DNA of 64,000 nt from Micromonospora sp. NBC_01813 (GTDB lineage Bacteria; Actinomycetota; Actinomycetes; Mycobacteriales; Micromonosporaceae). The notes below the pieces were generated by a model. That model saw nothing but the letters and a program-made list of their open reading frames with translations. It did not search any database and had not been told where the DNA came from. Both the position numbers and the translations under genes were made by a program. Of the stretch, positions 1 to 64,000 are shown piece by piece. Where the stretch lies: assembly GCF_035917335.1 (NCBI RefSeq), contig NZ_CP109067.1, forward strand, positions 560,501-624,500, given 5' to 3'. How positions within the stretch are numbered: the first letter of the stretch is position 1; the number at the start of each line of letters is the position of its first letter.

Positions 1-1
1 C

Positions 2-316
2 GGCCTGGTCGCTGCCGTCGTGCAGCGGCACGGCACCGGCGAGGTGCTGATGCTGGCGTGGATGGACGACGAGGCGCTGCATCGCACCCTGACCACCGGT
101 CGGGCCACCTACTGGTCGCGCAGTCGGCAGGAATACTGGGTCAAGGGCGCCACGTCCGGGCACCACCAGTACGTGCGGTCGGTGCGGCTCGACTGCGACG
201 GCGACGCGGTGCTGGTCGCGGTCGAGCAGGTCGGCGCCGCCTGCCACACCGGCGCCCCCAACTGCTTTTTCGACGAACTGCCGGTCACCGGCGCTGCTGC
301 GAAGGAGAACCGATGA
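2..316 (+). CDS. hisI: Phosphoribosyl-AMP cyclohydrolase, 5' end cut off
   Basis: HisI opens the adenine ring of phosphoribosyl-AMP in histidine synthesis, in the cytoplasm. The frame is open from the window edge, so the first few residues are missing. Visible family hallmarks are [11 protein letters not shown] near the start, the [15 protein letters not shown] segment, the metal-ligand run DCDGDAVL, and the C-terminal [13 protein letters not shown] with its conserved cysteines. About 105 residues are visible, close to the full family length. Its stop overlaps the trpE start as ATGA, so the histidine and tryptophan genes are translationally coupled here, a common actinobacterial arrangement. 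Confidence 0.95.
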
Positions 317-1872
317 CCACCGGCACGGTCAGCCCGGACGAGCAGACGTTCCAGTCGTTGGCCCGGCAACGTCGGGTGGTGCCGGTGATCCGGCGGCTGC
401 TCGCCGACGGTGAGACGCCGGTCGGGGTGTACCGCAAGCTCGCCGGTGGCCCGGGCACCTTCCTGCTGGAATCCGCCGAGCAGGGCGCCGGTTCGGCCGG
501 CACCGCCTGGTCGCGCTACTCGTTCATCGGGGTACGCAGCGCGGCGACGTTGACCGAATCCGGTGGCAGCGCGCGGTGGCTGGGCGACCCGCCGGCCGGG
601 CTGCCCGTCGACGGTGACCCGGTGCAGGTGTTGCGGGCCACCGTCGACGCGTTGACCGCGCCTCGGCCCACCGGCGGTGTTCCCGGCGGGCTGCCGCCGT
701 TGACCGGTGGCCTGGTCGGCTACCTCAGTTACGACTTCGTCCGCCGGCTGGAACGGCTCCCCGAGCTCACCGAGGACGAGTTGGGGCTGCCGGAGTTCGG
801 GTTGATGCTCGCCACCGATCTGGTGGTGCTCGACCACTTCGACGGTTCGGCGATCCTGGTCGCCAACGCGGTGCTGCCGCAGGACGCCGAGGACGCGACG
901 GTGGCGGCCGCGTACCACCACGCGATCGGCCGGCTCGACGCGATGACGACGGCGCTGTCCCGGCCGAACCCGCCGATGGTGTCCATGCTGGACGCGCCGT
1001 CGGTCGCGGCGGCCGGTCAGGTGCGCAGCCGCACCGCGCCCGGCGCGTACCCCAAGGCCGTCGAGGAGGCCAAGGAGGCGATCCGGGCCGGCGAGTGCTT
1101 CCAGATCGTGTTGGCCCAACGCTTCGAACGGGACACCAGCGCCGACCCGCTGGACGTCTACCGCGTGCTGCGGGCGACCAACCCCAGCCCGTACATGTAT
1201 CTGTTGCGGTTCGACGACTTCGACGTGGTCGGCTCGTCGCCGGAGGCGCATCTGAAGGTCACCGTCACCGACAGCGGCGCCCGCCGGGCGCTGCTGCATC
1301 CGATCGCCGGCACCCGACGCCGGGGGGCCACCGCCGAACAGGACGCGGCGCTCGCCGCCGAGCTGCTCGCCGACCCGAAGGAACGCGCGGAGCACGTCAT
1401 GCTGGTCGACCTGGGCCGCAACGATCTCGGTCGGGTCTGCCGCCCGGGAACCGTCGAGGTGCCCGAGTTCGCCACGGTCGAGCGGTACAGCCACGTCATG
1501 CACATCGTGTCGACCGTGGTCGGGGAGTTGGGCGAGGCGTACACCGCCTTCGACGCGCTGGCCGCGACCTTCCCCGCCGGTACGTTGTCCGGCGCTCCCA
1601 AGGTACGGGCGATGGAGATCATCGAGGAGTTGGAGCCGACCCGGCGGGGGCTCTACGGCGGGACGGTCGGCTACTTCGGGTTCGGCGGCGATCTCGACAT
1701 GGCGATCGCGATCCGTACCGCGGTGATCCGGGCCGGTCGGGCCTACGTGCAGGCGGGGGCGGGCATCGTGGCGGACTCGGATCCGGCGGCCGAGGAGCGG
1801 GAGACCCAGAGCAAGGCGGCCGCCGTCCTGGTCGCGATCGCCGCCGCCGAGACGCTGCGTCCAGCCCGGTGA
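313..1872 (+). CDS. trpE: Anthranilate synthase component I
   Basis: TrpE converts chorismate and ammonia to anthranilate, the first step of tryptophan synthesis, normally with a TrpG subunit, which is not encoded in this window. The protein is 519 aa. The ATG at 313 overlaps the hisI stop. An LLES motif at residues 51-54 is the feedback tryptophan-binding element. The chorismate-binding domain shows [37 protein letters not shown] and the terminal [12 protein letters not shown] with ERETQSKA. Its stop overlaps the next start as GTGA. The intact LLES suggests normal feedback inhibition. Confidence 0.97.
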
Positions 1873-2561
1873 GCGGTCCGGCGGCCGGCGCGGCGGGTGG
1901 CCCGGGATCTGGCCCGGCCGCCGGCGCGGGGCGGGAGTTGGCCGGCGTGGTCGCCGGCTGCCTGGCCGGTGCCGCAGGAGTCTGGTACGCCGCCGGCCAG
2001 GCCTGGGCGGTCGAGGTGACCGACCGACCGGACCCGCTGCCCGACATCGAGGTGCTGCGGACCGGGGCCCAGGAGCTGCCGTGGCTGCCGGCGCTGGCGC
2101 TGGTCGGGCTGGCCGGTGCCGGTGCGGTGCTGGCGACCCGGGGCACACCCCGCCGGCTGGTCGGTGGGTTGCTCGCGGCGGTCGGTGTGGTGCTGGCCGG
2201 CAGTGGCCTGGCGGTGCTCACCGGCGTGCTGCCGCTGGCCGGGTCGGCGACGGCCGCCACGTCGACCCCGGCGGGCTGGCCGGCGTTGGCGGTGCTGGGC
2301 GCGGCGCTGCTGCTGGCCGGCGGGACCGTGACGGCGGTGCGTTCGGCCGGTTGGCCGGCGATGGGTGCCCGCTACGAACGCCCGGCCACGGCGGCCGACC
2401 GCGCTGGTCCCGCTACGGCCGCAGCCGAACCGGCAGGGCCGGTGGGGCAGGCAGGGCCGGTGGGGCAGGCAGGGCCGGTAGGGCCGCGATCGACGATCGA
2501 CGCGTGGAGCGCCCTCGACAGGGGAGAGGATCCGACCGCCGACGACGGCCCGGGGACCTAG
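1869..2561 (+). CDS. Trp-biosynthesis-associated membrane protein (TIGR02234-like)
   Basis: A 230-aa membrane protein that starts at a GTG overlapping the trpE stop. It has about four hydrophobic segments: near residues 10-40 and three more between about 75 and 160. The position directly after trpE and the topology match the actinobacterial Trp-operon-associated membrane family, whose function is not known. The C-terminal tail is soluble and contains a short tandem repeat, GPVGQA repeated (bases about 2436-2483). The stop overlaps the convergent gene downstream by a few bases. The family call rests on topology and position rather than on a catalytic motif. Confidence 0.8.
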   Translation: MSGPAAGAAGGPGSGPAAGAGRELAGVVAGCLAGAAGVWYAAGQAWAVEVTDRPDPLPDIEVLRTGAQELPWLPALALVGLAGAGAVLATRGTPRRLVGGLLAAVGVVLAGSGLAVLTGVLPLAGSATAATSTPAGWPALAVLGAALLLAGGTVTAVRSAGWPAMGARYERPATAADRAGPATAAAEPAGPVGQAGPVGQAGPVGPRSTIDAWSALDRGEDPTADDGPGT

Positions 2562-2899
2562 CTGGCGGCCGTACTCGCGCTGGTTTCCCGCCGGCCGGCC
2601 GTCGACTCGGCGGTGCCCTCGGCGGCGGTGCCGTGGGCGGGGCTGGTGGCGACGCTGTCGGTGGCGAGTGCCGCGACCAGCCGGCGGATCTCGTCGCGCT
2701 GGTGGGCGCGGGCGCGGTCGGCGCAGATCGCCTCCCACGCGTTGCCCCGGGCGGTCCGGATCCGGTCGTCGCCGACCACCGCACGCTCCATCGAGTGCAC
2801 CACCTCCGCGGCGAGGGAGACCACCGCGCGGGGGATGGCGATCAGGTCGACGGTCGCGTCGCGTCGACCGGTGCTCATGGCGTCGTGTCCAGTGCTCAT
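2558..2899 (-). CDS. Small conserved hypothetical protein in the trp locus
   Basis: A 113-aa hydrophilic protein that runs against the trp genes and ends inside the stop of the upstream membrane-protein gene (the two TAG stops overlap). The central part, residues about 18-85, is helical with a charged pattern (AICADRARAHQRDEIRRLV); the C-terminus is Ala/Ser/Thr-rich and probably disordered. There are two nearly identical in-frame start contexts, MSTGHDA and MSTGRRD, 7 codons apart; the second could be the true start. No function is recognised. Codon use looks like that of a real gene. Confidence 0.6.
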   Translation of the reverse strand: MSTGHDAMSTGRRDATVDLIAIPRAVVSLAAEVVHSMERAVVGDDRIRTARGNAWEAICADRARAHQRDEIRRLVAALATDSVATSPAHGTAAEGTAESTAGRRETSASTAAS

Positions 2900-3061
2900 G
2901 GCGTCCCCCAGGGTGGTTGCGCGGCCGGCGGCTACCGTTGCTCAGTCTGCCCGAACACCATCCTGGCCGGGGGCTGTTTCACGGCGGTGACCCGCACGTC
3001 AACTATCGCCTCGTCGCGCTGGTAACGCCCGTACCGGCGGTGTTGATCTGCGACACAGCGA

Positions 3062-3090
3062 CTGACCGGGTTGGCCCGACACGATAAGAT
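3062..3090 (+). promoter_or_regulatory. Possible distal trpC promoter
   Basis: CTGACC at 3062-3067 and TAAGAT at 3085-3090 are spaced 17 bp, a fair sigma-70-type pair. The predicted transcript would begin almost exactly at the ATG of a 20-codon reading frame at 3099. Confidence 0.35.
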
Positions 3091-3098
3091 CAACGTCG

Positions 3099-3161
3099 AT
3101 GGCGTTCGGTGCTGTCGCTGGCAGAAGGCGGTCCGGGTGGATTCGCGGGTACGGTGCGTGA
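3099..3161 (+). other. Candidate leader reading frame upstream of trpC
   Basis: A 20-codon frame, ATG to TGA, with a single Trp codon at residue 14 and a Tyr codon near the end (C-terminus SGWIRGYGA). It follows a possible -10 box by 8 bp and precedes a strong hairpin. This is the layout of an attenuator leader, but one Trp codon is weak evidence, since classic trp leaders have two or three adjacent ones. Confidence 0.3.
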
Positions 3162-3168
3162 TGTCTTT

Positions 3169-3210
3169 CTCACGAAAGGTTGGGCATTATGCCCCAGCCC
3201 ATTTCGTGAG
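3169..3210 (+). promoter_or_regulatory. Large hairpin in the trpC leader region
   Basis: CTCACGAAA at 3169-3177 pairs perfectly with TTTCGTGAG at 3202-3210. Inside it a second palindrome, GGGCATTATGCCC, starts at 3182. It may be an RNA attenuator or anti-terminator, or a dyad operator. It lies about 55 bases before the trpC ATG. Confidence 0.55.
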
Positions 3211-3251
3211 GCGCGCCATACCCCCGGCTCCGGCTACCCTGCGCCGCCGCC

Positions 3252-3264
3252 TAGCATCGGGCGC
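3252..3264 (+). promoter_or_regulatory. Proximal trpC -10 box for a leaderless start
   Basis: TAGCAT at 3252-3257 followed by 7 bases and ATG at 3265, the same geometry seen before lgt, sigJ and several other genes in the window. Confidence 0.45.
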
Positions 3265-4146
3265 ATGACACCCGGAGAGGGGAGTCCGTTGGTGACTGCT
3301 GACCAGGACGACAGCACGGGGCTGACGGCGCCGGCGCTCGGCGTACTCGATGAGATTCTTGCCGGTGTCCGCGCCGACCTCCAGCGCCGAGAGGCGCTGG
3401 TCCCGTTGAGCCGGATCCGTGAGCTCGCCGCCGCCGCGCCACCGCCGATCGACGCGTGCGCGGCGCTGCGCAAGCCCGGTGTCGGGGTGATCGCCGAGGT
3501 CAAGCGGTCGTCCCCGTCGAAGGGGGCGTTGGCCGACATCCCCGACCCGGCGGTCCTGGCGTCCGAGTACGCCGCCGGTGGGGCCCGCTGCATCAGTGTG
3601 CTCACCGAAGGCCAGTGGTTCGGTGGCTCGCTGGACGATCTCACGGCGGTGCGGGCGGCGGTCGACGTGCCCGTGCTGCGCAAGGACTTCATCGTCTCCA
3701 GCTACCAGGTGCACGAGGCCCGGGCCCACGGCGCCGACCTGGTACTGCTGATGGTGGTGGCACTGGAGCAGAACGTACTGGTCGGGCTGCTGGAGCGGAT
3801 CGAGTCGCTCGGCATGACCGCGCTGGTGGAGGTGCACACCGAGGAGGAGGCCGACCGGGCCCTGGAGGCCGGGGCCCAGGTCATCGGGGTCAACGCCCGG
3901 GATCTGCGGACCCTGGAGGTGGACCGCTCGGTCTTCGAGCGGATCGCGCCGGGGCTGCCGAACAGCATCGTCAAGATCGCCGAATCGGGGGTGCGCGGTC
4001 CGCACGACCTGATCCGGTACGCGTCGGCGGGTGCCGACGCGGTCCTGGTCGGGGAGGGCCTGGTGACCCAGAAGAGTCCCCGCGACGCGGTCGCCGAGCT
4101 GGTCAACGCCGGCAACCACCCGGCGACCCCGAGGCCGGTCCGGTGA
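3265..4146 (+). CDS. trpC: Indole-3-glycerol phosphate synthase
   Basis: TrpC closes the indole ring to give indole-3-glycerol phosphate. It is a TIM barrel of 293 aa from the ATG at 3265, or 284 aa from a GTG at 3292. The ATG has a leaderless -10 box; the GTG has a good ribosome site (GGAGAGGGGAG, 7 bases away), so the start is open. Family motifs are [28 protein letters not shown] with the catalytic lysine, [34 protein letters not shown] and [10 protein letters not shown]. The stop overlaps the trpB GTG. It begins the trpCBA block, separated from trpE by the small antisense gene. Confidence 0.96.
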
Positions 4147-5435
4147 GCGCCCCGGCGAGCGCCACCGCCGGTCCCGGTGAGCTGCCCGACGGCGCGACCG
4201 GTCGACGGCCCGACGGCGCGACCGGCGAGCTGCCCGACGCCGCCGGGCACTTCGGCCGCTACGGTGGCCGGTTCGTCCCGGAGGCGCTGGTCGCCGCCCT
4301 CGACGAGCTGGACGCGGCGTACCGGCAGGCGATGGCCGACGACGGCTTCCGGGCCGACTTCGCCCGGCTGCTGCGCGACTACGCCGGCACCCCGTCGCTG
4401 CTGTACCGCGCCGAGCGGCTCTCCGCGAAGGTCGGCGCGACGGTGCTGCTCAAGCGGGAGGACCTCAACCACACCGGCGCGCACAAGGTGCGCAACGTGC
4501 TCGGTCAGGCGTTGCTGACCCGCCGGATGGGCAAGCCACGGATCATCGCCGAGACCGGTGCCGGCCAGCACGGGGTGGCCAGTGCCACCGCCGCCGCCCT
4601 GCTCGACCTCGAGTGCGTGGTCTACATGGGTGAGGTGGACACCGAGCGGCAGGCGCTCAACGTGGCCCGGATGCGGATGCTGGGCGCCACCGTCGTGCCG
4701 GTCACCAACGGCTCCCGCACCCTCAAGGACGCCCTGAACGAGGCGCTGCGCGACTGGGTGGCCAGCGTCGACCACACCCATTACCTGATCGGCACCGCCG
4801 CCGGGCCGCACCCGTTCCCGGCGATGGTGCGTGACTTCGTCCGGGGCATCGGCGACGAGGCGCGGGCGCAGTGCCTGGACACCCTCGGTGGCCTGCCCGA
4901 CGCGGTGGCGGCCTGCGTCGGTGGCGGATCCAACGCGATCGGTATCTTCCACGCCTTCGTCGGCGACGATCAGGTGCGGCTGTACGGCTTCGAGGCCGGC
5001 GGGGACGGGGTGGCCACCGGCCGGCACGCGGCCAGCATCACCGGCGGCACGTCCGGGGTGCTGCACGGGGCCCGCACCTATCTGCTGCAGGACGCCGACG
5101 GGCAGACCCTGGACTCGCATTCGATCTCGGCCGGCCTGGACTATCCGGCGGTCGGGCCGGAGCACGCCTGGTTGCACGACACCGGCCGGGCCCGTTACCG
5201 GCCGGTGACCGACGCCGAGGCGATGGCGGCGTTCCAACTGCTCTGCCGCACCGAGGGGATCATCCCGGCGATCGAGAGCGCGCACGCCCTCGCCGGGATG
5301 GTCAAGATCATCCCGGAGTTGACCGCCGAGCTGGGCCGCGAGCCGACCATCGTGGTCAACCTGTCCGGCCGGGGCGACAAGGACGTACACACCGCCGGCG
5401 CCTACTTCGGCATCCTCGACGGGCAGGACAAATGA
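4143..5435 (+). CDS. trpB: Tryptophan synthase beta chain
   Basis: TrpB condenses indole with serine using PLP. The protein is 430 aa from a GTG that overlaps the trpC stop. The PLP lysine lies in [13 protein letters not shown], the phosphate loop is GGGSNAIG, and the family motifs [19 protein letters not shown] and LSGRGDKD are all present. The first 30 or so residues (a [16 protein letters not shown]-like stretch with a short repeat) are extra and low-complexity compared with typical TrpB, so translation may begin a little later. The stop overlaps trpA as ATGA, which fits the obligatory alpha-beta complex. Confidence 0.97.
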
Positions 5436-6232
5436 GCATCGCGGTCGCGTTCGACAAGGCCCGCGCCGAAGGCCGCGCCGTACTGATCGGCTGCATGCCG
5501 GCCGGCTTCCCCACCGTCGACGACAGCATCACCGCGATGCGGACGATGGTCGACGCCGGCGTCGACGTCATCGAGGTCGAGCTGCCGTACTCCGATCCGG
5601 TGATGGACGGCCCGGTCATCCAGCGGGCCAGCGACATCGCCCTGGCCGGCGGGGTACGCACCGCCGACGCGCTGCGGATCATCGAGGCGGTCGCCGCCAC
5701 CGGCGCGCCGGTGGTCACCATGACCTACTGGAACCCGATCGAGCGGTACGGCGTCGACGCGTTCGCCCGCGACCTGGCCGCGGCCGGCGGCACCGGGCTG
5801 ATCACCCCCGACCTGATCCCGGACGAGGCCGACGAGTGGCTGGCCGCCTCCGACGCGTACGGCCTGGACCGGACCTTCCTGGTCTCCCCGTCGTCGACCG
5901 ACGCCCGGTTGGCGATGACCGTGCGGCACTGCCGGGGCTTCGTCTACGCGACGGCGCTGATGGGCGTCACCGGCGCCCGGACGCAGACCTCCGGCGCCGC
6001 ACCGACGCTGGTCAGTCGGCTGCGCGAGGTCACCGATCTGCCGGTCGGCGTCGGCCTCGGTGTCGGCAACGGCACCCAGGCCGCCGAGGTGGGCTCCTTC
6101 GCCGACGGGGTGATCGTCGGCAGCGCGCTGATCCGTTGCCTGCTCGACGCGCCGGACCCGCAGGCCGGGTTGGCCGCGTTGCGCCAGCTCAGCGGCGAGC
6201 TCGCGGCCGGGGTGCGGGCCGTCACCCGCTGA
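5432..6232 (+). CDS. trpA: Tryptophan synthase alpha chain
   Basis: TrpA cleaves indole-3-glycerol phosphate to indole, which is channelled to TrpB. It is a 266-aa TIM barrel. The catalytic glutamate and aspartate are visible in [19 protein letters not shown]. Other family segments are [35 protein letters not shown] and [10 protein letters not shown]. The start overlaps the trpB stop by four bases, so the pair is coupled. Confidence 0.97.
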
Positions 6233-6305
6233 CCTACGACGGTCGGGTGGCCGAGACACGCGAATGTCCACCCGACCAGGGTGCCGGGTAGGCGCGTCGC
6301 GACGG

Positions 6306-6311
6306 TAGCGT
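6306..6311 (+). promoter_or_regulatory. -10 box for leaderless lgt
   Basis: TAGCGT followed by 8 bases and the GTG at 6320. It gives lgt its own promoter downstream of trpA. Confidence 0.5.
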
Positions 6312-6319
6312 GTGCATCC

Positions 6320-7585
6320 GTGAACATCGCCGCGATCCCCAGCCCGGCCACCGCGGTCTGGCAGCTTGGTCCTTTGCCCATCCGGGCGTACGCGCTCTGC
6401 ATCGTGCTCGGCATCGTGGTGGCCTGCGCGGTCACCGAGTACCGGCTCCGCCAGCGGGGGGTGCGGCCGTGGGCGGTGCTCGACATCGCCATCTGGGCGG
6501 TGCCGTTCGGCATCCTCGGTGCCCGGCTCTACCACGTGATCAGCTCGCCGCAGGAGTACTTCGGCTCCGGCGGAAACCCGATCGAGGCGCTCTACATCTG
6601 GCAGGGCGGCCTGGGCATCTGGGGCGCGGTCGCCGGTGGCGCCGTCGGCGCCTGGCTGGCCACCCGCCAGCTGGGCCTGCCGCTGAGCGTGGTCGCCGAC
6701 GCGGTCGCTCCCGGCCTGCCGCTGGCACAGGCGGTGGGCCGGCTCGGCAACTGGTTCAACAACGAGCTGTACGGCGGCCCGACGACGCTGCCGTGGGGCC
6801 TGGAGATCCACCAGATGGACCGGGAGAACCCCGGGCAGGCGCTGCGCGACCCGGAGGGCAACCCGGTGCTGGAGCCGGGGCTGTACCACCCGACGTTCCT
6901 GTACGAGCTGATCTGGAACGTCGGCGTCGCGGGCCTGGTGATCCTGGCCGAGCGGCGGTGGAAGCTCGGTGCCGGGCGGGCGTTCGCCGTGTACGTGATG
7001 GGCTACACCGCGGGCCGGTTCTGGATCGAGATGATGCGCACCGATCCGGCGAACGAGATCCTCGGTGCCCGGCTCAACGTGTGGACCTCGGTGCTGGTGT
7101 TCCTCGGTGCCCTGATCTACCTGGTGCGAGTCCGTGGCCCGCAGCAGTTCCTCATCCCGCTGGACGCCGACGGCAAGCCGTTCCCGCCGGACGGGCTGCC
7201 CGGCAGCACCGCCGCCGGCGAGCCGGCCGGCGACGAGCAGCCGACCAGCGGTGTCTCGCAGGTCGACGTGTCGGGCAAGACGAAGGCGGCGGCCGCCGAG
7301 ATGGCCGCCGGGTATCAGGTCGTCAGCGAGGAAGAGTTCCAGGAGTACCTACGCACCGGCACCGCGCCGCCGCCCACTGAGACGAAGTCCGATCCGGTGG
7401 AGCCAACTGCGGCCGACGTCGACGCCGTGGTGGCCGATTCGCCGGAGCCGGTGGCTGATGCCGGCCCGGATGCGGCTGACGCCGACAAGGAAACCGCCGA
7501 CGCTGGCAAGCAGGCCGCTGACGCCGGCCCGGACGAGGCCGACGCCGCAGTGGCCGGCCGGGGTGACGCGAAGACCGACCGCTGA
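6320..7585 (+). CDS. lgt: Phosphatidylglycerol-prolipoprotein diacylglyceryl transferase
   Basis: Lgt attaches diacylglycerol from phosphatidylglycerol to the lipobox cysteine of prelipoproteins in the cytoplasmic membrane. It is 421 aa from the GTG at 6320. About seven hydrophobic segments fill residues 1-270. The signature GRLGNWFNNELYG is present, with YHPTFLYELIWN and the terminal RFWIEMMRTDP. After the enzyme core comes a soluble tail of about 150 residues rich in Ala, Asp and Pro, ending in repeats of the form ADAGPDAADADK. Such tails occur in actinobacterial Lgt but are dispensable-looking. trpA-lgt adjacency is usual in actinobacteria. Confidence 0.95.
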   Translation: MNIAAIPSPATAVWQLGPLPIRAYALCIVLGIVVACAVTEYRLRQRGVRPWAVLDIAIWAVPFGILGARLYHVISSPQEYFGSGGNPIEALYIWQGGLGIWGAVAGGAVGAWLATRQLGLPLSVVADAVAPGLPLAQAVGRLGNWFNNELYGGPTTLPWGLEIHQMDRENPGQALRDPEGNPVLEPGLYHPTFLYELIWNVGVAGLVILAERRWKLGAGRAFAVYVMGYTAGRFWIEMMRTDPANEILGARLNVWTSVLVFLGALIYLVRVRGPQQFLIPLDADGKPFPPDGLPGSTAAGEPAGDEQPTSGVSQVDVSGKTKAAAAEMAAGYQVVSEEEFQEYLRTGTAPPPTETKSDPVEPTAADVDAVVADSPEPVADAGPDAADADKETADAGKQAADAGPDEADAAVAGRGDAKTDR

Positions 7586-7629
7586 CCAACGGGCCGGCGG
7601 GAGGACCGATCGATCCGGGGGAGCCGGCG

Positions 7630-8829
7630 ATGCGTACAGCCGTCGTGGTAGGTGCCGGTATCGGCGGGCTCGCCGCCGCCGGCGGGTTGGCCCGTACCGG
7701 TTGGCAGGTGACGCTGCTGGAGCGCGAGGACCGGGTCCGTTCCGACGGGACGGCCCTGGTGCTCTGGCCAAACGGGATGCGCGCGTTGCGGGCACTCGGG
7801 CTGGGCGAGGGCCTCGACGCGATCGCCACCGCCGTGGCGCACACCGGGGTGCGCCGCCCGGACGGGCAGTGGCTGGTGCAGCCGCGCCCGCAGCCCGGTG
7901 ACCGGGCGCCGGTGGTGGTGCACCGCGAGGACCTGCACGACGCGTTGATCGCCGGACTCGGTGAGCAGGTGGAGATCCGTACCGGCGTGTCGGTGCGTGG
8001 CTTGCGCCCGGTGTCGGGCGACCGGCCGGCGGTGACCACCGGGCGGGGTGTCGTCGAGGCCGACCTGGTGGTCGCCGCCGACGGCACCCAGAGCGTGCTG
8101 CGTCCGGCGTTGGCACCGGTCAGCACCGTGATCAGTTCCGGCTGTGCCGCCTGGCGGGCGGTGGTCCCGTGGTACCGGGCGCCGCAACTGCCACCGGAGC
8201 AGATCTCCGGCGAGGTCCTCGGGGCCGGGTACCGGTTCGTCTCGGCCTCGCTGGGGGAGCGGGGGTCGGCGGGCGGGTCCAGCCGAGGCGGGATCTACTG
8301 GGTCGCGACGGCGGTGGGCGCGTCCCGTCCGGAGTCGCCCGCGACGCAGCTGACCTTGTTGCGGCGCTGGTTCGCGGGCTGGCCGAGCCCGGTGGGGGAG
8401 TTGCTGGCCGCGACCGAGCCCGGCGACGTCGTCCAACAGGAGGTCCGCGAGTTGCGGCCACTACCGCAGGCGTACGGGTTCCCGTCCGGTCCGGGTGGGG
8501 TGGTGCTGCTCGGTGACGCGGCGCACACCATGCCGCACCACCTCGGGCAGGGTGCCTGCCTGGCGTTCGAGGACGCGGCGACGCTGTGCGCGTTGGTCCG
8601 TGACACGGTGCCGGGGCCGCAGTTGACCGCGGCGATCGAGACCTACAGCCGGTTGCGTCGGCCACGGGCGGTGGCGATGGCGCGGCAGACCCGCCGGGTG
8701 GCGGCGGTGCTGCAGGCGCGTGGCCGGTTGGCGTTGCGGGCCAGGGACGCCACGTTGGGCACGATCAGTCCCCGGCTGATGGGCAGTGTCGCCGCGACCG
8801 CCGCCCAGTGGAACCCACCCCCGTCCTGA
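7630..8829 (+). CDS. FAD-dependent monooxygenase
   Basis: A 399-aa flavoprotein hydroxylase of the p-hydroxybenzoate/salicylate hydroxylase family. The N-terminal Rossmann motif is VVVGAGIGGLAAAGGLA, with an acidic residue following the second strand (LLERED). The conserved VVAADGTQSVLRP (DG motif) and LLGDAAHTMPHHLGQGACLAFEDA (the GD motif that binds the FAD ribityl) are clear. The substrate cannot be told from the sequence. The ATG at 7630 is preceded by GGGGGAG. It sits 44 bases after lgt and converges with the GNAT gene, 10 bases apart. Confidence 0.9.
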   Translation: MRTAVVVGAGIGGLAAAGGLARTGWQVTLLEREDRVRSDGTALVLWPNGMRALRALGLGEGLDAIATAVAHTGVRRPDGQWLVQPRPQPGDRAPVVVHREDLHDALIAGLGEQVEIRTGVSVRGLRPVSGDRPAVTTGRGVVEADLVVAADGTQSVLRPALAPVSTVISSGCAAWRAVVPWYRAPQLPPEQISGEVLGAGYRFVSASLGERGSAGGSSRGGIYWVATAVGASRPESPATQLTLLRRWFAGWPSPVGELLAATEPGDVVQQEVRELRPLPQAYGFPSGPGGVVLLGDAAHTMPHHLGQGACLAFEDAATLCALVRDTVPGPQLTAAIETYSRLRRPRAVAMARQTRRVAAVLQARGRLALRARDATLGTISPRLMGSVAATAAQWNPPPS

Positions 8830-8839
8830 CCTCCGGCGG

Positions 8840-9841
8840 TCAGGGGGCGGCGATGCAGGCGGTGCCGATCCGGCGGAATCCGAGCCGGTGGTAGAGCACC
8901 GCGATGTCGTCGTCGCCGGCGGCCAGGAACACCAGGTCGACGCCGTCGGCGAGGGCGCGGCGGGCCAGGGTGGCGGTGACCGCCGAGGCGAGCCCGCGTC
9001 GGCGGGCCCGGGGCAGCGTGCCCACGCCGACGATCTCGGCCACGTCGTCGACCCGGTTGAGCGAGCCGACCGCCGCCGCGCCGACCACCGCGGGGTCGGC
9101 GGTGCCGGGTGCGGGGTCGGCGGTGCCCGGCACGGGTTGGTCGGCGAGCGCGATGCGCCGTACGCCGAAACTGATTGCCAAGCGCTCCTGCGCGACCAGG
9201 CTTTCTGGTAGCAGATCCGCCCCGGTCGGGTCAGTTGGGGCCGGTGGTGCGTTTGTTGGCTCTTGTTGCGAATGCGTTACCCCACTATCGACAGTGGGAA
9301 ATGTCACTGTAACAAGCTCGGGGGTGGTGACGCCGACCGTCGGCAGGGCGGCGGTCGAGTCGGTGGGAGCGGCGGACAGTGGTCCGGACGGCGGAGTGAA
9401 GGCGGCCCGCGCCACGATGAACCAGGCCGCCAGGTCAGCCACGAATCCGGGCGAATCCGGATCGAGCAGGCGTACGTGCAGGTCGGCGAAGCGCTCGACG
9501 GGTGGCAGCGCGTCGGGGTCCAGCACCATCAGTGGTGCCTGCTGCACGTGCAACCCGGCCGATCTGGCGACGGCGAGCAGGTCCGGATGGATCTCGTGGA
9601 TCCATTCGAACGACTCGGGAAGCCCCAGTTCGCGCTGTCGAGCGCGTACGGTGGTGATGTCTGCCGCAGCTGGCGCTGCGGCGGCACCTCGGCGGGGGCG
9701 GGCGTAGAACGGCCAGCCACCCTCCTCCTTCCGCACGAAAAGTACATATTCGCCCAGCTCTTCGGGGTGGGCGGCGGCACGCGGTACGGCATCGCAGAAC
9801 CGGTCCAGCCGATCGAGGAGTGCGTTCTCCTGGTTTGCCAC
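8840..9841 (-). CDS. GNAT-family N-acetyltransferase
   Basis: A 333-aa protein. The C-terminal 90 residues carry the acetyl-CoA-binding pattern of GNAT enzymes: AEIVGVGTLPRARRRGLASAVTATLA, then DLVFLAAGDDDIAVLYHRLGFRRIG. The N-terminal part is an uncharacterised helical region, and residues about 165-225 are a Pro/Thr-rich linker. The short repeat PGTADPAPGTADPA lies near residue 245. The GTG start at 9841 follows a TAGTCT box by 6 bases, so the mRNA is probably leaderless. The acceptor is unknown. Confidence 0.85.
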   Translation of the reverse strand: MANQENALLDRLDRFCDAVPRAAAHPEELGEYVLFVRKEEGGWPFYARPRRGAAAAPAAADITTVRARQRELGLPESFEWIHEIHPDLLAVARSAGLHVQQAPLMVLDPDALPPVERFADLHVRLLDPDSPGFVADLAAWFIVARAAFTPPSGPLSAAPTDSTAALPTVGVTTPELVTVTFPTVDSGVTHSQQEPTNAPPAPTDPTGADLLPESLVAQERLAISFGVRRIALADQPVPGTADPAPGTADPAVVGAAAVGSLNRVDDVAEIVGVGTLPRARRRGLASAVTATLARRALADGVDLVFLAAGDDDIAVLYHRLGFRRIGTACIAAP

Positions 9842-9847
9842 CTTGTG

Positions 9848-9876
9848 AGACTACACGTCCCATAGTGTGGACGTGT
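9848..9876. promoter_or_regulatory. GNAT -10 box and overlapping palindrome between GNAT and gltB
   Basis: On the minus strand TAGTCT (9848-9853) lies 6 bases before the GNAT GTG. It abuts a palindrome with arms ACACGTCC (9853-9860) and GGACGTGT (9869-9876) and an 8-base spacer. This looks like a repressor or activator site that could act on GNAT, gltB or both. Confidence 0.45.
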
Positions 9877-9985
9877 GATCAATTCGCACTGGTGATGTCC
9901 GGTGGCCCCTCACGTAGACTCAATAAACTCTCCAGGGCCGACGTCGTCCCGAATCTGTTCAGCGCGAGTGACGACAGGAGGCCCG

Positions 9986-12900
9986 GTGGTTCTTCCGTAC
10001 CCGCAGGGACCGCACCCTTGCCCGCCGCAGGCATCCCAGCCGCCGGCGCAGGGTCTCTACGACCCGGCCAACGAACACGACGCGTGCGGCGTCGCCTTCG
10101 TGGCGGATCTGCACGGCCGCCGCTCGCACGGCGTGGTGGCCAAGGGCCTGGCCGCGCTGTGCCGGCTCGACCACCGCGGGGCCCGGGGTGCGGAGCAGAA
10201 CACCGGCGACGGCGCCGGCATCATGATCCAGGTCCCGGACGAGTTCCTGCGGGCCGTCGTCGACTTCACCCTGCCGCCCGCCGGGCAGTACGCCACCGGG
10301 CTGGTCTTCCTGCCGACCGACCCCGCCGACGAGGCCCGGGTACGCCGGATCGTCGAGAAGTACGCCCTGGTCGAGGGGGCCGACGTACTCGGCTGGCGTG
10401 ACGTGCCGGTCGAGCCGGACGACCTCGGCGAGACCGCCGACGCCGCCCGCCCCCGGATCGGGCAGCTCTTCCTGGCCGCCCACCGGCTCACCGACTCCGC
10501 CGCCGGCGCGGCCGGCACCCCGCTGACCGGGATCGACCTGGACCGGGTGGCGTTCTGCGTCCGCAAGCAGGCCGAGCGGGAGAGCGCCGAGCGCGGCGTC
10601 CCGGCGTACTTCCCGTCGCTGTCCGGGCGCACCATGGTCTACAAGGGCATGCTCACCCCCGACCAGCTGCCGGCGTTCTACCCGGACCTGCGCGACGAGC
10701 GGGTCGCCAGCGCGATCGCCCTGGTGCACTCCCGGTTCTCCACCAACACGTTCCCGTCGTGGCCGCTGTCGCACCCGTACCGGTTCATCGCCCACAACGG
10801 CGAGATCAACACGATCCGGGGCAACAAGAACTGGATGAACGCCCGCGAGGCGCTGCTGGCTTCCCCGGCGATCCCCGGCAACATCCGCCGGCTCTTCCCG
10901 GTCTGCACCCCGCAGGCCTCCGACTCGGCCAACTTCGACGAGGTCCTCGAGCTGCTGCACCTGGCCGGGCGCAGCCTGCCGCACGCCGTACTGATGATGA
11001 TCCCGGAGGCGTGGGAGAACGACCCCGGGATGGACCCGGCGCGGCGCGCGTTCTACCGCTTCCACGCCAGCCTGATGGAGCCGTGGGACGGCCCGGCGTC
11101 GGTCGCCTTCACCGACGGCGAGATCGTCGGCGCGGTCCTGGACCGCAACGGACTGCGCCCCGGCCGCTGGTGGCGCACCAGCGACGGCCTGGTGGTGCTG
11201 GGCAGCGAGGCCGGCGTGCTCGACCTCGACCCGGCGACCGTGGTCGCCAAGGGCCGGCTGCGGCCCGGCCGGATGTTCCTGGTCGACACCGCCGCCGGGC
11301 GCATCGTCACCGACGGGGAGATCAAGGCCGAGCTGGCCGCCGCCCAGCCGTACGCCGACTGGCTGCACGCCGGCCTGATCGACCTGCAGGACCTGCCCCC
11401 GCGCGACCACATCGTCTACGCGCACGACTCGGTGCAGCGCCGCCAGCAGACCTTCGGCTACACCGAGGAGGAGCTCAAGATCCTGATCGCGCCGATGGCC
11501 CGCAAGGGCATCGAGCCGCTCGGGTCGATGGGCACCGACACCCCGATCTCACCGCTGTCGACCCGGCCACGGCTGCTGTTCGACTACTTCCACCAGCTGT
11601 TCGCCCAGGTCACCAACCCGCCGCTGGACGCGATCCGGGAGGAGATGGTGACCAGCCTGCAGGCCACCATCGGCCCGGAGGGCAACCTGCTCGACCCGGG
11701 GCCGGCCTCCTGCCGACAGATCGTGCTGCCGTACCCGGTGATCGACAACGACGAGCTGGCCAAGATCCTGTCGGTGGACGAGGACGGCGACCTGCCCGGC
11801 TTCAAGGCCGTACGGGTCTCCGGGCTGTACCCGCTGCGCGACGGCGCCGAGGGGATCAAGGCCCGACTCACCCAGATCTGCCGGCACGTCTCCGAGGCGA
11901 TCGAGGACGGCGTCCGGATCTTCGTCCTCTCCGACCGCGACTCGACGCTCGACCTGGCACCGATCCCGTCGCTGCTGCTCACCGCCGCCGTGCACCAGCA
12001 CCTGGTCCGCGAGCAGACCCGCACCCAGGTGGCACTGGTCGTCGAGTCCGGCGACTGCCGCGAGGTGCACCACGCCGCCGTGCTGATCGGCTACGGCGCC
12101 GCTGCGGTCAACCCGTACCTGGCCTTCGAGTCGGTCGAGGACCTGATCGCCACCGGCTCGCTGCCCGGCATCTCCTCCGTCGTCGCGATCCGTAACTACG
12201 TCAAGGCGCTCGGCAAGGGCGTCCTGAAGATCATGTCGAAGATGGGCATCTCGACGGTCTCCTCGTACTGCGGGGCCCAGGTCTTCGAAGCCGTCGGCCT
12301 GGACAAGGCGGTCGTCGAGCGCTACTTCGCCGGCACCCCGGGCACCGTCGGCGGCGTCGGCCTCGACGGCATCCACACCGAGGTCGCCGCCCGACACGCC
12401 CGCGCGTACCCGTCGAACAGCGCCGAGCGCTCACACCGGCGCCTCGACGTCGGCGGCGAGTACCAGTGGCGGCGCGAAGGCGAACTGCACCTGTTCAACC
12501 CGGAGACGGTGTTCCTGCTGCAGCACGCCACCCGCTCCGGGCAGTACGACGTGTTCCGCCGCTACACGGCCACCGTCGACGACCTGGCCGCGCGCGCCGG
12601 CTCGCTGCGCGGGCTGTTCACCCTGCGCGCCGGGGTCCGCGAGCCGATCCCACTCGACGAGGTCGAGCCGGCCAGCGAGATCGTCAAACGCTTCTCCACC
12701 GGCGCCATGTCCTACGGGTCGATCTCCGCCGAGGCACACGAGACCCTCGCCATCGCGATGAACCGCCTCGGCGGGCGGTCCAACACCGGCGAGGGCGGCG
12801 AGGACGTCGAGCGGCTCTACGACCCGACCCGGCGTTCGGCGGTCAAGCAGATCGCCTCCGGCCGGTTCGGCGTCACCAGCGAATACCTGGTCAACGCCGA

Positions 12901-14605
12901 CGACCTGCAGATCAAGATGGCGCAGGGCGCCAAGCCGGGTGAGGGCGGGCAGCTGCCCGGCAACAAGGTGTGGCCGTGGATCGCCAAGACCCGCCACGCC
13001 ACCCCCGGCGTCGGGCTGATCTCCCCGCCGCCGCACCACGACATCTACTCGATCGAGGACCTCGCCCAGCTGGTGCACGACCTCAAGTGCGTCAACCCGG
13101 CAGCCCGGGTGCACGTCAAACTGGTCAGCGAGATCGGCGTCGGCACCATCGCCGCCGGGGTCGCCAAGCTCAAGGCCGACGTCATCCTGATCTCCGGGCA
13201 CGACGGCGGCACCGGCGCGTCCCCGCTGAACTCGCTCAAGCACGCCGGCACCCCGTGGGAGCTGGGCCTGGCCGAGGCGCAGCAGACGCTGCTGCTCAAC
13301 AAGCTGCGCGACCGGGTCACCGTCCAGGTCGACGGCCAGCTCAAGACCGGCCGCGACGTGCTGATCGCGGCCCTGCTCGGCGCCGAGGAGTACGGCTTCG
13401 CCACCGCCCCGCTGATCGTCGAGGGCTGCGTGATGATGCGGGTCTGCCACCTGGACACCTGCCCGGTCGGCATCGCCACCCAGAACCCGGTGCTGCGGGA
13501 ACGCTTCACCGGCAAGCCGGAGTTCGTCGAGAACTTCTTCCTGTTCCTCGCCGAAGAGGTCCGCGGCTACCTGGCCGAGCTCGGGTTGCGCACCATCGAC
13601 GAGGCGATCGGCCGGGCCGACCTGCTGGACACCGCCCCGGCGGTGGACCACTGGAAGGCCAAAGGGCTGGACCTGTCGGCGGTGCTGCACGTGCCGACCC
13701 TGCCGGCCGGGGCGTCGCTGCGCGGCATCCGCGCCCAGGACCACGGCCTGGACAAGGCGCTGGACAACGAGCTGATCGCGCTGGCCGCGCCGGCGCTGAC
13801 CGACCGGACCCCGGTCAAGGCGTCGGTGGCGGTCCGCAACGAGCACCGCAGCGTCGGCGCGATGCTCGGCGGCGAGGTGACCCGCCGGGCCGGCGGCGCC
13901 GGGCTGCCCGAGGACACCATCGAGTTCACCCTCACCGGCACCGCCGGGCAGTCGTTCGGCGCGTTCCTGCCGCGCGGGGTGACGCTGCGGCTGTACGGCG
14001 ACGCCAACGACTACGTCGGCAAGGGCCTGTCCGGCGGCCGGCTCATCGTCCGCCCGGACGTGGCGGCACCGTTCGCCGCCCCCGGTGGCGCCGGCGCCGA
14101 GGAGCAGATCATCGCCGGCAACACCATCCTGTACGGGGCCACCGCCGGTGAACTGTTCCTGCGCGGCCGGGTCGGCGAGCGGTTCGGGGTGCGTAACTCC
14201 GGCGCGGTCACCGTCGTCGAGGGCGTCGGCGACCACGGCTGCGAATACATGACCGGCGGTACGGTCGTGGTGCTCGGCCCCACCGGGCGCAACTTCGCCG
14301 CCGGCATGTCCGGCGGTACGGCGTACCTGTGGCGGTTGGACGAGCGGCTGGTCAACCGGGAGCTGGTGGATCTGGAGCCGGTGTCGGCCGACGCCGAGCC
14401 GATGCTGCGTGAGCTGGTCGAGCGGCACTACGCCGAGACCGACTCGACGGTGGCCGAGGCACTGCTCAAGCGCTGGCCGGAGGCGGTGGAGGAGTTCGCC
14501 GTCGTGGTCCCGCGCGACTACAAGCGGGTAATGGAAGCGATGAGGGCCGCCGAAGCTGCCGGCCGTGACGTGGATGAGGCCGTCATGGAGGTGGCTCGTG
14601 CCTGA
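9986..14605 (+). CDS. gltB: Glutamate synthase (NADPH) large subunit
   Basis: GltB takes the amide nitrogen of glutamine and adds it to 2-oxoglutarate, together with GltD. It is 1539 aa from the GTG at 9986, which has AGGAGG four bases away. An N-terminal propeptide ends at the nucleophilic cysteine of [13 protein letters not shown] (class II amidotransferase). The central domain is followed by the FMN-binding synthase domain ([34 protein letters not shown]). The 3Fe-4S cluster motif is [13 protein letters not shown]. The C-terminal beta-helix domain contains GGRLIVRP and [10 protein letters not shown]. It overlaps gltD by 8 bases. Confidence 0.98.
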
Positions 14606-16172
14606 CCCGACCGGTTTTCTGCGGTTCGACCGGCGGCTGCCGCAGCGCCGCCCGGTGCCGGTGCGGATCATGGACTGGCGGGAGGTCTACCCGCCGGCCA
14701 CCGACGAGCTGATCCGCGAGCAGGCGACCCGCTGCATGGACTGCGGCATCCCGTTCTGCCACGACGGCTGCCCGCTGGGCAACCGGATCCCGGACTGGAA
14801 CGACCTGGTCCGTACCGGTGGGTGGGCGGCGGCGATCGAGTCGCTGCACGCCACGAACAACTTCCCGGAGTTCACCGGGCGGCTGTGCCCGGCGCCGTGC
14901 GAGGCGGCCTGTGTGCTCGGCATCGCCGGTGGCGCGCCGGTCACCATCAAGCAGATCGAGGTGGAAATCATCAACCGGGCGGTCGGCGCCGGTCTGATCA
15001 CCCCGCAGGCGGTGCCGGAGCCGTCCGGTAAGCGGGTCGCGGTGGTCGGCTCCGGTCCGGCCGGGCTCGCCGCCGCGCAGCAGTTGGCGCGGGCCGGGCA
15101 CGCGGTGACCGTCTTCGAGCGCGACGACGCCATCGGCGGCCTGATGCGTTACGGCATCCCGGACTTCAAGCTGGAGAAGGAGCACATCGACCTGCGGCTG
15201 GCCCAGCTGGCGGCCGAAGGCGTCCAGTTCCGCACCGGGGTGAACGTCGGAGTCGACGTGACCGCCGAGCAGTTGCGGGGCGACCACGACGCGGTGCTGC
15301 TGGCCTGTGGCGCGCTGGCCGGCCGGGACACCCCGGCGACGCCAGGCCGGCCGCTGCGCGGGGTGCACCTGGCGATGGAGCACCTGGTCGAGTCGAACAA
15401 GGTGGTCGCCGCGGCGGCGGCGCAGGCCCGGGCGGCCGAGGCCGCCGGTGTGGTGGCCGTCGAGCCACCGTCGGAGGCCGGCTCGTCGCACGTGGATGGC
15501 GTACCGGTGGAGCGGGCGACGATCGACGCGGCCGGCAAATATGTGGTGATCATCGGCGGTGGTGACACCGCCGCCGACTGCCTCGGGGTGGCGCACCGCC
15601 AGGGTGCGGCCGGGGTGTACCAACTGGACCTCTACCCGGAGCCGCCGGGCGCCCGCGACGAGTCGCGGGATCCGTGGCCGACCTGGCCGTGGGTGCTGCG
15701 CGACTATCCGGCGCACGAGGAGGGCGGCGACCGGGTCTTCGCCGTCGCCGTGCAGGAGTTCGTCGACGACGGCACCGGCGCGGTGCGGGCGGTCCGCATC
15801 GTCGAGGTGACGGTGACCAAGGTCGACGGCGAGCGGATCCTGACCGTGGTGCCAGGATCGGAGCGGGAGTTGCCGGCGGACCTGGTGCTGCTGGCGATCG
15901 GCTTCGAGGGCACCGAGGAGCAGCCGTTGCTGGAGCAGTTGCGGCTGGTCCGCAACCGGCGCGGCGCGATCGACTCCGACGGTGGCTGGCAGACCGCTAC
16001 CAAGGGGGTCTTCGTCGCCGGGGACATGCACCGGGGCGCGTCGCTGATCGTGTGGGCGATCGCCGAGGGGCGGGCGGCGGCCGCGGCCATCCACTCGTAC
16101 CTCGGTGGGGTGGGGGAGTTGCCGGCCCCGGTCACGCCGTCGGCCCAACCCCTCGCCAGCACCACCCGCTGA
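14598..16172 (+). CDS. gltD: Glutamate synthase (NADPH) small subunit
   Basis: GltD passes electrons from NADPH through FAD and iron-sulfur clusters to GltB. It is 524 aa from a GTG that overlaps the end of gltB, with GGAGG 7 bases upstream. N-terminal cysteines lie in [17 protein letters not shown] and [13 protein letters not shown]. The FAD site is [19 protein letters not shown] and the NAD(P) site [15 protein letters not shown]. The terminal [19 protein letters not shown] is typical. Residues about 275-315 hold an Ala-rich insertion in the middle domain. Confidence 0.97.
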
Positions 16173-16186
16173 CCTCCCCTTCTTTA

Positions 16187-16254
16187 CGCGACGATCTTGC
16201 ACTTATCGAGAAGATATGCCCGACTTGTCCATCGATAAGTGCAAGATCGTCGCG
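16187..16254. terminator. Long perfect palindrome after gltD
   Basis: Arms of 23 bases, 16187-16209 and 16232-16254, are exact reverse complements around a 22-base spacer; the arm contains GATCTTGCACTTATCG. It lies 14 bases after the gltD stop. It probably forms a terminator-like hairpin, although no T-run follows. It could also be a dispersed intergenic repeat. Confidence 0.55.
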
Positions 16255-16407
16255 ATCTTGGGTGTGGGAGTTGTGATCTTGGCGCAGGTTGGGCCCTTTC
16301 GGGGATGCAGATGTTTCGATAGCATTACCGGCTAGTAACAACAGTTGCTCCCCACGGCCACGCGCGCGGCCACGAGGATCCCCCCATCCTTCGTGAGGTC
16401 CTGTCCC

Positions 16408-17211
16408 ATGACCCTTCGTCCCCTGGCCCGCGCTGCCCTCGCGCTGGCCGTCACCGTCGGCATCGGTGCCGGCGCCATCGCAGTCGCCACCTCCGCCCAG
16501 GCCGCCCCGGCCGTGCACTACGCCGCCCTCGGCGACTCGTACTCCTCCGGCGTCGGTGCCGGCCCGTACGACGTCTCCGGCTGCCTGCGCAGCAACCGCT
16601 CCTACGCCCCACTCTGGGCGGCGGCCAACTCGCCGGACAGCTTCCGCTTCGTCGCCTGCAGCGGCGCGGTCACCGCCGACGTCCTCAACCGCCAACTGTC
16701 CGCACTGGACGCCGCCACCACGATGGTGACCATCAGCATCGGCGGCAACGACGCCGGATTCGCCGACATCGTCATCAACTGCCGGCTCGGCAGCGAATCC
16801 GCCTGCGCCAGCGCCGTCAACCGGGCCGAACAGTTCGCCACCAACGAGCTGCCGGGCCGGCTCGACGCCACCTACGCCGCCATCAAGCAGCGGGCACCCA
16901 ACGCCCAGCTGATCGTGCTCGGCTACCCCCGGCTGTTCGAGGAGACCCGCAACTGCGGGCTGCTCGCCGTCAGCCTGACCAAGCGCACCATCATCAACGA
17001 CGCGGCGGACCTGCTCGCCGAGGTCACCGCAGGCCGGGCAGCCGCCGCGGGGGCGACCTTCGTGGACACCCGGACGCAGTTCACCGGGCACGGAGTTTGC
17101 GGCGCCACCCCGTGGCTCAACGACTTCTCCGCGCTGATCGCCGCGTACCACCCGAACGCCGCCGGTTACCGCGACGGCTACCTGGCCGCGCTCAACACCG
17201 TCACCGGCTGA
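16408..17211 (+). CDS. Secreted SGNH-family hydrolase (esterase/lipase)
   Basis: A 267-aa secreted esterase. Residues 1-32 form a signal peptide with cleavage near TSAQAAPA. Block I of the SGNH family, YAALGDSYSSGVGAG, holds the catalytic serine. The Gly block is FVACSGAVTADV, the Asn block SIGGNDAGFAD, and the C-terminal YHPNAAGY provides the histidine. Several cysteines would form disulfides, as in Streptomyces secreted lipases. The start at 16408 gives a normal signal peptide, and an upstream ATG at 16345 would only add residues before it. The nearest -10-like box, TAGCAT at 16320, would leave a 5' leader of about 75 bases. Confidence 0.9.
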   Translation: MTLRPLARAALALAVTVGIGAGAIAVATSAQAAPAVHYAALGDSYSSGVGAGPYDVSGCLRSNRSYAPLWAAANSPDSFRFVACSGAVTADVLNRQLSALDAATTMVTISIGGNDAGFADIVINCRLGSESACASAVNRAEQFATNELPGRLDATYAAIKQRAPNAQLIVLGYPRLFEETRNCGLLAVSLTKRTIINDAADLLAEVTAGRAAAAGATFVDTRTQFTGHGVCGATPWLNDFSALIAAYHPNAAGYRDGYLAALNTVTG

Positions 17212-17573
17212 GCGACACAGCCAACCCTCGGCTGATCCTCGGCCCCGTACCTCCGGATCATGCGGCGGTCCGGTCCCCGACCGCACCACGGGGACCGGCC
17301 CGCCGCAGGTCTGCGCACCTCAGTTCGCGGGAGCCCGTCGACTGCCGACCCGGCGGAGACCGAACACTGTTTTCGCGTGATCCCCCACGGGGATCAAAAT
17401 CCCCTGGGGGATCACGGCCGGAGAGACTTCGGCCTCCGCTGTGGGCGGATCCGCGCGGCGGTGGAGCATTGCCCCCGCCGGCACAGGCCGGCCGCGACAC
17501 GTGGGCCGAGTTCCCGGCGTACGGCCGATTCGGATAGTGTTCCCGTGGCTACCCGAACGCAGGTGGGGGTGCG
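17212..17573. other. Intergenic stretch between the esterase and the FtsK-like gene
   Basis: 362 bases without a convincing gene. It holds one strong hairpin (separate entry) and, near its end, TAGTGT at 17535-17540 followed by a GTG at 17545 that opens a 10-codon frame. That frame's TGA overlaps the ATG of the FtsK-like gene. The short frame may couple translation into the downstream gene. Confidence 0.4.
17377..17415. terminator. Hairpin after the esterase gene
   Basis: GTGATCCCCC and its partner GGGGGATCAC enclose a second paired block (GGGGAT / ATCCCC) with one bulged C and a CAAA loop. It is likely the esterase terminator. Confidence 0.5.
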
Positions 17574-20165
17574 ATGAGCTTCGGTGCCGCGTACCGCCGG
17601 GCGTTGGCCGCGCACCGGCAGGCGATCGCCCACCTCACCACCGCGCGCCGGGCGATCGGCGACAGCGCCGCCCCGCCGCCGCCGGACCTCGGCGACATCA
17701 CCGAACGGCTGCGGCGCATCGGCGAAACGCTGACCACCGGCGCCACCGGATCCGTACAGGACCTGGCCGCCGGACCGGCGCCGGTCCGGGTCGGGATGGC
17801 CCGCCCCGCCGCGATGACCGACCCGGCCGGCGGAGCCGGCAACGGCGGCGGTACGGAGTTTCCCGCACTGGTGCCGCTCGGTGCCGGCGCGCACCTGGCC
17901 ATCGACGCCGACGCCCGACAGCCACGGGTCGCCGCACTGCTGCGCAGCCTGGTGGTCCGGCTGCTCGCGGCGGCACCCCCCGGCACGGTACGGGTGATCG
18001 CGCTGGACACCACGTCGATGGGTGCCACCTTCCTGCCGCTGCGACCACTGGTCGAAGCCGGGGTGCTGGCGGCACCGGCCGCCACCGACGCCGAAGCCAA
18101 GGAGCGCCTCGACGACGCCGACCAGCACGTCCGGGCCGCCCAGGCCCGCACCGGCGGGCAGGCGGCAGAGCTGCTGGTCGTGGTCGCCGGGGCGTTGCCG
18201 GACGGCCGCAGCGAGCTGATGCGCCTCGCCGCGCTCACCCACGCCGGAGCCGCCGCCCGGGTCTGCGTGATCATCGCCGGCTACCCGCCGAGCAGCACCA
18301 CCGGGATGCAGCCGCCGTCACTCGGCGCCACCACCCAGATCCGGCTGGACGGCAACCGAGGCTGGGTCGGCGACCCACCCGGGCAGCCGTTCAGCTCCGA
18401 CGGCAGTGGCCTGGCCGCGCCGGTCGCCCTCGACGGTGACCCGCCGGCCCGGGTGGTCGAAGCCCTGGCCAGCCGACTCGGCGAAATCAACCGACGCGGC
18501 TCCACACTCGACTTCGCCGACCTGCTGCCGGCCCGGATCTGGACCGAGTCCGCCGCCACCGGCCTGCACACCGTCGTCGGCCGGGCCGGCCGAGAGCCGG
18601 CGATCCTCGCCTTCGACGACGTCACCCCACACTGGCTGGTCGGCGGGCGCACCGGCTCCGGCAAGACCGTCTTCCTGCTCGACCTGCTCTACAGCCTCGC
18701 CGCCCGCTACTCACCCGACGAACTCGCGCTCTACCTGCTCGACTTCAAGGAAGGCGTCAGCTTCACCGAGTTCGTGCCGACCGGCCGGGACCCGTCGTGG
18801 ATTCCGCACGCCCGCGCCGTCGGCATCGAATCCGACCGCGAGTACGGCGTCGCCGTACTGCGGGAGCTGCGCCGCGAGCTGAACCGGCGGGCGGCGGCGA
18901 TGAAACGCCACGGCGTGACGAAGCTGGCCGACCTGCCCCGCGACGGCACCCCGACGCCACGCACCGTCGCCATCATCGACGAGTTCCACGTACTGTTCGA
19001 AGGCAACGACTCCGTCGCCCGCGAAGCCGCCGGCCTGCTGGAGGAGCTGGCCCGCAAAGGCCGGTCGTACGGCGTACACCTGGTGTTGGCCAGCCAGAGC
19101 ATGTCCGGCATCGAAGCGCTGTACGGCAAGACCGACTCGATCTTCGGCCAGTTTCCGCTGCGGGTGGCGCTGCCCGGCGGCAACGGGGTCCTCGACCCGC
19201 TCAACCACACCGCCGGTGGGCTGCCGGTCGGGCAGGCGATCGTCAACCCGTCGGCCGGCATCGCCGGCGCCAACACCATCATCCGCTTCCCGGACGCGCA
19301 CAGCGGGGCCCGACGGATCGGCGCGCTACGCCACGAGCTGTGGCAGGCCCGCGCCGCCGGCTCCCGGCCACCGGCGATCTTCAAGGGGTACGAGGCGGCG
19401 CACCTCGACGGCGACCCGACGTACCGTTCCCTCGCCGCCGGTGGCCGACGCCCGCTGGCGCTGGTCGGCCGGCAGGTCGACGTGGACCTCACCTCGGCGG
19501 TGTTCGCGCTGGACGCCACCCCGGGCCGGCACCTGGCGGTGGTCGGCACCACCGGGCACGCCGCCGACGTGCTGCACGCCGCCACGGTCAGCCTGGCCAA
19601 GCAGGAGCAGCCCGGTCAGGCCCGTTTCCTGTTCGCGCCGCTGGTGGCCAGCGCCGACGAGGTCGCCGAGGAGGCCGCCGACGCGCTGCACGCCCTCGGG
19701 CACGCCGTCACCCGGCTGACCGCCGCCGAGCTGCGCGAGGAGCTGCGCCGGTTGGCCAAACCCGACGGGGCGGCGGAACATCCCGGGCGTACGTATCTGG
19801 TGGTGTTCGGGATGGACGCCGCCGCCGGGGTGCTCGGCGCGAAGGACGAGATGTACAAGTCCGGGCTGGACGACCTGCAGGTGGTGCTGCGCCAAGGGCC
19901 CGGCCAGGGCGTACACCTGCTCGGCTGGTGGCGCGGGCTGCGCCGGCTCGCCGACGACCTGGGCGGCGCACACAACCGCGACGACCTGGCCTGCCTGGTG
20001 GCGATGAACGTGCCCGGCGGTGAGCTTGGCTCCTACCTGGGCACCCACGAGCTGGCGTACCGGCCGCGGCCGAACCGGGCGCTGCTGATCGACCGGCACG
20101 ACCAACGGACCCGGCTGATCGTGCCGTTCGCGCTGCCCGGCCGTGAGCTGGACGAGGAGGGCTGA
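17574..20165 (+). CDS. FtsK/SpoIIIE-like ATPase with degenerate tandem domains (EccC-like)
   Basis: An 863-aa P-loop ATPase. The active module has Walker A GGRTGSGKT at residues 357-365 and Walker B VAIIDEFH, with D469 and E470. The LLDFKEGVSF and LVLASQSM motifs are typical of FtsK/SpoIIIE pumps. A domain before it (about 80-300) and one after it (about 630-860) look like degenerate copies: the third has VGTTGHAADVL where a P-loop would be, and a TYLVVFGMD strand. One active plus two degenerate ATPase domains is the pattern of EccC-type secretion motors. No membrane segment is seen, and the next gene may supply it. Substrate is unknown. Confidence 0.75.
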   Translation: MSFGAAYRRALAAHRQAIAHLTTARRAIGDSAAPPPPDLGDITERLRRIGETLTTGATGSVQDLAAGPAPVRVGMARPAAMTDPAGGAGNGGGTEFPALVPLGAGAHLAIDADARQPRVAALLRSLVVRLLAAAPPGTVRVIALDTTSMGATFLPLRPLVEAGVLAAPAATDAEAKERLDDADQHVRAAQARTGGQAAELLVVVAGALPDGRSELMRLAALTHAGAAARVCVIIAGYPPSSTTGMQPPSLGATTQIRLDGNRGWVGDPPGQPFSSDGSGLAAPVALDGDPPARVVEALASRLGEINRRGSTLDFADLLPARIWTESAATGLHTVVGRAGREPAILAFDDVTPHWLVGGRTGSGKTVFLLDLLYSLAARYSPDELALYLLDFKEGVSFTEFVPTGRDPSWIPHARAVGIESDREYGVAVLRELRRELNRRAAAMKRHGVTKLADLPRDGTPTPRTVAIIDEFHVLFEGNDSVAREAAGLLEELARKGRSYGVHLVLASQSMSGIEALYGKTDSIFGQFPLRVALPGGNGVLDPLNHTAGGLPVGQAIVNPSAGIAGANTIIRFPDAHSGARRIGALRHELWQARAAGSRPPAIFKGYEAAHLDGDPTYRSLAAGGRRPLALVGRQVDVDLTSAVFALDATPGRHLAVVGTTGHAADVLHAATVSLAKQEQPGQARFLFAPLVASADEVAEEAADALHALGHAVTRLTAAELREELRRLAKPDGAAEHPGRTYLVVFGMDAAAGVLGAKDEMYKSGLDDLQVVLRQGPGQGVHLLGWWRGLRRLADDLGGAHNRDDLACLVAMNVPGGELGSYLGTHELAYRPRPNRALLIDRHDQRTRLIVPFALPGRELDEEG

Positions 20166-20170
20166 GCGCG

Positions 20171-21061
20171 GTGAGCAGCGGATTCGACGAGTACGCCGCG
20201 TTGGCCCGGCACCTGCACGACCTGCACCGCACCGGGCAGGCCGGCACCGCCCAGCACACGACGAGGACGCAACGGCTCACCGGGTACGCCGATCAGCTCG
20301 GCCACCGGCTCTACGCCCAGTGGCAGCGGTTGGCGGCGATCGCCCAGGCAGCCGGCGAGCAGGTGCCGGCCGCGCCGCCGCCGATCGCCGCGACCCCGGC
20401 CGCCGACTCCGCGCCCGGCCAGCCATGGCCGCCGCCACCTCCACCACCGGGCCGGGCCGGGCTGCCACCGCCGCCGCGCCGCCCCGAGTTGGCTACCGGC
20501 GAGCAGCGGATCCCTTTGCCGGCCGGCGCTGCCGGTGCTTCCGGCGCAATGCTGCCGTATGACGGCGGCAGCGCGGGCGCGGGCATCCCGGTCTCGGCCG
20601 CACCGGTCTCCGGTGACCCGGCGGCGGCCGGCGGGTTCCCGCCGGACCCGGAGCAGGAGCTGGAGGCGGCCCGCCGGCAACTCGACGAGGCGGACGCCGC
20701 CGCCTACGAAGCGGAGCAGGCGGCAGCCCGGCCGCCGCTGCTGCCCGGCTGGTCACCGCTGAGCCGGGCGGTCGCCGTCTACCTGGCCTTCGCCGGTGCC
20801 GTCGCCGTCTTGCAGTTCACCTTCTTCCTGAACCCGTTGACCCTCGGCGTCGACTACGGCACCAAGTGGATCTGGTCCTGCACCGGCTTCCCGACGATGG
20901 GGTTCTTCGCCGCGTACTTCGTGATCAGCAAGTGGGGCACCTCCCGGCTGGAAACCGACGGCGGCCCACGCTTCCCCAAGCTGGGGTTCATCCTCAGCTT
21001 CGTCGGCGCCGCCGTCTCGATGGTCCTACTGCTGGTGTTTCTGCAGGTCGGTCCCTTCTGA
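20171..21061 (+). CDS. Pro-rich membrane protein paired with the FtsK-like ATPase
   Basis: A 296-aa protein. Residues 1-65 are helical (EYAALARHLHDLHRTGQAG). Residues 65-165 are Pro/Ala-rich and disordered. A short charged coiled coil (ELEAARRQLDEADAAAYEAE) follows near 165-185. The C-terminal 100 residues contain three hydrophobic membrane segments. The GTG start is 6 bases after the ATPase stop, so the two are almost certainly co-transcribed. It may anchor the ATPase to the membrane. I do not recognise the family. Confidence 0.7.
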   Translation: MSSGFDEYAALARHLHDLHRTGQAGTAQHTTRTQRLTGYADQLGHRLYAQWQRLAAIAQAAGEQVPAAPPPIAATPAADSAPGQPWPPPPPPPGRAGLPPPPRRPELATGEQRIPLPAGAAGASGAMLPYDGGSAGAGIPVSAAPVSGDPAAAGGFPPDPEQELEAARRQLDEADAAAYEAEQAAARPPLLPGWSPLSRAVAVYLAFAGAVAVLQFTFFLNPLTLGVDYGTKWIWSCTGFPTMGFFAAYFVISKWGTSRLETDGGPRFPKLGFILSFVGAAVSMVLLLVFLQVGPF

Positions 21062-21167
21062 GCGCAGGGCGATCACGTGGGGTCCCACCAGCCCACGGTC
21101 CCGTACTGGGGCTTGTGGGTGACGCGGAAGATCGCCGACGTCGGCGATGTTTCGGGGCTGCTGGCGG

Positions 21168-21749
21168 ATGACGATCGACCGTATGCAGAAAGCACCCGTT
21201 GTTTTTGTCCTCGCTCCCGCGCTCACCATCGTCTACGGCCTGGTCCGGCTACTGGACGGGCTAGATGGGCAGCACGGTCCCGGTTTCCTCTGGACCCTGG
21301 GGCATGTCGCCTTCCTCGTCGCCCTGTTCTTCTTCGGCTTCGTGGTGCTCGCCGCGCGCCGGATGATCGGCGGTGGCCTGGTGGCCACGACTGCCGCTGT
21401 CGCCAGTCTGGCCGGTCTGGTCTGTTCGATTGCTCAGATTGGCGTCGACATCGTGGTGGGGCTTGCGGCCGATGACAAGGCCGCGATGCGGAAGATGCTC
21501 GACGCTGTGCAGGATGTGCCCGGCGTCGCGGTAGCCGTCTACGGGCCGGGGCCGGCGTTGTTCTATGTCGGGTTGCTTGCACTGGTCGTTCATCTTGCGG
21601 TGGTGCGCGCCGTCGCGGGATGGGCTCCGGTGGTCCTGCTGCTCGGCATCGGGGTCGCGGTGTCCAGTCACGATCTGCTTCCGGTCGCCGGCCTGCTGAT
21701 TCTGCTCGCGCTGGCACCCCTCGCCCGGCGCGCTCCCGCTTACGCATGA
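21168..21749 (+). CDS. Small multi-pass membrane protein
   Basis: A 193-aa protein with about five hydrophobic segments covering most of its length (for example VVFVLAPALTIVYGLV, VAFLVALFFFGFVVLA, VVLLLGIGVAVSS). ATG at 21168 is preferred, with ATG at 21183 possible and an upstream ATG at 21147 unlikely. The stop overlaps the start of the histidine kinase (ATGA), so it is part of a two-component operon and may sense a membrane signal. No known family is recognised. Confidence 0.65.
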   Translation: MTIDRMQKAPVVFVLAPALTIVYGLVRLLDGLDGQHGPGFLWTLGHVAFLVALFFFGFVVLAARRMIGGGLVATTAAVASLAGLVCSIAQIGVDIVVGLAADDKAAMRKMLDAVQDVPGVAVAVYGPGPALFYVGLLALVVHLAVVRAVAGWAPVVLLLGIGVAVSSHDLLPVAGLLILLALAPLARRAPAYA

Positions 21750-22867
21750 CAGCATGGCGCACCGTGTGGTTGGGCCGGTGGGCGCGTTCACTGTGGTCGG
21801 ATGTCGCGCTGGCGGTTTGTGCCGCGGTGGCTCAGCTCTGGCCGTTGCTGTCCCGGGACGGTCCGTGGCACTGGTGGGGGTATGTCGTCGCCACCGGTGC
21901 CGCGTTGCCGCTGGTGGCGCGGCGGAGAGCGGCGTTGCCAGTGCTGCTCGTCAGCTACACCTTCAGCGCTTCGTACGATCTGGTGGACGCAGTCGCGCCG
22001 CAGCCGATCTGGTACGGGCCGCTCATCGCCCTCTACACGTTGTCCGCCTGGTCCGGGCGGTGGGTGCGCTGGGGTGCACTGGCCGTCATCCTCGGCGGCG
22101 GGCTGCTCACGGTCGGGTCGTCGGATACCGCGCTTCGCGGTGTCGTCGTTTCGGTGACCGCTTACGCCTTGGGGAGGGCGGCGGCGGGGAGCAGGGCGCA
22201 CACCGCCGTCTTGGAGGAGCGCGCCGCGCGACTTGAGCGGGAGCGGGTGCTGGAAGCCGAACGAGCTGCCGAGCGGGAGCGGGCCCGGATCGCCCGCGAA
22301 ATGCACGACATCCTGGCGCACGCGGTGACTCTCATGGTGGTGCAGGCGGAGGCGGGGCCGGTGGTGGTGCGTGCCGATCCGCAGCGGGCCGTCGCCACCT
22401 TCGACGCTATCGCCGCCGCCGGCCGCGATGCGATGGATCAGCTTCGTCGCATGCTTGTGGTGCTCAGGGAGGATCAGGGGCCGGGTGTTTCGCAGGCGGC
22501 CGTCGAGGATCTGCCCGACCTGGTGCGGCAGGCGGCGGGGGCCGGGCTGGAGGTGGGCTACGAGGTGGCGGGTGAGCCCCGGCCGCTGCCGCCCGCCTTC
22601 GGGGTGGCCGTCTACCGGATCATCCAGGAGGCGCTCACGAATGTCGTCAAGCACGCCGGCGCGTCCCGCGCCGACGTGCGGCTGAGCTGGCAGGAGCAGG
22701 AGTTGTCGATCGAGATCCGGGACAACGGCCGGGGCGCCGGGGCCGGGCTGCCGTCCGGCGGCAACGGCCTGATCGGCATCCGGGAGCGCGCCGCCGCGTG
22801 CGGCGGGATCGCATCGGCCGGTCCGGGGCCGGCGGGCTTCACCGTGCGCGTGCGGCTGCCGCTTTGA
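21746..22867 (+). CDS. Sensor histidine kinase, NarL/DesK type
   Basis: A 373-aa kinase. About five membrane helices occupy residues 15-145. A coiled linker (LEERAARLERERVLEAER) leads to the HisKA_3 dimerisation helix REMHDILAHAVTLM with H187 as likely phosphorylation site. The ATPase domain has IIQEALTNVVKHAG (N box), IRDNGRGAG (G1) and GNGLIGIRERAAA (G2). The start overlaps the small membrane protein and the stop overlaps the response-regulator start as TTGA. Its cognate regulator is interrupted by a stop codon. Confidence 0.9.
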   Translation: MTAWRTVWLGRWARSLWSDVALAVCAAVAQLWPLLSRDGPWHWWGYVVATGAALPLVARRRAALPVLLVSYTFSASYDLVDAVAPQPIWYGPLIALYTLSAWSGRWVRWGALAVILGGGLLTVGSSDTALRGVVVSVTAYALGRAAAGSRAHTAVLEERAARLERERVLEAERAAERERARIAREMHDILAHAVTLMVVQAEAGPVVVRADPQRAVATFDAIAAAGRDAMDQLRRMLVVLREDQGPGVSQAAVEDLPDLVRQAAGAGLEVGYEVAGEPRPLPPAFGVAVYRIIQEALTNVVKHAGASRADVRLSWQEQELSIEIRDNGRGAGAGLPSGGNGLIGIRERAAACGGIASAGPGPAGFTVRVRLPL

Positions 22868-23520
22868 TCCGGGTAGTGGTCGTCGATGACCAGGAGCTGG
22901 TGCGCGCCGGCTTCGCGATGATCCTGGAGGCGCAGGCCGACATCGAGGTGGTCGCCGAGGCGGGTGACGGCTTCCAGGCGGTTGCCGCCGTACGGGATCG
23001 TCGCCCCGACGTGGCGTTGCTCGACATCAGGATGCCGGGCATGGACGGCATCTAAGCTGCCCGGATCATCTGCGCCGAGACTGATTGCCGGGTCGTCATG
23101 CTGACCACGTTCGACCAGGAGGACCACGTGTTCGACGCGCTGCGGGCGGGCGCGAGCGGCTTCCTGCTCAAGGATGTGCGGCGTGATGACCTGGTGCACG
23201 CCGTGCGTGTGGTGACAAAAGGGGAAGCTCTGCTCGCGCCGCCGGTGACCCGGCGGCTGGTGGAGCAGTTCATCGTCGGCGGCGCTGCCCGCCCGCTGCC
23301 CACGGAGCGGCTGTCGGTGCTGACCAACCGCGAGCGGGAGACGCTGCGGATGCTCGCGGAGGGCATGTCCAATCCGGAGATTGCCGCCGCCATGGTGGTC
23401 AGCACGCACACCGCGAAGACGCATGTCAGCAACGTGCTCACCAAGCTCGGTCTGCGCGATCGGGTGCAGGCCGTGATCGCAGCGTACGAGACGGGTCTGG
23501 TCGTGCCCGGGCAGAAGTAA
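22864..23520 (+). pseudogene. LuxR-type response regulator with an in-frame stop codon
   Basis: The reading frame from the TTG at 22864 encodes a full NarL/DesR-type regulator, except for TAA at 23053-23055. The receiver has VVVVDDQELVRAGFAM and the phospho-aspartate in ALLDIRMPGMDGI. The stop replaces the residue after GMDGI, where relatives usually have E (GAA to TAA is one change). The same frame continues with AARIICAETDCRVVMLTTFD, FLLKDVRRDD and an intact C-terminal HTH (LTNRERETLRMLAEGMSNPEIAAAM). Translation could restart at ATG 23098, giving a free 140-aa piece that carries the DNA-binding domain. It could also be a sequencing error or read-through. Confidence 0.85.
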
Positions 23521-23631
23521 CCCGGGCAGTCGTCAGGCGAAGCTGAGGTCACCGCGCCGGCATCCCGGTCCCGTACGCCATGGCGGATCTTGCCACCGAT
23601 GACCTGATCGCCCCGCACTCCAGCTGATCAA

Positions 23632-23670
23632 CGGCGCAGCGGGCGGCCACCAGGGCCGCCCGCTGCGCCG
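23632..23670. terminator. Strong GC hairpin between convergent genes
   Basis: Perfect 17-base arms, 23632-23648 and 23654-23670, around a 5-base loop. It lies between the response regulator and the minus-strand operon end, so it can terminate both directions. Confidence 0.75.
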
Positions 23671-23677
23671 GGGATGG

Positions 23678-24220
23678 TCACTGCTGGTCGGGGCGGGCGT
23701 CGGCTGCTGTGGTGTCGGGGGTCGGTAGGTCGGCTTCCTCGGCGGGCGCGGGGTCGGCAGGGTCCGGTGGTTGTTCGCGCTCGGCGAGTTCTGCGTGTAG
23801 GGCGATGAGTTCGTTGGTGTCGTTGATCAGGTTGGCGAGGCCGGCGGGGCTGAGTCCTTCATCGTTGACCAGGGCGACGACCAGCATCGTCTGCGCGGCG
23901 ATCGTGTCGGCGGTGGCGGGCAGGGTGTCATGTTGGCCGAGGGCGGCGTACAGGAGGGTTTCGGCGGTGGTGGGTTCGATGCCGGTGCCGGCGGGGTCGA
24001 AGCGTTCGCGGACGGTGGCGACGTAGCGGATGATCGCCGCCGGGTCGCCGGGGCGGAAGCGTCGGTGGACGACGAGGACGAACAGTGCGCTGAGCAGGTC
24101 GAGGTAGTGCTGCCACTGGGTGTCGTCGAAGCGGGCGAGTTGCCGCTCATGTGCGCCGGTCTGGCCGGCGATCAGGTGGGTCAGGGCGGTAGCGGGCGCG
24201 GCGGCGGGTGCGGCAATCAT
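23678..24220 (-). CDS. Hypothetical protein, third gene of a GntR-linked operon
   Basis: A 180-aa mostly helical protein (MIAAPAAAPATALTHLIAG at the start; QWQHYLDLLSALFVLVVHRRF in the middle). The last 30 residues are acidic and Pro-rich. The ATG at 24220 overlaps the stop of the preceding gene. No catalytic motif is seen, and no membrane span beyond one short hydrophobic helix near residue 50. The function is unknown; the tight coupling to two other unknown genes and a GntR gene suggests a plasmid- or element-type accessory operon. Confidence 0.65.
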   Translation of the reverse strand: MIAAPAAAPATALTHLIAGQTGAHERQLARFDDTQWQHYLDLLSALFVLVVHRRFRPGDPAAIIRYVATVRERFDPAGTGIEPTTAETLLYAALGQHDTLPATADTIAAQTMLVVALVNDEGLSPAGLANLINDTNELIALHAELAEREQPPDPADPAPAEEADLPTPDTTAADARPDQQ

Positions 24221-24954
24221 CAGAGCCTCCAGTTTCGGGTGGTGCTGTCCCAGAAGGTCTGCCGGAGGATCTGCCAGTCGGTGCGGAACCGCAGGTGCGC
24301 GCGGCCGGCGGCGACGAGGGCGGCGGCGGTGCCGGCGGCGACGGTCAGGACTTCGGCGCTGGGTCGGGGGTGTCCGGGGCCGGTGGCGATCGCCCGTAGC
24401 CGGGCCAGACGTTGCCGGCGCTGCTGTGGCGGGTCCTGGTCGGTGTCGAGGGCGTCGAGGTAGCGGTCGACGGCGTTGCTGCCGGTGTCGAGGCTGGCGC
24501 CGACCTGGTCGAGGCGGGTCAGTGACTGCCGTAGCCGGGCGGCGGCCCGTTGGGCGTGTCGGTCGTCGCTGCGGTGCAGCCAGTCGGCGGCGGCCAGCAG
24601 CCGCGGTCGGGTGTCGTGGATGGTCGTGGTGGCGTGGCCGGCCTGGTTGCGGGCGGTCCGCAGACCGTGCAGGACGCTGGCGAGGCCGACGGGTCGGCTG
24701 CCGGGCAGGTGTGGTCGGGCGGCGGCGACCGCGTCGTGGACCTCGCCGTACGCCTCCCATGCCTGGTGCAGGGCGTCTTCGTAGCGGTCGACGGTGAGCC
24801 GGGCGTCGGGTGCGAGCGTGTCGGCGTCGCCGAGTTGCTCGGTGACGTGGGTGACGGCTGCCTCCAGGGCGAGGCAGACCGCCCGGAGTGCGCTGATCGT
24901 GTCGGCGGCGACCTGGAGGGCTTCGCCGTCGGCGTGGTACTCCCAGGCGGTCAC
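24220..24954 (-). CDS. Helical hypothetical protein, second gene of the operon
   Basis: A 244-aa protein starting at a GTG (VTAWEYHADGEALQ) that overlaps the previous stop as GTGA. It is almost wholly alpha-helical, with many Ala, Arg and Leu heptad-like runs (ALEAAVTHVTEQLGDADTLA; RAAARLRQSLTRLDQVGASL). One more hydrophobic helix lies near residue 210 (VLTVAAGTAAALVAAG). It looks structural or adaptor-like. No known family is recognised. Confidence 0.65.
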   Translation of the reverse strand: MTAWEYHADGEALQVAADTISALRAVCLALEAAVTHVTEQLGDADTLAPDARLTVDRYEDALHQAWEAYGEVHDAVAAARPHLPGSRPVGLASVLHGLRTARNQAGHATTTIHDTRPRLLAAADWLHRSDDRHAQRAAARLRQSLTRLDQVGASLDTGSNAVDRYLDALDTDQDPPQQRRQRLARLRAIATGPGHPRPSAEVLTVAAGTAAALVAAGRAHLRFRTDWQILRQTFWDSTTRNWRL

Positions 24955-25295
24955 GCGGACCTCCGTAGCCAGGCGAAGCGGGGCCGGTCGGCGTGGGTGT
25001 CGGCGATCCGGTTTGGGTCGAGCAGGGTTGCGCCGGGTCGGCGGAACGGTAGTCGGTGGTAGCGGTGCATCGTGGCTTCGGCTGCGGTCAGGTCCGCGCA
25101 CGGTCCGGGCCGTCCACAGCCGAGACAACACCCGGTGTACGCCGAGGTGGTGTGACGGTCGATGGTGCGTTGCGCCTCGACGACACGGGCGCGGGCGTAC
25201 CGGGTGTAGGAGGTCGCGGAACGCTGGTCGCCGGCCGGGCGCAGCCGGGTGGGTGGTGGTGGGACGGTCGGGGTGGGGCGGGGGTCGGGTGTCAC
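24951..25295 (-). CDS. Cys-containing small hypothetical protein, first gene of the operon
   Basis: A 114-aa protein starting at GTG 25295 with GGGAGG 9 bases upstream. After a Pro-rich N-terminus, the middle contains CCLGCGRPGPCAD, four cysteines in ten residues, which could bind zinc. The C-terminus is basic (RPRFAWLRRSA). It is the promoter-proximal gene of three overlapping genes and is divergent from the GntR gene 261 bases away. Function unknown. Confidence 0.65.
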   Translation of the reverse strand: MTPDPRPTPTVPPPPTRLRPAGDQRSATSYTRYARARVVEAQRTIDRHTTSAYTGCCLGCGRPGPCADLTAAEATMHRYHRLPFRRPGATLLDPNRIADTHADRPRFAWLRRSA

Positions 25296-25465
25296 CGGAC
25301 GTTGCCTCCCGTACGCGTGGAGATGGCACCCGCCGCTGATGCGACTGTTGTCGCAGGTGGCGGGCAGGTTGACGCACCCGGTCGACCGACAGGCGGCGCC
25401 GGCCGACCGGGCTTCTTGCGGGAAACCAGCTCCGGGTTGCTGACCAGGGAGCCGATCGATCGGAG

Positions 25466-25513
25466 CCTACGATAGCTGGGTATCGCAGTCAAGCTATCAC
25501 TTGCGATCGTAGG
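25466..25513. promoter_or_regulatory. Nested palindromes, candidate GntR operator
   Basis: Outer arms CCTACGAT (25466-25473) and ATCGTAGG (25506-25513) enclose inner arms GATAGCT (25471-25477) and AGCTATC (25492-25498). The site lies 44 bases upstream of the GntR start and between it and the divergent three-gene operon, where autoregulation would be expected. Confidence 0.55.
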
Positions 25514-25556
25514 TACCGAGGTGATCAAATGGCAGTGCTGACCAGGGAGTACCGCC

Positions 25557-25790
25557 ATGCCACCGAACGCCAAGTGGGTCGGCCTTGCCGCCCACATCCG
25601 CAAGCAGATCGCGACTGGCGAGCTGTCGCCGGGCGCGAAGCTGCCGTCCACCTCGCAGCTCTGCGCCGAGCATGACGTGTCGGCGATCGTCGTCCGCAAC
25701 GCGATGATCGCGCTCAAGGCTGAGGGCCTGGTCGTCGGCGTACCCGGCGTCGGTGTCTTCGTCGTCGACCCAGACGAGTCCATGACCTGA
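25557..25790 (+). CDS. Minimal GntR-family regulator (DNA-binding domain only)
   Basis: A 77-aa protein that consists of little more than the winged-helix domain of GntR proteins: GLAAHIRKQIATGELSPGAKL, then a recognition-helix region (TSQLCAEHDVSAIVVRNAM) and the wing GLVVGVPGVGVFVV. It lacks the usual ligand-binding domain, so it is probably controlled by level or by a partner. AGGGAG precedes the ATG. Short GntR proteins of this kind are frequent beside actinobacterial conjugative-element genes. It is divergent from the three-gene operon. Confidence 0.85.
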   Translation: MPPNAKWVGLAAHIRKQIATGELSPGAKLPSTSQLCAEHDVSAIVVRNAMIALKAEGLVVGVPGVGVFVVDPDESMT

Positions 25791-25989
25791 CGCATTGATC
25801 TTGTAGGAGAGGTGTCTCGCCAACCGAGTGGGTGGGGCATGCCTCTGATGTCATCACGCTGACTTGATTGCGCTCCGCTCGGCCCCAGGTTTACTAGCAA
25901 ACCGGCATCTCAGGCCGCGCTGGCGGCAGGATCCGCGCCAGTCCGGCTTTCGATTACGGAATACTGGCTGCCTACTATTTGCGGCTAGT

Positions 25990-27507
25990 CTAGTGGGACT
26001 TTTTGATGTTCGCCCAAATCTCGTCCAGGCTCTGCTTTAGTGGTGCTTGATACCATGTGCGGCGATATGATGCGGCCTTCTTGCTGACCGTTTCGATTGG
26101 TACTCCAGATTGAAGGAGCATACAAATCTGAACGACCGCAAAAACGGATTCAGTCAATGGCAATAGGTGACGTTCGTCGAACGAACGCCTTTCCGAACTG
26201 AGATGGGTCAACTCGTTGCGCACCGTTGCGACGACAAACGCCCAACGATCTCTGTCTCCTATGATCGGACGTGTAGCCTCGACGGACCGTGTTGCTAGCT
26301 GATGCAGTCGTTTCCGGAGAGGGGGTTCATTCCCGTACTGGATCTTGCCGAGAAGCCAGTGCTGATGCTCCTCCGGCGTGTTCGACAGGTAGCTATCCAA
26401 CAGATTCTTAAACGCGTCTTCGTTCATATAGTGGCCGCCTATGATCACCTCATGAAACGACTCGGCGGCAAATGTGACGTTGAGGAAGCGATTTTCGGCG
26501 TACATCGGTCTTCCGTGCTTTATGCTCATGAACGAATCGAGGGATCGCTGGAAGCGGTCAGCTGAGTCTAGCCACGCTGCTACCCTGTCGATACCGCCCA
26601 GCGAATGGTAGTCCAGGAGCATTTCGAATCGATGGACCGGTTTGCGTCGTGTCGGTTCGGTGTAGCGCAGCGGTGGTGCAAGAAATTCAATTCGCTGCTG
26701 GCCCCCGTCGGATCCGTCTAGTAGCTTGGCTCGGATTTCAGGGTGGGTCAGTATGAAACCGTCCATTTCTGGATGCTCATCGATGCAGAGGCTCATCAAG
26801 CTCTGAAAGCGACCTACATCTTTTCGTACTACATCAAATTGCTGGGGATCGCCATACTCGACCCTCACCACAGGCCATTGGCGAAAGTTGACGCCGTGGA
26901 TCTCGTTGCCCCCTTGCTCATGCGCATAGTCGATCGTTATTCGACCGCGAGTGAAGTCGCATACCTCGGGTTCGGGGCGGCGATAATTCAGCCTATAGTT
27001 ATAGTCGGGCACGTTGCTCGAACGGTGCTCCCAGTTCCAGTACTCGCTTATGCCGCTGATTCCGATCCAGCTATCCAGGTTGCTGGCAGTGAACTCAACC
27101 GTCTTGAAGGTCGGTGTGTCGCCTTCGAGGTGGGCGCCGACAAAAAGGCGATTGGCTCGGAAGCGGCAGTCGGAGACTCCGGGGCTTCGCTGTGTGCTGC
27201 CTGAAATGAAGGCATCCTCCAGGGTTACTTTCTGTGAGCCAATCCATCCGATGATCCGTCGAATTGATCTGGCCTCCGACAGTGCTAGGTTATCGAACAT
27301 GCCGACGATAGACAGCTCAATTCCGGAAGATGGGTCGAATAAAAGACGTCCCGACAGGGCGTCGTCCGGGTGCCCATCTAGCCAGAACAGTCCCAGCTGG
27401 TCAATTGTCCTCAAGGTATCTCCAGTCCGGAAGGTGGCACGCGAGGGATAACGATAGACGGGAAGCGGAAATCGATCAGAGTACCGGGCTGTTCGTCTCG
27501 AGACCAT
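25990..27507 (-). CDS. apeA: ApeA-like HEPN anti-phage protein
   Basis: A 505-aa protein. The N-terminal half matches the ApeA N-terminal domain pattern: LGLFWLDGHPDDALSGRLLF, then GIELSIVGMF, a GWIGSQKVTLEDAF strand and ANRLFVGAHLEGD. The C-terminal part is a HEPN domain with the nuclease motif R-x4-H in VRNELTHL (R430, H435 from this start). ApeA proteins abort phage infection, by inference through RNA cleavage. Codon use is lower in GC than in neighbours, a sign of transfer. The start is uncertain: ATG 27507 has no clear ribosome site, and a second ATG at 27531 opens a different frame of 20 codons. It is divergent from the Ntn-like gene. Confidence 0.85.
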   Translation of the reverse strand: MVSRRTARYSDRFPLPVYRYPSRATFRTGDTLRTIDQLGLFWLDGHPDDALSGRLLFDPSSGIELSIVGMFDNLALSEARSIRRIIGWIGSQKVTLEDAFISGSTQRSPGVSDCRFRANRLFVGAHLEGDTPTFKTVEFTASNLDSWIGISGISEYWNWEHRSSNVPDYNYRLNYRRPEPEVCDFTRGRITIDYAHEQGGNEIHGVNFRQWPVVRVEYGDPQQFDVVRKDVGRFQSLMSLCIDEHPEMDGFILTHPEIRAKLLDGSDGGQQRIEFLAPPLRYTEPTRRKPVHRFEMLLDYHSLGGIDRVAAWLDSADRFQRSLDSFMSIKHGRPMYAENRFLNVTFAAESFHEVIIGGHYMNEDAFKNLLDSYLSNTPEEHQHWLLGKIQYGNEPPLRKRLHQLATRSVEATRPIIGDRDRWAFVVATVRNELTHLSSERRSFDERHLLPLTESVFAVVQICMLLQSGVPIETVSKKAASYRRTWYQAPLKQSLDEIWANIKKSH

Positions 27508-27953
27508 CGTCCGTTTGTTCGTTATTGGGATCAGACATTGGCGCCATGGCAGGGCTCCGCTGCCGGTGATCCGTGACCGCCTCCGGGGTGCTGATGCCCC
27601 ATTTCGACGAGCCAGGCATGCGTGTCGAGGCCGGCTGGCCTGGCTGCACTCCGCTTTGCGCACGACATGACCTATGCGGCAGGATCAGTCGTTCGCGGCC
27701 CTGCTGATGATCCGCATTGATCGTGATCGAGGCGACTAATGGCCGCAACGGGTGGGCTATCGACGCAGAGAAGGGAAAATCGCCCGGGAGTGGCTGACCG
27801 CCGAAGCGGTCAGCCACCAAAGACCCGTGGCACCGCAGCGGTTGGACTCGCCGCAGTGGGCACCTCGCCCCTCCCATGTGCTAGCGGGAGACCCGGGAGT
27901 TGCGGTAACAAGTATGGTGTCGCAGTAGGCTGAGGTCAAGGGCAGGGGGCGGA
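27508..27953. other. Divergent intergenic region of the HEPN/Ntn-like pair
   Basis: 446 bases with no convincing gene. It should carry promoters for both divergent genes. GC is mixed. A TATGGT box at 27913-27918 lies upstream of the plus-strand gene. No clear inverted repeat stands out. Confidence 0.4.
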
Positions 27954-28754
27954 ATGACGAGCTTGGTGGCGTGGGTTGGAGTGGATTCGCGCTATCCCGC
28001 AGCTTTGTATATTGCCACCGATAGTCGTGTCACCTGGCCGCATCATGGCGGAACATACGATCATGCTCGAAAGACTTTTGTGGCCCGCAATTCACCAGAT
28101 ATCTGTGGCTATGTTGGCGACGTCCTATTCCCGGCACTGCTACTTCCGACAGTCGTTGAGCTCTATGACGTCAATCCACGCCTCGACGACCTGTTAATCG
28201 AGCGTCAGAATCGATTCTTTTCAATAGTGTGCGGAAGCTGGAATGGCTTACCCCAGCAGGAGCGGAGAGATGTAGTGATCGTTCATGGCACAAGAGCTGG
28301 AACAGGTGTTGACGGAGAATTCGGTTTGCAAGTTCTGTCGTATGACCGAGGGGCGGGATGGTGTCAAGAGCGCCTTGCAATGCCGACTGGCAGTGAAACA
28401 CTGGCTATTCTAGGAAGCGGCTCCAGGGTCCAGCGCAACTCACATCTTGCTTGGCAATCCTCCGATTCGGCAAACACGAGTCGGTCTGCCTTCAGCGCGT
28501 TCTGCGAAGGGCTTCGCGAGAATCTCGACCCGAGAAGTGGCGGGGCTCCGCAGCTTGTTGGACTGTATCGACAGGGTAATGGCCGCCTCTTCGGGGTATC
28601 TTGGCGCGATCAAAACTACGTGAGTGGTACACACGTATCCCAAGGTGTCGCTCAAGATCTTGACGGCATCGAATGGCGGGATCCGCTTTTCCAGCGAACT
28701 TCACCTGGACACAAACTCCTACCTGGTGCGCAGCGGCACTCCAATCGACGATAG
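27954..28754 (+). CDS. Putative proteasome-like Ntn hydrolase in a defence context
   Basis: A 266-aa protein. The first 40 residues resemble a 20S proteasome beta subunit: after Met removal the chain begins with Thr, a hydrophobic strand (SLVAWVGVD), then YIATDSRVTW with D23 and R25, and K40 in ARKTF. In proteasomes T1, D17 and K33 form the active site with nearly the same spacing. A glycine-rich strand, ICGYVGDVLFPALLL, follows. The ATG has GGGCAGGGGG upstream. GC is clearly below that of neighbours. No exact family is recognised, so the Ntn call is an inference from the pattern. It is divergent from the ApeA-like gene. Confidence 0.55.
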   Translation: MTSLVAWVGVDSRYPAALYIATDSRVTWPHHGGTYDHARKTFVARNSPDICGYVGDVLFPALLLPTVVELYDVNPRLDDLLIERQNRFFSIVCGSWNGLPQQERRDVVIVHGTRAGTGVDGEFGLQVLSYDRGAGWCQERLAMPTGSETLAILGSGSRVQRNSHLAWQSSDSANTSRSAFSAFCEGLRENLDPRSGGAPQLVGLYRQGNGRLFGVSWRDQNYVSGTHVSQGVAQDLDGIEWRDPLFQRTSPGHKLLPGAQRHSNRR

Positions 28755-28845
28755 CGGCACGTCCGTCGCCGATGCGTAGTCGTCGTTGGACGGAGGTGGA
28801 CGGTAGATTTGAACAAGGTAGCTCAATTTAGGCTGGTCAAGTTAG

Positions 28846-29547
28846 CTATAAGTTGGACATGTACCCCTTCAGGCTTTTCGTGGCCTGGTGGGTGAGTACG
28901 GCGGCTTCCTCGATGTTGGAGCGGGACAGCTCAGCCCAGGTGTAGATCTCCTGCGTACGGTCCTGCCGGCCGCCGGCAAGCAGCTGCGCCAGGCTGAGCT
29001 GGCTCGCCCGCATCGCGTTGGCCACGTTCGCCAGCTTGGCCTGCTGGGTTTCGATCTCTTCGAGTATCTGCCGGAGCCGCCCGATGTATCCGCCAGCTGC
29101 CACTGCCTCCGAGTCGGCTCGGGGTTGGGTCAGCCGACGAGGCCGGTGTGGTGGTGCACGTCGCGGCTCTCGTCTTGCCGGGTCGATCGCTCGAAGCACT
29201 CGCTTCGGCTCACCCGTACCCGGAATCGCTGTTGGTGGCTTGCCGCCCGACTGCGCCTGCCTGCCCACTTCGGCCTTCCGGCTCATCAAGCGGTCCACGG
29301 CCGTGCCCACGGCGGACTTGCCCAGGACCCCGAGCATTGCGCCCGCGATCGCGCCACCGGTCGCGGCTGTCGACGGCGGCACGGGGAGACCGGCCTTCGT
29401 CGAGGCCAGCCCCAGCAACATGCCGACGGCGGCACCGCCCAGCTCAGCCAACTTGCCGAGTGACTCCTTCGACAACTCTCGGCGGAACTGCTGGCCATAG
29501 GTCTCGGCGTGCTGCTGGCCCTTGCGCTGCTTCCGGCCGTACCTCAT
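28846..29547 (-). CDS. Gly-rich membrane protein with C-terminal helical domain
   Basis: A 233-aa protein. The N-terminus is basic (MRYGRKQRKGQQ). Residues 35-85 contain two Gly/Ala-rich hydrophobic helices (LGGAAVGMLLGLAS; GGAIAGAMLGVLG), like glycine-zipper membrane hairpins. A basic Pro-rich linker leads to a C-terminal helical domain of about 80 residues ending in LTHQATKSLKGYMSNL. That domain resembles the whole of the small protein encoded two genes upstream. The start overlaps the preceding stop (ATGA). Function unknown; membrane insertion is plausible. Confidence 0.7.
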   Translation of the reverse strand: MRYGRKQRKGQQHAETYGQQFRRELSKESLGKLAELGGAAVGMLLGLASTKAGLPVPPSTAATGGAIAGAMLGVLGKSAVGTAVDRLMSRKAEVGRQAQSGGKPPTAIPGTGEPKRVLRAIDPARREPRRAPPHRPRRLTQPRADSEAVAAGGYIGRLRQILEEIETQQAKLANVANAMRASQLSLAQLLAGGRQDRTQEIYTWAELSRSNIEEAAVLTHQATKSLKGYMSNL

Positions 29548-30182
29548 GTCTGGACGACCGGGTCAAAGAAGGCGCATCCGGTGACGACCATCATCGGAAG
29601 GTTGATCGCTACGTCGCGGGCCACCCCCGCCGCCGTCAACTCCAGGAGCTTCTCGCCGGCGGCTTCCTCCTCCGACTGGTCGGCGTAGAAGGCGCACGCG
29701 TCCCACAAGTTGGCGTGCAGGAAGGCGTACGACCATTGGCTGTAGACCTGGATCGGCACCGCGACCGCTGCCTTGTCGCCGATGCCGATGCGATGCAGGT
29801 CGGGTTCCTCGGGTGTTGTGCCCAGGCCTTGGGCGAGGGGGAGCAGTTTGTGGCGGCTGAAGACTGGTTGCAGGTCGCCGTCGGGGTCGAACTCGACGAG
29901 TAGGCCGCGGGCGATGAGGTCGTCGACGTAGCGTGCGGCCTGTGGCTCCGGCTTCGGGGCGGTTTCCAGCATGCGTACGAGGGAATTGCGGTTGACGGTG
30001 AGCTTCGCGTGCTGGTCCGGGTAGAGGAAGGCGGCGGCCCAGACGGCGGCCTCGGTTTCGGTCAGCTCGACCAGGTCGTCACCGAGATGCACCTCGTAGC
30101 ACTCCGGGGTCGGGTCCGGCGGGCGGACGTACCGGTAGCGGGGACCCATGCTCAGCCCGGCGGGCACGATCACAGTCGACAT
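29544..30182 (-). CDS. Hypothetical protein with possible winged-helix segment
   Basis: A 212-aa protein. Residues 35-105 look like a small winged-helix fold (LTETEAAVWAAAFLYPDQHA, a helix with NRNSLVRMLE, then YVDDLIARGLLVEFDPDGD). The C-terminal half is a mix of strands and helices with no motif I know. It lies in the middle of a three-gene operon, between the small helical protein and the Gly-rich membrane protein. It might be a regulator or an adaptor. Confidence 0.65.
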   Translation of the reverse strand: MSTVIVPAGLSMGPRYRYVRPPDPTPECYEVHLGDDLVELTETEAAVWAAAFLYPDQHAKLTVNRNSLVRMLETAPKPEPQAARYVDDLIARGLLVEFDPDGDLQPVFSRHKLLPLAQGLGTTPEEPDLHRIGIGDKAAVAVPIQVYSQWSYAFLHANLWDACAFYADQSEEEAAGEKLLELTAAGVARDVAINLPMMVVTGCAFFDPVVQT

Positions 30183-30202
30183 CAGGTGATCCTCCCAGCC
30201 GG

Positions 30203-30463
30203 TCAGAAGCTCGCGGCGTAGCCACGGCTGGACTCGATCGCGCTCTGCGTCAGCGCGGCAGCCTCGGCCAGTTTCTGCTTCGCCTGCTCGACCTTGGCGA
30301 TCGTCTCGGACACCTGCGAGTGGCTGGACCCGCTGGTGATGCCGCGCAGCGCTGCCGTACTGCGGTCGAGGGCTTCCGCGCTGGCCCGGATCGCGCCGAC
30401 CTGCTGGCCGACCTCGTCACCGAACCGGGCGACGCCCGCCTTGACCTCTTCAACCGAACTCAC
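30203..30463 (-). CDS. Small helical protein (DUF6244-like)
   Basis: An 86-aa all-helical protein from the GTG at 30463, which has GGAGGA 7 bases upstream; a longer upstream frame is unlikely. It begins VSSVEEVKAGVARFGDEVG and ends ALTQSAIESSRGYAASF. The layout, two long helices around a Gly/Ser turn, recalls WXG100-size proteins and the DUF6244 group of Micromonosporaceae. Its C-terminal half resembles the C-terminal domain of the Gly-rich membrane protein in the same operon. First gene of the operon. Confidence 0.7.
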   Translation of the reverse strand: MSSVEEVKAGVARFGDEVGQQVGAIRASAEALDRSTAALRGITSGSSHSQVSETIAKVEQAKQKLAEAAALTQSAIESSRGYAASF

Positions 30464-31032
30464 GCCGGCATCCTCCCCATCGGACCAACATGGCAGCCTC
30501 GACGGTACCCTCACCCGGCCAACCGGACCCACCGAGCCGCCTGCCGGCTCCTGCTCGATGATGGTCCCGGTCCGCACCGGCGCGTCCAACGCCGGCAGCG
30601 AAGGCGGCAATTCTTGGTTCCCGGACCACAACACCACCCGGCTGAATACGAAGAACCGGTTAACGTCCCGCGTCATACCGACAAGAAGGCAAGGACTCGG
30701 TGTGACACTCGGGTGCCCTGCGCCGTTCGCAGTGTTTCGGCGCGACAGATCTGTTCTGAATCAACCTGCAAGATCGGTGCGACCTTGAGATCGAGAAGAA
30801 CGCGCTGGCCACGCCTTTGGCAAGATCCAATCGCGCCGGGCGGCGTGCGAGAGTGCAGCAGCGAGGCGGTCGGCAAGATCAGCCACGAAACACATATCCG
30901 TATTCCGGCGACTCGTCACGGATTCGTCATGGCGGTAATCACAGTGTGTGCACAGTGGCCTGATCCTTAACGAGCGCATGCGAGCATCGAAGCACGTCAT
31001 GTGGGTATGGGCATTGGGTGGTTGGGGGGCGT
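30464..31032. other. Divergent intergenic region before the STAND regulator
   Basis: 569 bases without a gene I can support; open frames on the plus strand lack recognisable content or a start site. It must hold the divergent promoters of the minus-strand operon and the XRE-STAND gene. No strong inverted repeat was found. Confidence 0.4.
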
Positions 31033-33438
31033 ATGCCTACCGGTTCGGTGCAGCGTGACCAGTTCGGAGATCGGCTCAGAACCCTCCGCTTGGAGCGGGG
31101 GCTCACCCAGGAGGAGCTTGCCGAGGCAGCCAGTTCCAGCGTCCGCGGCATCCGGGAGATGGAGCGCGGCCGGGTGCGCAGCCCGCAACGACGGACGGTG
31201 GTGCTGCTCGCCGATGCGTTGCGGCTGGCCGGGGCGGACCGCGACCGCTTCGTCGCCCTTGCCCGCGCCGAGCGGCAGCCGCCCGACCGCGTCGAGGTGC
31301 CGCCCGACCGCCCGGCGGTAGCCGTACCCGGGGAACTGCCCGCCGCCGTCCCGGACCTGGCCGGCCGGGCGGACATCCTGGAACAGCTCTCGGCGCTGGC
31401 CGCCGACGTCAGCGCCGGGCGACAGGACACCGCCTCGGTGGTGGTGCTGCACGGTCCGCCGGGAATCGGCAAGACCAGCCTCGCCGTCGTCGCCGGACAT
31501 CGACTCAGCCCGGCCTTCGCCGGCGGACAACTCTTCGTCGACCTGCAGGGCGACTCGCCGGACGGACCGGTCGACCCGGCCGAGGCACTGGCCGGATTGC
31601 TGCGGTCGCTCGGGGTGCCGGACAGCCGGGTGCCGGTGTCGCCGGCCGAGCGCAGTGGCCTGTTCCGCACCCTGACCCGCGACCGGCCGCTGCTGGTGAT
31701 CCTGGACAACGCCGCAAACGAGGCACAGGTACGCCCACTGTTGCCGGCCGGGCGGGGATGCCTCGCGCTGGTCACCTGCCGGCGTCCGCTGACCGGTCTC
31801 GCCGGTGCGTTCCGCATGCCGCTCGACCTGCTCGCCCCGGCAGCCGGTCGAGCGCTGCTCGCGGCGATCGTCGGTGCCGACCGGATCGCCGCCGAGCCGG
31901 CCGCCGCCGACCAACTCGTCAAGCTCTGCGGCCGGCTGCCGCTGGCCGTCCGGATCGCCGGCAACCGCCTCGCCAGCCGACCGCAATGGTCGGTCGCCTG
32001 GCTGGTGGACCTGCTCCGCGACCAGCGTCGGCGGCTGACCATGCTGACCGCTGGAGACCTGGGCGTCCGGTCCGCGTTCGAGGTCTCCTACCGGCAACTG
32101 GACCCGATGGCCGCGCGAGTGTTCCGGCGGGCCTCGCTGATTCCCGGCACCGACTTCGAACCCGCGCTGGTCGCCGCCGTGGCCGGCACCGACGAGGAGA
32201 CCGCAGCGGCAGCCCTGGAGGAGTTGGTCGAGGCCGGTGTCCTGCTGACCATGGGGGACCGGTACCAGTTCCACGACCTGGTCCGGCTCTACGCCCAGGA
32301 ACGCCTCGACGCCGAGGAACAACAGGCCTGCCGGACGATCGCGCACGATCAGATGGTCGGCTGGCTGCTGCGGCGTACCCGACAGGCCGGTGCGATGTTC
32401 GAACCGGTTGCCTGTCGGGCCGACTCCCCGTTCGACGACGATCAGGCGGCGGCGTACTGGCTGGATCGGGAGTCCGGCAACTGGCTGGCGGCGCTGCGCG
32501 ACGCGGCCCGGCGCGGTCGGCACGCCGACGTCGTCGCGGTCGCCAGGGCACTGCACTGGTACTCCGACGCCAACAGTCACCGGCACTCCTGGGACGAGAT
32601 CTTCTCGCTGGGAGTGGCTGCGGCCCAGGCCGCCGGCAGCCCGCGCGACGAAGCCGTACTGCTGAACTTCCTGGGTTGGGCCCGGTACTTCTGCCGGGAC
32701 CGCAACACCGATGGGCTGGCCGCCCTGGCCCGGGCGCTGGAACTGGCCCGGCGGATCGGGGACCGCCGGGAGCAGGCGTGGGCGCTGACCTACACCGCCG
32801 CGATCCTGATCCGGATCGGCCGCGGCGGGCTGGCCGTCAACCACTGCCGCCGGGCCGTGGCCCTGTTCCGCGAGATCGGGTACGCCCTCGGCGAGCACAG
32901 CGCGGTGAGCGTGCACGGCGGAGCGCTGGCCTCGCTCGGCCGGTTCGCCGAAGCAGCCGAGTTGCACCGTGAGGTGTTGGCGTACTACCGCCGGGGCAAC
33001 GGTCTCAGCCGGACCGGCACGGCGGTGGCCCAGGCTGGCGCGATGATGAGCCTCGGGGCGGACCTGGCCGGGATGGGCCGCTGGCGGGCCGCCGCTGACG
33101 AGTACGCCCGCGCCCGGCAGGTGTTCAACCAGTGCGGCGCGACGTTCAGCGAAGCCAACGCCATCCACCGGTACGGGCTCGCGCTCCAGGCGTTGGGCGA
33201 GGTCGACGCGGCGGCCGAGGCGCTGCGGGCGGCGTTGGCCCTGTATGCCGCACTGTCCTGCCCGTGGTGGGAGGCGCAGATCCTGTACGCGCTCGCGGCG
33301 CTGGCCGGCGCGGCTCCGGACCGCGCCGCCGACGCCCGGCTGCTGCGTCAGCGGGCACTCGACCGGTGCGGCGAACTGGACGCCCCGGAGGTGCGGACCC
33401 TGCGCGCCACCCTGCGACGCGAGCTGGCCGAGTCCTGA
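31033..33438 (+). CDS. XRE-STAND (NB-ARC) - TPR transcriptional regulator
   Basis: An 801-aa regulator. Residues 8-65 are a helix-turn-helix (FGDRLRTLRLERGLTQEELA, SVRGIREMERG). The P-loop is GPPGIGKTS at 141-149, followed by ILDNA and LPLAVRIAGNRLAS, as in NB-ARC domains. Residues about 530-800 are TPR-like repeats. Such proteins sense a ligand or partner with the TPR part and switch on nucleotide exchange. A GTG at 31018 is an alternative start. A strong terminator follows. Position beside the accessory operons is suggestive but proves no link. Confidence 0.85.
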   Translation: MPTGSVQRDQFGDRLRTLRLERGLTQEELAEAASSSVRGIREMERGRVRSPQRRTVVLLADALRLAGADRDRFVALARAERQPPDRVEVPPDRPAVAVPGELPAAVPDLAGRADILEQLSALAADVSAGRQDTASVVVLHGPPGIGKTSLAVVAGHRLSPAFAGGQLFVDLQGDSPDGPVDPAEALAGLLRSLGVPDSRVPVSPAERSGLFRTLTRDRPLLVILDNAANEAQVRPLLPAGRGCLALVTCRRPLTGLAGAFRMPLDLLAPAAGRALLAAIVGADRIAAEPAAADQLVKLCGRLPLAVRIAGNRLASRPQWSVAWLVDLLRDQRRRLTMLTAGDLGVRSAFEVSYRQLDPMAARVFRRASLIPGTDFEPALVAAVAGTDEETAAAALEELVEAGVLLTMGDRYQFHDLVRLYAQERLDAEEQQACRTIAHDQMVGWLLRRTRQAGAMFEPVACRADSPFDDDQAAAYWLDRESGNWLAALRDAARRGRHADVVAVARALHWYSDANSHRHSWDEIFSLGVAAAQAAGSPRDEAVLLNFLGWARYFCRDRNTDGLAALARALELARRIGDRREQAWALTYTAAILIRIGRGGLAVNHCRRAVALFREIGYALGEHSAVSVHGGALASLGRFAEAAELHREVLAYYRRGNGLSRTGTAVAQAGAMMSLGADLAGMGRWRAAADEYARARQVFNQCGATFSEANAIHRYGLALQALGEVDAAAEALRAALALYAALSCPWWEAQILYALAALAGAAPDRAADARLLRQRALDRCGELDAPEVRTLRATLRRELAES

Positions 33439-33452
33439 CCGGGGCACAACAT

Positions 33453-33486
33453 ACCGGGCCCCGCCGACGATGCGGCGGGGCCCGGT
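33453..33486. terminator. Bidirectional terminator hairpin
   Basis: Perfect 14-base arms ACCGGGCCCCGCCG (33453-33466) and CGGCGGGGCCCGGT (33473-33486) with a 6-base loop, between two convergent genes. Confidence 0.8.
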
Positions 33487-33528
33487 GCCGGTTAACAGGG
33501 GTCAGGGGTCAGTTGCCGGTGGGCAGGG

Positions 33529-35064
33529 TCAGTTGCAGGTGGTGCCGTTGAGGGTGAACGGTGCCGGGGTGGCCGGGGTGCCGTTCGCGGTGAAGCCGAA
33601 GTTGACGGCGCCGCCGGTCGGGATGCTGGCGTTGTAGTTCTCGTTGGTGACGGTCACCGCCGAGCCGGCCTGCTGGAAGACGCCGTTCCAGTGGCCCTGC
33701 ACAAGTTGCCCGCCGGAGAAGGCCCAGCCCAGCGACCAGCCGTTGATGGCCGGGCCGTCGTTGTAGACGGTGACGCTGGCGGTGTAGCCGGTGCTCCACG
33801 AGTCAGTGACGACGAAGGAGACCCGGCAGCTGCTGGCGATCGCTGTCGCCGGCACCAGGTTGCCGTAGTCGTCGCGGGCGGTGGCGAAGTCCTGGAACCC
33901 GAAGCCCGGGCCGGCCGACCGGGTGGTGGTGCCGGCGGCGAGCACGGTGCCGTCGGCGTTGACGAGGTAGACCGGGCCGCCACTGTCGCCGCCCCGGGCG
34001 GACTCGTCGCCGTCGAGCTGGGTGGCCTCGACGAGGTCCTCGATGTCGGTGTAGTGGAAGTCGACCCGCAGGTCGCAGACGGGACCGCCGATCTCACCCG
34101 CCGAGGTGTACCCGGACTGGCACAGCAGTTGGCCGGGGAAGACCTCGGTCCAGCCGACCACCTCGGCGCGGACCTCGTCATGCTGACCGCCGACGTAGAT
34201 GTGGTCGCCGGGCGAAGACGTCGAAATGATCATCGTGTCGTGGTCATCGTTGCTGTCGACCGCGTAGCCGACCAGCGTGCCGGTGCCGGTGGTCGTGTCC
34301 CAGCCGACATGCCAGGGCGAGCCGATGGCTCCGCAGTGTTCGGCGGTGAGGATGTAACCAGCGTCGGTGTCCGCGTTGCGTACGCCGAAGCCGGCGGTAC
34401 ATCCGGGGGTGGTGAACCCGATGCCCGACCCGCCGTCGAACGGCGCGGCGTCGTTGGCCCGCGACCGTTCGACCAGCTGGTCGCGTTCGACGAACCTGGT
34501 ACGGACGCCGGTGACCGGCAGCTTCGGCAGCTTGGCGCCCGAGATGTCGTCGACGGCGAGTTCGATGCCGGTGCCGTCGGTGCGCAGCCTGACCGAGTGG
34601 ACGGCGTCCGCCCGGTCGGCCTCCACCAGCTGGGTGAGTCTGGCCGCCGCCTTGCGCAGTTCGGCGCGGGAGTAGGTGGCGTTGGCCACCTCGACCGGCG
34701 CGGTGCGCCGGGCGGAAGTGACCGCTGCGGCGATGTCGGCCGGCGGCGCACCCTTCCACCACAGGGTGACCTGGTCGTCGACCAGGCCGATGCCGGCGTA
34801 GCCGCGATCCGGGGCACGCTCCACCGCAGTACGGATGACGTTGGCCGCGTCGATCAGCGGGGCCTGGGCGACCATCCGGTCCAGGGTCTGCGCCGGGATG
34901 ATGTCGAGGATGGACTCGGCCGCCCCCGGCTGGTCGGCCCGTGGCTGGTTGGCCCCCGACCGGTCGGCCTCCGCGTACGCGGAGGTGGAGCCGGTGAGCG
35001 CCGTAGCGCCGACCAATGCCCCGATGACCACCGTACGGGTGATCACTTTCCGAAGTGATGTCAT
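33529..35064 (-). CDS. Secreted chymotrypsin-type serine protease with CBM2
   Basis: A 511-aa secreted S1-family protease of the alpha-lytic/streptogrisin kind. Signal peptide residues 1-31 (TALTGSTSAYA). A pro-region of about 170 residues resembles the folding propeptide. The catalytic triad is H243 in TAEHC, D276 in DDHDTMI and S361 in RGGDSGGP. A C-terminal CBM2 cellulose-binding domain (about 413-511, first Cys in CRVSF and last in NGTTC) would tether it to polysaccharide. It is expressed alone, after a hairpin that ends the PHP gene. Confidence 0.93.
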   Translation of the reverse strand: MTSLRKVITRTVVIGALVGATALTGSTSAYAEADRSGANQPRADQPGAAESILDIIPAQTLDRMVAQAPLIDAANVIRTAVERAPDRGYAGIGLVDDQVTLWWKGAPPADIAAAVTSARRTAPVEVANATYSRAELRKAAARLTQLVEADRADAVHSVRLRTDGTGIELAVDDISGAKLPKLPVTGVRTRFVERDQLVERSRANDAAPFDGGSGIGFTTPGCTAGFGVRNADTDAGYILTAEHCGAIGSPWHVGWDTTTGTGTLVGYAVDSNDDHDTMIISTSSPGDHIYVGGQHDEVRAEVVGWTEVFPGQLLCQSGYTSAGEIGGPVCDLRVDFHYTDIEDLVEATQLDGDESARGGDSGGPVYLVNADGTVLAAGTTTRSAGPGFGFQDFATARDDYGNLVPATAIASSCRVSFVVTDSWSTGYTASVTVYNDGPAINGWSLGWAFSGGQLVQGHWNGVFQQAGSAVTVTNENYNASIPTGGAVNFGFTANGTPATPAPFTLNGTTCN

Positions 35065-35100
35065 GGCACTGAGTCAAGCCGTGTCCGGTGCCGGGGGACA

Positions 35101-35142
35101 GGCAGGACCGCCGGCATGAGTCATCCTGCCGGCGGTCCTGCC
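35101..35142. terminator. Hairpin after the PHP gene
   Basis: Perfect 16-base arms at 35101-35116 and 35127-35142 around a 10-base loop, between the end of the PHP gene and the start of the protease gene on the same strand. Confidence 0.65.
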
Positions 35143-35187
35143 GGCAGTCGTCCGGTGCTGACGCCGACGGACATCGACCTTGCAACC

Positions 35188-36063
35188 TCAGCGTCGAACA
35201 GTGCCGGTGCTGGTTGTGGTGGTGATGGGAGCGGCGCCGGTGGCGGCCTCGACGATCTGTTCGTACACCTGCGGGTCGGTGGTGTTGTCGCCGATCAGGG
35301 ACGGCTTGCGGGTGCCGTGGAAGTCACTGGACCCGGTGACGACCAGGTTGAGCTCGGCGGCGAGGGCACGCACGTCCTTTCGTGCGGCGTCGTCGTGCTC
35401 GGGGTGGTCGGCCTCGACGCCGAAGAGTCCTTCCTCGGCCAGCCGGGCCAGGATCTCCCGGGGCACGATTCGGCCTTTACGACGGGGGTGGGCGAGAACA
35501 GCAACGCCGCCCGCCTCCCGGACCAGCCGCAGCGCGTCGAAGACCTTCATGGACGCCGGTTTGGGTAGGTAGTACCTTTCGCCGAGCCAGGCGGGCTGGA
35601 ACGCCTCGGCCGTCGAGTCAATTCGGCCTCGGTTGACCAGCGCCTGGGCGATGTGCGGGCGACCGACCGTGTCGCCGGCGGCGAGTTCGCGTACCTCCTC
35701 CCAGGTGATGTCCTCGCCGCCGGCCCGCAGCAGGTCGACCATGGCCTGCGCCCGGGCCGCCAGGCCGTCGCGCACCTCAGCCATCGCGGCGGACAGTCCT
35801 GCGTGATTCGGGTCGAACAGGTACGCCAGCATGTGCATCCCGAGTCGCTGCCCGTCGATGTAGCAGGCGCAGGAGAGTTCGGCGCCGGGCACCAACGTCA
35901 GGCCGGGCGGCAGCGCGGTGGCGGCCTCAGTCCAGCCGGTGCTGCTGTCGTGGTCGGTCAGGGCGATCACGTCCATGCCGGCTCCGGCCGCCGCATCGAC
36001 TACCTGGGTCGGGGTCGCGGTGCCGTCGCTGACAGTGGAGTGGGTGTGCAGGTCGATCCGCAT
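35188..36063 (-). CDS. PHP-domain phosphoesterase (RNase AM / YciV-like)
   Basis: A 291-aa metal-dependent phosphoesterase. Conserved metal ligands are seen in IDLHTHSTVSDG, ALTDHDS, GAELSC and SSDFHG, plus an internal LAHP. Members remove 5' nucleotides or dephosphorylate nucleoside bisphosphates; the precise substrate cannot be told here. Its length is normal. The terminal Thr-rich tail is unstructured. No operon partners within 60 bases upstream. Confidence 0.88.
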   Translation of the reverse strand: MRIDLHTHSTVSDGTATPTQVVDAAAGAGMDVIALTDHDSSTGWTEAATALPPGLTLVPGAELSCACYIDGQRLGMHMLAYLFDPNHAGLSAAMAEVRDGLAARAQAMVDLLRAGGEDITWEEVRELAAGDTVGRPHIAQALVNRGRIDSTAEAFQPAWLGERYYLPKPASMKVFDALRLVREAGGVAVLAHPRRKGRIVPREILARLAEEGLFGVEADHPEHDDAARKDVRALAAELNLVVTGSSDFHGTRKPSLIGDNTTDPQVYEQIVEAATGAAPITTTTSTGTVRR

Positions 36064-36153
36064 GAACGCCGGAGAGTGAGCTCATGCTCCGGCTATGGTC
36101 GGCGACCAGGGCGGCTCCTTGGGCTGCGGTCGCTCGTCCGTAGCGGGCCCGGC

Positions 36154-36765
36154 TCAGTGCGCCACACGTCCGCTCGGGCTGGTCTTGGGGTCGGCCGGCG
36201 GGAAATCCGCGTCGAATGCCTCGAAGAGCATCGGGCGAATCTCGTCGAGGTAGCTCAGGGATTTCACCCGCCCGGTGGCGCAGAGAACATCAAGTAGAAG
36301 CTCGGTCATTCCGCCTGGGTATTCCTCGCCGGATTCATCTCGAACATCAGCGACGACGCAGGTCCACCGATCGGGGTCGCTTCCAGTGATCCGCCAGCAG
36401 AGCTCGGACTCGCCGTTGACTGTTCCCCAGGTGATCAGCTCGCCAGGCTGTGTCCCCCAACGGTAGTAGTTGGGGATATCGTTGCCTGGTTCGCTTCGAA
36501 AGTTGATCTCTTCGAGATATCTGTATGGGTCGCCAGCGAGCCATGGCTCGTACGGATGAATGACCGTCAAGAATCCGAACGCGCCTGGCGGAAAGTGCTG
36601 GACGTACAGCTGAAAGTCCGTCGGAAATGGGTGTCCGCATACTTGCTTGAATTGTTGCCAGTTGGGTGTAAAGTTTGCGGATTCGGTGAGATTGGCGAGT
36701 TCGGAGAGTCTGCCGAGTTGCTCGATGGGTTGCGATGGGCGGTCCGCACTTCTTTCCGGATTCAT
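36154..36765 (-). CDS. SMI1/KNR4 (SUKH) family protein
   Basis: A 203-aa protein of SUKH type: WQQFKQVCGHPFPTDFQLYV, then PPGAFGFLTVIHP, followed by strands ending in CWRITGSDPDRWTCVVADVR. SUKH proteins are common immunity proteins against polymorphic toxins, but no toxin gene adjoins it, so it may be an orphan. Its GC content is lower than that of its neighbours. TAGGTT at 36772-36777 lies 6 bases before the ATG, so the mRNA is likely leaderless. Confidence 0.8.
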   Translation of the reverse strand: MNPERSADRPSQPIEQLGRLSELANLTESANFTPNWQQFKQVCGHPFPTDFQLYVQHFPPGAFGFLTVIHPYEPWLAGDPYRYLEEINFRSEPGNDIPNYYRWGTQPGELITWGTVNGESELCWRITGSDPDRWTCVVADVRDESGEEYPGGMTELLLDVLCATGRVKSLSYLDEIRPMLFEAFDADFPPADPKTSPSGRVAH

Positions 36766-36887
36766 GTAGAAAACCTATCCCACAGCACCGACTGCGGTAC
36801 GCCTGGCCGCTCCACTGGAGACCGTACGGTCGGGCACCTGAACTGACGGCCCCCAGTCTTACTCCCCGCGCGGGTGTCTCCCGGTGC

Positions 36888-37748
36888 TCAGCAGGCCCGG
36901 TAGACGTAGGTGCGGCTGCCGGGCGCGGTGACGTCGACGTCGCGGCGGACCACGGAGACGTTCGCGCCGACCGCAGCGCATGCCTTGGTGTAGGCGCGGT
37001 CGGTGTACTCGATGTCGATGACGTTGTCGCCGTACACCCTGGTGTAGTCGCCGCATTCGTCGTAGCGGCCACATTCCTCGGCGATCGCGAAGTCGAGGCC
37101 GGCGGCTTTGCCTTGCGTGCCGAGCTCGGTGGTGTTCTTCTGGCCGATGGCCAGCCCGGCGGCGTGCGCGTGCGGGGCCAGCAGCTTCAGGTACTCGACG
37201 GCGTTGGCGAGGGTGAGCAGGCCCTCGGAGCGGTAGTACGAGTCGATGTTGTCGGGCTCGACCGCCTGGAAGCCGTCGGCGGCGCAGCCGTCGATCCAGC
37301 CGTTGACGATACCGGCGATCGCGGCGCGCTTCGCGGCGGTGGAGATGTCGAGCAGGATCTCGTCCCAGTCGCCGTCGACAACGTACTCGCCGTCGGCGTC
37401 GCGCAGCAGCAGATCGTCGTGGTTGCGCTGCCACCAGGTGACCTCGTGGGGCTGCACCTGGAAAGCGTTGACGTAGCAGATGTTGTAGAGGCCGGCGGCC
37501 GGGGCTGCCTCGCGGTCACGGCTGACCACCGTGACGCCGCTCGGTGGGGCGTACGCCCCGCCGATCTGGTAGTCGAACTGGGCGTTGACCGGCGGCAGGG
37601 TGACTACGGCTCTGGCTGTGCCAGTGGGCGCACCCGCACCTGTGTCCGTGGCATCTCCCTCGGCGGCCATGGCCGAGCCGAAGCCGATGGTGGCGGCGAC
37701 GAGCACCGCGCCGGCGGCGAGATGGACGGCAACGTTACGCAGGACCAC
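36888..37748 (-). CDS. Secreted GH114 endo-alpha-1,4-polygalactosaminidase
   Basis: A 286-aa secreted protein with a signal peptide (residues 1-28, ending GSAMAAEG). The family shows FDYQIGGAY, ICYVNAFQVQP, ILLDIS near the barrel centre, GFQAVEPDNIDSY with acidic residues, and FAIAEECGRYDEC. GH114 enzymes cleave galactosaminogalactan-type polymers. There is a conserved Cys pair near the C-terminus. It stands alone, with about 280 bases of gene-free DNA upstream. Confidence 0.88.
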   Translation of the reverse strand: MVLRNVAVHLAAGAVLVAATIGFGSAMAAEGDATDTGAGAPTGTARAVVTLPPVNAQFDYQIGGAYAPPSGVTVVSRDREAAPAAGLYNICYVNAFQVQPHEVTWWQRNHDDLLLRDADGEYVVDGDWDEILLDISTAAKRAAIAGIVNGWIDGCAADGFQAVEPDNIDSYYRSEGLLTLANAVEYLKLLAPHAHAAGLAIGQKNTTELGTQGKAAGLDFAIAEECGRYDECGDYTRVYGDNVIDIEYTDRAYTKACAAVGANVSVVRRDVDVTAPGSRTYVYRAC

Positions 37749-38025
37749 GACTGGACTCCGGTGTGGCTCGGGATCTGCCGCCTCGATGGTTGCTGACGGT
37801 CACACTGATCCGATGTGTAGTGGCGTCGCCCCTGATCGGTCGATCAACCACAATGTCGTCGATACCGTACCCAGTCAGCCGCTGCGAAGCTGGCTGGCCT
37901 AGGAAACGGCCTAGCCGATGCGTAGGGTCGACGACACAGCGCTGTGACCGACTTCGACGGTCAGTAGCGGTGGCTGCTGAGTAGCTCGATGTGCCAACGG
38001 ACTTTACGCCATGCGCACCTGACCG

Positions 38026-38955
38026 TCAGTGCTTGAAGACCGCGTCGGTGTGCCATTCGAGCAGGTCGTGGTCGGGGCGGCGGGCCTTCTGCTCGGGGAG
38101 GGAGATCTGGGTGCCGGCGCGGGCGTAGAACTGTTCGCCGTTGCCGAAGTCGTCGCGCAGGCGTCGGCTGACGAGCAGCCGGTACTTCGGGTCGACGCCC
38201 AGGTAGCCCTGGTCGAAGAGGATGTGCACGTCGGCCCGCAGCAGCATGCCGTTGTCGATGCGGTGCTCGCCGCCGGCGGCCACCGGGCGGATGTGCGCCG
38301 CCTGCAGCGCCGGCCGCAGCTTGCTGTCGGTGATCGCGCAGCGCCGGGAGTACGTATCCAGGACGACCGCCTTGAACGACTGCTGCCCCAGGCGCTGTGG
38401 TCGGAGCCGGGGGTCGCCGAACACCGGACCCGGCCGGTGCCAGGAGCCTTCCGGGTCGACGCGGACCTCGCCGCCGAGCAGGAGTTTCGTCAACTGCTCG
38501 AAGTAGTCGAAGAACTTCCCAGACGACAGGTCGTAGGTCTTGCCCTGGGTGAGGTTCGACGGGAACTCCGGCGGCGGCTCCGGCTGCCGGTCGGCGGGGA
38601 AGAAGACGGTGTCGCGGATGAAGATGCAGCCGATCACCGGGTCCTCGCCGGGGCCGATCGGGTCCTTGCGGTACTTGCCGATGTCGCGGGCCATGTCGGC
38701 GAGGGACCCCGCGCCGTTGGCCTCCCCGAACAGCCCCCACGCTTCCGAGAGCCGCAGCTTCGCGAAGCCGCTGAAGAAGCCGCCGCCGACGATCCGGTTG
38801 TGCGGATAGCGACTCTTGAAGAAGAACGGCTCGCCGGGAGTGAGGGTCTTGAAGCTGCCGCCGCCGGGCCGCCAGAAGTTGACCTCGTTGATCTGCGGCC
38901 GTGCGGCGAGAAAGCCACGCCACTCGCCGTCGGTGACCCCCACGAACGCCTTCAC
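38026..38955 (-). CDS. HNH endonuclease with N-terminal EVE/PUA-like domain
   Basis: A 309-aa protein from a GTG at 38955. The N-terminal half (FVGVTDGEWRGFLAARPQ, EVNFWRPGG, FFFKSRYPHNRIVGGGFF) looks like a PUA/EVE-type base-binding domain. The C-terminal HNH_2 domain has YSRRCAITDSKL, AAHIRPVAAGGEH with a His pair and DNGMLLRADVHILFDQG. This layout suits a nuclease that reads modified bases or cleaves foreign DNA. The domain calls are by pattern; substrate unknown. Confidence 0.82.
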   Translation of the reverse strand: MKAFVGVTDGEWRGFLAARPQINEVNFWRPGGGSFKTLTPGEPFFFKSRYPHNRIVGGGFFSGFAKLRLSEAWGLFGEANGAGSLADMARDIGKYRKDPIGPGEDPVIGCIFIRDTVFFPADRQPEPPPEFPSNLTQGKTYDLSSGKFFDYFEQLTKLLLGGEVRVDPEGSWHRPGPVFGDPRLRPQRLGQQSFKAVVLDTYSRRCAITDSKLRPALQAAHIRPVAAGGEHRIDNGMLLRADVHILFDQGYLGVDPKYRLLVSRRLRDDFGNGEQFYARAGTQISLPEQKARRPDHDLLEWHTDAVFKH

Positions 38956-39074
38956 CCGGTCATCTTGCTCGGCAGGCGGCGTAGCCCGGAATGGGCCGAC
39001 CGGCTGACAGTCGAGAGTGCACGCCGGCCAGCCTCCAGAGCTGTTGGAGTTGTCGGGCTCTTACCGCCGTCGAG

Positions 39075-39398
39075 CTACCCGGCCTGGGCTCGATTCGTCC
39101 AAGCTCGCATGAGTTCTGCTGCCAGCCAATGTCCGCGCTCCTCGGCTTCCTCAAGGACCGAGATTCCGTTGGTGTGGCGCAGCGGGTCGGCCCCTCGGGC
39201 GAGCAGGAGTGCGGTGACATCGACGTGGAGCGGCGTATCAGTCTGGACATGGCCGTCGAACTCGACGTCGATGGCGTGGCGTAGCAAAGTCCATCCGTCT
39301 CCGTTGTCGTCCTCGACGTCGGCACCTGCGTCGAGGAGGTCGCGTAGCCGAGGCAGGTCTTCGTGTTCGACTGCGGCGTGGGCCGGTGACGAGGACAT
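39075..39398 (-). CDS. Small ankyrin-repeat protein
   Basis: A 107-aa protein made of about three ankyrin repeats: HAAVEHEDLPRLRDLLDAGA, DGWTLLRHAI, VTALLLARGADPLRHTN and the closing GISVLEEAEERGHWLAAEL. AGAGGAGCAGGG precedes the ATG. It probably acts as a protein-binding module. It is divergent from the LRV-repeat gene. Confidence 0.8.
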   Translation of the reverse strand: MSSSPAHAAVEHEDLPRLRDLLDAGADVEDDNGDGWTLLRHAIDVEFDGHVQTDTPLHVDVTALLLARGADPLRHTNGISVLEEAEERGHWLAAELMRAWTNRAQAG

Positions 39399-39456
39399 CT
39401 TGAACCCTGCTCCTCTTTGCCAGTGGTCGATAGGGGTGTCGAGCCGGAACCGGGGC

Positions 39457-39462
39457 TACCGT
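39457..39462 (+). promoter_or_regulatory. -10 box for the leaderless LRV gene
   Basis: TACCGT followed by 6 bases and the GTG at 39469. Confidence 0.5.
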
Positions 39463-39468
39463 GGCGGC

Positions 39469-40749
39469 GTGACGAACGTGAAGTATCCCCAGCTGTCCGG
39501 GCTGGGGAGGAACCCGGCCGCCTCGGACGATCTCCTGGTACGCCTGGCAGCCCATGCTGCTGGCCGCCACGGGATGTCGCTGCGGCGAGGCCGGCTCGCG
39601 GACCCCGTCGTGGAAGCTCTGCTGGCACACGGCGGCAGCGACACGGCCATCCACCTCAACGGCGAGCGCGTCTCCACCCGGATGCGGAAGGTGATCGCTG
39701 AGCATCCTGATCCTGCCATCCGGCACGCGTACGCCAACTTCATCCGGACCATAGTAGACCGGAACGTGTCGCTGGGCATCGAGTCGCTCGAGGAAGCCTT
39801 CGGGGAGAGTCGGTTCAGCTTGGTCGACTCGTCGGATCCGAAACTGCGGGCGGCGGTCGCGAACACCTGGTCCGACCGGCCACCCGCAGTGCAGCTGCGG
39901 TTGCTCGCCGACTCCGATCCATCGGTGCGTGCTGCGGCGACCCTGCGCCGCCACCCGGGGGTGCCCGCCGAATGGTGGGAGAGGTGCCTCACCGACCCGG
40001 CTACCCGGGTCAACGTCGCGCGCTATGTGCCGTTGACCGTCGCGCAGGCGACCAACCTGATCGGCAGCGGGGATCTCGAGGTGTGCCGGGCGGTGGCCGC
40101 CAACCCCGACCTGCCTGCGGAAGCGGTCGGACTGTTGCTGGAGTTGGACGATCCGCAGGTGCGGGTGGCGGTCGCGTACAGCCGGCACGTCGACGCCGAC
40201 ACGAGAGACCGGCTGTTCGCGCTGGTGGCGGCCGAGGCCGACGCTGGCAGCGTCGCCGCCTACGTTGCGTTGAGCTGGAACTTCGACGAACCGGGCTGGC
40301 TCCGCACGGTGCCGCTTGCCGAGCGGCTGGCGTACCTGGACTGCCCGCATCCACCGTTCCGGCGGGTGCTGGCGAGCTGTCGTGACCTGCCGGACGCCGC
40401 CTGGGAACGGCTCGACAACGACCCGGACCTGCGGGTACGCCGGTACGCCGCCGCGCGGCCGGATGCCCCCGCCGCCGTCCTTGAACGACTCGTGCGTGCA
40501 GGTGGCGCGCCCCAGATCCGGTACGTCGCACTGGAGGATCCTGACCTGCCCGAAGAGGTGCTGGCACGGCTTGCCGTCGACTCCGAGGCCGTCCTCCGAC
40601 GCGGAGCGGCGCGGCACCCCTACGCCACCCCAGCGCTGTTGGAGCAGTTGCTCGCCGACGACGATCCCGAGGTCGTTGACGAAGCCGCCGCCAACCCCCA
40701 GCTTCCCCTCCATTCCATGCACCGCATCCTCGACGAGTCGGCGTTGTAG
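39469..40749 (+). CDS. Leucine-rich-variant (LRV) repeat protein
   Basis: A 426-aa protein made almost entirely of 24-residue repeats of the LRV type: pairs of short helices such as DPKLRAAVANTWSDRPPAV, DPSVRAAATLRRHPGVPAE, DLEVCRAVAANPDLPAEAV and DPQVRVAVAYSRHVDADT, repeating to the end. These stack into a right-handed superhelix that binds other proteins. The long open frame upstream of 39469 has unrelated content, so the GTG start is preferred. Orphan gene followed by a hairpin. Confidence 0.85.
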   Translation: MTNVKYPQLSGLGRNPAASDDLLVRLAAHAAGRHGMSLRRGRLADPVVEALLAHGGSDTAIHLNGERVSTRMRKVIAEHPDPAIRHAYANFIRTIVDRNVSLGIESLEEAFGESRFSLVDSSDPKLRAAVANTWSDRPPAVQLRLLADSDPSVRAAATLRRHPGVPAEWWERCLTDPATRVNVARYVPLTVAQATNLIGSGDLEVCRAVAANPDLPAEAVGLLLELDDPQVRVAVAYSRHVDADTRDRLFALVAAEADAGSVAAYVALSWNFDEPGWLRTVPLAERLAYLDCPHPPFRRVLASCRDLPDAAWERLDNDPDLRVRRYAAARPDAPAAVLERLVRAGGAPQIRYVALEDPDLPEEVLARLAVDSEAVLRRGAARHPYATPALLEQLLADDDPEVVDEAAANPQLPLHSMHRILDESAL

Positions 40750-40808
40750 TCCGCTGCGTGACATACCCCGCCGCTCTCTGGAACCGCACAGTGTTCAATC
40801 ACCACAGT

Positions 40809-40850
40809 CAAAAGTGCGTGACCCGCATTCTTGCGCGTCACGCACTTTTG
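40809..40850. terminator. Palindromic hairpin after the LRV gene
   Basis: Arms CAAAAGTGCGTGAC (40809-40822) and GTCACGCACTTTTG (40837-40850) pair perfectly, with an inner CGCA/TGCG pair. The built-in A and T runs give U-tracts in both directions, a classic bidirectional terminator. Confidence 0.75.
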
Positions 40851-40970
40851 CACCCCCGTGTCGGTGTACCTGGCAGGGCGCAGACTCGAATCGATCAGCG
40901 AGTAGCCGCTGGTGGCGTACGGGCGCAGTCGGGTGGGCCGGCACGCCATCACCGATGCGACTGCCGCGAT

Positions 40971-41150
40971 TCAGCTATCCGGCGTCGCTGACGGTGCGCG
41001 GTCGACGAGGTTGAACACCGTGTACGGGTCGCGTCCGCCGAACAGCAGCGAGATCACGATCGCGGCCATGGCTTCAAGGTGGTGAGCGTGGCGGAGGTCG
41101 CCGACCCGCAGTGGCTCACCGCCCAGGTCGGCGATGAGGCGCCGGGTCAC
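40971..41150 (-). CDS. Possible small ORF, low confidence
   Basis: A 59-codon frame from GTG 41150 with coding-like composition (LIADLGGEPLRVGDLRHAHH and AMAAIVISLLFGGRDPYTVF). It has no clear ribosome site and may be a fragment of a lost gene or chance. No homology is recognised. Confidence 0.3.
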   Translation of the reverse strand: MTRRLIADLGGEPLRVGDLRHAHHLEAMAAIVISLLFGGRDPYTVFNLVDRAPSATPDS

Positions 41151-41210
41151 GTCCAACGCTGCGACCCGCGCGCGTAGCGTGCGGATCGACGAGAGAGGGG
41201 AGGCCGGTCG

Positions 41211-41813
41211 ATGTTGCGGCAGGTGGACTTCTGGTTCGACCCGAGCTGCCCGTACACCTGGGTTACGTCGCGGTGGCTCGTCGAGGCCGCGACGGTACGG
41301 CCGCTCCGCATCCGCTGGCATGTGCTCAGCCTGTCGGTGCTCAACGAACACCGCGATGTCGACCCGGAGGGCGACACCGAGGGATATCTGTGGGGCCCGG
41401 TCCGCGTGTGTGTCGCGGTCGAGCAGCGGTACGGCCAGCCCGGGCTGGAGCGGTTCTTCACCGCGTACGGTCGGCGGGTCCACGAAGGCGGCGAGTGGGT
41501 GCCCTTCGACGAGGTCCTGGCGGACGCCGGACTGCCTACGGAGTTGGCGGCGGCGGCCGAGACGGCGGAGTTCGACGAGGCGGTACGGGCCTCGCACGCC
41601 GCCGGTATCGGCCTGGTCGGTGACCATGTCGGCACCCCGATCGTCGGCACCGACGACGGTGCCGGCAACCGGGTCGCCTTCTTCGGGCCGGTGATCTCCC
41701 GGATCCCGCGCGGCGAGGAGGCCGGCCGGCTCTGGGACGGGGTCGTGCTCGTCGGCGCCGTGTCCGGCTTTCATGAGCTGAAGGGCATGCCCGCAGCCGA
41801 GCCGCAGTTCTGA
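41211..41813 (+). CDS. Rv2466c-family mycothiol-dependent oxidoreductase
   Basis: A 200-aa DsbA-fold protein close to Mycobacterium Rv2466c: FWFDPSCPYTWVTSRWL at the N-terminus, VLSLSVLNEHRD, WGPVRVCVAVEQ, ADAGLPTELAAAA, HVGTPIV and FFGPVISRIPRGEEAGRLWDG. The active site is CPYT instead of the usual CPWC, so only one of the two thiols is kept. Rv2466c uses mycothiol and, among other roles, activates nitro-drugs. GGGGAGG lies upstream of ATG 41211. Confidence 0.88.
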   Translation: MLRQVDFWFDPSCPYTWVTSRWLVEAATVRPLRIRWHVLSLSVLNEHRDVDPEGDTEGYLWGPVRVCVAVEQRYGQPGLERFFTAYGRRVHEGGEWVPFDEVLADAGLPTELAAAAETAEFDEAVRASHAAGIGLVGDHVGTPIVGTDDGAGNRVAFFGPVISRIPRGEEAGRLWDGVVLVGAVSGFHELKGMPAAEPQF

Positions 41814-41824
41814 CCCGTCGGGCG

Positions 41825-42634
41825 TCAGGACCCCCGAAGGTGGCGCAGCCCCTCGACGCCGAGCCGGTAGCCGTCGGGGAATTGGTCGTCGCGATCCCAG
41901 CGCCACGTAGCGATCATCGCCTGCATGAGAGTTCGACAATCTCGGAGCAGGTGGTGATCGACGTCCGGGTATCGGTCTGCGACCTCGTCGGGTGCGTGTG
42001 CCAGGTCGAACTCGATCGGCCCCCGGCAGCACGTCTCGAAGTCGACGAAGAGCAGGCCGATTCGGGTCGAGAGCAGGTTGCCCGGGTGAGGTTCGCCGTG
42101 CAGGAGTTGTTCGGGCCGGCCGCTGTCGTTGACCACTCGGCGCAGCCGGTCCAACGTGCCCGCCAGGAAGTCCCGGTCCGCGTCGGCCAGCCCCGGGGTC
42201 CGGTCGGGGTCCGCCACGAGCGCCTGGGCCTCGGAAACCCGGTCCGTGAAGCGCGGGGTGGGCAGGTCGACCCGGCGCATTCCGGCGTGCAGACGTCCGA
42301 GCGCGTCGGCGTAGTCCGCAGGTGGGATCGCCTCAGTCACCGGTGAGTAGTAGGTCCACAGTGTGACCAGGTAGTCGTCCGAGGCGAAGACTTCGGGCGT
42401 TAGCAACGCGGCCACCGGGCTGCCGACCTCGAACAGCCGCTGAGCGATATCCACTTCACGCTGGGCACTCTGGTGCGCGGCCGGTGCCACCCGCGCCAGC
42501 ACGTCGCAGGGCTGCAGCCGCAGGGTGAGTTTGTTCGAGTTGTGCAGGACGGCGGCGTCGTGGGCGGTCAAGCCGAGCGACGCGGCGATCGACATGGCTG
42601 CCTGCGTTGCCCGCTGGGCCGCCTCCGCCTGCAT
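41825..42634 (-). CDS. Aminoglycoside phosphotransferase-like kinase
   Basis: A 269-aa protein kinase-like fold. The catalytic region reads LLHGEPHPGNLLS, then IGLLFVDFETCCRGP (metal-binding D in FVDFE), followed by DLAHAPDEVA. The N-lobe has LRLQPCDVLARVAP. Substrate unknown; such orphans phosphorylate various small molecules and are not evidence of drug resistance. Converges with the Rv2466c-family gene, 11 bases apart. Confidence 0.85.
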   Translation of the reverse strand: MQAEAAQRATQAAMSIAASLGLTAHDAAVLHNSNKLTLRLQPCDVLARVAPAAHQSAQREVDIAQRLFEVGSPVAALLTPEVFASDDYLVTLWTYYSPVTEAIPPADYADALGRLHAGMRRVDLPTPRFTDRVSEAQALVADPDRTPGLADADRDFLAGTLDRLRRVVNDSGRPEQLLHGEPHPGNLLSTRIGLLFVDFETCCRGPIEFDLAHAPDEVADRYPDVDHHLLRDCRTLMQAMIATWRWDRDDQFPDGYRLGVEGLRHLRGS

Positions 42635-42671
42635 CGGACCACCGTAACTCAGCGCCTCCGGCGCGATAGCG

Positions 42672-43544
42672 GTGGCGCGTTCCGGTCTCTTGCCAAGGGC
42701 TGACCGGCAGCGTCAGATGTCGCGCTACCCGGTCAAGTCGATGCTCGGAGAGGACCTGGACCAGGCGTACGTGGACGAGGCGGGCATCGCCGGCGACCGG
42801 GCCTTCGCGGTGCTCGACTGTCTCACCGGCAAGGTGGCCAGCGCCAAGAACCCGCGCCTGTGGCGAGACATGCTGACCGTACGGTCGACGCTCGCGCCCT
42901 CCGACACCACCGGTGCCCCGGCGGTCCGGTTGACCATGGCGGACGGTACGACCGAGACCGTGACGGTCACCGGACGCCCCGATCCGGCGCTGTCCACGCT
43001 GCTGGGCCGGGACGTGCGCCTGCTCGACCGGGCCGCGCCGGGTGCGACCATCGAGCGGATGGACCCGGCCCAGGTACGCACCGACGACGACCTTTCACGC
43101 GCGCAGACCGGCAGCTCCGTGCTGGCTGCCGGCTCCCCACCGGGTACGTTCTTCGACTTCGCGCCCCTGCACCTGATGACGACCGCGACGCTGGCCGGCC
43201 TCGCGGCCCACTCGGGTCGGCCGGTCGACGGCGAGCGTTTCCGGCCCAACATCGTCGTCGAGGTGCCTGACCCGGGTGCCGGCTTCGTCGAGAACGGCTG
43301 GCCGGGGCGTCGGCTGCGGATCGGCACCGATGTGGTTGCCGAGGTCGTCGTCGCGACCCCACGGTGCGTGGTTCCGGCGCTGCGCCACGGTGACCGCGAG
43401 CCGGATGTCGCGCTGCTGCAGGTGCTGAGTCGGCACAACCGCCTGCGTCTGGAGGCCGTCGGCTTTCTGCCGTGCGCCGGGGTGTACGCGCGCCCGGTGG
43501 AATTCGGCGTCATCCGCTCCGGGGACCCGGTCGAGTTCTGCTGA
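42672..43544 (+). CDS. MOSC-domain protein
   Basis: A 290-aa protein with the MOSC N-terminal barrel (RYPVKSMLGEDL, GDRAFAVLD) and the MOSC core (FFDFAPLHLMTTATL, RFRPNIVVEVP, CVVPALRHGDREPD with the conserved cysteine). Members bind molybdenum cofactor and pass sulfur or reduce N-hydroxylated substrates. The first 15 residues (to RQRQMSRYPV) do not resemble the usual first strand. Starting at ATG 42717 would drop that strand, so a 5' frameshift or mis-start is possible. Confidence 0.85.
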   Translation: MARSGLLPRADRQRQMSRYPVKSMLGEDLDQAYVDEAGIAGDRAFAVLDCLTGKVASAKNPRLWRDMLTVRSTLAPSDTTGAPAVRLTMADGTTETVTVTGRPDPALSTLLGRDVRLLDRAAPGATIERMDPAQVRTDDDLSRAQTGSSVLAAGSPPGTFFDFAPLHLMTTATLAGLAAHSGRPVDGERFRPNIVVEVPDPGAGFVENGWPGRRLRIGTDVVAEVVVATPRCVVPALRHGDREPDVALLQVLSRHNRLRLEAVGFLPCAGVYARPVEFGVIRSGDPVEFC

Positions 43545-43564
43545 CCGTACCCGTACCCGGTGAT

Positions 43565-44122
43565 TCAGCAGGCGCGGCGGTAGTGCATGGCCACCGCGCC
43601 GTTGCGCAGCGGCTCCGCCGAGAGCAGCTCGAGGCGGCGGGTGCCGGGCAGCCCGCCCTGATACAGCGTCGGGCCGTGGCCGGCGATCCTGGGATGGACG
43701 AGCAGCTGGTACTCGTCGATCAGGTCCAGCCGGTCGAGTTCGGTCGCGAGCGTGCCGCTGCCGAGGAGGACCCCGGCCGGGGTCGCGTCCTTGAGCTTCT
43801 GCACGCCCTCACGCAGATCACCGGCGATGTGGTGGCTGTTGGTCCACGGCAAGTCGGTGCGCGTCGACGACACCACGTACTTGGGTTTGGCCTCCAGCTT
43901 GACCGCCCACTCGCGCATGGCCGGTGGCGCTTCCTGGTCGCCGCGGGCGACGGCCGGCCAGTAGCCCTCCATCATCTCGTAGGTGACGCGACCCCACAGC
44001 ATTGCCCCGCACTCGTCCATGAGACGGGTGAAGAGGGCGCGCGTCTCGTCGTCGGCGATCCCCTCCTGGTGGTCGACGCAACCGTCCAGGGTGACGTTGA
44101 GGCTGAAGGTGAGCAGTCCCAT
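43565..44122 (-). CDS. Dihydrofolate-reductase/RibD-C family protein
   Basis: A 185-aa reductase of the RibD C-terminal family: LLTFSLNVTLDGCVDH at the start, LWGRVTYEMMEGYWP, YVVSSTRTDLPW, the phosphate-binding LLGSGTLATEL and the terminal YQLLVHPRIAGHGP. TAGACT lies 8 bases before the ATG at 44122 (leaderless), inside a 49-base divergent region shared with sigJ. Orphans of this family often reduce an unknown substrate with NADPH. Confidence 0.9.
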   Translation of the reverse strand: MGLLTFSLNVTLDGCVDHQEGIADDETRALFTRLMDECGAMLWGRVTYEMMEGYWPAVARGDQEAPPAMREWAVKLEAKPKYVVSSTRTDLPWTNSHHIAGDLREGVQKLKDATPAGVLLGSGTLATELDRLDLIDEYQLLVHPRIAGHGPTLYQGGLPGTRRLELLSAEPLRNGAVAMHYRRAC

Positions 44123-44130
44123 GGCGGGCG

Positions 44131-44164
44131 AGTCTAACGGCCGGTCGACGGCCGGGCCTACGAT
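44131..44164. promoter_or_regulatory. Divergent leaderless promoters, DHFR-like and sigJ
   Basis: Two -10 boxes face apart within a 49-base gap: TAGACT (minus strand, 44131-44136, 8 bases from the ATG) and TACGAT (plus strand, 44159-44164, 7 bases from the sigJ ATG). Confidence 0.6.
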
Positions 44165-44171
44165 CGGGGCC

Positions 44172-45116
44172 ATGGCCCTGACGGCGGACGACGTCGACCG
44201 GTTCGAGGCCGCCAGGCCACGCCTGGCGGCGATCGCCTACCGGCTGCTCGGCTCCGCCAGCGAGGCCGAGGACGCCGTGCAGGAGACGTTCCTGCGTTGG
44301 CAGGCCGCCGACGTCGACCGGGTCGACGTCCCCGAGGCCTGGCTGACGAAGGTCCTCACCAACCTGTGCCTCAACCAGTTGACCTCCGCGCGGGCCCGCC
44401 GGGAGACGTACGTCGGTCAGTGGCTGCCCGAGCCGCTGCTCGCCGGTGACCCGATGCTCGGCCCGGCCGACACCGCCGAGCAGCGCGAATCCGTCTCGTA
44501 CGCCGTCCTCGCCCTGATGGAGCGGCTGACGCCGCAGGAGCGGGCCGTGTACGTCCTGCGGGAGGCCTTCGGCTACCCGCACCGCGACATCGCCGGGATC
44601 CTCGGTGTCTCCGAGGCCGCCAGCCAGCAGATCCTGCACCGGGCCCGGCAGCACGTCGCCGCCGGCCGGGCCCGCACCGACATCGACCAGGCCGCCGCCC
44701 GGCGCGTCGTCGAGGAGTTCCTGTCCGCCGCCGCCAGCGGTCGCATCGAGCCGCTGGTACGCCTGCTCACCGGCGACGCCGTCTCGATCGGCGACGGCGG
44801 CGGAAAGATTCCGGCCCGCGCCACGCCGGTCGTCGGTGCCGTCGCGGTCGCGAAGTTCCTGCGCGGCCTGTTCACCCCGGGGCAGGCCAAGCGCGCCGTG
44901 GTCGGCGGCACGCCCGAGCTGTACGCCTGGACCGCCAACGGTGACCCGGCTGTCGTGGCCGTCCTCGACGGTCGGGTCATCGGCGTTATCTGTCTGCAGG
45001 TCACCGCCGACGGCGTCGCCGCGCTCCACAGCCAGGTCAACCCCGACAAACTGCACCGGGCGGGCGGGTCCTGGGCGGCCGTCGACCACGGGGAACCGCT
45101 GTTCACCGCCTTCTGA
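44172..45116 (+). CDS. sigJ: ECF sigma factor SigJ-type with SnoaL-like tail
   Basis: A 314-aa ECF sigma factor. Region 2 (FEAARPRLAAIAYRLLGSAS, AEDAVQETFLRW) and region 4 (LTPQERAVYVLREAFGYPHR, IAGILGVSEAASQQ) are clear. The last 130 residues (RRVVEEFLSAAASGRI onwards) form the NTF2/SnoaL-like domain typical of the SigJ group. These need no anti-sigma. Leaderless start at ATG 44172. The next gene is an NDH-2-like oxidoreductase, a common SigJ neighbour. Confidence 0.92.
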   Translation: MALTADDVDRFEAARPRLAAIAYRLLGSASEAEDAVQETFLRWQAADVDRVDVPEAWLTKVLTNLCLNQLTSARARRETYVGQWLPEPLLAGDPMLGPADTAEQRESVSYAVLALMERLTPQERAVYVLREAFGYPHRDIAGILGVSEAASQQILHRARQHVAAGRARTDIDQAAARRVVEEFLSAAASGRIEPLVRLLTGDAVSIGDGGGKIPARATPVVGAVAVAKFLRGLFTPGQAKRAVVGGTPELYAWTANGDPAVVAVLDGRVIGVICLQVTADGVAALHSQVNPDKLHRAGGSWAAVDHGEPLFTAF

Positions 45117-45213
45117 CCGCAGCGTGTGAGCTGCTTCACGTCGCCGTCGTGTCAGACAACGGATCGCTGCCCGGTTCAGGTGGTGTCACATCCCGTGCAG
45201 ACAGGAGCAGGAC

Positions 45214-46413
45214 ATGCGACACCGCATCATCGTCCTCGGCGCCGGATACGCCGGAGCCGTCGCCGCCGGCCGCCTCGCCCGGCGGCTGCACCGCGACGAC
45301 GTCGCCGTCACCGTCGTCAACGCCGAGCCCGACTTCGTCGAACGCGTACGGATGCACCAGCTGGCGACCGGCCAGGATCTCAAGCCCCGGCCGTTGCGGG
45401 AGATGTTCGCCGGCACTGGCGTCGAGGTGCGGCTGGCGAAGGTCACCGGCGTCGACGTCGACGCCAAGACCGTCACGGTCGCCGCAGCCGGCGGCAATGG
45501 CGGCACCGGCGGCGACGTGCTCGGCTACGACACGCTCGTCTACGCCCTCGGCAGCGGCTGGAACCCCGGTGACGTCCCCGGCGTCGCCGAACACGCCGCC
45601 GAGATCGCCAGCCGGTCGGGGGCGCTGCGGCTGCGGGACCGCCTGGCCCGCCTCGCCGCCGGGCAACCGGTCGTCGTGGTCGGCGGCGGCCTGACCGGCC
45701 TGGAGGCCGCGACGGAGATCGCCGAGGCCCGCCCGGATCTCGACGTCGCCCTCGCCGTCCGCGACGGCCTCGGCGACACCCTCTCGCCGAAGGGCCGTAC
45801 GCATCTGCGCAGGGTCCTCGACACCCTCGGCGTCACCGTGCACGAGCACACCACCGTCACCGGCGTCGCCGCCGACCGGGTCACCACCGCCGACGGCGGT
45901 GCCATCGCGGCCGCGGTCACCGTCTGGACCGCCGGGTTCGCTGTCCACCCCATCGCCCGTACGACCGCATTGAAGGTCGCCGACAGCGGCCAGATCGTGG
46001 TCGACGGCATGATGCGTTCGGTGTCGCACCCGGACGTGTACGCCGTCGGCGACGCGGCCTGGGTGACCGGCCCCGGCGGCAGGCCGCTGCGGATGTCGTG
46101 CGCCTCCGGGGTGCCGACCGCATGGCAGGCCGCCGACGCGATCGCGGCCCGGATGACCGGCGGGAAACCGCCGAACGCGCCGCTGCGCTACTACAACCAG
46201 TGCATCTCGCTGGGCCGCCGCGAGGGCCTGATCCAGTACGTCACCGCCGACGACCGGGCCAAGCCGGGGGTGCTGACCGGCCGGCCCGCCGCCGCCTACA
46301 AGGAGCTGGTCTGCCGGGGCGCCGCCTGGGGCGTCGCCAACCCGCTGCTCGGGCTGCCGACCCGCCGCCACGTCACCCGCCGAGCGTCAGGAGCTGCCCA
46401 GCGCCTGGCGTAA
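45214..46413 (+). CDS. NDH-2-like FAD/NAD(P) oxidoreductase
   Basis: A 399-aa flavoprotein. The FAD motif is IIVLGAGYAGAVAAGRLA, the NAD(P) motif VVVVGGGLTGLEAATEIAE, and the second FAD motif VYAVGDAAWV. A C-terminal helical tail (CRGAAWGVANPLLGL) might bind the membrane as in NDH-2, but quinone reductase activity is not shown. AGGAGC lies 5 bases before the ATG. It follows sigJ by 97 bases and may be its target. Confidence 0.9.
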   Translation: MRHRIIVLGAGYAGAVAAGRLARRLHRDDVAVTVVNAEPDFVERVRMHQLATGQDLKPRPLREMFAGTGVEVRLAKVTGVDVDAKTVTVAAAGGNGGTGGDVLGYDTLVYALGSGWNPGDVPGVAEHAAEIASRSGALRLRDRLARLAAGQPVVVVGGGLTGLEAATEIAEARPDLDVALAVRDGLGDTLSPKGRTHLRRVLDTLGVTVHEHTTVTGVAADRVTTADGGAIAAAVTVWTAGFAVHPIARTTALKVADSGQIVVDGMMRSVSHPDVYAVGDAAWVTGPGGRPLRMSCASGVPTAWQAADAIAARMTGGKPPNAPLRYYNQCISLGRREGLIQYVTADDRAKPGVLTGRPAAAYKELVCRGAAWGVANPLLGLPTRRHVTRRASGAAQRLA

Positions 46414-46896
46414 CGCCTCTTCCCGTTCGGCGATGAGGTCCTCGGTTTCGGGCTGCAGGTTGTCGAGGGTCGACTGCATCGGGCCTTTCGCGAAGAACTG
46501 GGCCGCGTTCACCATCAGGATCTTGCCGGCCTCGATGGCGTTCGCCAACTGGGTCGCGGCCTGCTCGGCCTCGGCGGGGAACTCGATGGCGGCCAGCGCC
46601 TCGCCGTAGGTGTCGAACAGGTCGCCCAACGCCCGAGCGTCCTGCTGCGCGGTCAGCAGCCCGGCGTCCATCAGCCCGCCGCCGGCCCGGTCCATGTTGC
46701 TGTCGAGCTGCCTCGCCAACGGCTCGTACTGGCTGTTGAACTGCTCGGCGGCCTGTTCGAACTCGTCGGCGGGTCCGCCGCCACGGGTCAACGCCGCCAC
46801 GATCACGACCGTGACCACGGCCAGCATCACGACCACCGCGCCAGCCACGCCGAGGACCAGGATGGGCGAGCGTCGACGCTCACTCGTGATCGTCAT
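46387..46896 (-). CDS. Single-pass membrane protein of protease operon
   Basis: A 169-aa protein with one membrane segment (residues 11-37, VLGVAGAVVVMLAVVTVVIVAA) and an exposed, helical domain (EFEQAAEQFNSQYEPLARQL onwards). It follows the coiled-coil protein by 1 base and overlaps the oxidoreductase gene 27 bases on the opposite strand. Third gene of a three-gene envelope operon. Function unknown. Confidence 0.75.
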   Translation of the reverse strand: MTITSERRRSPILVLGVAGAVVVMLAVVTVVIVAALTRGGGPADEFEQAAEQFNSQYEPLARQLDSNMDRAGGGLMDAGLLTAQQDARALGDLFDTYGEALAAIEFPAEAEQAATQLANAIEAGKILMVNAAQFFAKGPMQSTLDNLQPETEDLIAEREEALRQALGSS

Positions 46897-46897
46897 C

Positions 46898-47536
46898 TCA
46901 GGAGTCCACCCCTGCCTGGGCCCTGCTGCAGGCGGTGTCGGCCTGGCGCAGTGCGGTGTCCAGTTTGTTCTCGTCTCCGGCGCGGGCGGCGTCGAACATC
47001 TCCTGCGCCCGCCGCATACACGGCAGGAGGACGTCCCGTTCCTCGGTGACGCCGGCCAGGTTCTCCGTGGTGGTGTCCAGTTCGGTGGTCAGCTCGCCGA
47101 CCCGAGCCTCGGTCTCGGCGATCTTCTCGTCCCGCTCGGTGACGATGTCGCGCTGCTCCTGCAGCTGGTTGTTGAGATCGGATCTGGTCTCGCGGAAGTC
47201 GCCACGCTCGTTGAGGTACAGGCCGAAACCGACGCCGCCGAGGATGAGCAGCAGCACCGACAGGATCGCGAGAACCAGGGTGGCCCGCCCCTTCGGCGCG
47301 GGCCGCGGTGCCTGCCCGTACGGCGGCGGCTGCCCGTACTGCGGCGGCGGCGGTCCGTACGGCGGTGCGGATGCCGGCGGTGCGGATGCCGGCGGTGCCT
47401 GGGTCTCGGCGGGGGCGTACGAAGGTTGCGCCGGGAAGGCCTGCGTCGGCGGCGCGGAGGTGGGCTGCGGGTAGGCCGGGGCCGGGGCCGCTGGGGCACG
47501 GTACGGGCTGTCATCCGGCGCGTACGGGTACGACAT
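46898..47536 (-). CDS. Pro-rich coiled-coil membrane protein
   Basis: A 212-aa protein: residues 1-85 Pro/Tyr/Ala-rich with repeats of the type PPQYGQPPPYGQ; a membrane segment at about 86-108 (ATLVLAILSVLLLILGGVG); then an extracellular coiled coil (SDLNNQLQEQRDIVTERDEK). A Cys pair (LLPCMRRAQEM; TACSRAQ) is near the end. It sits between a membrane protease and a similar single-pass protein, so the three probably form one envelope complex. Confidence 0.78.
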   Translation of the reverse strand: MSYPYAPDDSPYRAPAAPAPAYPQPTSAPPTQAFPAQPSYAPAETQAPPASAPPASAPPYGPPPPQYGQPPPYGQAPRPAPKGRATLVLAILSVLLLILGGVGFGLYLNERGDFRETRSDLNNQLQEQRDIVTERDEKIAETEARVGELTTELDTTTENLAGVTEERDVLLPCMRRAQEMFDAARAGDENKLDTALRQADTACSRAQAGVDS

Positions 47537-47557
47537 GGTTCCCTCCGAGGGTTTCGA

Positions 47558-48442
47558 TCAGCAGACGTGGAAGGTGTCGCAGGCGGTCTGGATGGGAACG
47601 GCGAGCCCGATGCCCTCCGCGTCCCGCGCCTTCGCGTTGGCGATCCCCACGACTTCTTTGCGCGTGTTGATGACCGGGCCACCGGAGTTGCCAGGGTTGA
47701 CCGACGCATCGAACTGGATCATCGATCCGGGCCCGTCGGTACGGTCCCGGACCGCACTGACCACCCCGGTCGTGATCGTCTGGGTGAGGCCGAGCGGCGC
47801 GCCGACGACCAGGACGCTCTCGCCGGGACCGGGCGGATCGGCGGCGGCGGGCAGGCCGGCGAATCCGGTGTCGACCTTCAGCAGCGCGATGTCCTGTGAC
47901 TGGTCCACGTCGGCGATCACCGCCGTGTACCGCTTGCCGTCCCGTTCGAGCTGCACCGACCTGCCGTCGCGTGACCAGACCGCTTCGACGACGTGAAAGG
48001 CGGTCAGAACGTTGGTGCGGCCGGTCTCGCCGGACGTGGTCTGGCCGGGCTCCCCGATGGCGAACGCGCTGCCGGTGAAGTCGTCGGCGATCACCTGGAA
48101 GACGCTGGGCAGCACGGCCGCCGCGACCGCCGGCGGGTCGAAGACCTGCTCGTTCTGATCCTCGACCGCGGCGAGCCGACCGTCCAGGCTGTCCAGCCGC
48201 TGATCGGTGCCGTCGGCGGCGTCCGCCGCGCTCTGCCGGCCCCCGGCCACATCGTCGCGCAGCTGGTCGATCTGCCCCGCCTGGATGGCGACGATCACCC
48301 CGAGCGCGATCAGCGCGGCCGTGACCCCCGTCGCGGCGGCCCAGCGCAGCGTGCCTGCCCAGCGCGGCCCGGCCGCCCAACGAGACGGCGTCGGCGGCCG
48401 GGGCGGCACCTGACCGGCCCAGTACGGCCCACCTTCCGCCAT
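47558..48442 (-). CDS. Membrane-anchored HtrA-like trypsin-type protease
   Basis: A 294-aa protease. Membrane segment about 35-55 (AAATGVTAALIALGVIVAI), then a coiled linker and the catalytic domain with H150 in LTAFHVV, D184 in SQDIALLKV and S253 in VNPGNSGGP. No PDZ domain follows, so it is shorter than DegP. A Cys pair near the C-terminus (TACDTFHVC) may form a disulfide. First gene of the envelope operon, divergent from the double-module kinase. Confidence 0.88.
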   Translation of the reverse strand: MAEGGPYWAGQVPPRPPTPSRWAAGPRWAGTLRWAAATGVTAALIALGVIVAIQAGQIDQLRDDVAGGRQSAADAADGTDQRLDSLDGRLAAVEDQNEQVFDPPAVAAAVLPSVFQVIADDFTGSAFAIGEPGQTTSGETGRTNVLTAFHVVEAVWSRDGRSVQLERDGKRYTAVIADVDQSQDIALLKVDTGFAGLPAAADPPGPGESVLVVGAPLGLTQTITTGVVSAVRDRTDGPGSMIQFDASVNPGNSGGPVINTRKEVVGIANAKARDAEGIGLAVPIQTACDTFHVC

Positions 48443-48561
48443 GGCGCCCCCGTCCAGTCACCCAACGCTCATCTGGTGTCATCGAGCGTATCGATTTCAG
48501 CGGTTGATCAGTGGTAGTCGTTCGACCCCCATCGGCGGTCGGGGACGTGGCGGCACACCGA

Positions 48562-48567
48562 TACCAT
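48562..48567 (+). promoter_or_regulatory. -10 box for the double-module kinase
   Basis: TACCAT followed by 6 bases and the GTG at 48574. Confidence 0.5.
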
Positions 48568-48573
48568 CGGCCC

Positions 48574-50814
48574 GTGCCGGGTGCGGTGGAACAGCGGCTG
48601 GTCCGTCAGGGGCTTGTCTACGCGCTCGGTCTGCGTACCGTCGTGATCGGCCTGTCCAGTGTGGTCTACCTGGTGCTCGCTGCGGTGCCCGACCGGGCGG
48701 TGGCCGTGGCGGTGGTGGTGGCGTTCAACGCGTGGAGCCTGGGCTACGCCGTCGTCCTGGTGCGGGGATCCGGGGTCACCCGCCGATGGCTGCCGATCAT
48801 CGACGTCGCGGCGGTGTGCGCGGTCTGCCTGACCCAGTCCTGGACCGTCGTGTCGGACCCGCGCGGCGGATCGACCTGGGTCCTCATCGTCGTGAACCTG
48901 GTCGTCGTCACCTACCCCTGGCAGGTCGGCTGGCCGCTGCTGGCCGGGGCCACCGGAGCGATCGTGACCGCGTACTTCGTCGGCGCGACCCTGGCCGATC
49001 CGGGCGGCTGGCTCGCCGACCCGGCGATCGGGCCCTGGACGGCCGCGCAGGCGGCGCTCTCCTGGGGGCTGTACCGGTTCGTCCGGCGCGGTGCCCGCGC
49101 CGCTGACCGGGCCATCGAGCGTGCCGCCGAGCTGCGGCGCGCGGCGGTGATCGCGGCGGCGCGCCGCCGCGACGAACGGGAGTACCTCGCGGCGCTGCAC
49201 GACACCGCGGCCGCGACCCTGCTGATGATCGGCAACGGCGTGCTGGCCCGCAACGAGCCGTGGCTCGCCGAGCAGGCCCGCCGCGACCTGCGGGAACTGC
49301 AGCGTTCCGAGGAGGCCGCCCAGGGCGAGGCGGACCTTGTCGCCCTGCTGCGTGACGTCGCCGGCAACGCCGCCCTGCACGTCACCTGGCAGACCCCCGA
49401 CCGTCTGCCGCTGCCGGCCGTGGACGCCGTGTCACTCAGTCGCGGCGTACGCGAGGCGTTGAACAACGTGGTCCGGCACGCGGGCACCGGCCAGGCCGCG
49501 ATCCGGGTGGACCACGACGCCGAGCAGGTCACCGTGGAGATCGCCGACCAGGGCGTCGGCTTCGACCCCGCACAGATCGGCACCCACCGGTACGGGGTGA
49601 CCCGGTCACTGGTGCAGCGGATGATCCAGATCGGCGGTCAGGCCCGGATCGACAGCCGCCCCGGCCACGGCACCACCGTCACCCTGACCTGCCCCCGGGC
49701 CGTCCCGGACGTCAGCGACAGCGATCAGCGGGTCATCGCCTCCTCGTTCCAGCGGGGCCTGCGCTGGGCCGTCGTCGTGATGAGCCTGGCGATCCTGCTG
49801 CTGCTCGACCTGCCCCGGCTGCTGGCCAGTCGCGAGGCGTACGCGGTGCTCTGGCCCCAGTTCGTCACCTGGTCCGGCCTGGTGGCGGTGACCCTGGTCG
49901 TCGCCGTCGCCACCTGGCGGGACCGCCCCCTCGGCCGGTGGCGGCCGCCGCTGCTTGTGCTGGTCTTCGGGCTGTCCGCCCTGGCGACCTGGTCGATGCG
50001 GCCGGAATACCTGCTCGGCCCCGCACACTGGTCGGAGGGCGACGCGGGTTGGCAAATCGTCCTGCTCATGATGGACGGCCGGGTCATCGTCTTCGCGGCC
50101 GTCCTCGCCGCCCAGTACCTGATGACGTTCGGGCAGGCCATTCTTGCCGGCGAGGCGGCCCTGAGCGTCGCCGGTGCGGTGAGCGCCAGCTGGGCCGTGC
50201 TCGCCTTTCAGCTCTCGATCGCGATGATCGCCGCTGTCCTGCGGGCGATGGCGACCTCGTCCGCCCAGGCGCTGGGCGTCGCCGAGCGGGTCCGCACCGC
50301 CGAGGCGGTCGCCCGGCACCTGCACGCCGACCGGGCCGGCCGGCTGTCGGTGCTGTCGACCACCGCCGTACCGCTGCTGGCGGGTCTGGCCAGCGGTGAG
50401 CTGGATCCGGGCGACGAGTCGGTACGCCGGTCGTGTGCGGCCGAGGCCGCCCGGATGCGGCGGCTCATCGCCGAGGACACCGGCACCGCCGACTCCCTGT
50501 CGCACGAGCTGCGGGCCTGCATCGAGATGGCCGAGCGCAACGGTGTCACGGTCTCCTTCGCCGAGCGCGGCACCCGTCCGGAGCTGTCGCCGCCGGTCCG
50601 TCGGCGGCTCATCGAGCCGGCGATCGCCGCCCTCGCCACTGCCCACGGCAAGGCCCGGCTCACGGTCGCCAGCACCGGCGAGACGGTGACCGTCAGCGTC
50701 GTCGCCGCATGCCAGCCCCCGCCACCGATGCCCGACGGCGACGGGGTCCGGCAGTCCACCGTGGTTTCCGGCGGCCGGCTGTGGGTCCAGGCCGCCTGGC
50801 AGGGAGAACGATGA
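48574..50814 (+). CDS. Sensor histidine kinase with two membrane/kinase modules
   Basis: A 746-aa protein. The first module has about five membrane helices (20-170), a HisKA_3-like helix with His in AALHDTAAATLLM and an ATPase domain with N box GVREALNNVVRHAG and G box ADQGVGFDP. After it come a second membrane block (about 390-560) and a second helix/ATPase-like region that has lost the N and G boxes. Fused double modules are rare. The GTG at 48574 is preferred over an earlier frame start. It overlaps the response regulator (ATGA), so they are a pair. Confidence 0.87.
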   Translation: MPGAVEQRLVRQGLVYALGLRTVVIGLSSVVYLVLAAVPDRAVAVAVVVAFNAWSLGYAVVLVRGSGVTRRWLPIIDVAAVCAVCLTQSWTVVSDPRGGSTWVLIVVNLVVVTYPWQVGWPLLAGATGAIVTAYFVGATLADPGGWLADPAIGPWTAAQAALSWGLYRFVRRGARAADRAIERAAELRRAAVIAAARRRDEREYLAALHDTAAATLLMIGNGVLARNEPWLAEQARRDLRELQRSEEAAQGEADLVALLRDVAGNAALHVTWQTPDRLPLPAVDAVSLSRGVREALNNVVRHAGTGQAAIRVDHDAEQVTVEIADQGVGFDPAQIGTHRYGVTRSLVQRMIQIGGQARIDSRPGHGTTVTLTCPRAVPDVSDSDQRVIASSFQRGLRWAVVVMSLAILLLLDLPRLLASREAYAVLWPQFVTWSGLVAVTLVVAVATWRDRPLGRWRPPLLVLVFGLSALATWSMRPEYLLGPAHWSEGDAGWQIVLLMMDGRVIVFAAVLAAQYLMTFGQAILAGEAALSVAGAVSASWAVLAFQLSIAMIAAVLRAMATSSAQALGVAERVRTAEAVARHLHADRAGRLSVLSTTAVPLLAGLASGELDPGDESVRRSCAAEAARMRRLIAEDTGTADSLSHELRACIEMAERNGVTVSFAERGTRPELSPPVRRRLIEPAIAALATAHGKARLTVASTGETVTVSVVAACQPPPPMPDGDGVRQSTVVSGGRLWVQAAWQGER

Positions 50815-51452
50815 TCACTGCGGTAGTCGTGGACGATCACCCCGTCGTCATCGCCGGGGTGCGTGCCTGGTGTGCGCTGGCCGACCCGCCGATCGAGGTC
50901 GTCGCCGCCGGGCCCACCGTCGCCGTCGCCTGGCTCGACCCGGGCGCGACGGCCGATGTCGTCGTCCTCGACCTGCAGCTCGACGTCACCGGCCCCGCGT
51001 ACGGTGACCTCAAACGACTCGTCGACGCGGGCCGCCAGGTCGTCGTCTACAGCATGCGCGACGACCGCGACAGCGCCCTCGCGGCCCTCGACATCGGCGC
51101 CTTCACCTATCTCACCAAGGCCGAGGGCGAGGACCACCTGGTGGCCGCGATCGCCGCCGCCGCGGCCGGTACGCCGTACACCCCGCCGGCCCTCGCCGGT
51201 GCGTTCGGCACCGACGAGCGCCCGCAACGCCCGCGACTGTCGCCGCGCGAGCATCAGGTCCTGATCGAGTGGTTCCACTCCGAGTCGAAGGAGATGGTCG
51301 CCCGCCGCCTGCGCCTCACCGTCCATCGGGTCAATTCCTGCCTGGAACGGGTACGCATCAAGTACGCCAACGTCGGCCGGGAGGCACCCACCAAGGCCGC
51401 CCTCGTCGCCCGGGCCCTGCAGGACGGCCTGATCACCACCGACGAACTCTGA
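50811..51452 (+). CDS. LuxR-type response regulator, partner of the double kinase
   Basis: A 213-aa regulator. The receiver has VVVDDHPVVIAGVRAW, with the phospho-Asp in VVVLDLQLD, and KAEGEDHLVAA. The C-terminal HTH (LSPREHQVLIEWFHSESKEM) departs from the usual LuxR consensus, with a VHRVNSCLERVRIKYANV recognition segment. The start overlaps the kinase stop by four bases. Confidence 0.9.
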   Translation: MITAVVVDDHPVVIAGVRAWCALADPPIEVVAAGPTVAVAWLDPGATADVVVLDLQLDVTGPAYGDLKRLVDAGRQVVVYSMRDDRDSALAALDIGAFTYLTKAEGEDHLVAAIAAAAAGTPYTPPALAGAFGTDERPQRPRLSPREHQVLIEWFHSESKEMVARRLRLTVHRVNSCLERVRIKYANVGREAPTKAALVARALQDGLITTDEL

Positions 51453-51458
51453 CCATCC

Positions 51459-51477
51459 AGCTTCGAGTTTCGAAGCT
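51459..51477. terminator. Short hairpin after the response regulator
   Basis: AGCTTCG (51459-51465) pairs with CGAAGCT (51471-51477). It sits between two convergent genes. The stem is only 7 bp, so it is a weak candidate. Confidence 0.4.
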
Positions 51478-51489
51478 CACCGCCGCTGG

Positions 51490-52434
51490 TCAGCCGATCG
51501 GGATCATGGTCTTGGTGAGCCGTTCGGAGACCTGCCAGATCCGCGTGGCGTCGTCGGTGCTCAGCAGCGGCGAGTAGGTCCGGTGCTCGACCGGCGGGCC
51601 GCCGAGATTGCCCAGGCCGCTGGGCCCGTACAGCACACCGCCTTTCGCGGTGGGCGACGTCGCGGCGAGAAGCGCCGGCAGGGCTGCGGTCTCGACGGTG
51701 CCGAGGAGGACCCCGCGAGCCGACAGCGCGCGGATCAGGCGAACCGACGCGGTGTCCTTACTGCGGCCGACCTCCGGGCGGGCAGCGAGCAGACTGGTCG
51801 GGGCCACGCCGGGGTGGGCGAGGTTGCTGGTGATGCCCCAGCCGTCGGCCTGGCTGCGGCGGTCCAACTCCAGCCCGAACAACCCGAACGCGATCTTGGA
51901 CTGGATGTAGGCCCGCTGACCGTTGTAGCCACGCTCCCAGGCCAGGTCGTCCCAGTTGATGGTGCCCCAGCGCGCCGCGATGCTGAGCTGCGAGGTCACC
52001 CGGGCGCGTCCCGCGCGCAGCAGCGGAAGCAGAGCGCCGACGAGCGCGAAGTGCCCGAGGTGGTTGGTGCCGAACTGCAGCTCGAACCCGTCGGCCGTGG
52101 TCTGCCGGCTGGGTGGGGTCATCACGCCGGCGTTGTTGATCAGGAGGTGGATCGGCTGATCCTCCGCGCGCAGCGTCTCGCCGAACGCGGCGACCGACCC
52201 CAGTGAGGAGAGGTCGAGGTCGCGCAGCGACACCTGCGCCTTCGGCACCCTCGCCCGGATTCCCGCGACCGCGCGCTCGCCCTTGCCGCGGTTACGCACC
52301 GGCATGATCACCTCCGCGTCGGCGGCGGCCAGCCGGGTGGCGATCACCAGGCCCATCCCGTCGCTCGCGCCGGTGACGATCGCCCGCTTTCCGGACAAAC
52401 TGGGAATCGTGATGTCGATGTTCCTGCGTGGCAT
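51490..52434 (-). CDS. Short-chain dehydrogenase/reductase
   Basis: A 314-aa SDR. The NAD(P) motif is [20 protein letters not shown] is present in [12 protein letters not shown], and the active-site Y-x3-K is in YIQSK, with an upstream [10 protein letters not shown] containing the serine. The protein is somewhat longer than a classical SDR, with a [16 protein letters not shown] insert like that of NAD(P)-binding reductases such as WW-domain oxidoreductase-type SDRs. Substrate unknown. Divergent from the XRE/MmyB regulator, which could control it. Confidence 0.92.
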
Positions 52435-52629
52435 CGTTCTGCTCCTTCGTCGGGCGGCTCCCTCATCGGGCGGCCACGTCGATCCTCGGCCGTTGGCGGC
52501 AGCGCATCCACGGCCTACCGATCCCCGGCTATCCCGACCCCTGCCACCGCAGAGGCGGATCGGCGATCCGTGGTTGCCGACGCGCCCAGCCGGTAGAAAC
52601 GAAGCAGCGGCGCGAGATGAGGGAATGTG

Positions 52630-53469
52630 ATGATCGATCGGGCAGGGCTGGCGGGGTTCCTCCGCAGTCGTCGCGAGGCGCTGCAACCCGAGGACGTGGG
52701 CCTGCCACGCGGCCCCCGGCGCCGGACCAGCGGGCTGCGCCGCGAGGAGGTCGCGGCGCTGTGCCACATGTCGACCGACTACTACTCGCGTCTGGAGCGC
52801 GAACGCGGACCGCAGCCGTCGAGCCAGATGCTCGCCTCGATCGCCCAGGGTCTGCACCTGTCGTTCGACGAACGGGACCACCTGTTCCGCCTCGCCGGGC
52901 AGAACCCGCCCACCCGGGGCGGCGTCAGCGAACACATCAGCCCTGGCCTGCTGCGGGTCCTCGACCGCCTCAGCGACACCCCGGCCGAGATCGCCACCGA
53001 ACTCGGCGAGACCCTGCGCCAGTCCCCGATGGGTGTCGCGCTCACCGGCGACACCACGAGGTACACCGGCCCGGCCCGCAGCTCGGGCTACCGGTGGTTC
53101 ACCGATCCAGCCGCACGGGACTTCTACGCGCCGCAGTCGCATCAGTTCCTCACCCGGATGTACGCGTCCGGTCTGCGCCAGATCGTCACCCTGCGCGGCC
53201 CTGACTCCCGCGCCGCGCACCTCGTGGACCTGCTCCTCGCCCGCAGCGACGAGTTCCGGCAGGTGTGGGACAACCATGAGATCGGGATCCGCCCCCACGA
53301 CGTCAAACACTTCGTCCACCCGCAGGTCGGCGACCTGGAACTGACCTGTCAACGGCTGGTCGACCCCGGCCAGGCCCACTCGCTGCTCGTCTACACGGCC
53401 ATCCCCGGCAGCGAAAGCCACGACAAGCTGCACCTGCTGTCCGTCATCGGCACCTCGGCTCTCAGCTGA
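52630..53469 (+). CDS. XRE-family regulator with MmyB-like domain
   Basis: A 279-aa regulator (ATG 52630; an in-frame GTG one codon earlier is possible). The HTH at residues 5-75 has [20 protein letters not shown]. The C-terminal MmyB-like ligand domain includes [16 protein letters not shown] and [16 protein letters not shown]. Such regulators usually control the divergent SDR or oxidoreductase gene next to them, here at 51490-52434. It overlaps the end of the SARP gene by 8 bases on the opposite strand. Confidence 0.9.
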
Positions 53470-56329
53470 GCGATGCGGCGGGCTGGGCGCAGCGGGCGCG
53501 CAGAGCCGCAGAGTCCGGGTGGCCGGACGCCTCCATCAGGACCAGTGCCGCCGCCCAACTTTCCCGGGCCGCCTCGACCTGGCCGCCGGCGTACCGGGAA
53601 TCGCCGAGGTCGACCAGAGTCTCGGCCTCGCCGCCCCGGTCGCCGATCTCCCGGAACAGCCGCAGCGCCCGCTCGTGGCAGTCGACCGCCTCGCGGTGCG
53701 CGCCGCCGGCCGCCTCGGCGCAGCCGGCAGTACGCCAGTTCGTCGCCGCCCCGTGCCGGTTGCCGATCTCGGTGTTGATCGCCAGGGCCTGCCGGCACAG
53801 CCCCCGGGCCTCGTCGGGTTCGCCGAGCCGGATCCGGGTCCAGGCGATGTTGTTCATCGCTCTCGCCTGCCCGGCGAGATGCCCGGCCAGCCGGTACAGC
53901 TCCAGCGACCGCAGGTCGTAGTCGAGGGCTTCGGTGTCGCGGCCCTGCCGCTCCAGCATCCGGGCGATGTTCACGTGCGTCTGCGCCTGGTTGGCCCGGT
54001 CCCCGACGGCCACGAACAGCTCCAGCGCCTGCGCCAGGTGCCGCGTGGCGTCGTCCGGCCGGTCCAGTTGGGTCAACGCCCGACCCAGGTTGCGGTGCAG
54101 TTGCGCCTGCGCCGCCCGGTCGGCCAGCCGGACCGCCGACGGCAACGCGGCACCCTGCACCGCCAGCTGGTCGTGCCACAGCGCCCGCAGGTTCACGTAG
54201 CTGGTCAGACTCCAGGCCAGCTCCCAGGCGTGCCGGTCCCAGCGCTCGCGCGCGGCCAGGTCGACCGCGGCGAGCAGCACCCGGTGCTCGGCCACCAGCC
54301 AGCACATCGCCGCCGCGCTGTCGGCCAGTGCCGGGACGACCACCCCGGCGTGCGGGCAGTCCAGCAGGATCGGGTCCCGGTGCGGATACAGCAGCCGGTC
54401 GGCGGCGTACGCGGTGTGCAGCCAGTGGTCGAGCAGTCGCCCGGTCGCGGCCCGCCGGTGCGCCGCCGGCTCCTGCGCGTCGGCCAGCTCGGCGGCGTAC
54501 GCCCGGAGCAGGTCATGGGCGACGTACCGGCCGGGGGAGTGCTCGGTGATCAGGTTGGCGCGGGTCAGCACCGCCAGCAGCCGGCGGACGGCGGGCATCG
54601 GGGCACCGGCCAGGCTCGCTGCCGCCGGCACCGTCAGCTCCGGCCCGGGATGCAGCCCGATCAGGCGGAACAGCCCGGCGGCGGCCGGATCCAGTGCCCG
54701 GTACGACCAGGAGAAGACGGCCCGCACGTCGGCGGCCGGATCCCCACCGTCGAACGGGTCGAGACTGGCGCCGGCCTGCGCCAGCTCGGCGGCCAGGTCG
54801 GGCAGCGAGACCGCCCGGTTCACCACCACCCGCGCCGAGGCGACGGCGAGCGCCAGCGGCAGCCGGGCACACCGTTCGACGATCTGCGCGACGGCGGCCG
54901 GCTCCGCCCGTACCCGTGTCTGTCCCAGCCGCGCGGCCAGGAACCGCCGGGCCTCGCCGTCGGTGAACAGATCGAGGGTGACCGGCCGGGCTCCGTCGAT
55001 GGCGACCAGGCCGCCGAGCTGTTCCCGACTGGTCACCACGGTGACGCAGCCCAGTGCGCCGGGCAGCAGCGGGCGGACCTGCTCGGCGTCGCGGGCGTTG
55101 TCCAGCAGCACCAGCATCCGTCGGCCGGCGACCAGACTGCGGTACAGGGCGGTCTGCGCGGCCAGGCCGATCGGGACCCGCTGCGGGGCCACCCCGAGGG
55201 CGGCCAGGAATCCGCGTACCGCCTCGGCCGGGTCCACGGCGGCGCCGGCCGGGTCGAATCCGCGCAGGTTCACGTACAGCTGTCCATCGGGGAAGCGGTC
55301 GGCGGCCCGGTGCGCCCAGTGCAGCACGAGGGTGCTCTTGCCGACGCCGGCCGTGCCGGCCACCACCGCCAGCGGGCTCCCCGCCGGCCGTGCCGGGTCG
55401 GCGGTGAGCATCGCGTCCAGCTCGGTGAGCTCGGCTGCCCGACCGGTGAACGTGGCCGGCGCTGCCGGCAACTGCCGGGGTGGGGCTGCCGTGATCGCAG
55501 GATCCGGGGCCTGCTCCTTGCGGGGGGCCGGGGCCGGGTGCGGCACGGTCGCTGACCCCAGCGCCGGGTCCGCGGTCAGAATCCGCTGGTACGTCTGCCG
55601 TAGTGGCGCCGCAGGGTCGGTGCCCAACTCATCGGCGAGCCGTGCCCGGACCAGCTGATAGTGGCGCAACGCCTCGGCCTGGCGTCCCGCCCCGTACAGG
55701 GCTCGCATCAGCTGACCGGCGATCCGCTCGTCGAGCGGATGCTCGGCGGCCCGGGTGCTCAGCTCGCCGAGCAGGTCGGCATGCCGGCCGGTGGCCAACT
55801 GCAGGTCGACCAGGTCCAGTTGGGCGGCGTGCCGGTCGGCGGCCAGCGCCGTGCGTACCGGGTCCAGCCAGGCCGACCCCAGGGCACCGAACGGTTCGCC
55901 GCGCCACAGCGACAGCGCCCGGGTCAGCAGCGCCGCCGGGTCGTCCCCGGTGTGGGTCGGCCGGGCCGCCATGGCCGCGCGGGCCCGGGTGATCAGCTGC
56001 TCGAACAGGTGCAGGTCGACCAGGGCCGGATCGACCCGCAGCAGGTAGCCGCCGGCCCGGCGGACGATCGCCACCTGGTCGGCCGGCGCCAGCACCTGCC
56101 GCAGCCGGGAGAGATATCCGGCCAGTGCGTTGCGGGCCCGCTGCGGAGGTCGCTCACCCCAGACCCGGTCCAGCAACCGCTCGGCGGGGACCACCCGGCC
56201 CGCGTCGACCAGCAGCGCCACCAGTACGTCTCGCTGCCGGGCGTGCCCCAGGTCGAGATCCCGACCGCCGAGGCGGACCGCCACCTCACCGAGGACCAGC
56301 AGTTCGAGCTTGGTCTCCGGAGTGTCCAC
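53462..56329 (-). CDS. AfsR/SARP-family transcriptional regulator
   Basis: A 955-aa regulator from a GTG. The OmpR-like DNA-binding domain ([20 protein letters not shown]) and the BTAD (about 95-250, including [15 protein letters not shown]) come first. The NB-ARC domain has the P-loop GTAGVGKST (about 327-335) and [12 protein letters not shown]. The C-terminal TPR block covers about 690-940. SARP proteins of this size often activate secondary-metabolite clusters, but no biosynthetic genes are in the window. Divergent from the secreted protein gene. Confidence 0.92.
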
Positions 56330-56463
56330 CCCTGCAGCATCCTCCGAATCACACGGCTGAGCAGCCTATTTCACGACTGCCGAAACTTCTCCGAAGGTCC
56401 ACCGGCCACAGTCTGGATCGACGGCACAAGCCAGTCACCTCGATCAATTCGGAAAGAGGAGCC

Positions 56464-57324
56464 ATGAACACGAATCAACGCCGGACCGGTCGGCGGGTCG
56501 CAGCACTTCTCGCCACCCTGACGATCGGAGTGGCCGCCCAGCTCGTCGTGGCCGCTCCGGCCGCCGCGGTCAGCGGACTGATCCGGACCACCCACGTCGC
56601 CACCGCGACGAACTCGCAGTCGCCGAAGACCCGGGCGGCCGAGTGTCCGAACGGGATGCGGGTGATCGGCGGCGGTGCCCGGGTCAGCGGCCCGGCTGCG
56701 CAGTCGATCCGGCTGAGCATCATGCAGCCGGTCAGCGGCCCCGGCCAGACCGACCGGTACGAGGTCTGGGCGGACGAGCCGCCGGGCGGCATCAGCGGCA
56801 ACTGGGCACTGGAGGGGTACGCGATCTGTGCCCCGGCGGCCTCGGTACCCGGGTACAACATCGCCTTGCAGGGTTCCGGCTACTCGTCGGTCTCGACCCG
56901 CAGCGTCGCCGCCGGCTGTGCGGGCAGCCAGCGGGTGATCGGCAGCGGGGCGAGCATCGCCGGTGGCGGGCTCGGCAGCGTCGGTCTGCAGATGTCCCGG
57001 GCCTCCGGTCCGTTGGACATCGCCCGGGCCGCCGCCGCCGAGGACGGTGCCTACTCGGGCAACTGGCAGGTCACCGCGTACGCCATCTGCGCCGACCCGG
57101 TCGGGGCGGCGGCGGAGGGTTCGGTGCAGACCGGGGTCGCCACGGCCAGCCACGCCTGCCCGGCGGGCGAGGACGTGCACTCGGTCGGTGGGGCGACGGG
57201 AGCCGGGGCGACCGGGCAGACCTTCCTGAACTCCGTCTACCCGGATGCCGGCCTCAACGCGGTCCGTCTCGCGCTGACCGGCGTGCCCACCGACGGCCTG
57301 GCGATCCAGGCGATCTGCGCCTGA
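56464..57324 (+). CDS. Secreted repeat protein
   Basis: A 286-aa secreted protein. Signal peptide about 1-35 (AAQLVVAAPAAAV). The mature part has about three repeats of roughly 70-80 residues sharing a CPNGMRVIGGGA-like motif (CAGSQRVIGSGAS; CPAGEDVHSVGGA) and a later WxxxAYAICA motif (LEGYAICAP; VTAYAICADP). Each ends in a Cys, giving possible disulfides. Family unknown. AAAGAGGAG precedes ATG 56464. It is divergent from the SARP gene, 134 bases apart. Confidence 0.75.
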   Translation: MNTNQRRTGRRVAALLATLTIGVAAQLVVAAPAAAVSGLIRTTHVATATNSQSPKTRAAECPNGMRVIGGGARVSGPAAQSIRLSIMQPVSGPGQTDRYEVWADEPPGGISGNWALEGYAICAPAASVPGYNIALQGSGYSSVSTRSVAAGCAGSQRVIGSGASIAGGGLGSVGLQMSRASGPLDIARAAAAEDGAYSGNWQVTAYAICADPVGAAAEGSVQTGVATASHACPAGEDVHSVGGATGAGATGQTFLNSVYPDAGLNAVRLALTGVPTDGLAIQAICA

Positions 57325-57584
57325 TCGACGGCCACCGGGTCACCGGGGTCGATGGAGACAGCCAACCGCACGGTGAGGGCCGATGGGCCGCAGGTGGCAT
57401 CCGCCGCCTGCGGCCAATCGCCGTACGCATCTTCCGGCAGGAGTTGTACGTAACGTATTCACGTTTCCCTCGACGTCCTTTTGAAATCTTGGTGGATCGG
57501 GTGGGCTGTGGCCGTAGTGGAAGTGTCATCAATCCGTCCATGTATTCGAGTGGAATCGTTGCGGTACGTTGGTCGTTGGGAATA

Positions 57585-57590
57585 TAGAAT
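57585..57590 (+). promoter_or_regulatory. -10 box for the ATPase gene
   Basis: TAGAAT followed by 5 bases and the GTG at 57596. Further upstream a perfect 11-base palindrome, TACGTAACGTA (57447-57457), could be an operator. Confidence 0.45.
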
Positions 57591-57595
57591 GATGT

Positions 57596-59488
57596 GTGTC
57601 CGACGGTCTGATCTTGTTTGGTCGAGCGGAGATACTCCGCCTCGTCCGGGAATGCACGTCATGGCCGTCGGCCGGGCGTCCGTTGCCAGTCCTGTTGCTT
57701 TTCGGCCCCGCTGGCGCTGGCAAGACCGCGACCCTGGAACTCGTGCATGAACTCACCGGTCAGCTGCACACCGCATATGTCGATGTGGCGGCCAGGGGGT
57801 TCGACTCGAGTGTCGAGATCATGACGGAGCTCGCGGCGCAGTTGAGTCTGGCCCGTCAAGATCTGAGTACGCTGCGGTTTCCCCGCTTCCTGCTGGGTCA
57901 GTTGACCCTGCAACTCGCGGCTCCCGACAATTCACCCCTGCCCGGCAAGCAGCAGATCCGGGATCTGCTGACCTCCCTCAAAGCGCGCAGGATGCCGCCG
58001 GACGTCCGAGACCTCGTCAGCAGGGCGGCCGATCTCGGCGTCAAATCCGCCGGGGCACCGGTGCCGGGCGGGACTGCGGACACCTTGCTGTCCGCAGTCG
58101 AAGCCGCTTTCAGCCGCCGGCGTACGAGCGGGGAGAAATGGTGGTCGGCCGCTGGCCGCCCCACGCCGGACGCCCTGCTGGAACTGCACCGGATGCACCA
58201 CCTCGGGGCACGCCATGAGCGCCAACAGGCGCAGGACAAGCTGATGCAGGCGTTCCTGGCGGATATGCGGGACAGTTACGCCGAGCGTCTCCTGCGCACG
58301 CAGGGCCACGTGGCGAGTCCGGTGCTGCTGGACGACGTCCACACCGCCGCCGGTCAGATGTTCCTGGACCTGCTGACCCGGGCCCGGAACCAGCATCCGG
58401 ACCTGGTCGATCCCCTTCTGGTGGTGGCCACCAGTGGCAGGACGCTGCGGGACATCGAGCGGCCGAGCGCGACGGAGCCCAGGCATCTCCTGAACTATGC
58501 GGCATGGCGGAGCCGATGGACACCGGACGAGGCGTCGACCTGGTACTTCCCGGTCCGGCTGCGGGACCTCAGCGGGGACGAATCGATCCGATGGGCCCGC
58601 GAGCAGGGCGTGTATGACAGGTGGACGGTCACTGCGGTGCACCGGCTGACCGGCGGGCACCCGCTCGGCACTGCCGAGCTGCTCGCCGCCAGTGTCGGCG
58701 TCGGTCAGGAAAGGACCGTCGGTGCCGACCAGATGCGGATCAGCGGGCTGGGCGTGCGGCGCGGTGAGGGTGGGATCGCCGAGGACAGTCTCTTGTCCGA
58801 GCTGCTGGCCGACCTTCCAGCGGAGTTCCACGACCAGTTGGTCACCTGCTCGGCGAGCCGGAGCCTGACCTCCACCGAAATCCAGGCCGCGCTGGGCGAT
58901 GTCTCCATTCACGCGGCGGACCACCTGCGGGTCCTGCTCGAACATCGGCTGTGGCTCGATCCGGGTGCGGCGATCCCGGTGCACCCGCTGCTGAGCCGAC
59001 TGCTGCACCTGCATCTGCAGTCACGGCCGGATGACCACCCGGACAGCTGGGTGACGGTGCACACCCGGCTCCGCAAGCACTGCCTCGACGTCGGCGACAC
59101 CATCGGATCACTTCACCACAGCCTGGCCCTGGGTGAGGTGCGGCAGGTCGCCCACCATCTTGAGCAGTCGCTCGACAGCGACGGCGACTGGCTCTTCTCG
59201 CTCACGCAGGTCACCGCCGCGCCCAACCGGCTGGCGAAGACCGGCGATATCTCCCCCCGAGCGGTCGTCCCCTGGGCGTCGGACGTCGAGCGGCGTGCCG
59301 GCACCGTCGCCCTGCTCGTCGCCGGGCTCTGGATCCAGTCCGACCCACTGACGGCGAGCCAGCCGGTGCTGCTACGCAGCACCGCATACCAGTTCACCGA
59401 ACTCGCCAGCCTCGTGCCGAGGCTGGCGGACGACATGTTCGCGATGGCCGAAGAATGCCGCCGGGAGGCGTACACCTATGACGCATGA
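57596..59488 (+). CDS. P-loop ATPase (STAND-like), paired with a solute-binding protein
   Basis: A 630-aa ATPase from the GTG at 57596. Walker A is GPAGAGKT at 37-44 and the Walker B-like strand is PVLLDDVHTA. A helical C-terminal half with HRLTGGHPLGTAELL and LHHSLALGEVRQVAHHLEQS looks like a STAND/AAA lid plus helical repeats. No membrane segment. It overlaps the next gene by 11 bases, so the two are made together. The function is unknown; the closest general match is to conserved actinobacterial ATP-binding proteins encoded beside solute-binding proteins. Confidence 0.75.
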   Translation: MSDGLILFGRAEILRLVRECTSWPSAGRPLPVLLLFGPAGAGKTATLELVHELTGQLHTAYVDVAARGFDSSVEIMTELAAQLSLARQDLSTLRFPRFLLGQLTLQLAAPDNSPLPGKQQIRDLLTSLKARRMPPDVRDLVSRAADLGVKSAGAPVPGGTADTLLSAVEAAFSRRRTSGEKWWSAAGRPTPDALLELHRMHHLGARHERQQAQDKLMQAFLADMRDSYAERLLRTQGHVASPVLLDDVHTAAGQMFLDLLTRARNQHPDLVDPLLVVATSGRTLRDIERPSATEPRHLLNYAAWRSRWTPDEASTWYFPVRLRDLSGDESIRWAREQGVYDRWTVTAVHRLTGGHPLGTAELLAASVGVGQERTVGADQMRISGLGVRRGEGGIAEDSLLSELLADLPAEFHDQLVTCSASRSLTSTEIQAALGDVSIHAADHLRVLLEHRLWLDPGAAIPVHPLLSRLLHLHLQSRPDDHPDSWVTVHTRLRKHCLDVGDTIGSLHHSLALGEVRQVAHHLEQSLDSDGDWLFSLTQVTAAPNRLAKTGDISPRAVVPWASDVERRAGTVALLVAGLWIQSDPLTASQPVLLRSTAYQFTELASLVPRLADDMFAMAEECRREAYTYDA

Positions 59489-61025
59489 TCCGATCGAGCC
59501 GACCAGTCCGTGGTGGCGGCGGCGGCTGCCCGGTGCGCTCGCCGCCCTGCTGGTGGCCGGCGTCGTCGTCGCCGGCACCTTGTTCTACCTGGACGGCCGG
59601 GACACCTGCGGCGACGGCGTGACCAGGTTCGGCGACACCGAGGAGTGCGTCGGGATCACCGACGGCGCTTTCCACTTCGAGCTCGATGGCCCCGACGGGC
59701 AGGCCGCGGCTCTGCAGAAGGTGCTGGAGCTGATCGGCGAGGCGAACCACAATGTCAGGGAGAGCGGCCAGGCCTGGTTCAGCGTGGCGTTCGTGCTGCC
59801 GATGCCGTGGGGAGATCAGGGGGACTATCCCGCCGTCACCGTGGTTCACCAACTGTACGGCGCGTACGCCGCGCAACTGCAGGCAAATGAGCGCAACGAG
59901 CTGAAGGCGCGCCTGCTGGTGGCGAACATCGGGCACGACGGCGTCGCGTGGGAGCAGGTCGCGGAAGACCTGATCAAGCGACGCGCTGCCGACCACCTCG
60001 CGGCGGTTGCCGGGCTGGGCCCGAGTCTGGAAGCCACGCAGCAGTTCGCCGCCCGGCTGTCAGCAGCCAGGATTCCCATGGTGGGGGCGTCCATCACCGC
60101 CGATGACCTCAACGGCAAGAACTATCCGAACCTCTACCGGGTGTCGCCGACCAACGCCGATGAGGTGGCTGTCGGCCTGCGGTATCTCCAAGATTCCGGG
60201 CATCCGGTGGAGGCCAACGCATACCTGCTGACGGTCGGTGGTGCGGACGACACCTACGTCGAGGCACTGAAGGGGGCCTTCCGCTCGACTTTCCAGGACG
60301 GCTTCTCCGCGCGGACCATCGATCCGGACGAGACCGGTCACCACCAGGCACTCGAAGGGTTGGCCGGTGACATCTGCGCTCCTGGTCCGCCGGTGATCGC
60401 CTACTTCGCCGGCCGGTCCGTCTCGTTGCGGATCTTCCTGACCGCTCTCGGGGACCAGTGCTCGCGGGATCACTCGGTGACCGTCCTGTCCGGCGACGAC
60501 GCCAGTGCACTGGTCGGGCAGACCGGCCCCGAGCAGACCGTGGCGCTCCACGGAAAGGCGATCCGGCTCCTCTACACCGGGCTGACTCATCCGGAGCAGT
60601 GGACGACGGAGCCGGTGGAACTGCGCAAGCTCCGGGAAACCCTCACCGACATGACGGACGGCACCGCACCGGATCTCGCCGACGGGGGGACCATCATGGC
60701 GTACGACGCGGTCATGGTGGCCGTCCGTGCTCTCCTCAACGTCGCACCGTCGAAGGACGCGCTGGACAAGCTTGATTCGCTCAGGAACGGGTTCGCGCAG
60801 ATCAACAACGATTCCCCGTACTGCGGTGCGTCCGGCCCGATCGCGTTGGAGGCGACCCGACCCGAAGCAGCCGGCAACACCGTGAACAAACCCATCCCCG
60901 TCATCGAGATCACGCCGACCGGGGTCGGGCAGGTCCGGGCATTGCTGTCCCCCACGGAGCCGGCCAGCGGCGGTGTCTCGTGGGTGGGCAGATGCGGAGC
61001 GCAGCAAGGCAGGAACCAACGGTAG
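59478..61025 (+). CDS. Membrane-anchored branched-chain-amino-acid-type binding protein
   Basis: A 515-aa protein. One membrane helix (about 16-41, LPGALAALLVAGVVVAGT) with a basic residue run before it, then a periplasmic-binding fold of the LivJ type: ARIPMVGASITADDLNG, LYRVSPTNADEVAVGLRYL, VIAYFAGRSVSLRIFL and GTIMAYDAVMVAVRALLN. No lipobox is seen, so it is held by the helix, not as a lipoprotein. No permease gene adjoins. Four Cys residues may pair. It may be a sensor instead of a transporter part. Confidence 0.82.
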   Translation: MTHDPIEPTSPWWRRRLPGALAALLVAGVVVAGTLFYLDGRDTCGDGVTRFGDTEECVGITDGAFHFELDGPDGQAAALQKVLELIGEANHNVRESGQAWFSVAFVLPMPWGDQGDYPAVTVVHQLYGAYAAQLQANERNELKARLLVANIGHDGVAWEQVAEDLIKRRAADHLAAVAGLGPSLEATQQFAARLSAARIPMVGASITADDLNGKNYPNLYRVSPTNADEVAVGLRYLQDSGHPVEANAYLLTVGGADDTYVEALKGAFRSTFQDGFSARTIDPDETGHHQALEGLAGDICAPGPPVIAYFAGRSVSLRIFLTALGDQCSRDHSVTVLSGDDASALVGQTGPEQTVALHGKAIRLLYTGLTHPEQWTTEPVELRKLRETLTDMTDGTAPDLADGGTIMAYDAVMVAVRALLNVAPSKDALDKLDSLRNGFAQINNDSPYCGASGPIALEATRPEAAGNTVNKPIPVIEITPTGVGQVRALLSPTEPASGGVSWVGRCGAQQGRNQR

Positions 61026-61172
61026 GCCGGTCGTCGGTTCAGTCCCGCACTGCTTCACCGGGACCGCCAGTGCCGACCAGAGCACGATCGACGAGGGCAC
61101 AGTGACCGCGACTGACCGGATTCGCGGCGGTATCACGCAAAGCGAAGTGATGGTCGCAATTGGGTAACGCGG

Positions 61173-61178
61173 TAGGCT
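61173..61178 (+). promoter_or_regulatory. -10 box for the glycosyltransferase gene
   Basis: TAGGCT followed by 8 bases and the GTG at 61187. Confidence 0.45.
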
Positions 61179-61186
61179 GCCTGCCC

Positions 61187-62929
61187 GTGAGTCTTCTGCG
61201 CTGGCCTTCGCGAGCCCTCCCTCAGGACGCGCCCGTCGCTGCCGGTGGCGGTCCGACCGCGGCGGCGCGGGAATCGGGGTGGCTCGGGTGGCTGCGGCGC
61301 AACCAGCGCTGGTGGTATCCGCTGGTGGTGGTCGTGCTGCTGGCGCAGATGGCGTTCGCGATGGTAACCACCGCGGTCGCCCAGGCCCCGACCATCGACG
61401 AGCCGGTGTACGTGGGCGCGGCGGCGCTCTACTGGCAGGGCGGTGGCCTGCAGGTCAACCCGGAGCATCCGCCGCTCGGCAAGCTGATCATCGGGGCCGG
61501 TCTGGCGTTCGCCGAGCCACGCATCGATCCACAGTTTCAGGGGAACCAGACCGATCTCGGTCGGCACGTGCTGTACGAAGCGGGAAATGACGCCGATCTG
61601 TTGTTGCTGCTGGCCCGGCTGCCGATGATTCTGCTGACCCTCGGATTCGGCCTGGTGGTCCTCGCGTTCGCCCGTGACATCACCGGCCGGGCCGGTGCGC
61701 TGGTGGCCCTGACGCTGTACGCGTTCACCCCGGACGTCATCGCGCACGGTTCGCTGGCCGCCCTGGATGTGGCCACCGCCGGTTTCCTGCTGACCTCGAC
61801 CTGGCTGCTGTGGCGGGCCCGGCGGCGGCCGTGGGTCTACCTGCCGTTGGCCGGCCTGGCGCTCGGCGCGGCGCTGGCCACCAAGATGAGCGCGTTGGCG
61901 GCGGTCCCGGTGCTGCTGCCGCTGGCAGCCTGGTCGGTCTGGCACGCCCGGCCAGCCTGGCCGGCCCGGCCGTCGTCGCCCCGGACCCGGCGGTTCGCCG
62001 TCGCCGGTGGGGCCGCGACCGCGATCGGACTCCTCGCGTTGCTGACCGTGTGGGTCAGCTACCTCGTCGTCGACCCGCGACTGCAGACCGTGCCGCCTGG
62101 CTCGGTGCCGGCGATCGACGGGCTACGCGCAACAGTGGTCGACTGGCTGCCGTTTCCCGAGTCGTTCCGCGACGGTATGCGAATCCAGTTCGGCTTCGAG
62201 GACTGGAAATGGGGCGGGTACCTGTTCGGTGAGACGTACTCCGGCCACCGGTGGTACTACCTGCCGGCGGCGCTGCTGGTGAAGACGCCGCTCGGTGCGC
62301 TGGTGCTCTGGCTCGCCGGTGCGGTCGCGATGCTGGCGGTGCCCCGGCTGCGCCCGGCCGCCGCGTACCTGCTGCTGCCGGCGGGGGTGCTGCTGGCGGT
62401 GGCGATGACCGGATCCCGCGACCTGGGTGTGCGGTACGCGCTCTTCGTCCCGGTGTTCCTGGCCGTGGCGGCTGCCGCCCTGACGGCCGTACGGTGGCCG
62501 ACCGGTCGCGCCCGGCCCGCCCGGATCGCGGCGGTGACCCTGGTCGCGCTGGTCGCGATCAGCTCGGTGCGCGCATTCCCGTTCTATCTTCCGTACGCCA
62601 ACGAGGCGTTCGGCGGACCGGCCGGCACCTACCACCACCTGCACGACTCGAATGTGGACTGGGGGCAGGATCTGGAGCGGTTGGCGGACCGGCTGCGCCA
62701 GCGGTACCCGAACGAGCAGGTGTGGCTGGCGTACAAGGGCGCCGGCGTGCCGGAGTACTACGGCATCGTGGCGGCCGACCCGCGTGAGGTGCCACCGGCA
62801 CAGGTACGCGGCCTGCTGGTCGTCTCCAACACGTGGGTGGCGACGGCCGGCGGCGAGCTGCGCGAGCTGATCGACAGCAGTGAGCCGATCGGCCAGGTCG
62901 GTCACTCGATGACGATCTTCCGCCGCTGA
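61187..62929 (+). CDS. PMT/ArnT-type membrane glycosyltransferase
   Basis: A 580-aa integral membrane protein with about 11 hydrophobic segments. The first loop after the first helix holds an acidic pair region, PTIDEPVYVGAA, and an HPPLGKLIIG motif, as in dolichyl-phosphate-mannose or polyprenyl-phosphate-sugar transferases. The C-terminal soluble part has WGQDLERLADRLRQRY. It likely transfers a sugar from a lipid carrier to a protein or wall polymer. GTG 61187 is preferred over ATG 61160. Confidence 0.82.
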   Translation: MSLLRWPSRALPQDAPVAAGGGPTAAARESGWLGWLRRNQRWWYPLVVVVLLAQMAFAMVTTAVAQAPTIDEPVYVGAAALYWQGGGLQVNPEHPPLGKLIIGAGLAFAEPRIDPQFQGNQTDLGRHVLYEAGNDADLLLLLARLPMILLTLGFGLVVLAFARDITGRAGALVALTLYAFTPDVIAHGSLAALDVATAGFLLTSTWLLWRARRRPWVYLPLAGLALGAALATKMSALAAVPVLLPLAAWSVWHARPAWPARPSSPRTRRFAVAGGAATAIGLLALLTVWVSYLVVDPRLQTVPPGSVPAIDGLRATVVDWLPFPESFRDGMRIQFGFEDWKWGGYLFGETYSGHRWYYLPAALLVKTPLGALVLWLAGAVAMLAVPRLRPAAAYLLLPAGVLLAVAMTGSRDLGVRYALFVPVFLAVAAAALTAVRWPTGRARPARIAAVTLVALVAISSVRAFPFYLPYANEAFGGPAGTYHHLHDSNVDWGQDLERLADRLRQRYPNEQVWLAYKGAGVPEYYGIVAADPREVPPAQVRGLLVVSNTWVATAGGELRELIDSSEPIGQVGHSMTIFRR

Positions 62930-62972
62930 CCGCTGACCGCTGACCGCTGCGGCGAGCCCGCTTGGGCGCTGG

Positions 62973-64000
62973 TCAGGTCGCCGTACAGGTGATGTTGGTT
63001 GGTGGGTTGTTGGTCGCGCTGACGCTGGCGATAAATCCGAAGCTGGTGGAGCCGCCGGCGGGCAGTGACCCGTTGTAGGCGGCGTTGGTGACCCGCACGT
63101 TCGTGCCGCTCTGGGTGTGGGTGCCGCTCCAGAGCTGGGTGATGACCTGTCCGTTGGTGAAGGTCCAGGTGACGGCCCAGCCCTGGATCGGTGCGGTCCC
63201 GGCGGTCACCGTGACCTCGCCCTGGAAGCCGCCGGGCCACGAGCCGGTGACCGCGTACGTCGCCCGCGCCCCGGCGGACGGGGGCGGGCTGGTCGGGCCA
63301 GGGGTGGGCGAGAGGGACGGCGTCGGGGACACCGACGGCGTCGGGCTCGCCGACAGGGTCGGCGTCGGCGTCGGTGACGCACCGGGGCGGGTGAGCCGGT
63401 AGGTGCGTCCGGCACGGGCGGCGAACTGGACCACGTCGGTCTCGGGTCGGGTGGTGCCCGGTGTGCTGCCGTCGTCGACGTCGGCGAGGGTGAAGCCGCC
63501 GGTGAACAGCCGGGCCCGCAGCCGTACGGTGCCGTCGCGGTCGGCCCGCACGTGGAACTCGTCGGCCTGGCCGTCGCGCCACGCCATCGCGACCGTGTAG
63601 CCGCCCCGGCCCCGCAGCCCGGCCACCTGCCCGGTCGGCCAGGCGCTGGGTAGCGCCGGCAGCAGGTGCAACTCCCCGTTGTGGCTCTGCAGCAGCATCT
63701 CGGCGATGCCGGCGGTCGCTCCGAAGTTCCCGTCGATCTGGAACGGCGGGTGCAGGTCGAACATGTTCGGCGCCAGCCGGTCGGTGCGGACCAGGTCACG
63801 CATGAGTTTGTGGGACCGGGCGGCGTCCTCCAACCGGGCCCAGAAGTTGATTTTCCAGGCGAGTGACCAGCCGGTGCCGTCATCGCCCCGGATTTCCAGG
63901 GTCCGGCGCGCGGCCTCGAACAGGGTCGGCGTGCCCCGCCGGGTGATCTGGTTGCTGGGGTGCAGGCCGTAGAGGTGGGAGACGTGCCGGTGGTTGCGCT
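62973..64000 (-). CDS. GH95 alpha-L-fucosidase, C-terminal part, with CBM2
   Basis: The gene runs off the right end; only the 3' part is seen (about 342 codons). The GH95 catalytic signature is present in the first residues: HVSHLYGLHPSNQIT, GDDGTGWSLAWKINFWARL, then FQIDGNFGATAGIAEM. A beta-sandwich (LPALPSAWPTGQVAGLRGRG) follows, then a Ser/Thr/Pro linker (SPTPTPTLSASPTPSVSP) and a C-terminal CBM2 (TYAVTGSWPGGFQGEVTV to ITCTAT). Secreted fucose-removing enzyme acting on plant or host glycans. Confidence 0.9.
   Translation of the reverse strand, partial: RNHRHVSHLYGLHPSNQITRRGTPTLFEAARRTLEIRGDDGTGWSLAWKINFWARLEDAARSHKLMRDLVRTDRLAPNMFDLHPPFQIDGNFGATAGIAEMLLQSHNGELHLLPALPSAWPTGQVAGLRGRGGYTVAMAWRDGQADEFHVRADRDGTVRLRARLFTGGFTLADVDDGSTPGTTRPETDVVQFAARAGRTYRLTRPGASPTPTPTLSASPTPSVSPTPSLSPTPGPTSPPPSAGARATYAVTGSWPGGFQGEVTVTAGTAPIQGWAVTWTFTNGQVITQLWSGTHTQSGTNVRVTNAAYNGSLPAGGSTSFGFIASVSATNNPPTNITCTAT

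Follow-up and report, generated by a model that had tools for sequence, protein, structure and literature searches.

Two divergent open reading frames were verified in the window, the whole stretch of 64,000 nucleotides that was analyzed: a minus-strand frame of 557 aa (25990-27663) and a plus-strand frame of 266 aa (27954-28754). Their GC contents are 55.5% and 55.1%, respectively, compared with 70.6% for the window, in agreement with the preliminary description, and the segment that carries both genes has very nearly the lowest GC content of any 3-kb stretch in the window (Table 1). The slot that holds the two genes is filled differently in the same-genus genomes G756 and G780, and the low-GC cargo segment is absent from the two same-genus genomes checked at this slot. 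In G780, the left accessory block continues into different cargo. Further, no DNA match to the segment was found in 61 same-family genomes, among the matches listed. The earlier statement that the genes lie between accessory operons thus holds in one sense, namely that the slot varies among same-genus genomes, and the adjacency of the two genes looks like co-location at a hotspot.

Table 1. Features of the locus (positions in the window; counts refer to rows of the 63-row family alignment)
Feature	Position	Strand	Basis
Left accessory block	23801..25782	.	Common to same-genus genome G780, 79%
Cargo segment carrying the ApeA and Ntn hydrolase genes	25783..28834	.	GC 56.4%
ApeA-type protein, ApeA_NTD1 (residues 91-357) and HEPN_Apea (394-522)	25990..27663	-	ORF, Pfam, PADLOC
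HEPN R-x4-H motif, RNELTH, residues 482-487	26203..26220	-	Protein sequence
Proteasome-like Ntn hydrolase, 266 aa	27954..28754	+	Structure model, Foldseek, conserved active-site positions
Thr2 codon, predicted nucleophile (Thr1 once Met is removed)	27957..27959	+	T 61/63, S 2/63
Asp23 codon (proteasome Asp17 position)	28020..28022	+	D 61/63, E 2/63
Lys40 codon (Lys33 position)	28071..28073	+	K 63/63
Gly55 codon (Gly47 position, oxyanion hole)	28116..28118	+	G 63/63
GSG motif, residues 154-156	28413..28421	+	G154 62/63, G156 63/63
D-x-x-S-G-G-x-P-Q motif, residues 192-200	28527..28553	+	63-row alignment
Right accessory block, ORFs of 233 aa and 212 aa and part of a third	28835..30508	-	G780, 92% identity

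ApeA is a stand-alone HEPN protein that acts against phage as a single gene. The minus-strand protein matched Pfam PF18862 ApeA_NTD1 (E 5.7e-31, 108.4 bits, cut-off 25.5) and PF18739 HEPN_Apea (E 6.9e-19, 69.1 bits, cut-off 24.4), and its PADLOC matches were PDC-S58 (7.4e-59) and Cas13-ApeA (9.5e-23). With both Pfam domains above their cut-offs and the R-x4-H motif found, the ApeA-type identity and HEPN motif first read from the letters were confirmed. The protein shares these two domains and the motif with ApeA; no important difference was seen, and it is a divergent member of this group. The ApeA-NTD1-HEPN architecture is described in PMC3710099. Judged by its sequence, the minus-strand gene is a stand-alone ApeA HEPN gene of the known anti-phage kind. 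Its start is listed as GTG; a later start is possible.

Predicted fold and active site of the Ntn hydrolase

The first 40 residues of the plus-strand protein had been likened to a proteasome beta subunit. When the predicted model (pLDDT 96.4), which has an Ntn-hydrolase fold, was compared with solved structures using Foldseek, the best matches were 20S beta subunits (E 3.5e-8), and the proteasome fold spans the entire chain, well beyond those 40 residues. Sequence searches assigned the protein to no Pfam, NCBIfam or PADLOC family. DUF6929 was rejected as its family (E 0.0081, below the cut-off). A phmmer search of the PDB returned nothing meaningful (best E 0.5), and the family profile had no sequence match there at E <= 10.

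A collection scan yielded at least 67 loci of this enzyme, many of them from metagenome bins, for which the organism given may be incorrect. The neighborhood set (n = 73) consists of 72 loci and the window segment, locus L001 being the window's own gene. The 63-row alignment left out 10 of the 72 loci: L001, six copies that are truncated or partial (L004, L053, L065, L067, L068 and L071) and three near-duplicates (L027, L050 and L060). The middle residue of the GSG motif is S in 47 rows, T in 15 and K in one. In the second motif, G196 and Q200 are invariant (63/63), G197 and P199 are each conserved in 62/63 rows and D192 in 52/63, and residue 195 is C in 24, S in 21, T in 10 and V in 8. We take this motif to parallel D166/S169-G-G of the proteasome beta subunit.

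Removal of the start Met would expose Thr1, which together with Asp23, Lys40 and the oxyanion Gly55 would form an N-terminal-nucleophile active site able to cut a peptide or amide bond. From the model and the alignment, we hold the predicted fold and active-site identity to be almost certain. The protein is presumably catalytically active, with threonine peptidase or amidase as the likeliest activity. It may form a homo-oligomer, as the model contains helices H1-H4. H2 and H3, the ring-interface helices, are among the least conserved parts of the family, so that a conserved ring is not favored.

The enzyme shares its predicted fold, the Thr1-Asp-Lys-Gly positions and the flanking helices H1-H4 with 20S beta, HslV, Anbu and BPH. 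It differs from all four in that no member matched a Pfam proteasome family (0/63 at E <= 1; 25 families matched in total), in carrying G-G-x-P-Q and a C-terminal A-Q element, and in having no regularly recurring adjacent ATPase or other partner. Unlike Anbu, its model has no long C-terminal helix H5 (coiled coil); after H4 there is merely a 6-residue helix (230-235). The features by which Fuchs, Alva and Lupas (2021; PMC8665760) recognize proteasome-like proteins were found, namely the beta core with H1-H4 (in the model) and equivalents of Thr1/Ser1, Asp17, Lys33 and Gly47. That paper reports 22 uncharacterized proteasome homologs, for which its authors found no genomic context pointing to a specific function. 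The enzyme resembles these homologs, as they are presented there, in superfamily, in being functionally uncharacterized and in its scattered distribution. By the descriptions in the same paper, PMI-3 and PMI-4 have long insertions after H1/H2 and PMI-2 to PMI-6 between H3/H4; in contrast, the enzyme model has neither, its linkers being short (97-106, about 10 residues; 169-175, about 7). Table 1 of that paper suggests, by eye, that PMI-4 has the phylum spread most similar to that of the enzyme family.

Distribution of the enzyme and a sister family

The enzyme family is sparse and spread over about 15 bacterial phyla, and occurs on 5 to 7 plasmid records. A search of E. coli with a single Pseudomonas member as query gave no DNA relative of the main family. 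In a family tree built by a quick method, in which 20 of 57 inner branches are starred, 19 phylum changes were counted, compared with a minimum of 13 and an average of 36.9 in shuffles. The tree is mostly clustered by phylum and shows some apparent transfers, and we therefore do not claim rampant recent transfer. Two queries against 50,697 records gave no phage relative, and two scans of IMG/VR returned no relative. Viral proteins of the same fold are only 10-16% identical to the enzyme (10 at E <= 0.001); a viral origin was not supported.

A sister family (L118, L120 and plasmid copies) was present in 8 of 72,556 plasmid records and 126 of 5,426 E. coli genomes. It shares with the main family the MT start, DSR, D...K, G and GG.PQ, and the main-family profile scored 27-52 bits on all seven sister sequences examined, including one fragment. 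The two families differ in their very low identity; two members at one common plasmid site matched by BLASTP at merely E 0.054. At one slot in Agrobacterium plasmids, a main-family gene in one plasmid is replaced by a sister gene in a second plasmid. Further, the sister family sits in mobile, integrase-associated loci.

Neighborhoods and possible roles of the enzyme

No constant partner emerged from the 73 neighborhoods. The largest recurring neighbor cluster comprises six genes at six loci, two reading as integrases, and the commonest AAA-type cluster occurred in 4/73. With no ATPase as a regular neighbor, the enzyme would act without a dedicated unfoldase. When an operon partner was sought on both sides, the ORFs within 60 bp showed no mutual match at E <= 0.1. 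Genes on the same strand lie closely upstream at some loci, so that local operons may exist: among others, a HEPN_Toprim_N protein gene 31 bp upstream in Arcobacter and a gene for an unnamed 519-aa protein 33 bp upstream in Pseudomonas. Several neighbors were housekeeping-like by eye (RmuC-, PP2C-, peptidase- and aminopeptidase-like).

The nearest five genes around the enzyme were compared with control proteins from the same 28 genomes using PADLOC, and the evidence on defense genes consists of these model tallies and ten direct scans. Of 40 control regions intended, 28 were used (10 were nonexistent, one had a length of 320 bases, and another, of 9.9 kb, was omitted); three of 137 control proteins, the longest, were dropped for size, and one control region had only two proteins and one case locus only four. 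At E <= 1e-8, 265 models matched the 139 flank proteins and 45 the 134 controls, counts that are inflated because nine directly scanned case proteins, picked mostly by length, alone yield up to 127 model hits; since models instead of proteins were counted, the magnitude of this excess is uncertain. Control proteins also matched defense models (type I methyltransferase, HerA, PDC-S71, PDC-M37B and DolB). Direct scans identified HamA, HamB (Hachiman), SoFic and Tmn at L059, Dsr1 (DSR1) at L040, PtuA (Septu) at L068, a defense-type reverse transcriptase at L034, a type I restriction subunit at L067 and a Cas3-like helicase at L048. As its relatives lie in several anti-virus islands, the enzyme may itself be a defense gene.

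We propose that ApeA and the hydrolase are independent single-gene cargos sharing a slot within an accessory region of variable content, an explanation that we consider reasonably probable. For the hydrolase, a defense role of its own stands at about even chances. The enzyme might be kept off until infection and then cleave a specific protein or peptide. Somewhat more tentative is the full reading of a single-gene antiviral system with a proteasome-like threonine hydrolase as effector, found in defense islands in about 15 phyla, requiring no dedicated ATPase and having a mobile sister family.

Alternatively, the enzyme could be mobile cargo with a non-defense job, such as clearance of damaged or toxic proteins or cleavage of small amides, that is merely co-located with defense genes. 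ATPase-free clearance is raised as a possible role of the uncharacterized homologs by Fuchs et al. (2021; PMC8665760). Integrases and transposases often adjoin the enzyme: the flank proteins include four integrases, three DDE_Tnp_1 transposases and two resolvases, families absent from the 25 control families listed (of 173). Many neighbors are not defense genes, and none of six neighbors of plasmid copies matched PADLOC at E <= 1. Mobile genes cluster with defense genes anyway, so that an island setting is no proof of a defense role. However, the nearest five genes strongly match several unrelated defense systems and more PADLOC models than the same-genome controls, and we regard a non-defense job as rather doubtful.

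A constant protease-like protein beside variable effectors would also suit an enzyme that restrains or resets whichever toxic defense effector adjoins it, by degrading the effector or its regulator; this is improbable, as several loci have no recognized adjacent effector and the nearby effectors come from unrelated systems.

The preliminary description proposed an undescribed two-gene defense module in which the hydrolase would process or activate ApeA or act as its sensor. The genes are divergent, adjoining and within one low-GC segment absent from two same-genus genomes, and both are of kinds met near defense genes. However, ApeA was detected near the enzyme at none of the 71 other fetched loci, some of which have little flank, and of 50 enzyme-bearing genomes that were searched throughout, only three contained HEPN_Apea. 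Among 396 genomes sampled by phylum, ApeA was present in three and the enzyme solely in the window's own genome, whose second ApeA copy has no adjoining enzyme. Further, 11 ApeA-bearing plasmid records did not overlap with the enzyme-bearing ones. Thus, the ApeA-type HEPN protein, the threonine-type Ntn fold and the accessory, partly defense-island setting stood, and recurrent pairing did not; nothing was found in favor of processing or activation of ApeA. We consider the module extremely improbable, and it is very likely that the two genes are independent cargo.

Among the matches listed in a search of titles and abstract beginnings, mostly outside subscription journals, no publication on a proteasome-like defense gene was found, and what is new here is apparently an undescribed context for an uncharacterized proteasome homolog. 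If the family is a defense protease, this would give one such homolog a testable function. A proteasome-type threonine hydrolase would then join the bacterial antiviral effectors, which would also bear on the way proteasome subunits functioned before their association with ATPases.

The divergent gene pair and its site

The host genome is a single contig of 7.63 Mb, of which the window covers G000:C1:560501-624500; the ApeA and enzyme ORFs are divergent and separated by 290 bases. The minus-strand protein is a regular, ordinary ApeA. It matched ApeA_NTD1 (E 5.7e-31) and HEPN_Apea (E 6.9e-19) in Pfam and PDC-S58 (E 7.4e-59) in PADLOC, and carries the HEPN motif RNELTH at residues 482-487, in agreement with the preliminary description of an ApeA-type HEPN protein. 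ApeA acts against phages as a single gene, which agrees with the PADLOC label. The ApeA-NTD1-HEPN fusion architecture was described in 2013 (PMC3710099). The same genome possesses a second ApeA-like gene (G000:C1:4649246-4650670; 28% identical) with no adjoining enzyme gene.

Coordinates of the genes and of the helices in the enzyme model
Feature	Position	Strand	Basis
ApeA gene	25990-27663 (window)	-	ORF
Enzyme gene	27954-28754 (window)	+	ORF
Enzyme helix H1	residues 58-73		model
Enzyme helix H2	residues 81-96		model
Enzyme helix H3	residues 157-168		model
Enzyme helix H4	residues 176-189		model
Sister-family gene	L118:937-1791	-	
Sister-family gene	L120 1372-2379	+	

The flanks of this region (in the window, to 21045 on the left and from approximately 30905 on the right) were present in two genomes of the same genus, G756 and G780, with other genes between them; the flank-to-flank distance was 1.5 kb in G756 and 5.25 kb in G780, compared with 9.9 kb in the window. 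In G780, a left block (window 23801-25778) and a right block (28835-30508) were located just past the right flank, and between these blocks were ORFs that we read as transposase-like, a 127-aa ORF and a 326-aa ORF. A segment of approximately 245 bp that ends the left block (window 25533-25782) has two more copies in G780 (L117:3419-3670 and 6544-6780) and may mark cassette borders. In G780 this segment, which we read as part of a GntR-type regulator gene, stands before different cargo.

The intervening segment, 25783-28834, holds only the ApeA and enzyme genes, and we read it as a cargo slot. It had no DNA match among the matches listed for 61 genomes of the same family. The low GC content previously noted for the pair held, as this segment ranks practically lowest in GC among the 3-kb stretches of the window. 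Two defence-type cargos in one slot need no common function.

Window 23676-25779 is duplicated elsewhere in this genome at 90% identity (G000:C1:2643833-2645942) and is found in part in G756 and G780. A 309-aa ORF at window 38026-38955 (minus strand), read as an HNH-type nuclease, has a 93% identical copy in G780 directly after the right block.

Predicted fold and active site of the enzyme

The enzyme matched no curated family in Pfam, NCBIfam or PADLOC, and its profile matched no PDB sequence at E <= 10. The structure predicted from 60 sequences was nevertheless highly confident (mean pLDDT 96.4, pTM 0.93), with structural elements in proteasome order. When this model was searched using Foldseek, it fell with proteasome subunits, and 668 PDB chains were detected at E <= 0.001; the top match was a Mycobacterium tuberculosis 20S chain (E 3.5e-8; TM 0.54 over the query). 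Thus, the resemblance to a proteasome subunit, previously reported for the first 40 residues, extends over the whole predicted chain.

We aligned 63 members (62 of the 72 loci and the window). Position 2 is occupied by Thr in 61 members and by Ser in two, and position 23 by Asp in 61 and by Glu in two. Lys40 and Gly55 are invariant, and the glycines of the GSG motif almost so. The motif D-x-x-x-G-G-x-P-Q is strong, with D in 52, the two glycines in 63 and 62, P in 62 and Q in 63 of the 63 members. Conservation peaked in the active-site stretches 15-28, 49-60 and 192-205 (mean information 3.3-3.4 bits), whereas helices H2 and H3 were poorly conserved (1.5 and 1.4 bits). Because Thr immediately follows the start Met, Met removal would by itself expose the nucleophile.

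Distribution and neighbourhoods

The enzyme is rare around the window's genome. In the order it was detected in one of 298 genomes, in the phylum in one of 396, in the family in two of 350 (including a weak sister-family match) and in the class in three of 345 (including a weak sister-family match and one with the Frankia sequence); the six further genomes of its genus that were listed had no copy. Screening of GTDB representatives revealed at least 67 loci in 14 named phyla and one without an assigned phylum, to which an Arcobacter plasmid copy added Campylobacterota. Of 72,556 plasmid records, five matched the window's protein and seven matched another member used as query; no match was found in 50,697 phage records using two members as queries. 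The Pseudomonas aeruginosa plasmid copy (L004:10031-10603) lacks the N-terminal part and is preceded by an IS1182 transposase gene.

Weak profile matches in two actinobacteria led to a sister family, which shares the signature of the main family (MT start, DSR, D...K, G, GG.PQ) at very low identity. Eight of the 72,556 plasmid records carried it, whereas no match was found among the 50,697 phages; at >= 99% identity it was present in 126 of 5,426 complete E. coli genomes, always on the chromosome. The copy of E. coli KE47 (L122:9300-10174, minus strand) is interrupted by a stop and has an integrase gene nearby, and a Klebsiella plasmid copy (L123:3963-8834) follows genes for a GTPase and for a protein annotated as LeoA/HP0731 dynamin-like GTPase. 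In two Agrobacterium plasmids (L002:7281-10816 and L126:5469-8849), a main-family gene and a sister-family gene, respectively, each follow the same integrase gene (90% identical between the plasmids) and the same RHE_PE00001 gene (78%), as if one slot accepted either.

The preliminary description had proposed that ApeA and the enzyme form a two-gene defence module in which the enzyme could process, activate or sense for ApeA. We found no support for the pair, nor for processing or activation of ApeA by the enzyme. All fetched loci were searched by tblastn with the window's ApeA. Below E 0.5, it matched only its own copies from the window, the second ApeA of the same genome and the two loci that had been retrieved as ApeA hits in the phylum; the 71 other enzyme loci (L002-L072), with flanks from nearly nothing to 10 kb, gave no match. 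HEPN_Apea occurred anywhere in only three of 50 enzyme-bearing genomes searched (from 67 loci), phylum samples of 396 genomes had ApeA in three and the enzyme in one, and no plasmid record was common to the ApeA set (11) and the enzyme set (five or seven). Clustering of neighbours across 73 segments revealed no recurrent partner gene: the top cluster comprised six genes in six loci, two read as integrases, and the second comprised four genes in four loci, three read as AAA-type ATPases. On an Arcobacter plasmid (L005:8677-10774), the enzyme gene is preceded at a distance of 31 bp by the gene for a HEPN_Toprim_N protein, perhaps as one operon, and on a Pseudomonas plasmid the gene for an unnamed 519-aa protein ends 33 bp upstream. 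Such close ORFs at these and other loci had no similarity among one another.

In each of 28 genomes, the five genes (>= 100 aa) closest to the enzyme were set against five taken from an arbitrarily chosen region of that genome. At E <= 1e-8, 265 PADLOC models had a match among the 139 flank proteins and 45 among the 134 controls, a tally of models rather than proteins, in which a few well-sampled proteins weigh heavily; control matches included type I methyltransferase, HerA and candidate (PDC) models. When ten flank proteins, nine from this set and chosen mostly by length, were scanned directly, nine had PADLOC matches: HamA, HamB, SoFic and Tmn around the enzyme of L059, Dsr1 (L040), a type I restriction subunit (L067), PtuA (L068), a defence-type reverse transcriptase (L034) and a Cas3-like helicase (L048). 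The L062 flank protein had none. By contrast, six neighbours of three plasmid copies had no PADLOC match at E <= 1. Among ten neighbours of the three tree-nearest actinobacterial relatives, Pfam identified the Cas3-like helicase of L048, a CHAT protein, two HTH proteins, a DUF5677 protein and a HEAT match below threshold; four had no assignment. Pfam assigned four integrases, three DDE_Tnp_1 transposases and two resolvases to flank proteins; these families were not among the 25 of 173 control families listed, which mostly had housekeeping-looking functions. These defence and mobile-gene matches therefore place the enzyme in a mobile, partly defence-rich gene pool.

Possible function of the enzyme

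The best supported reading is that the enzyme is an independent, stand-alone Thr hydrolase, the nucleophile of which would be freed by removal of the start Met and which would operate without a dedicated ATPase. Beyond this, infection may trigger a specific proteolytic or amidase step. The main rival explanation is that the enzyme is a general island gene that serves a different purpose.

The proteasome superfamily is known to include many uncharacterised members (PMC8665760). Of the 22 homologs described there, among which the enzyme family may be included, PMI-3 and PMI-4 have long insertions that are absent from the enzyme model. Since that study reports no genomic context hinting at a specific function for the uncharacterised homologs, the defence-island setting of the enzyme appears to be new within the literature searched.
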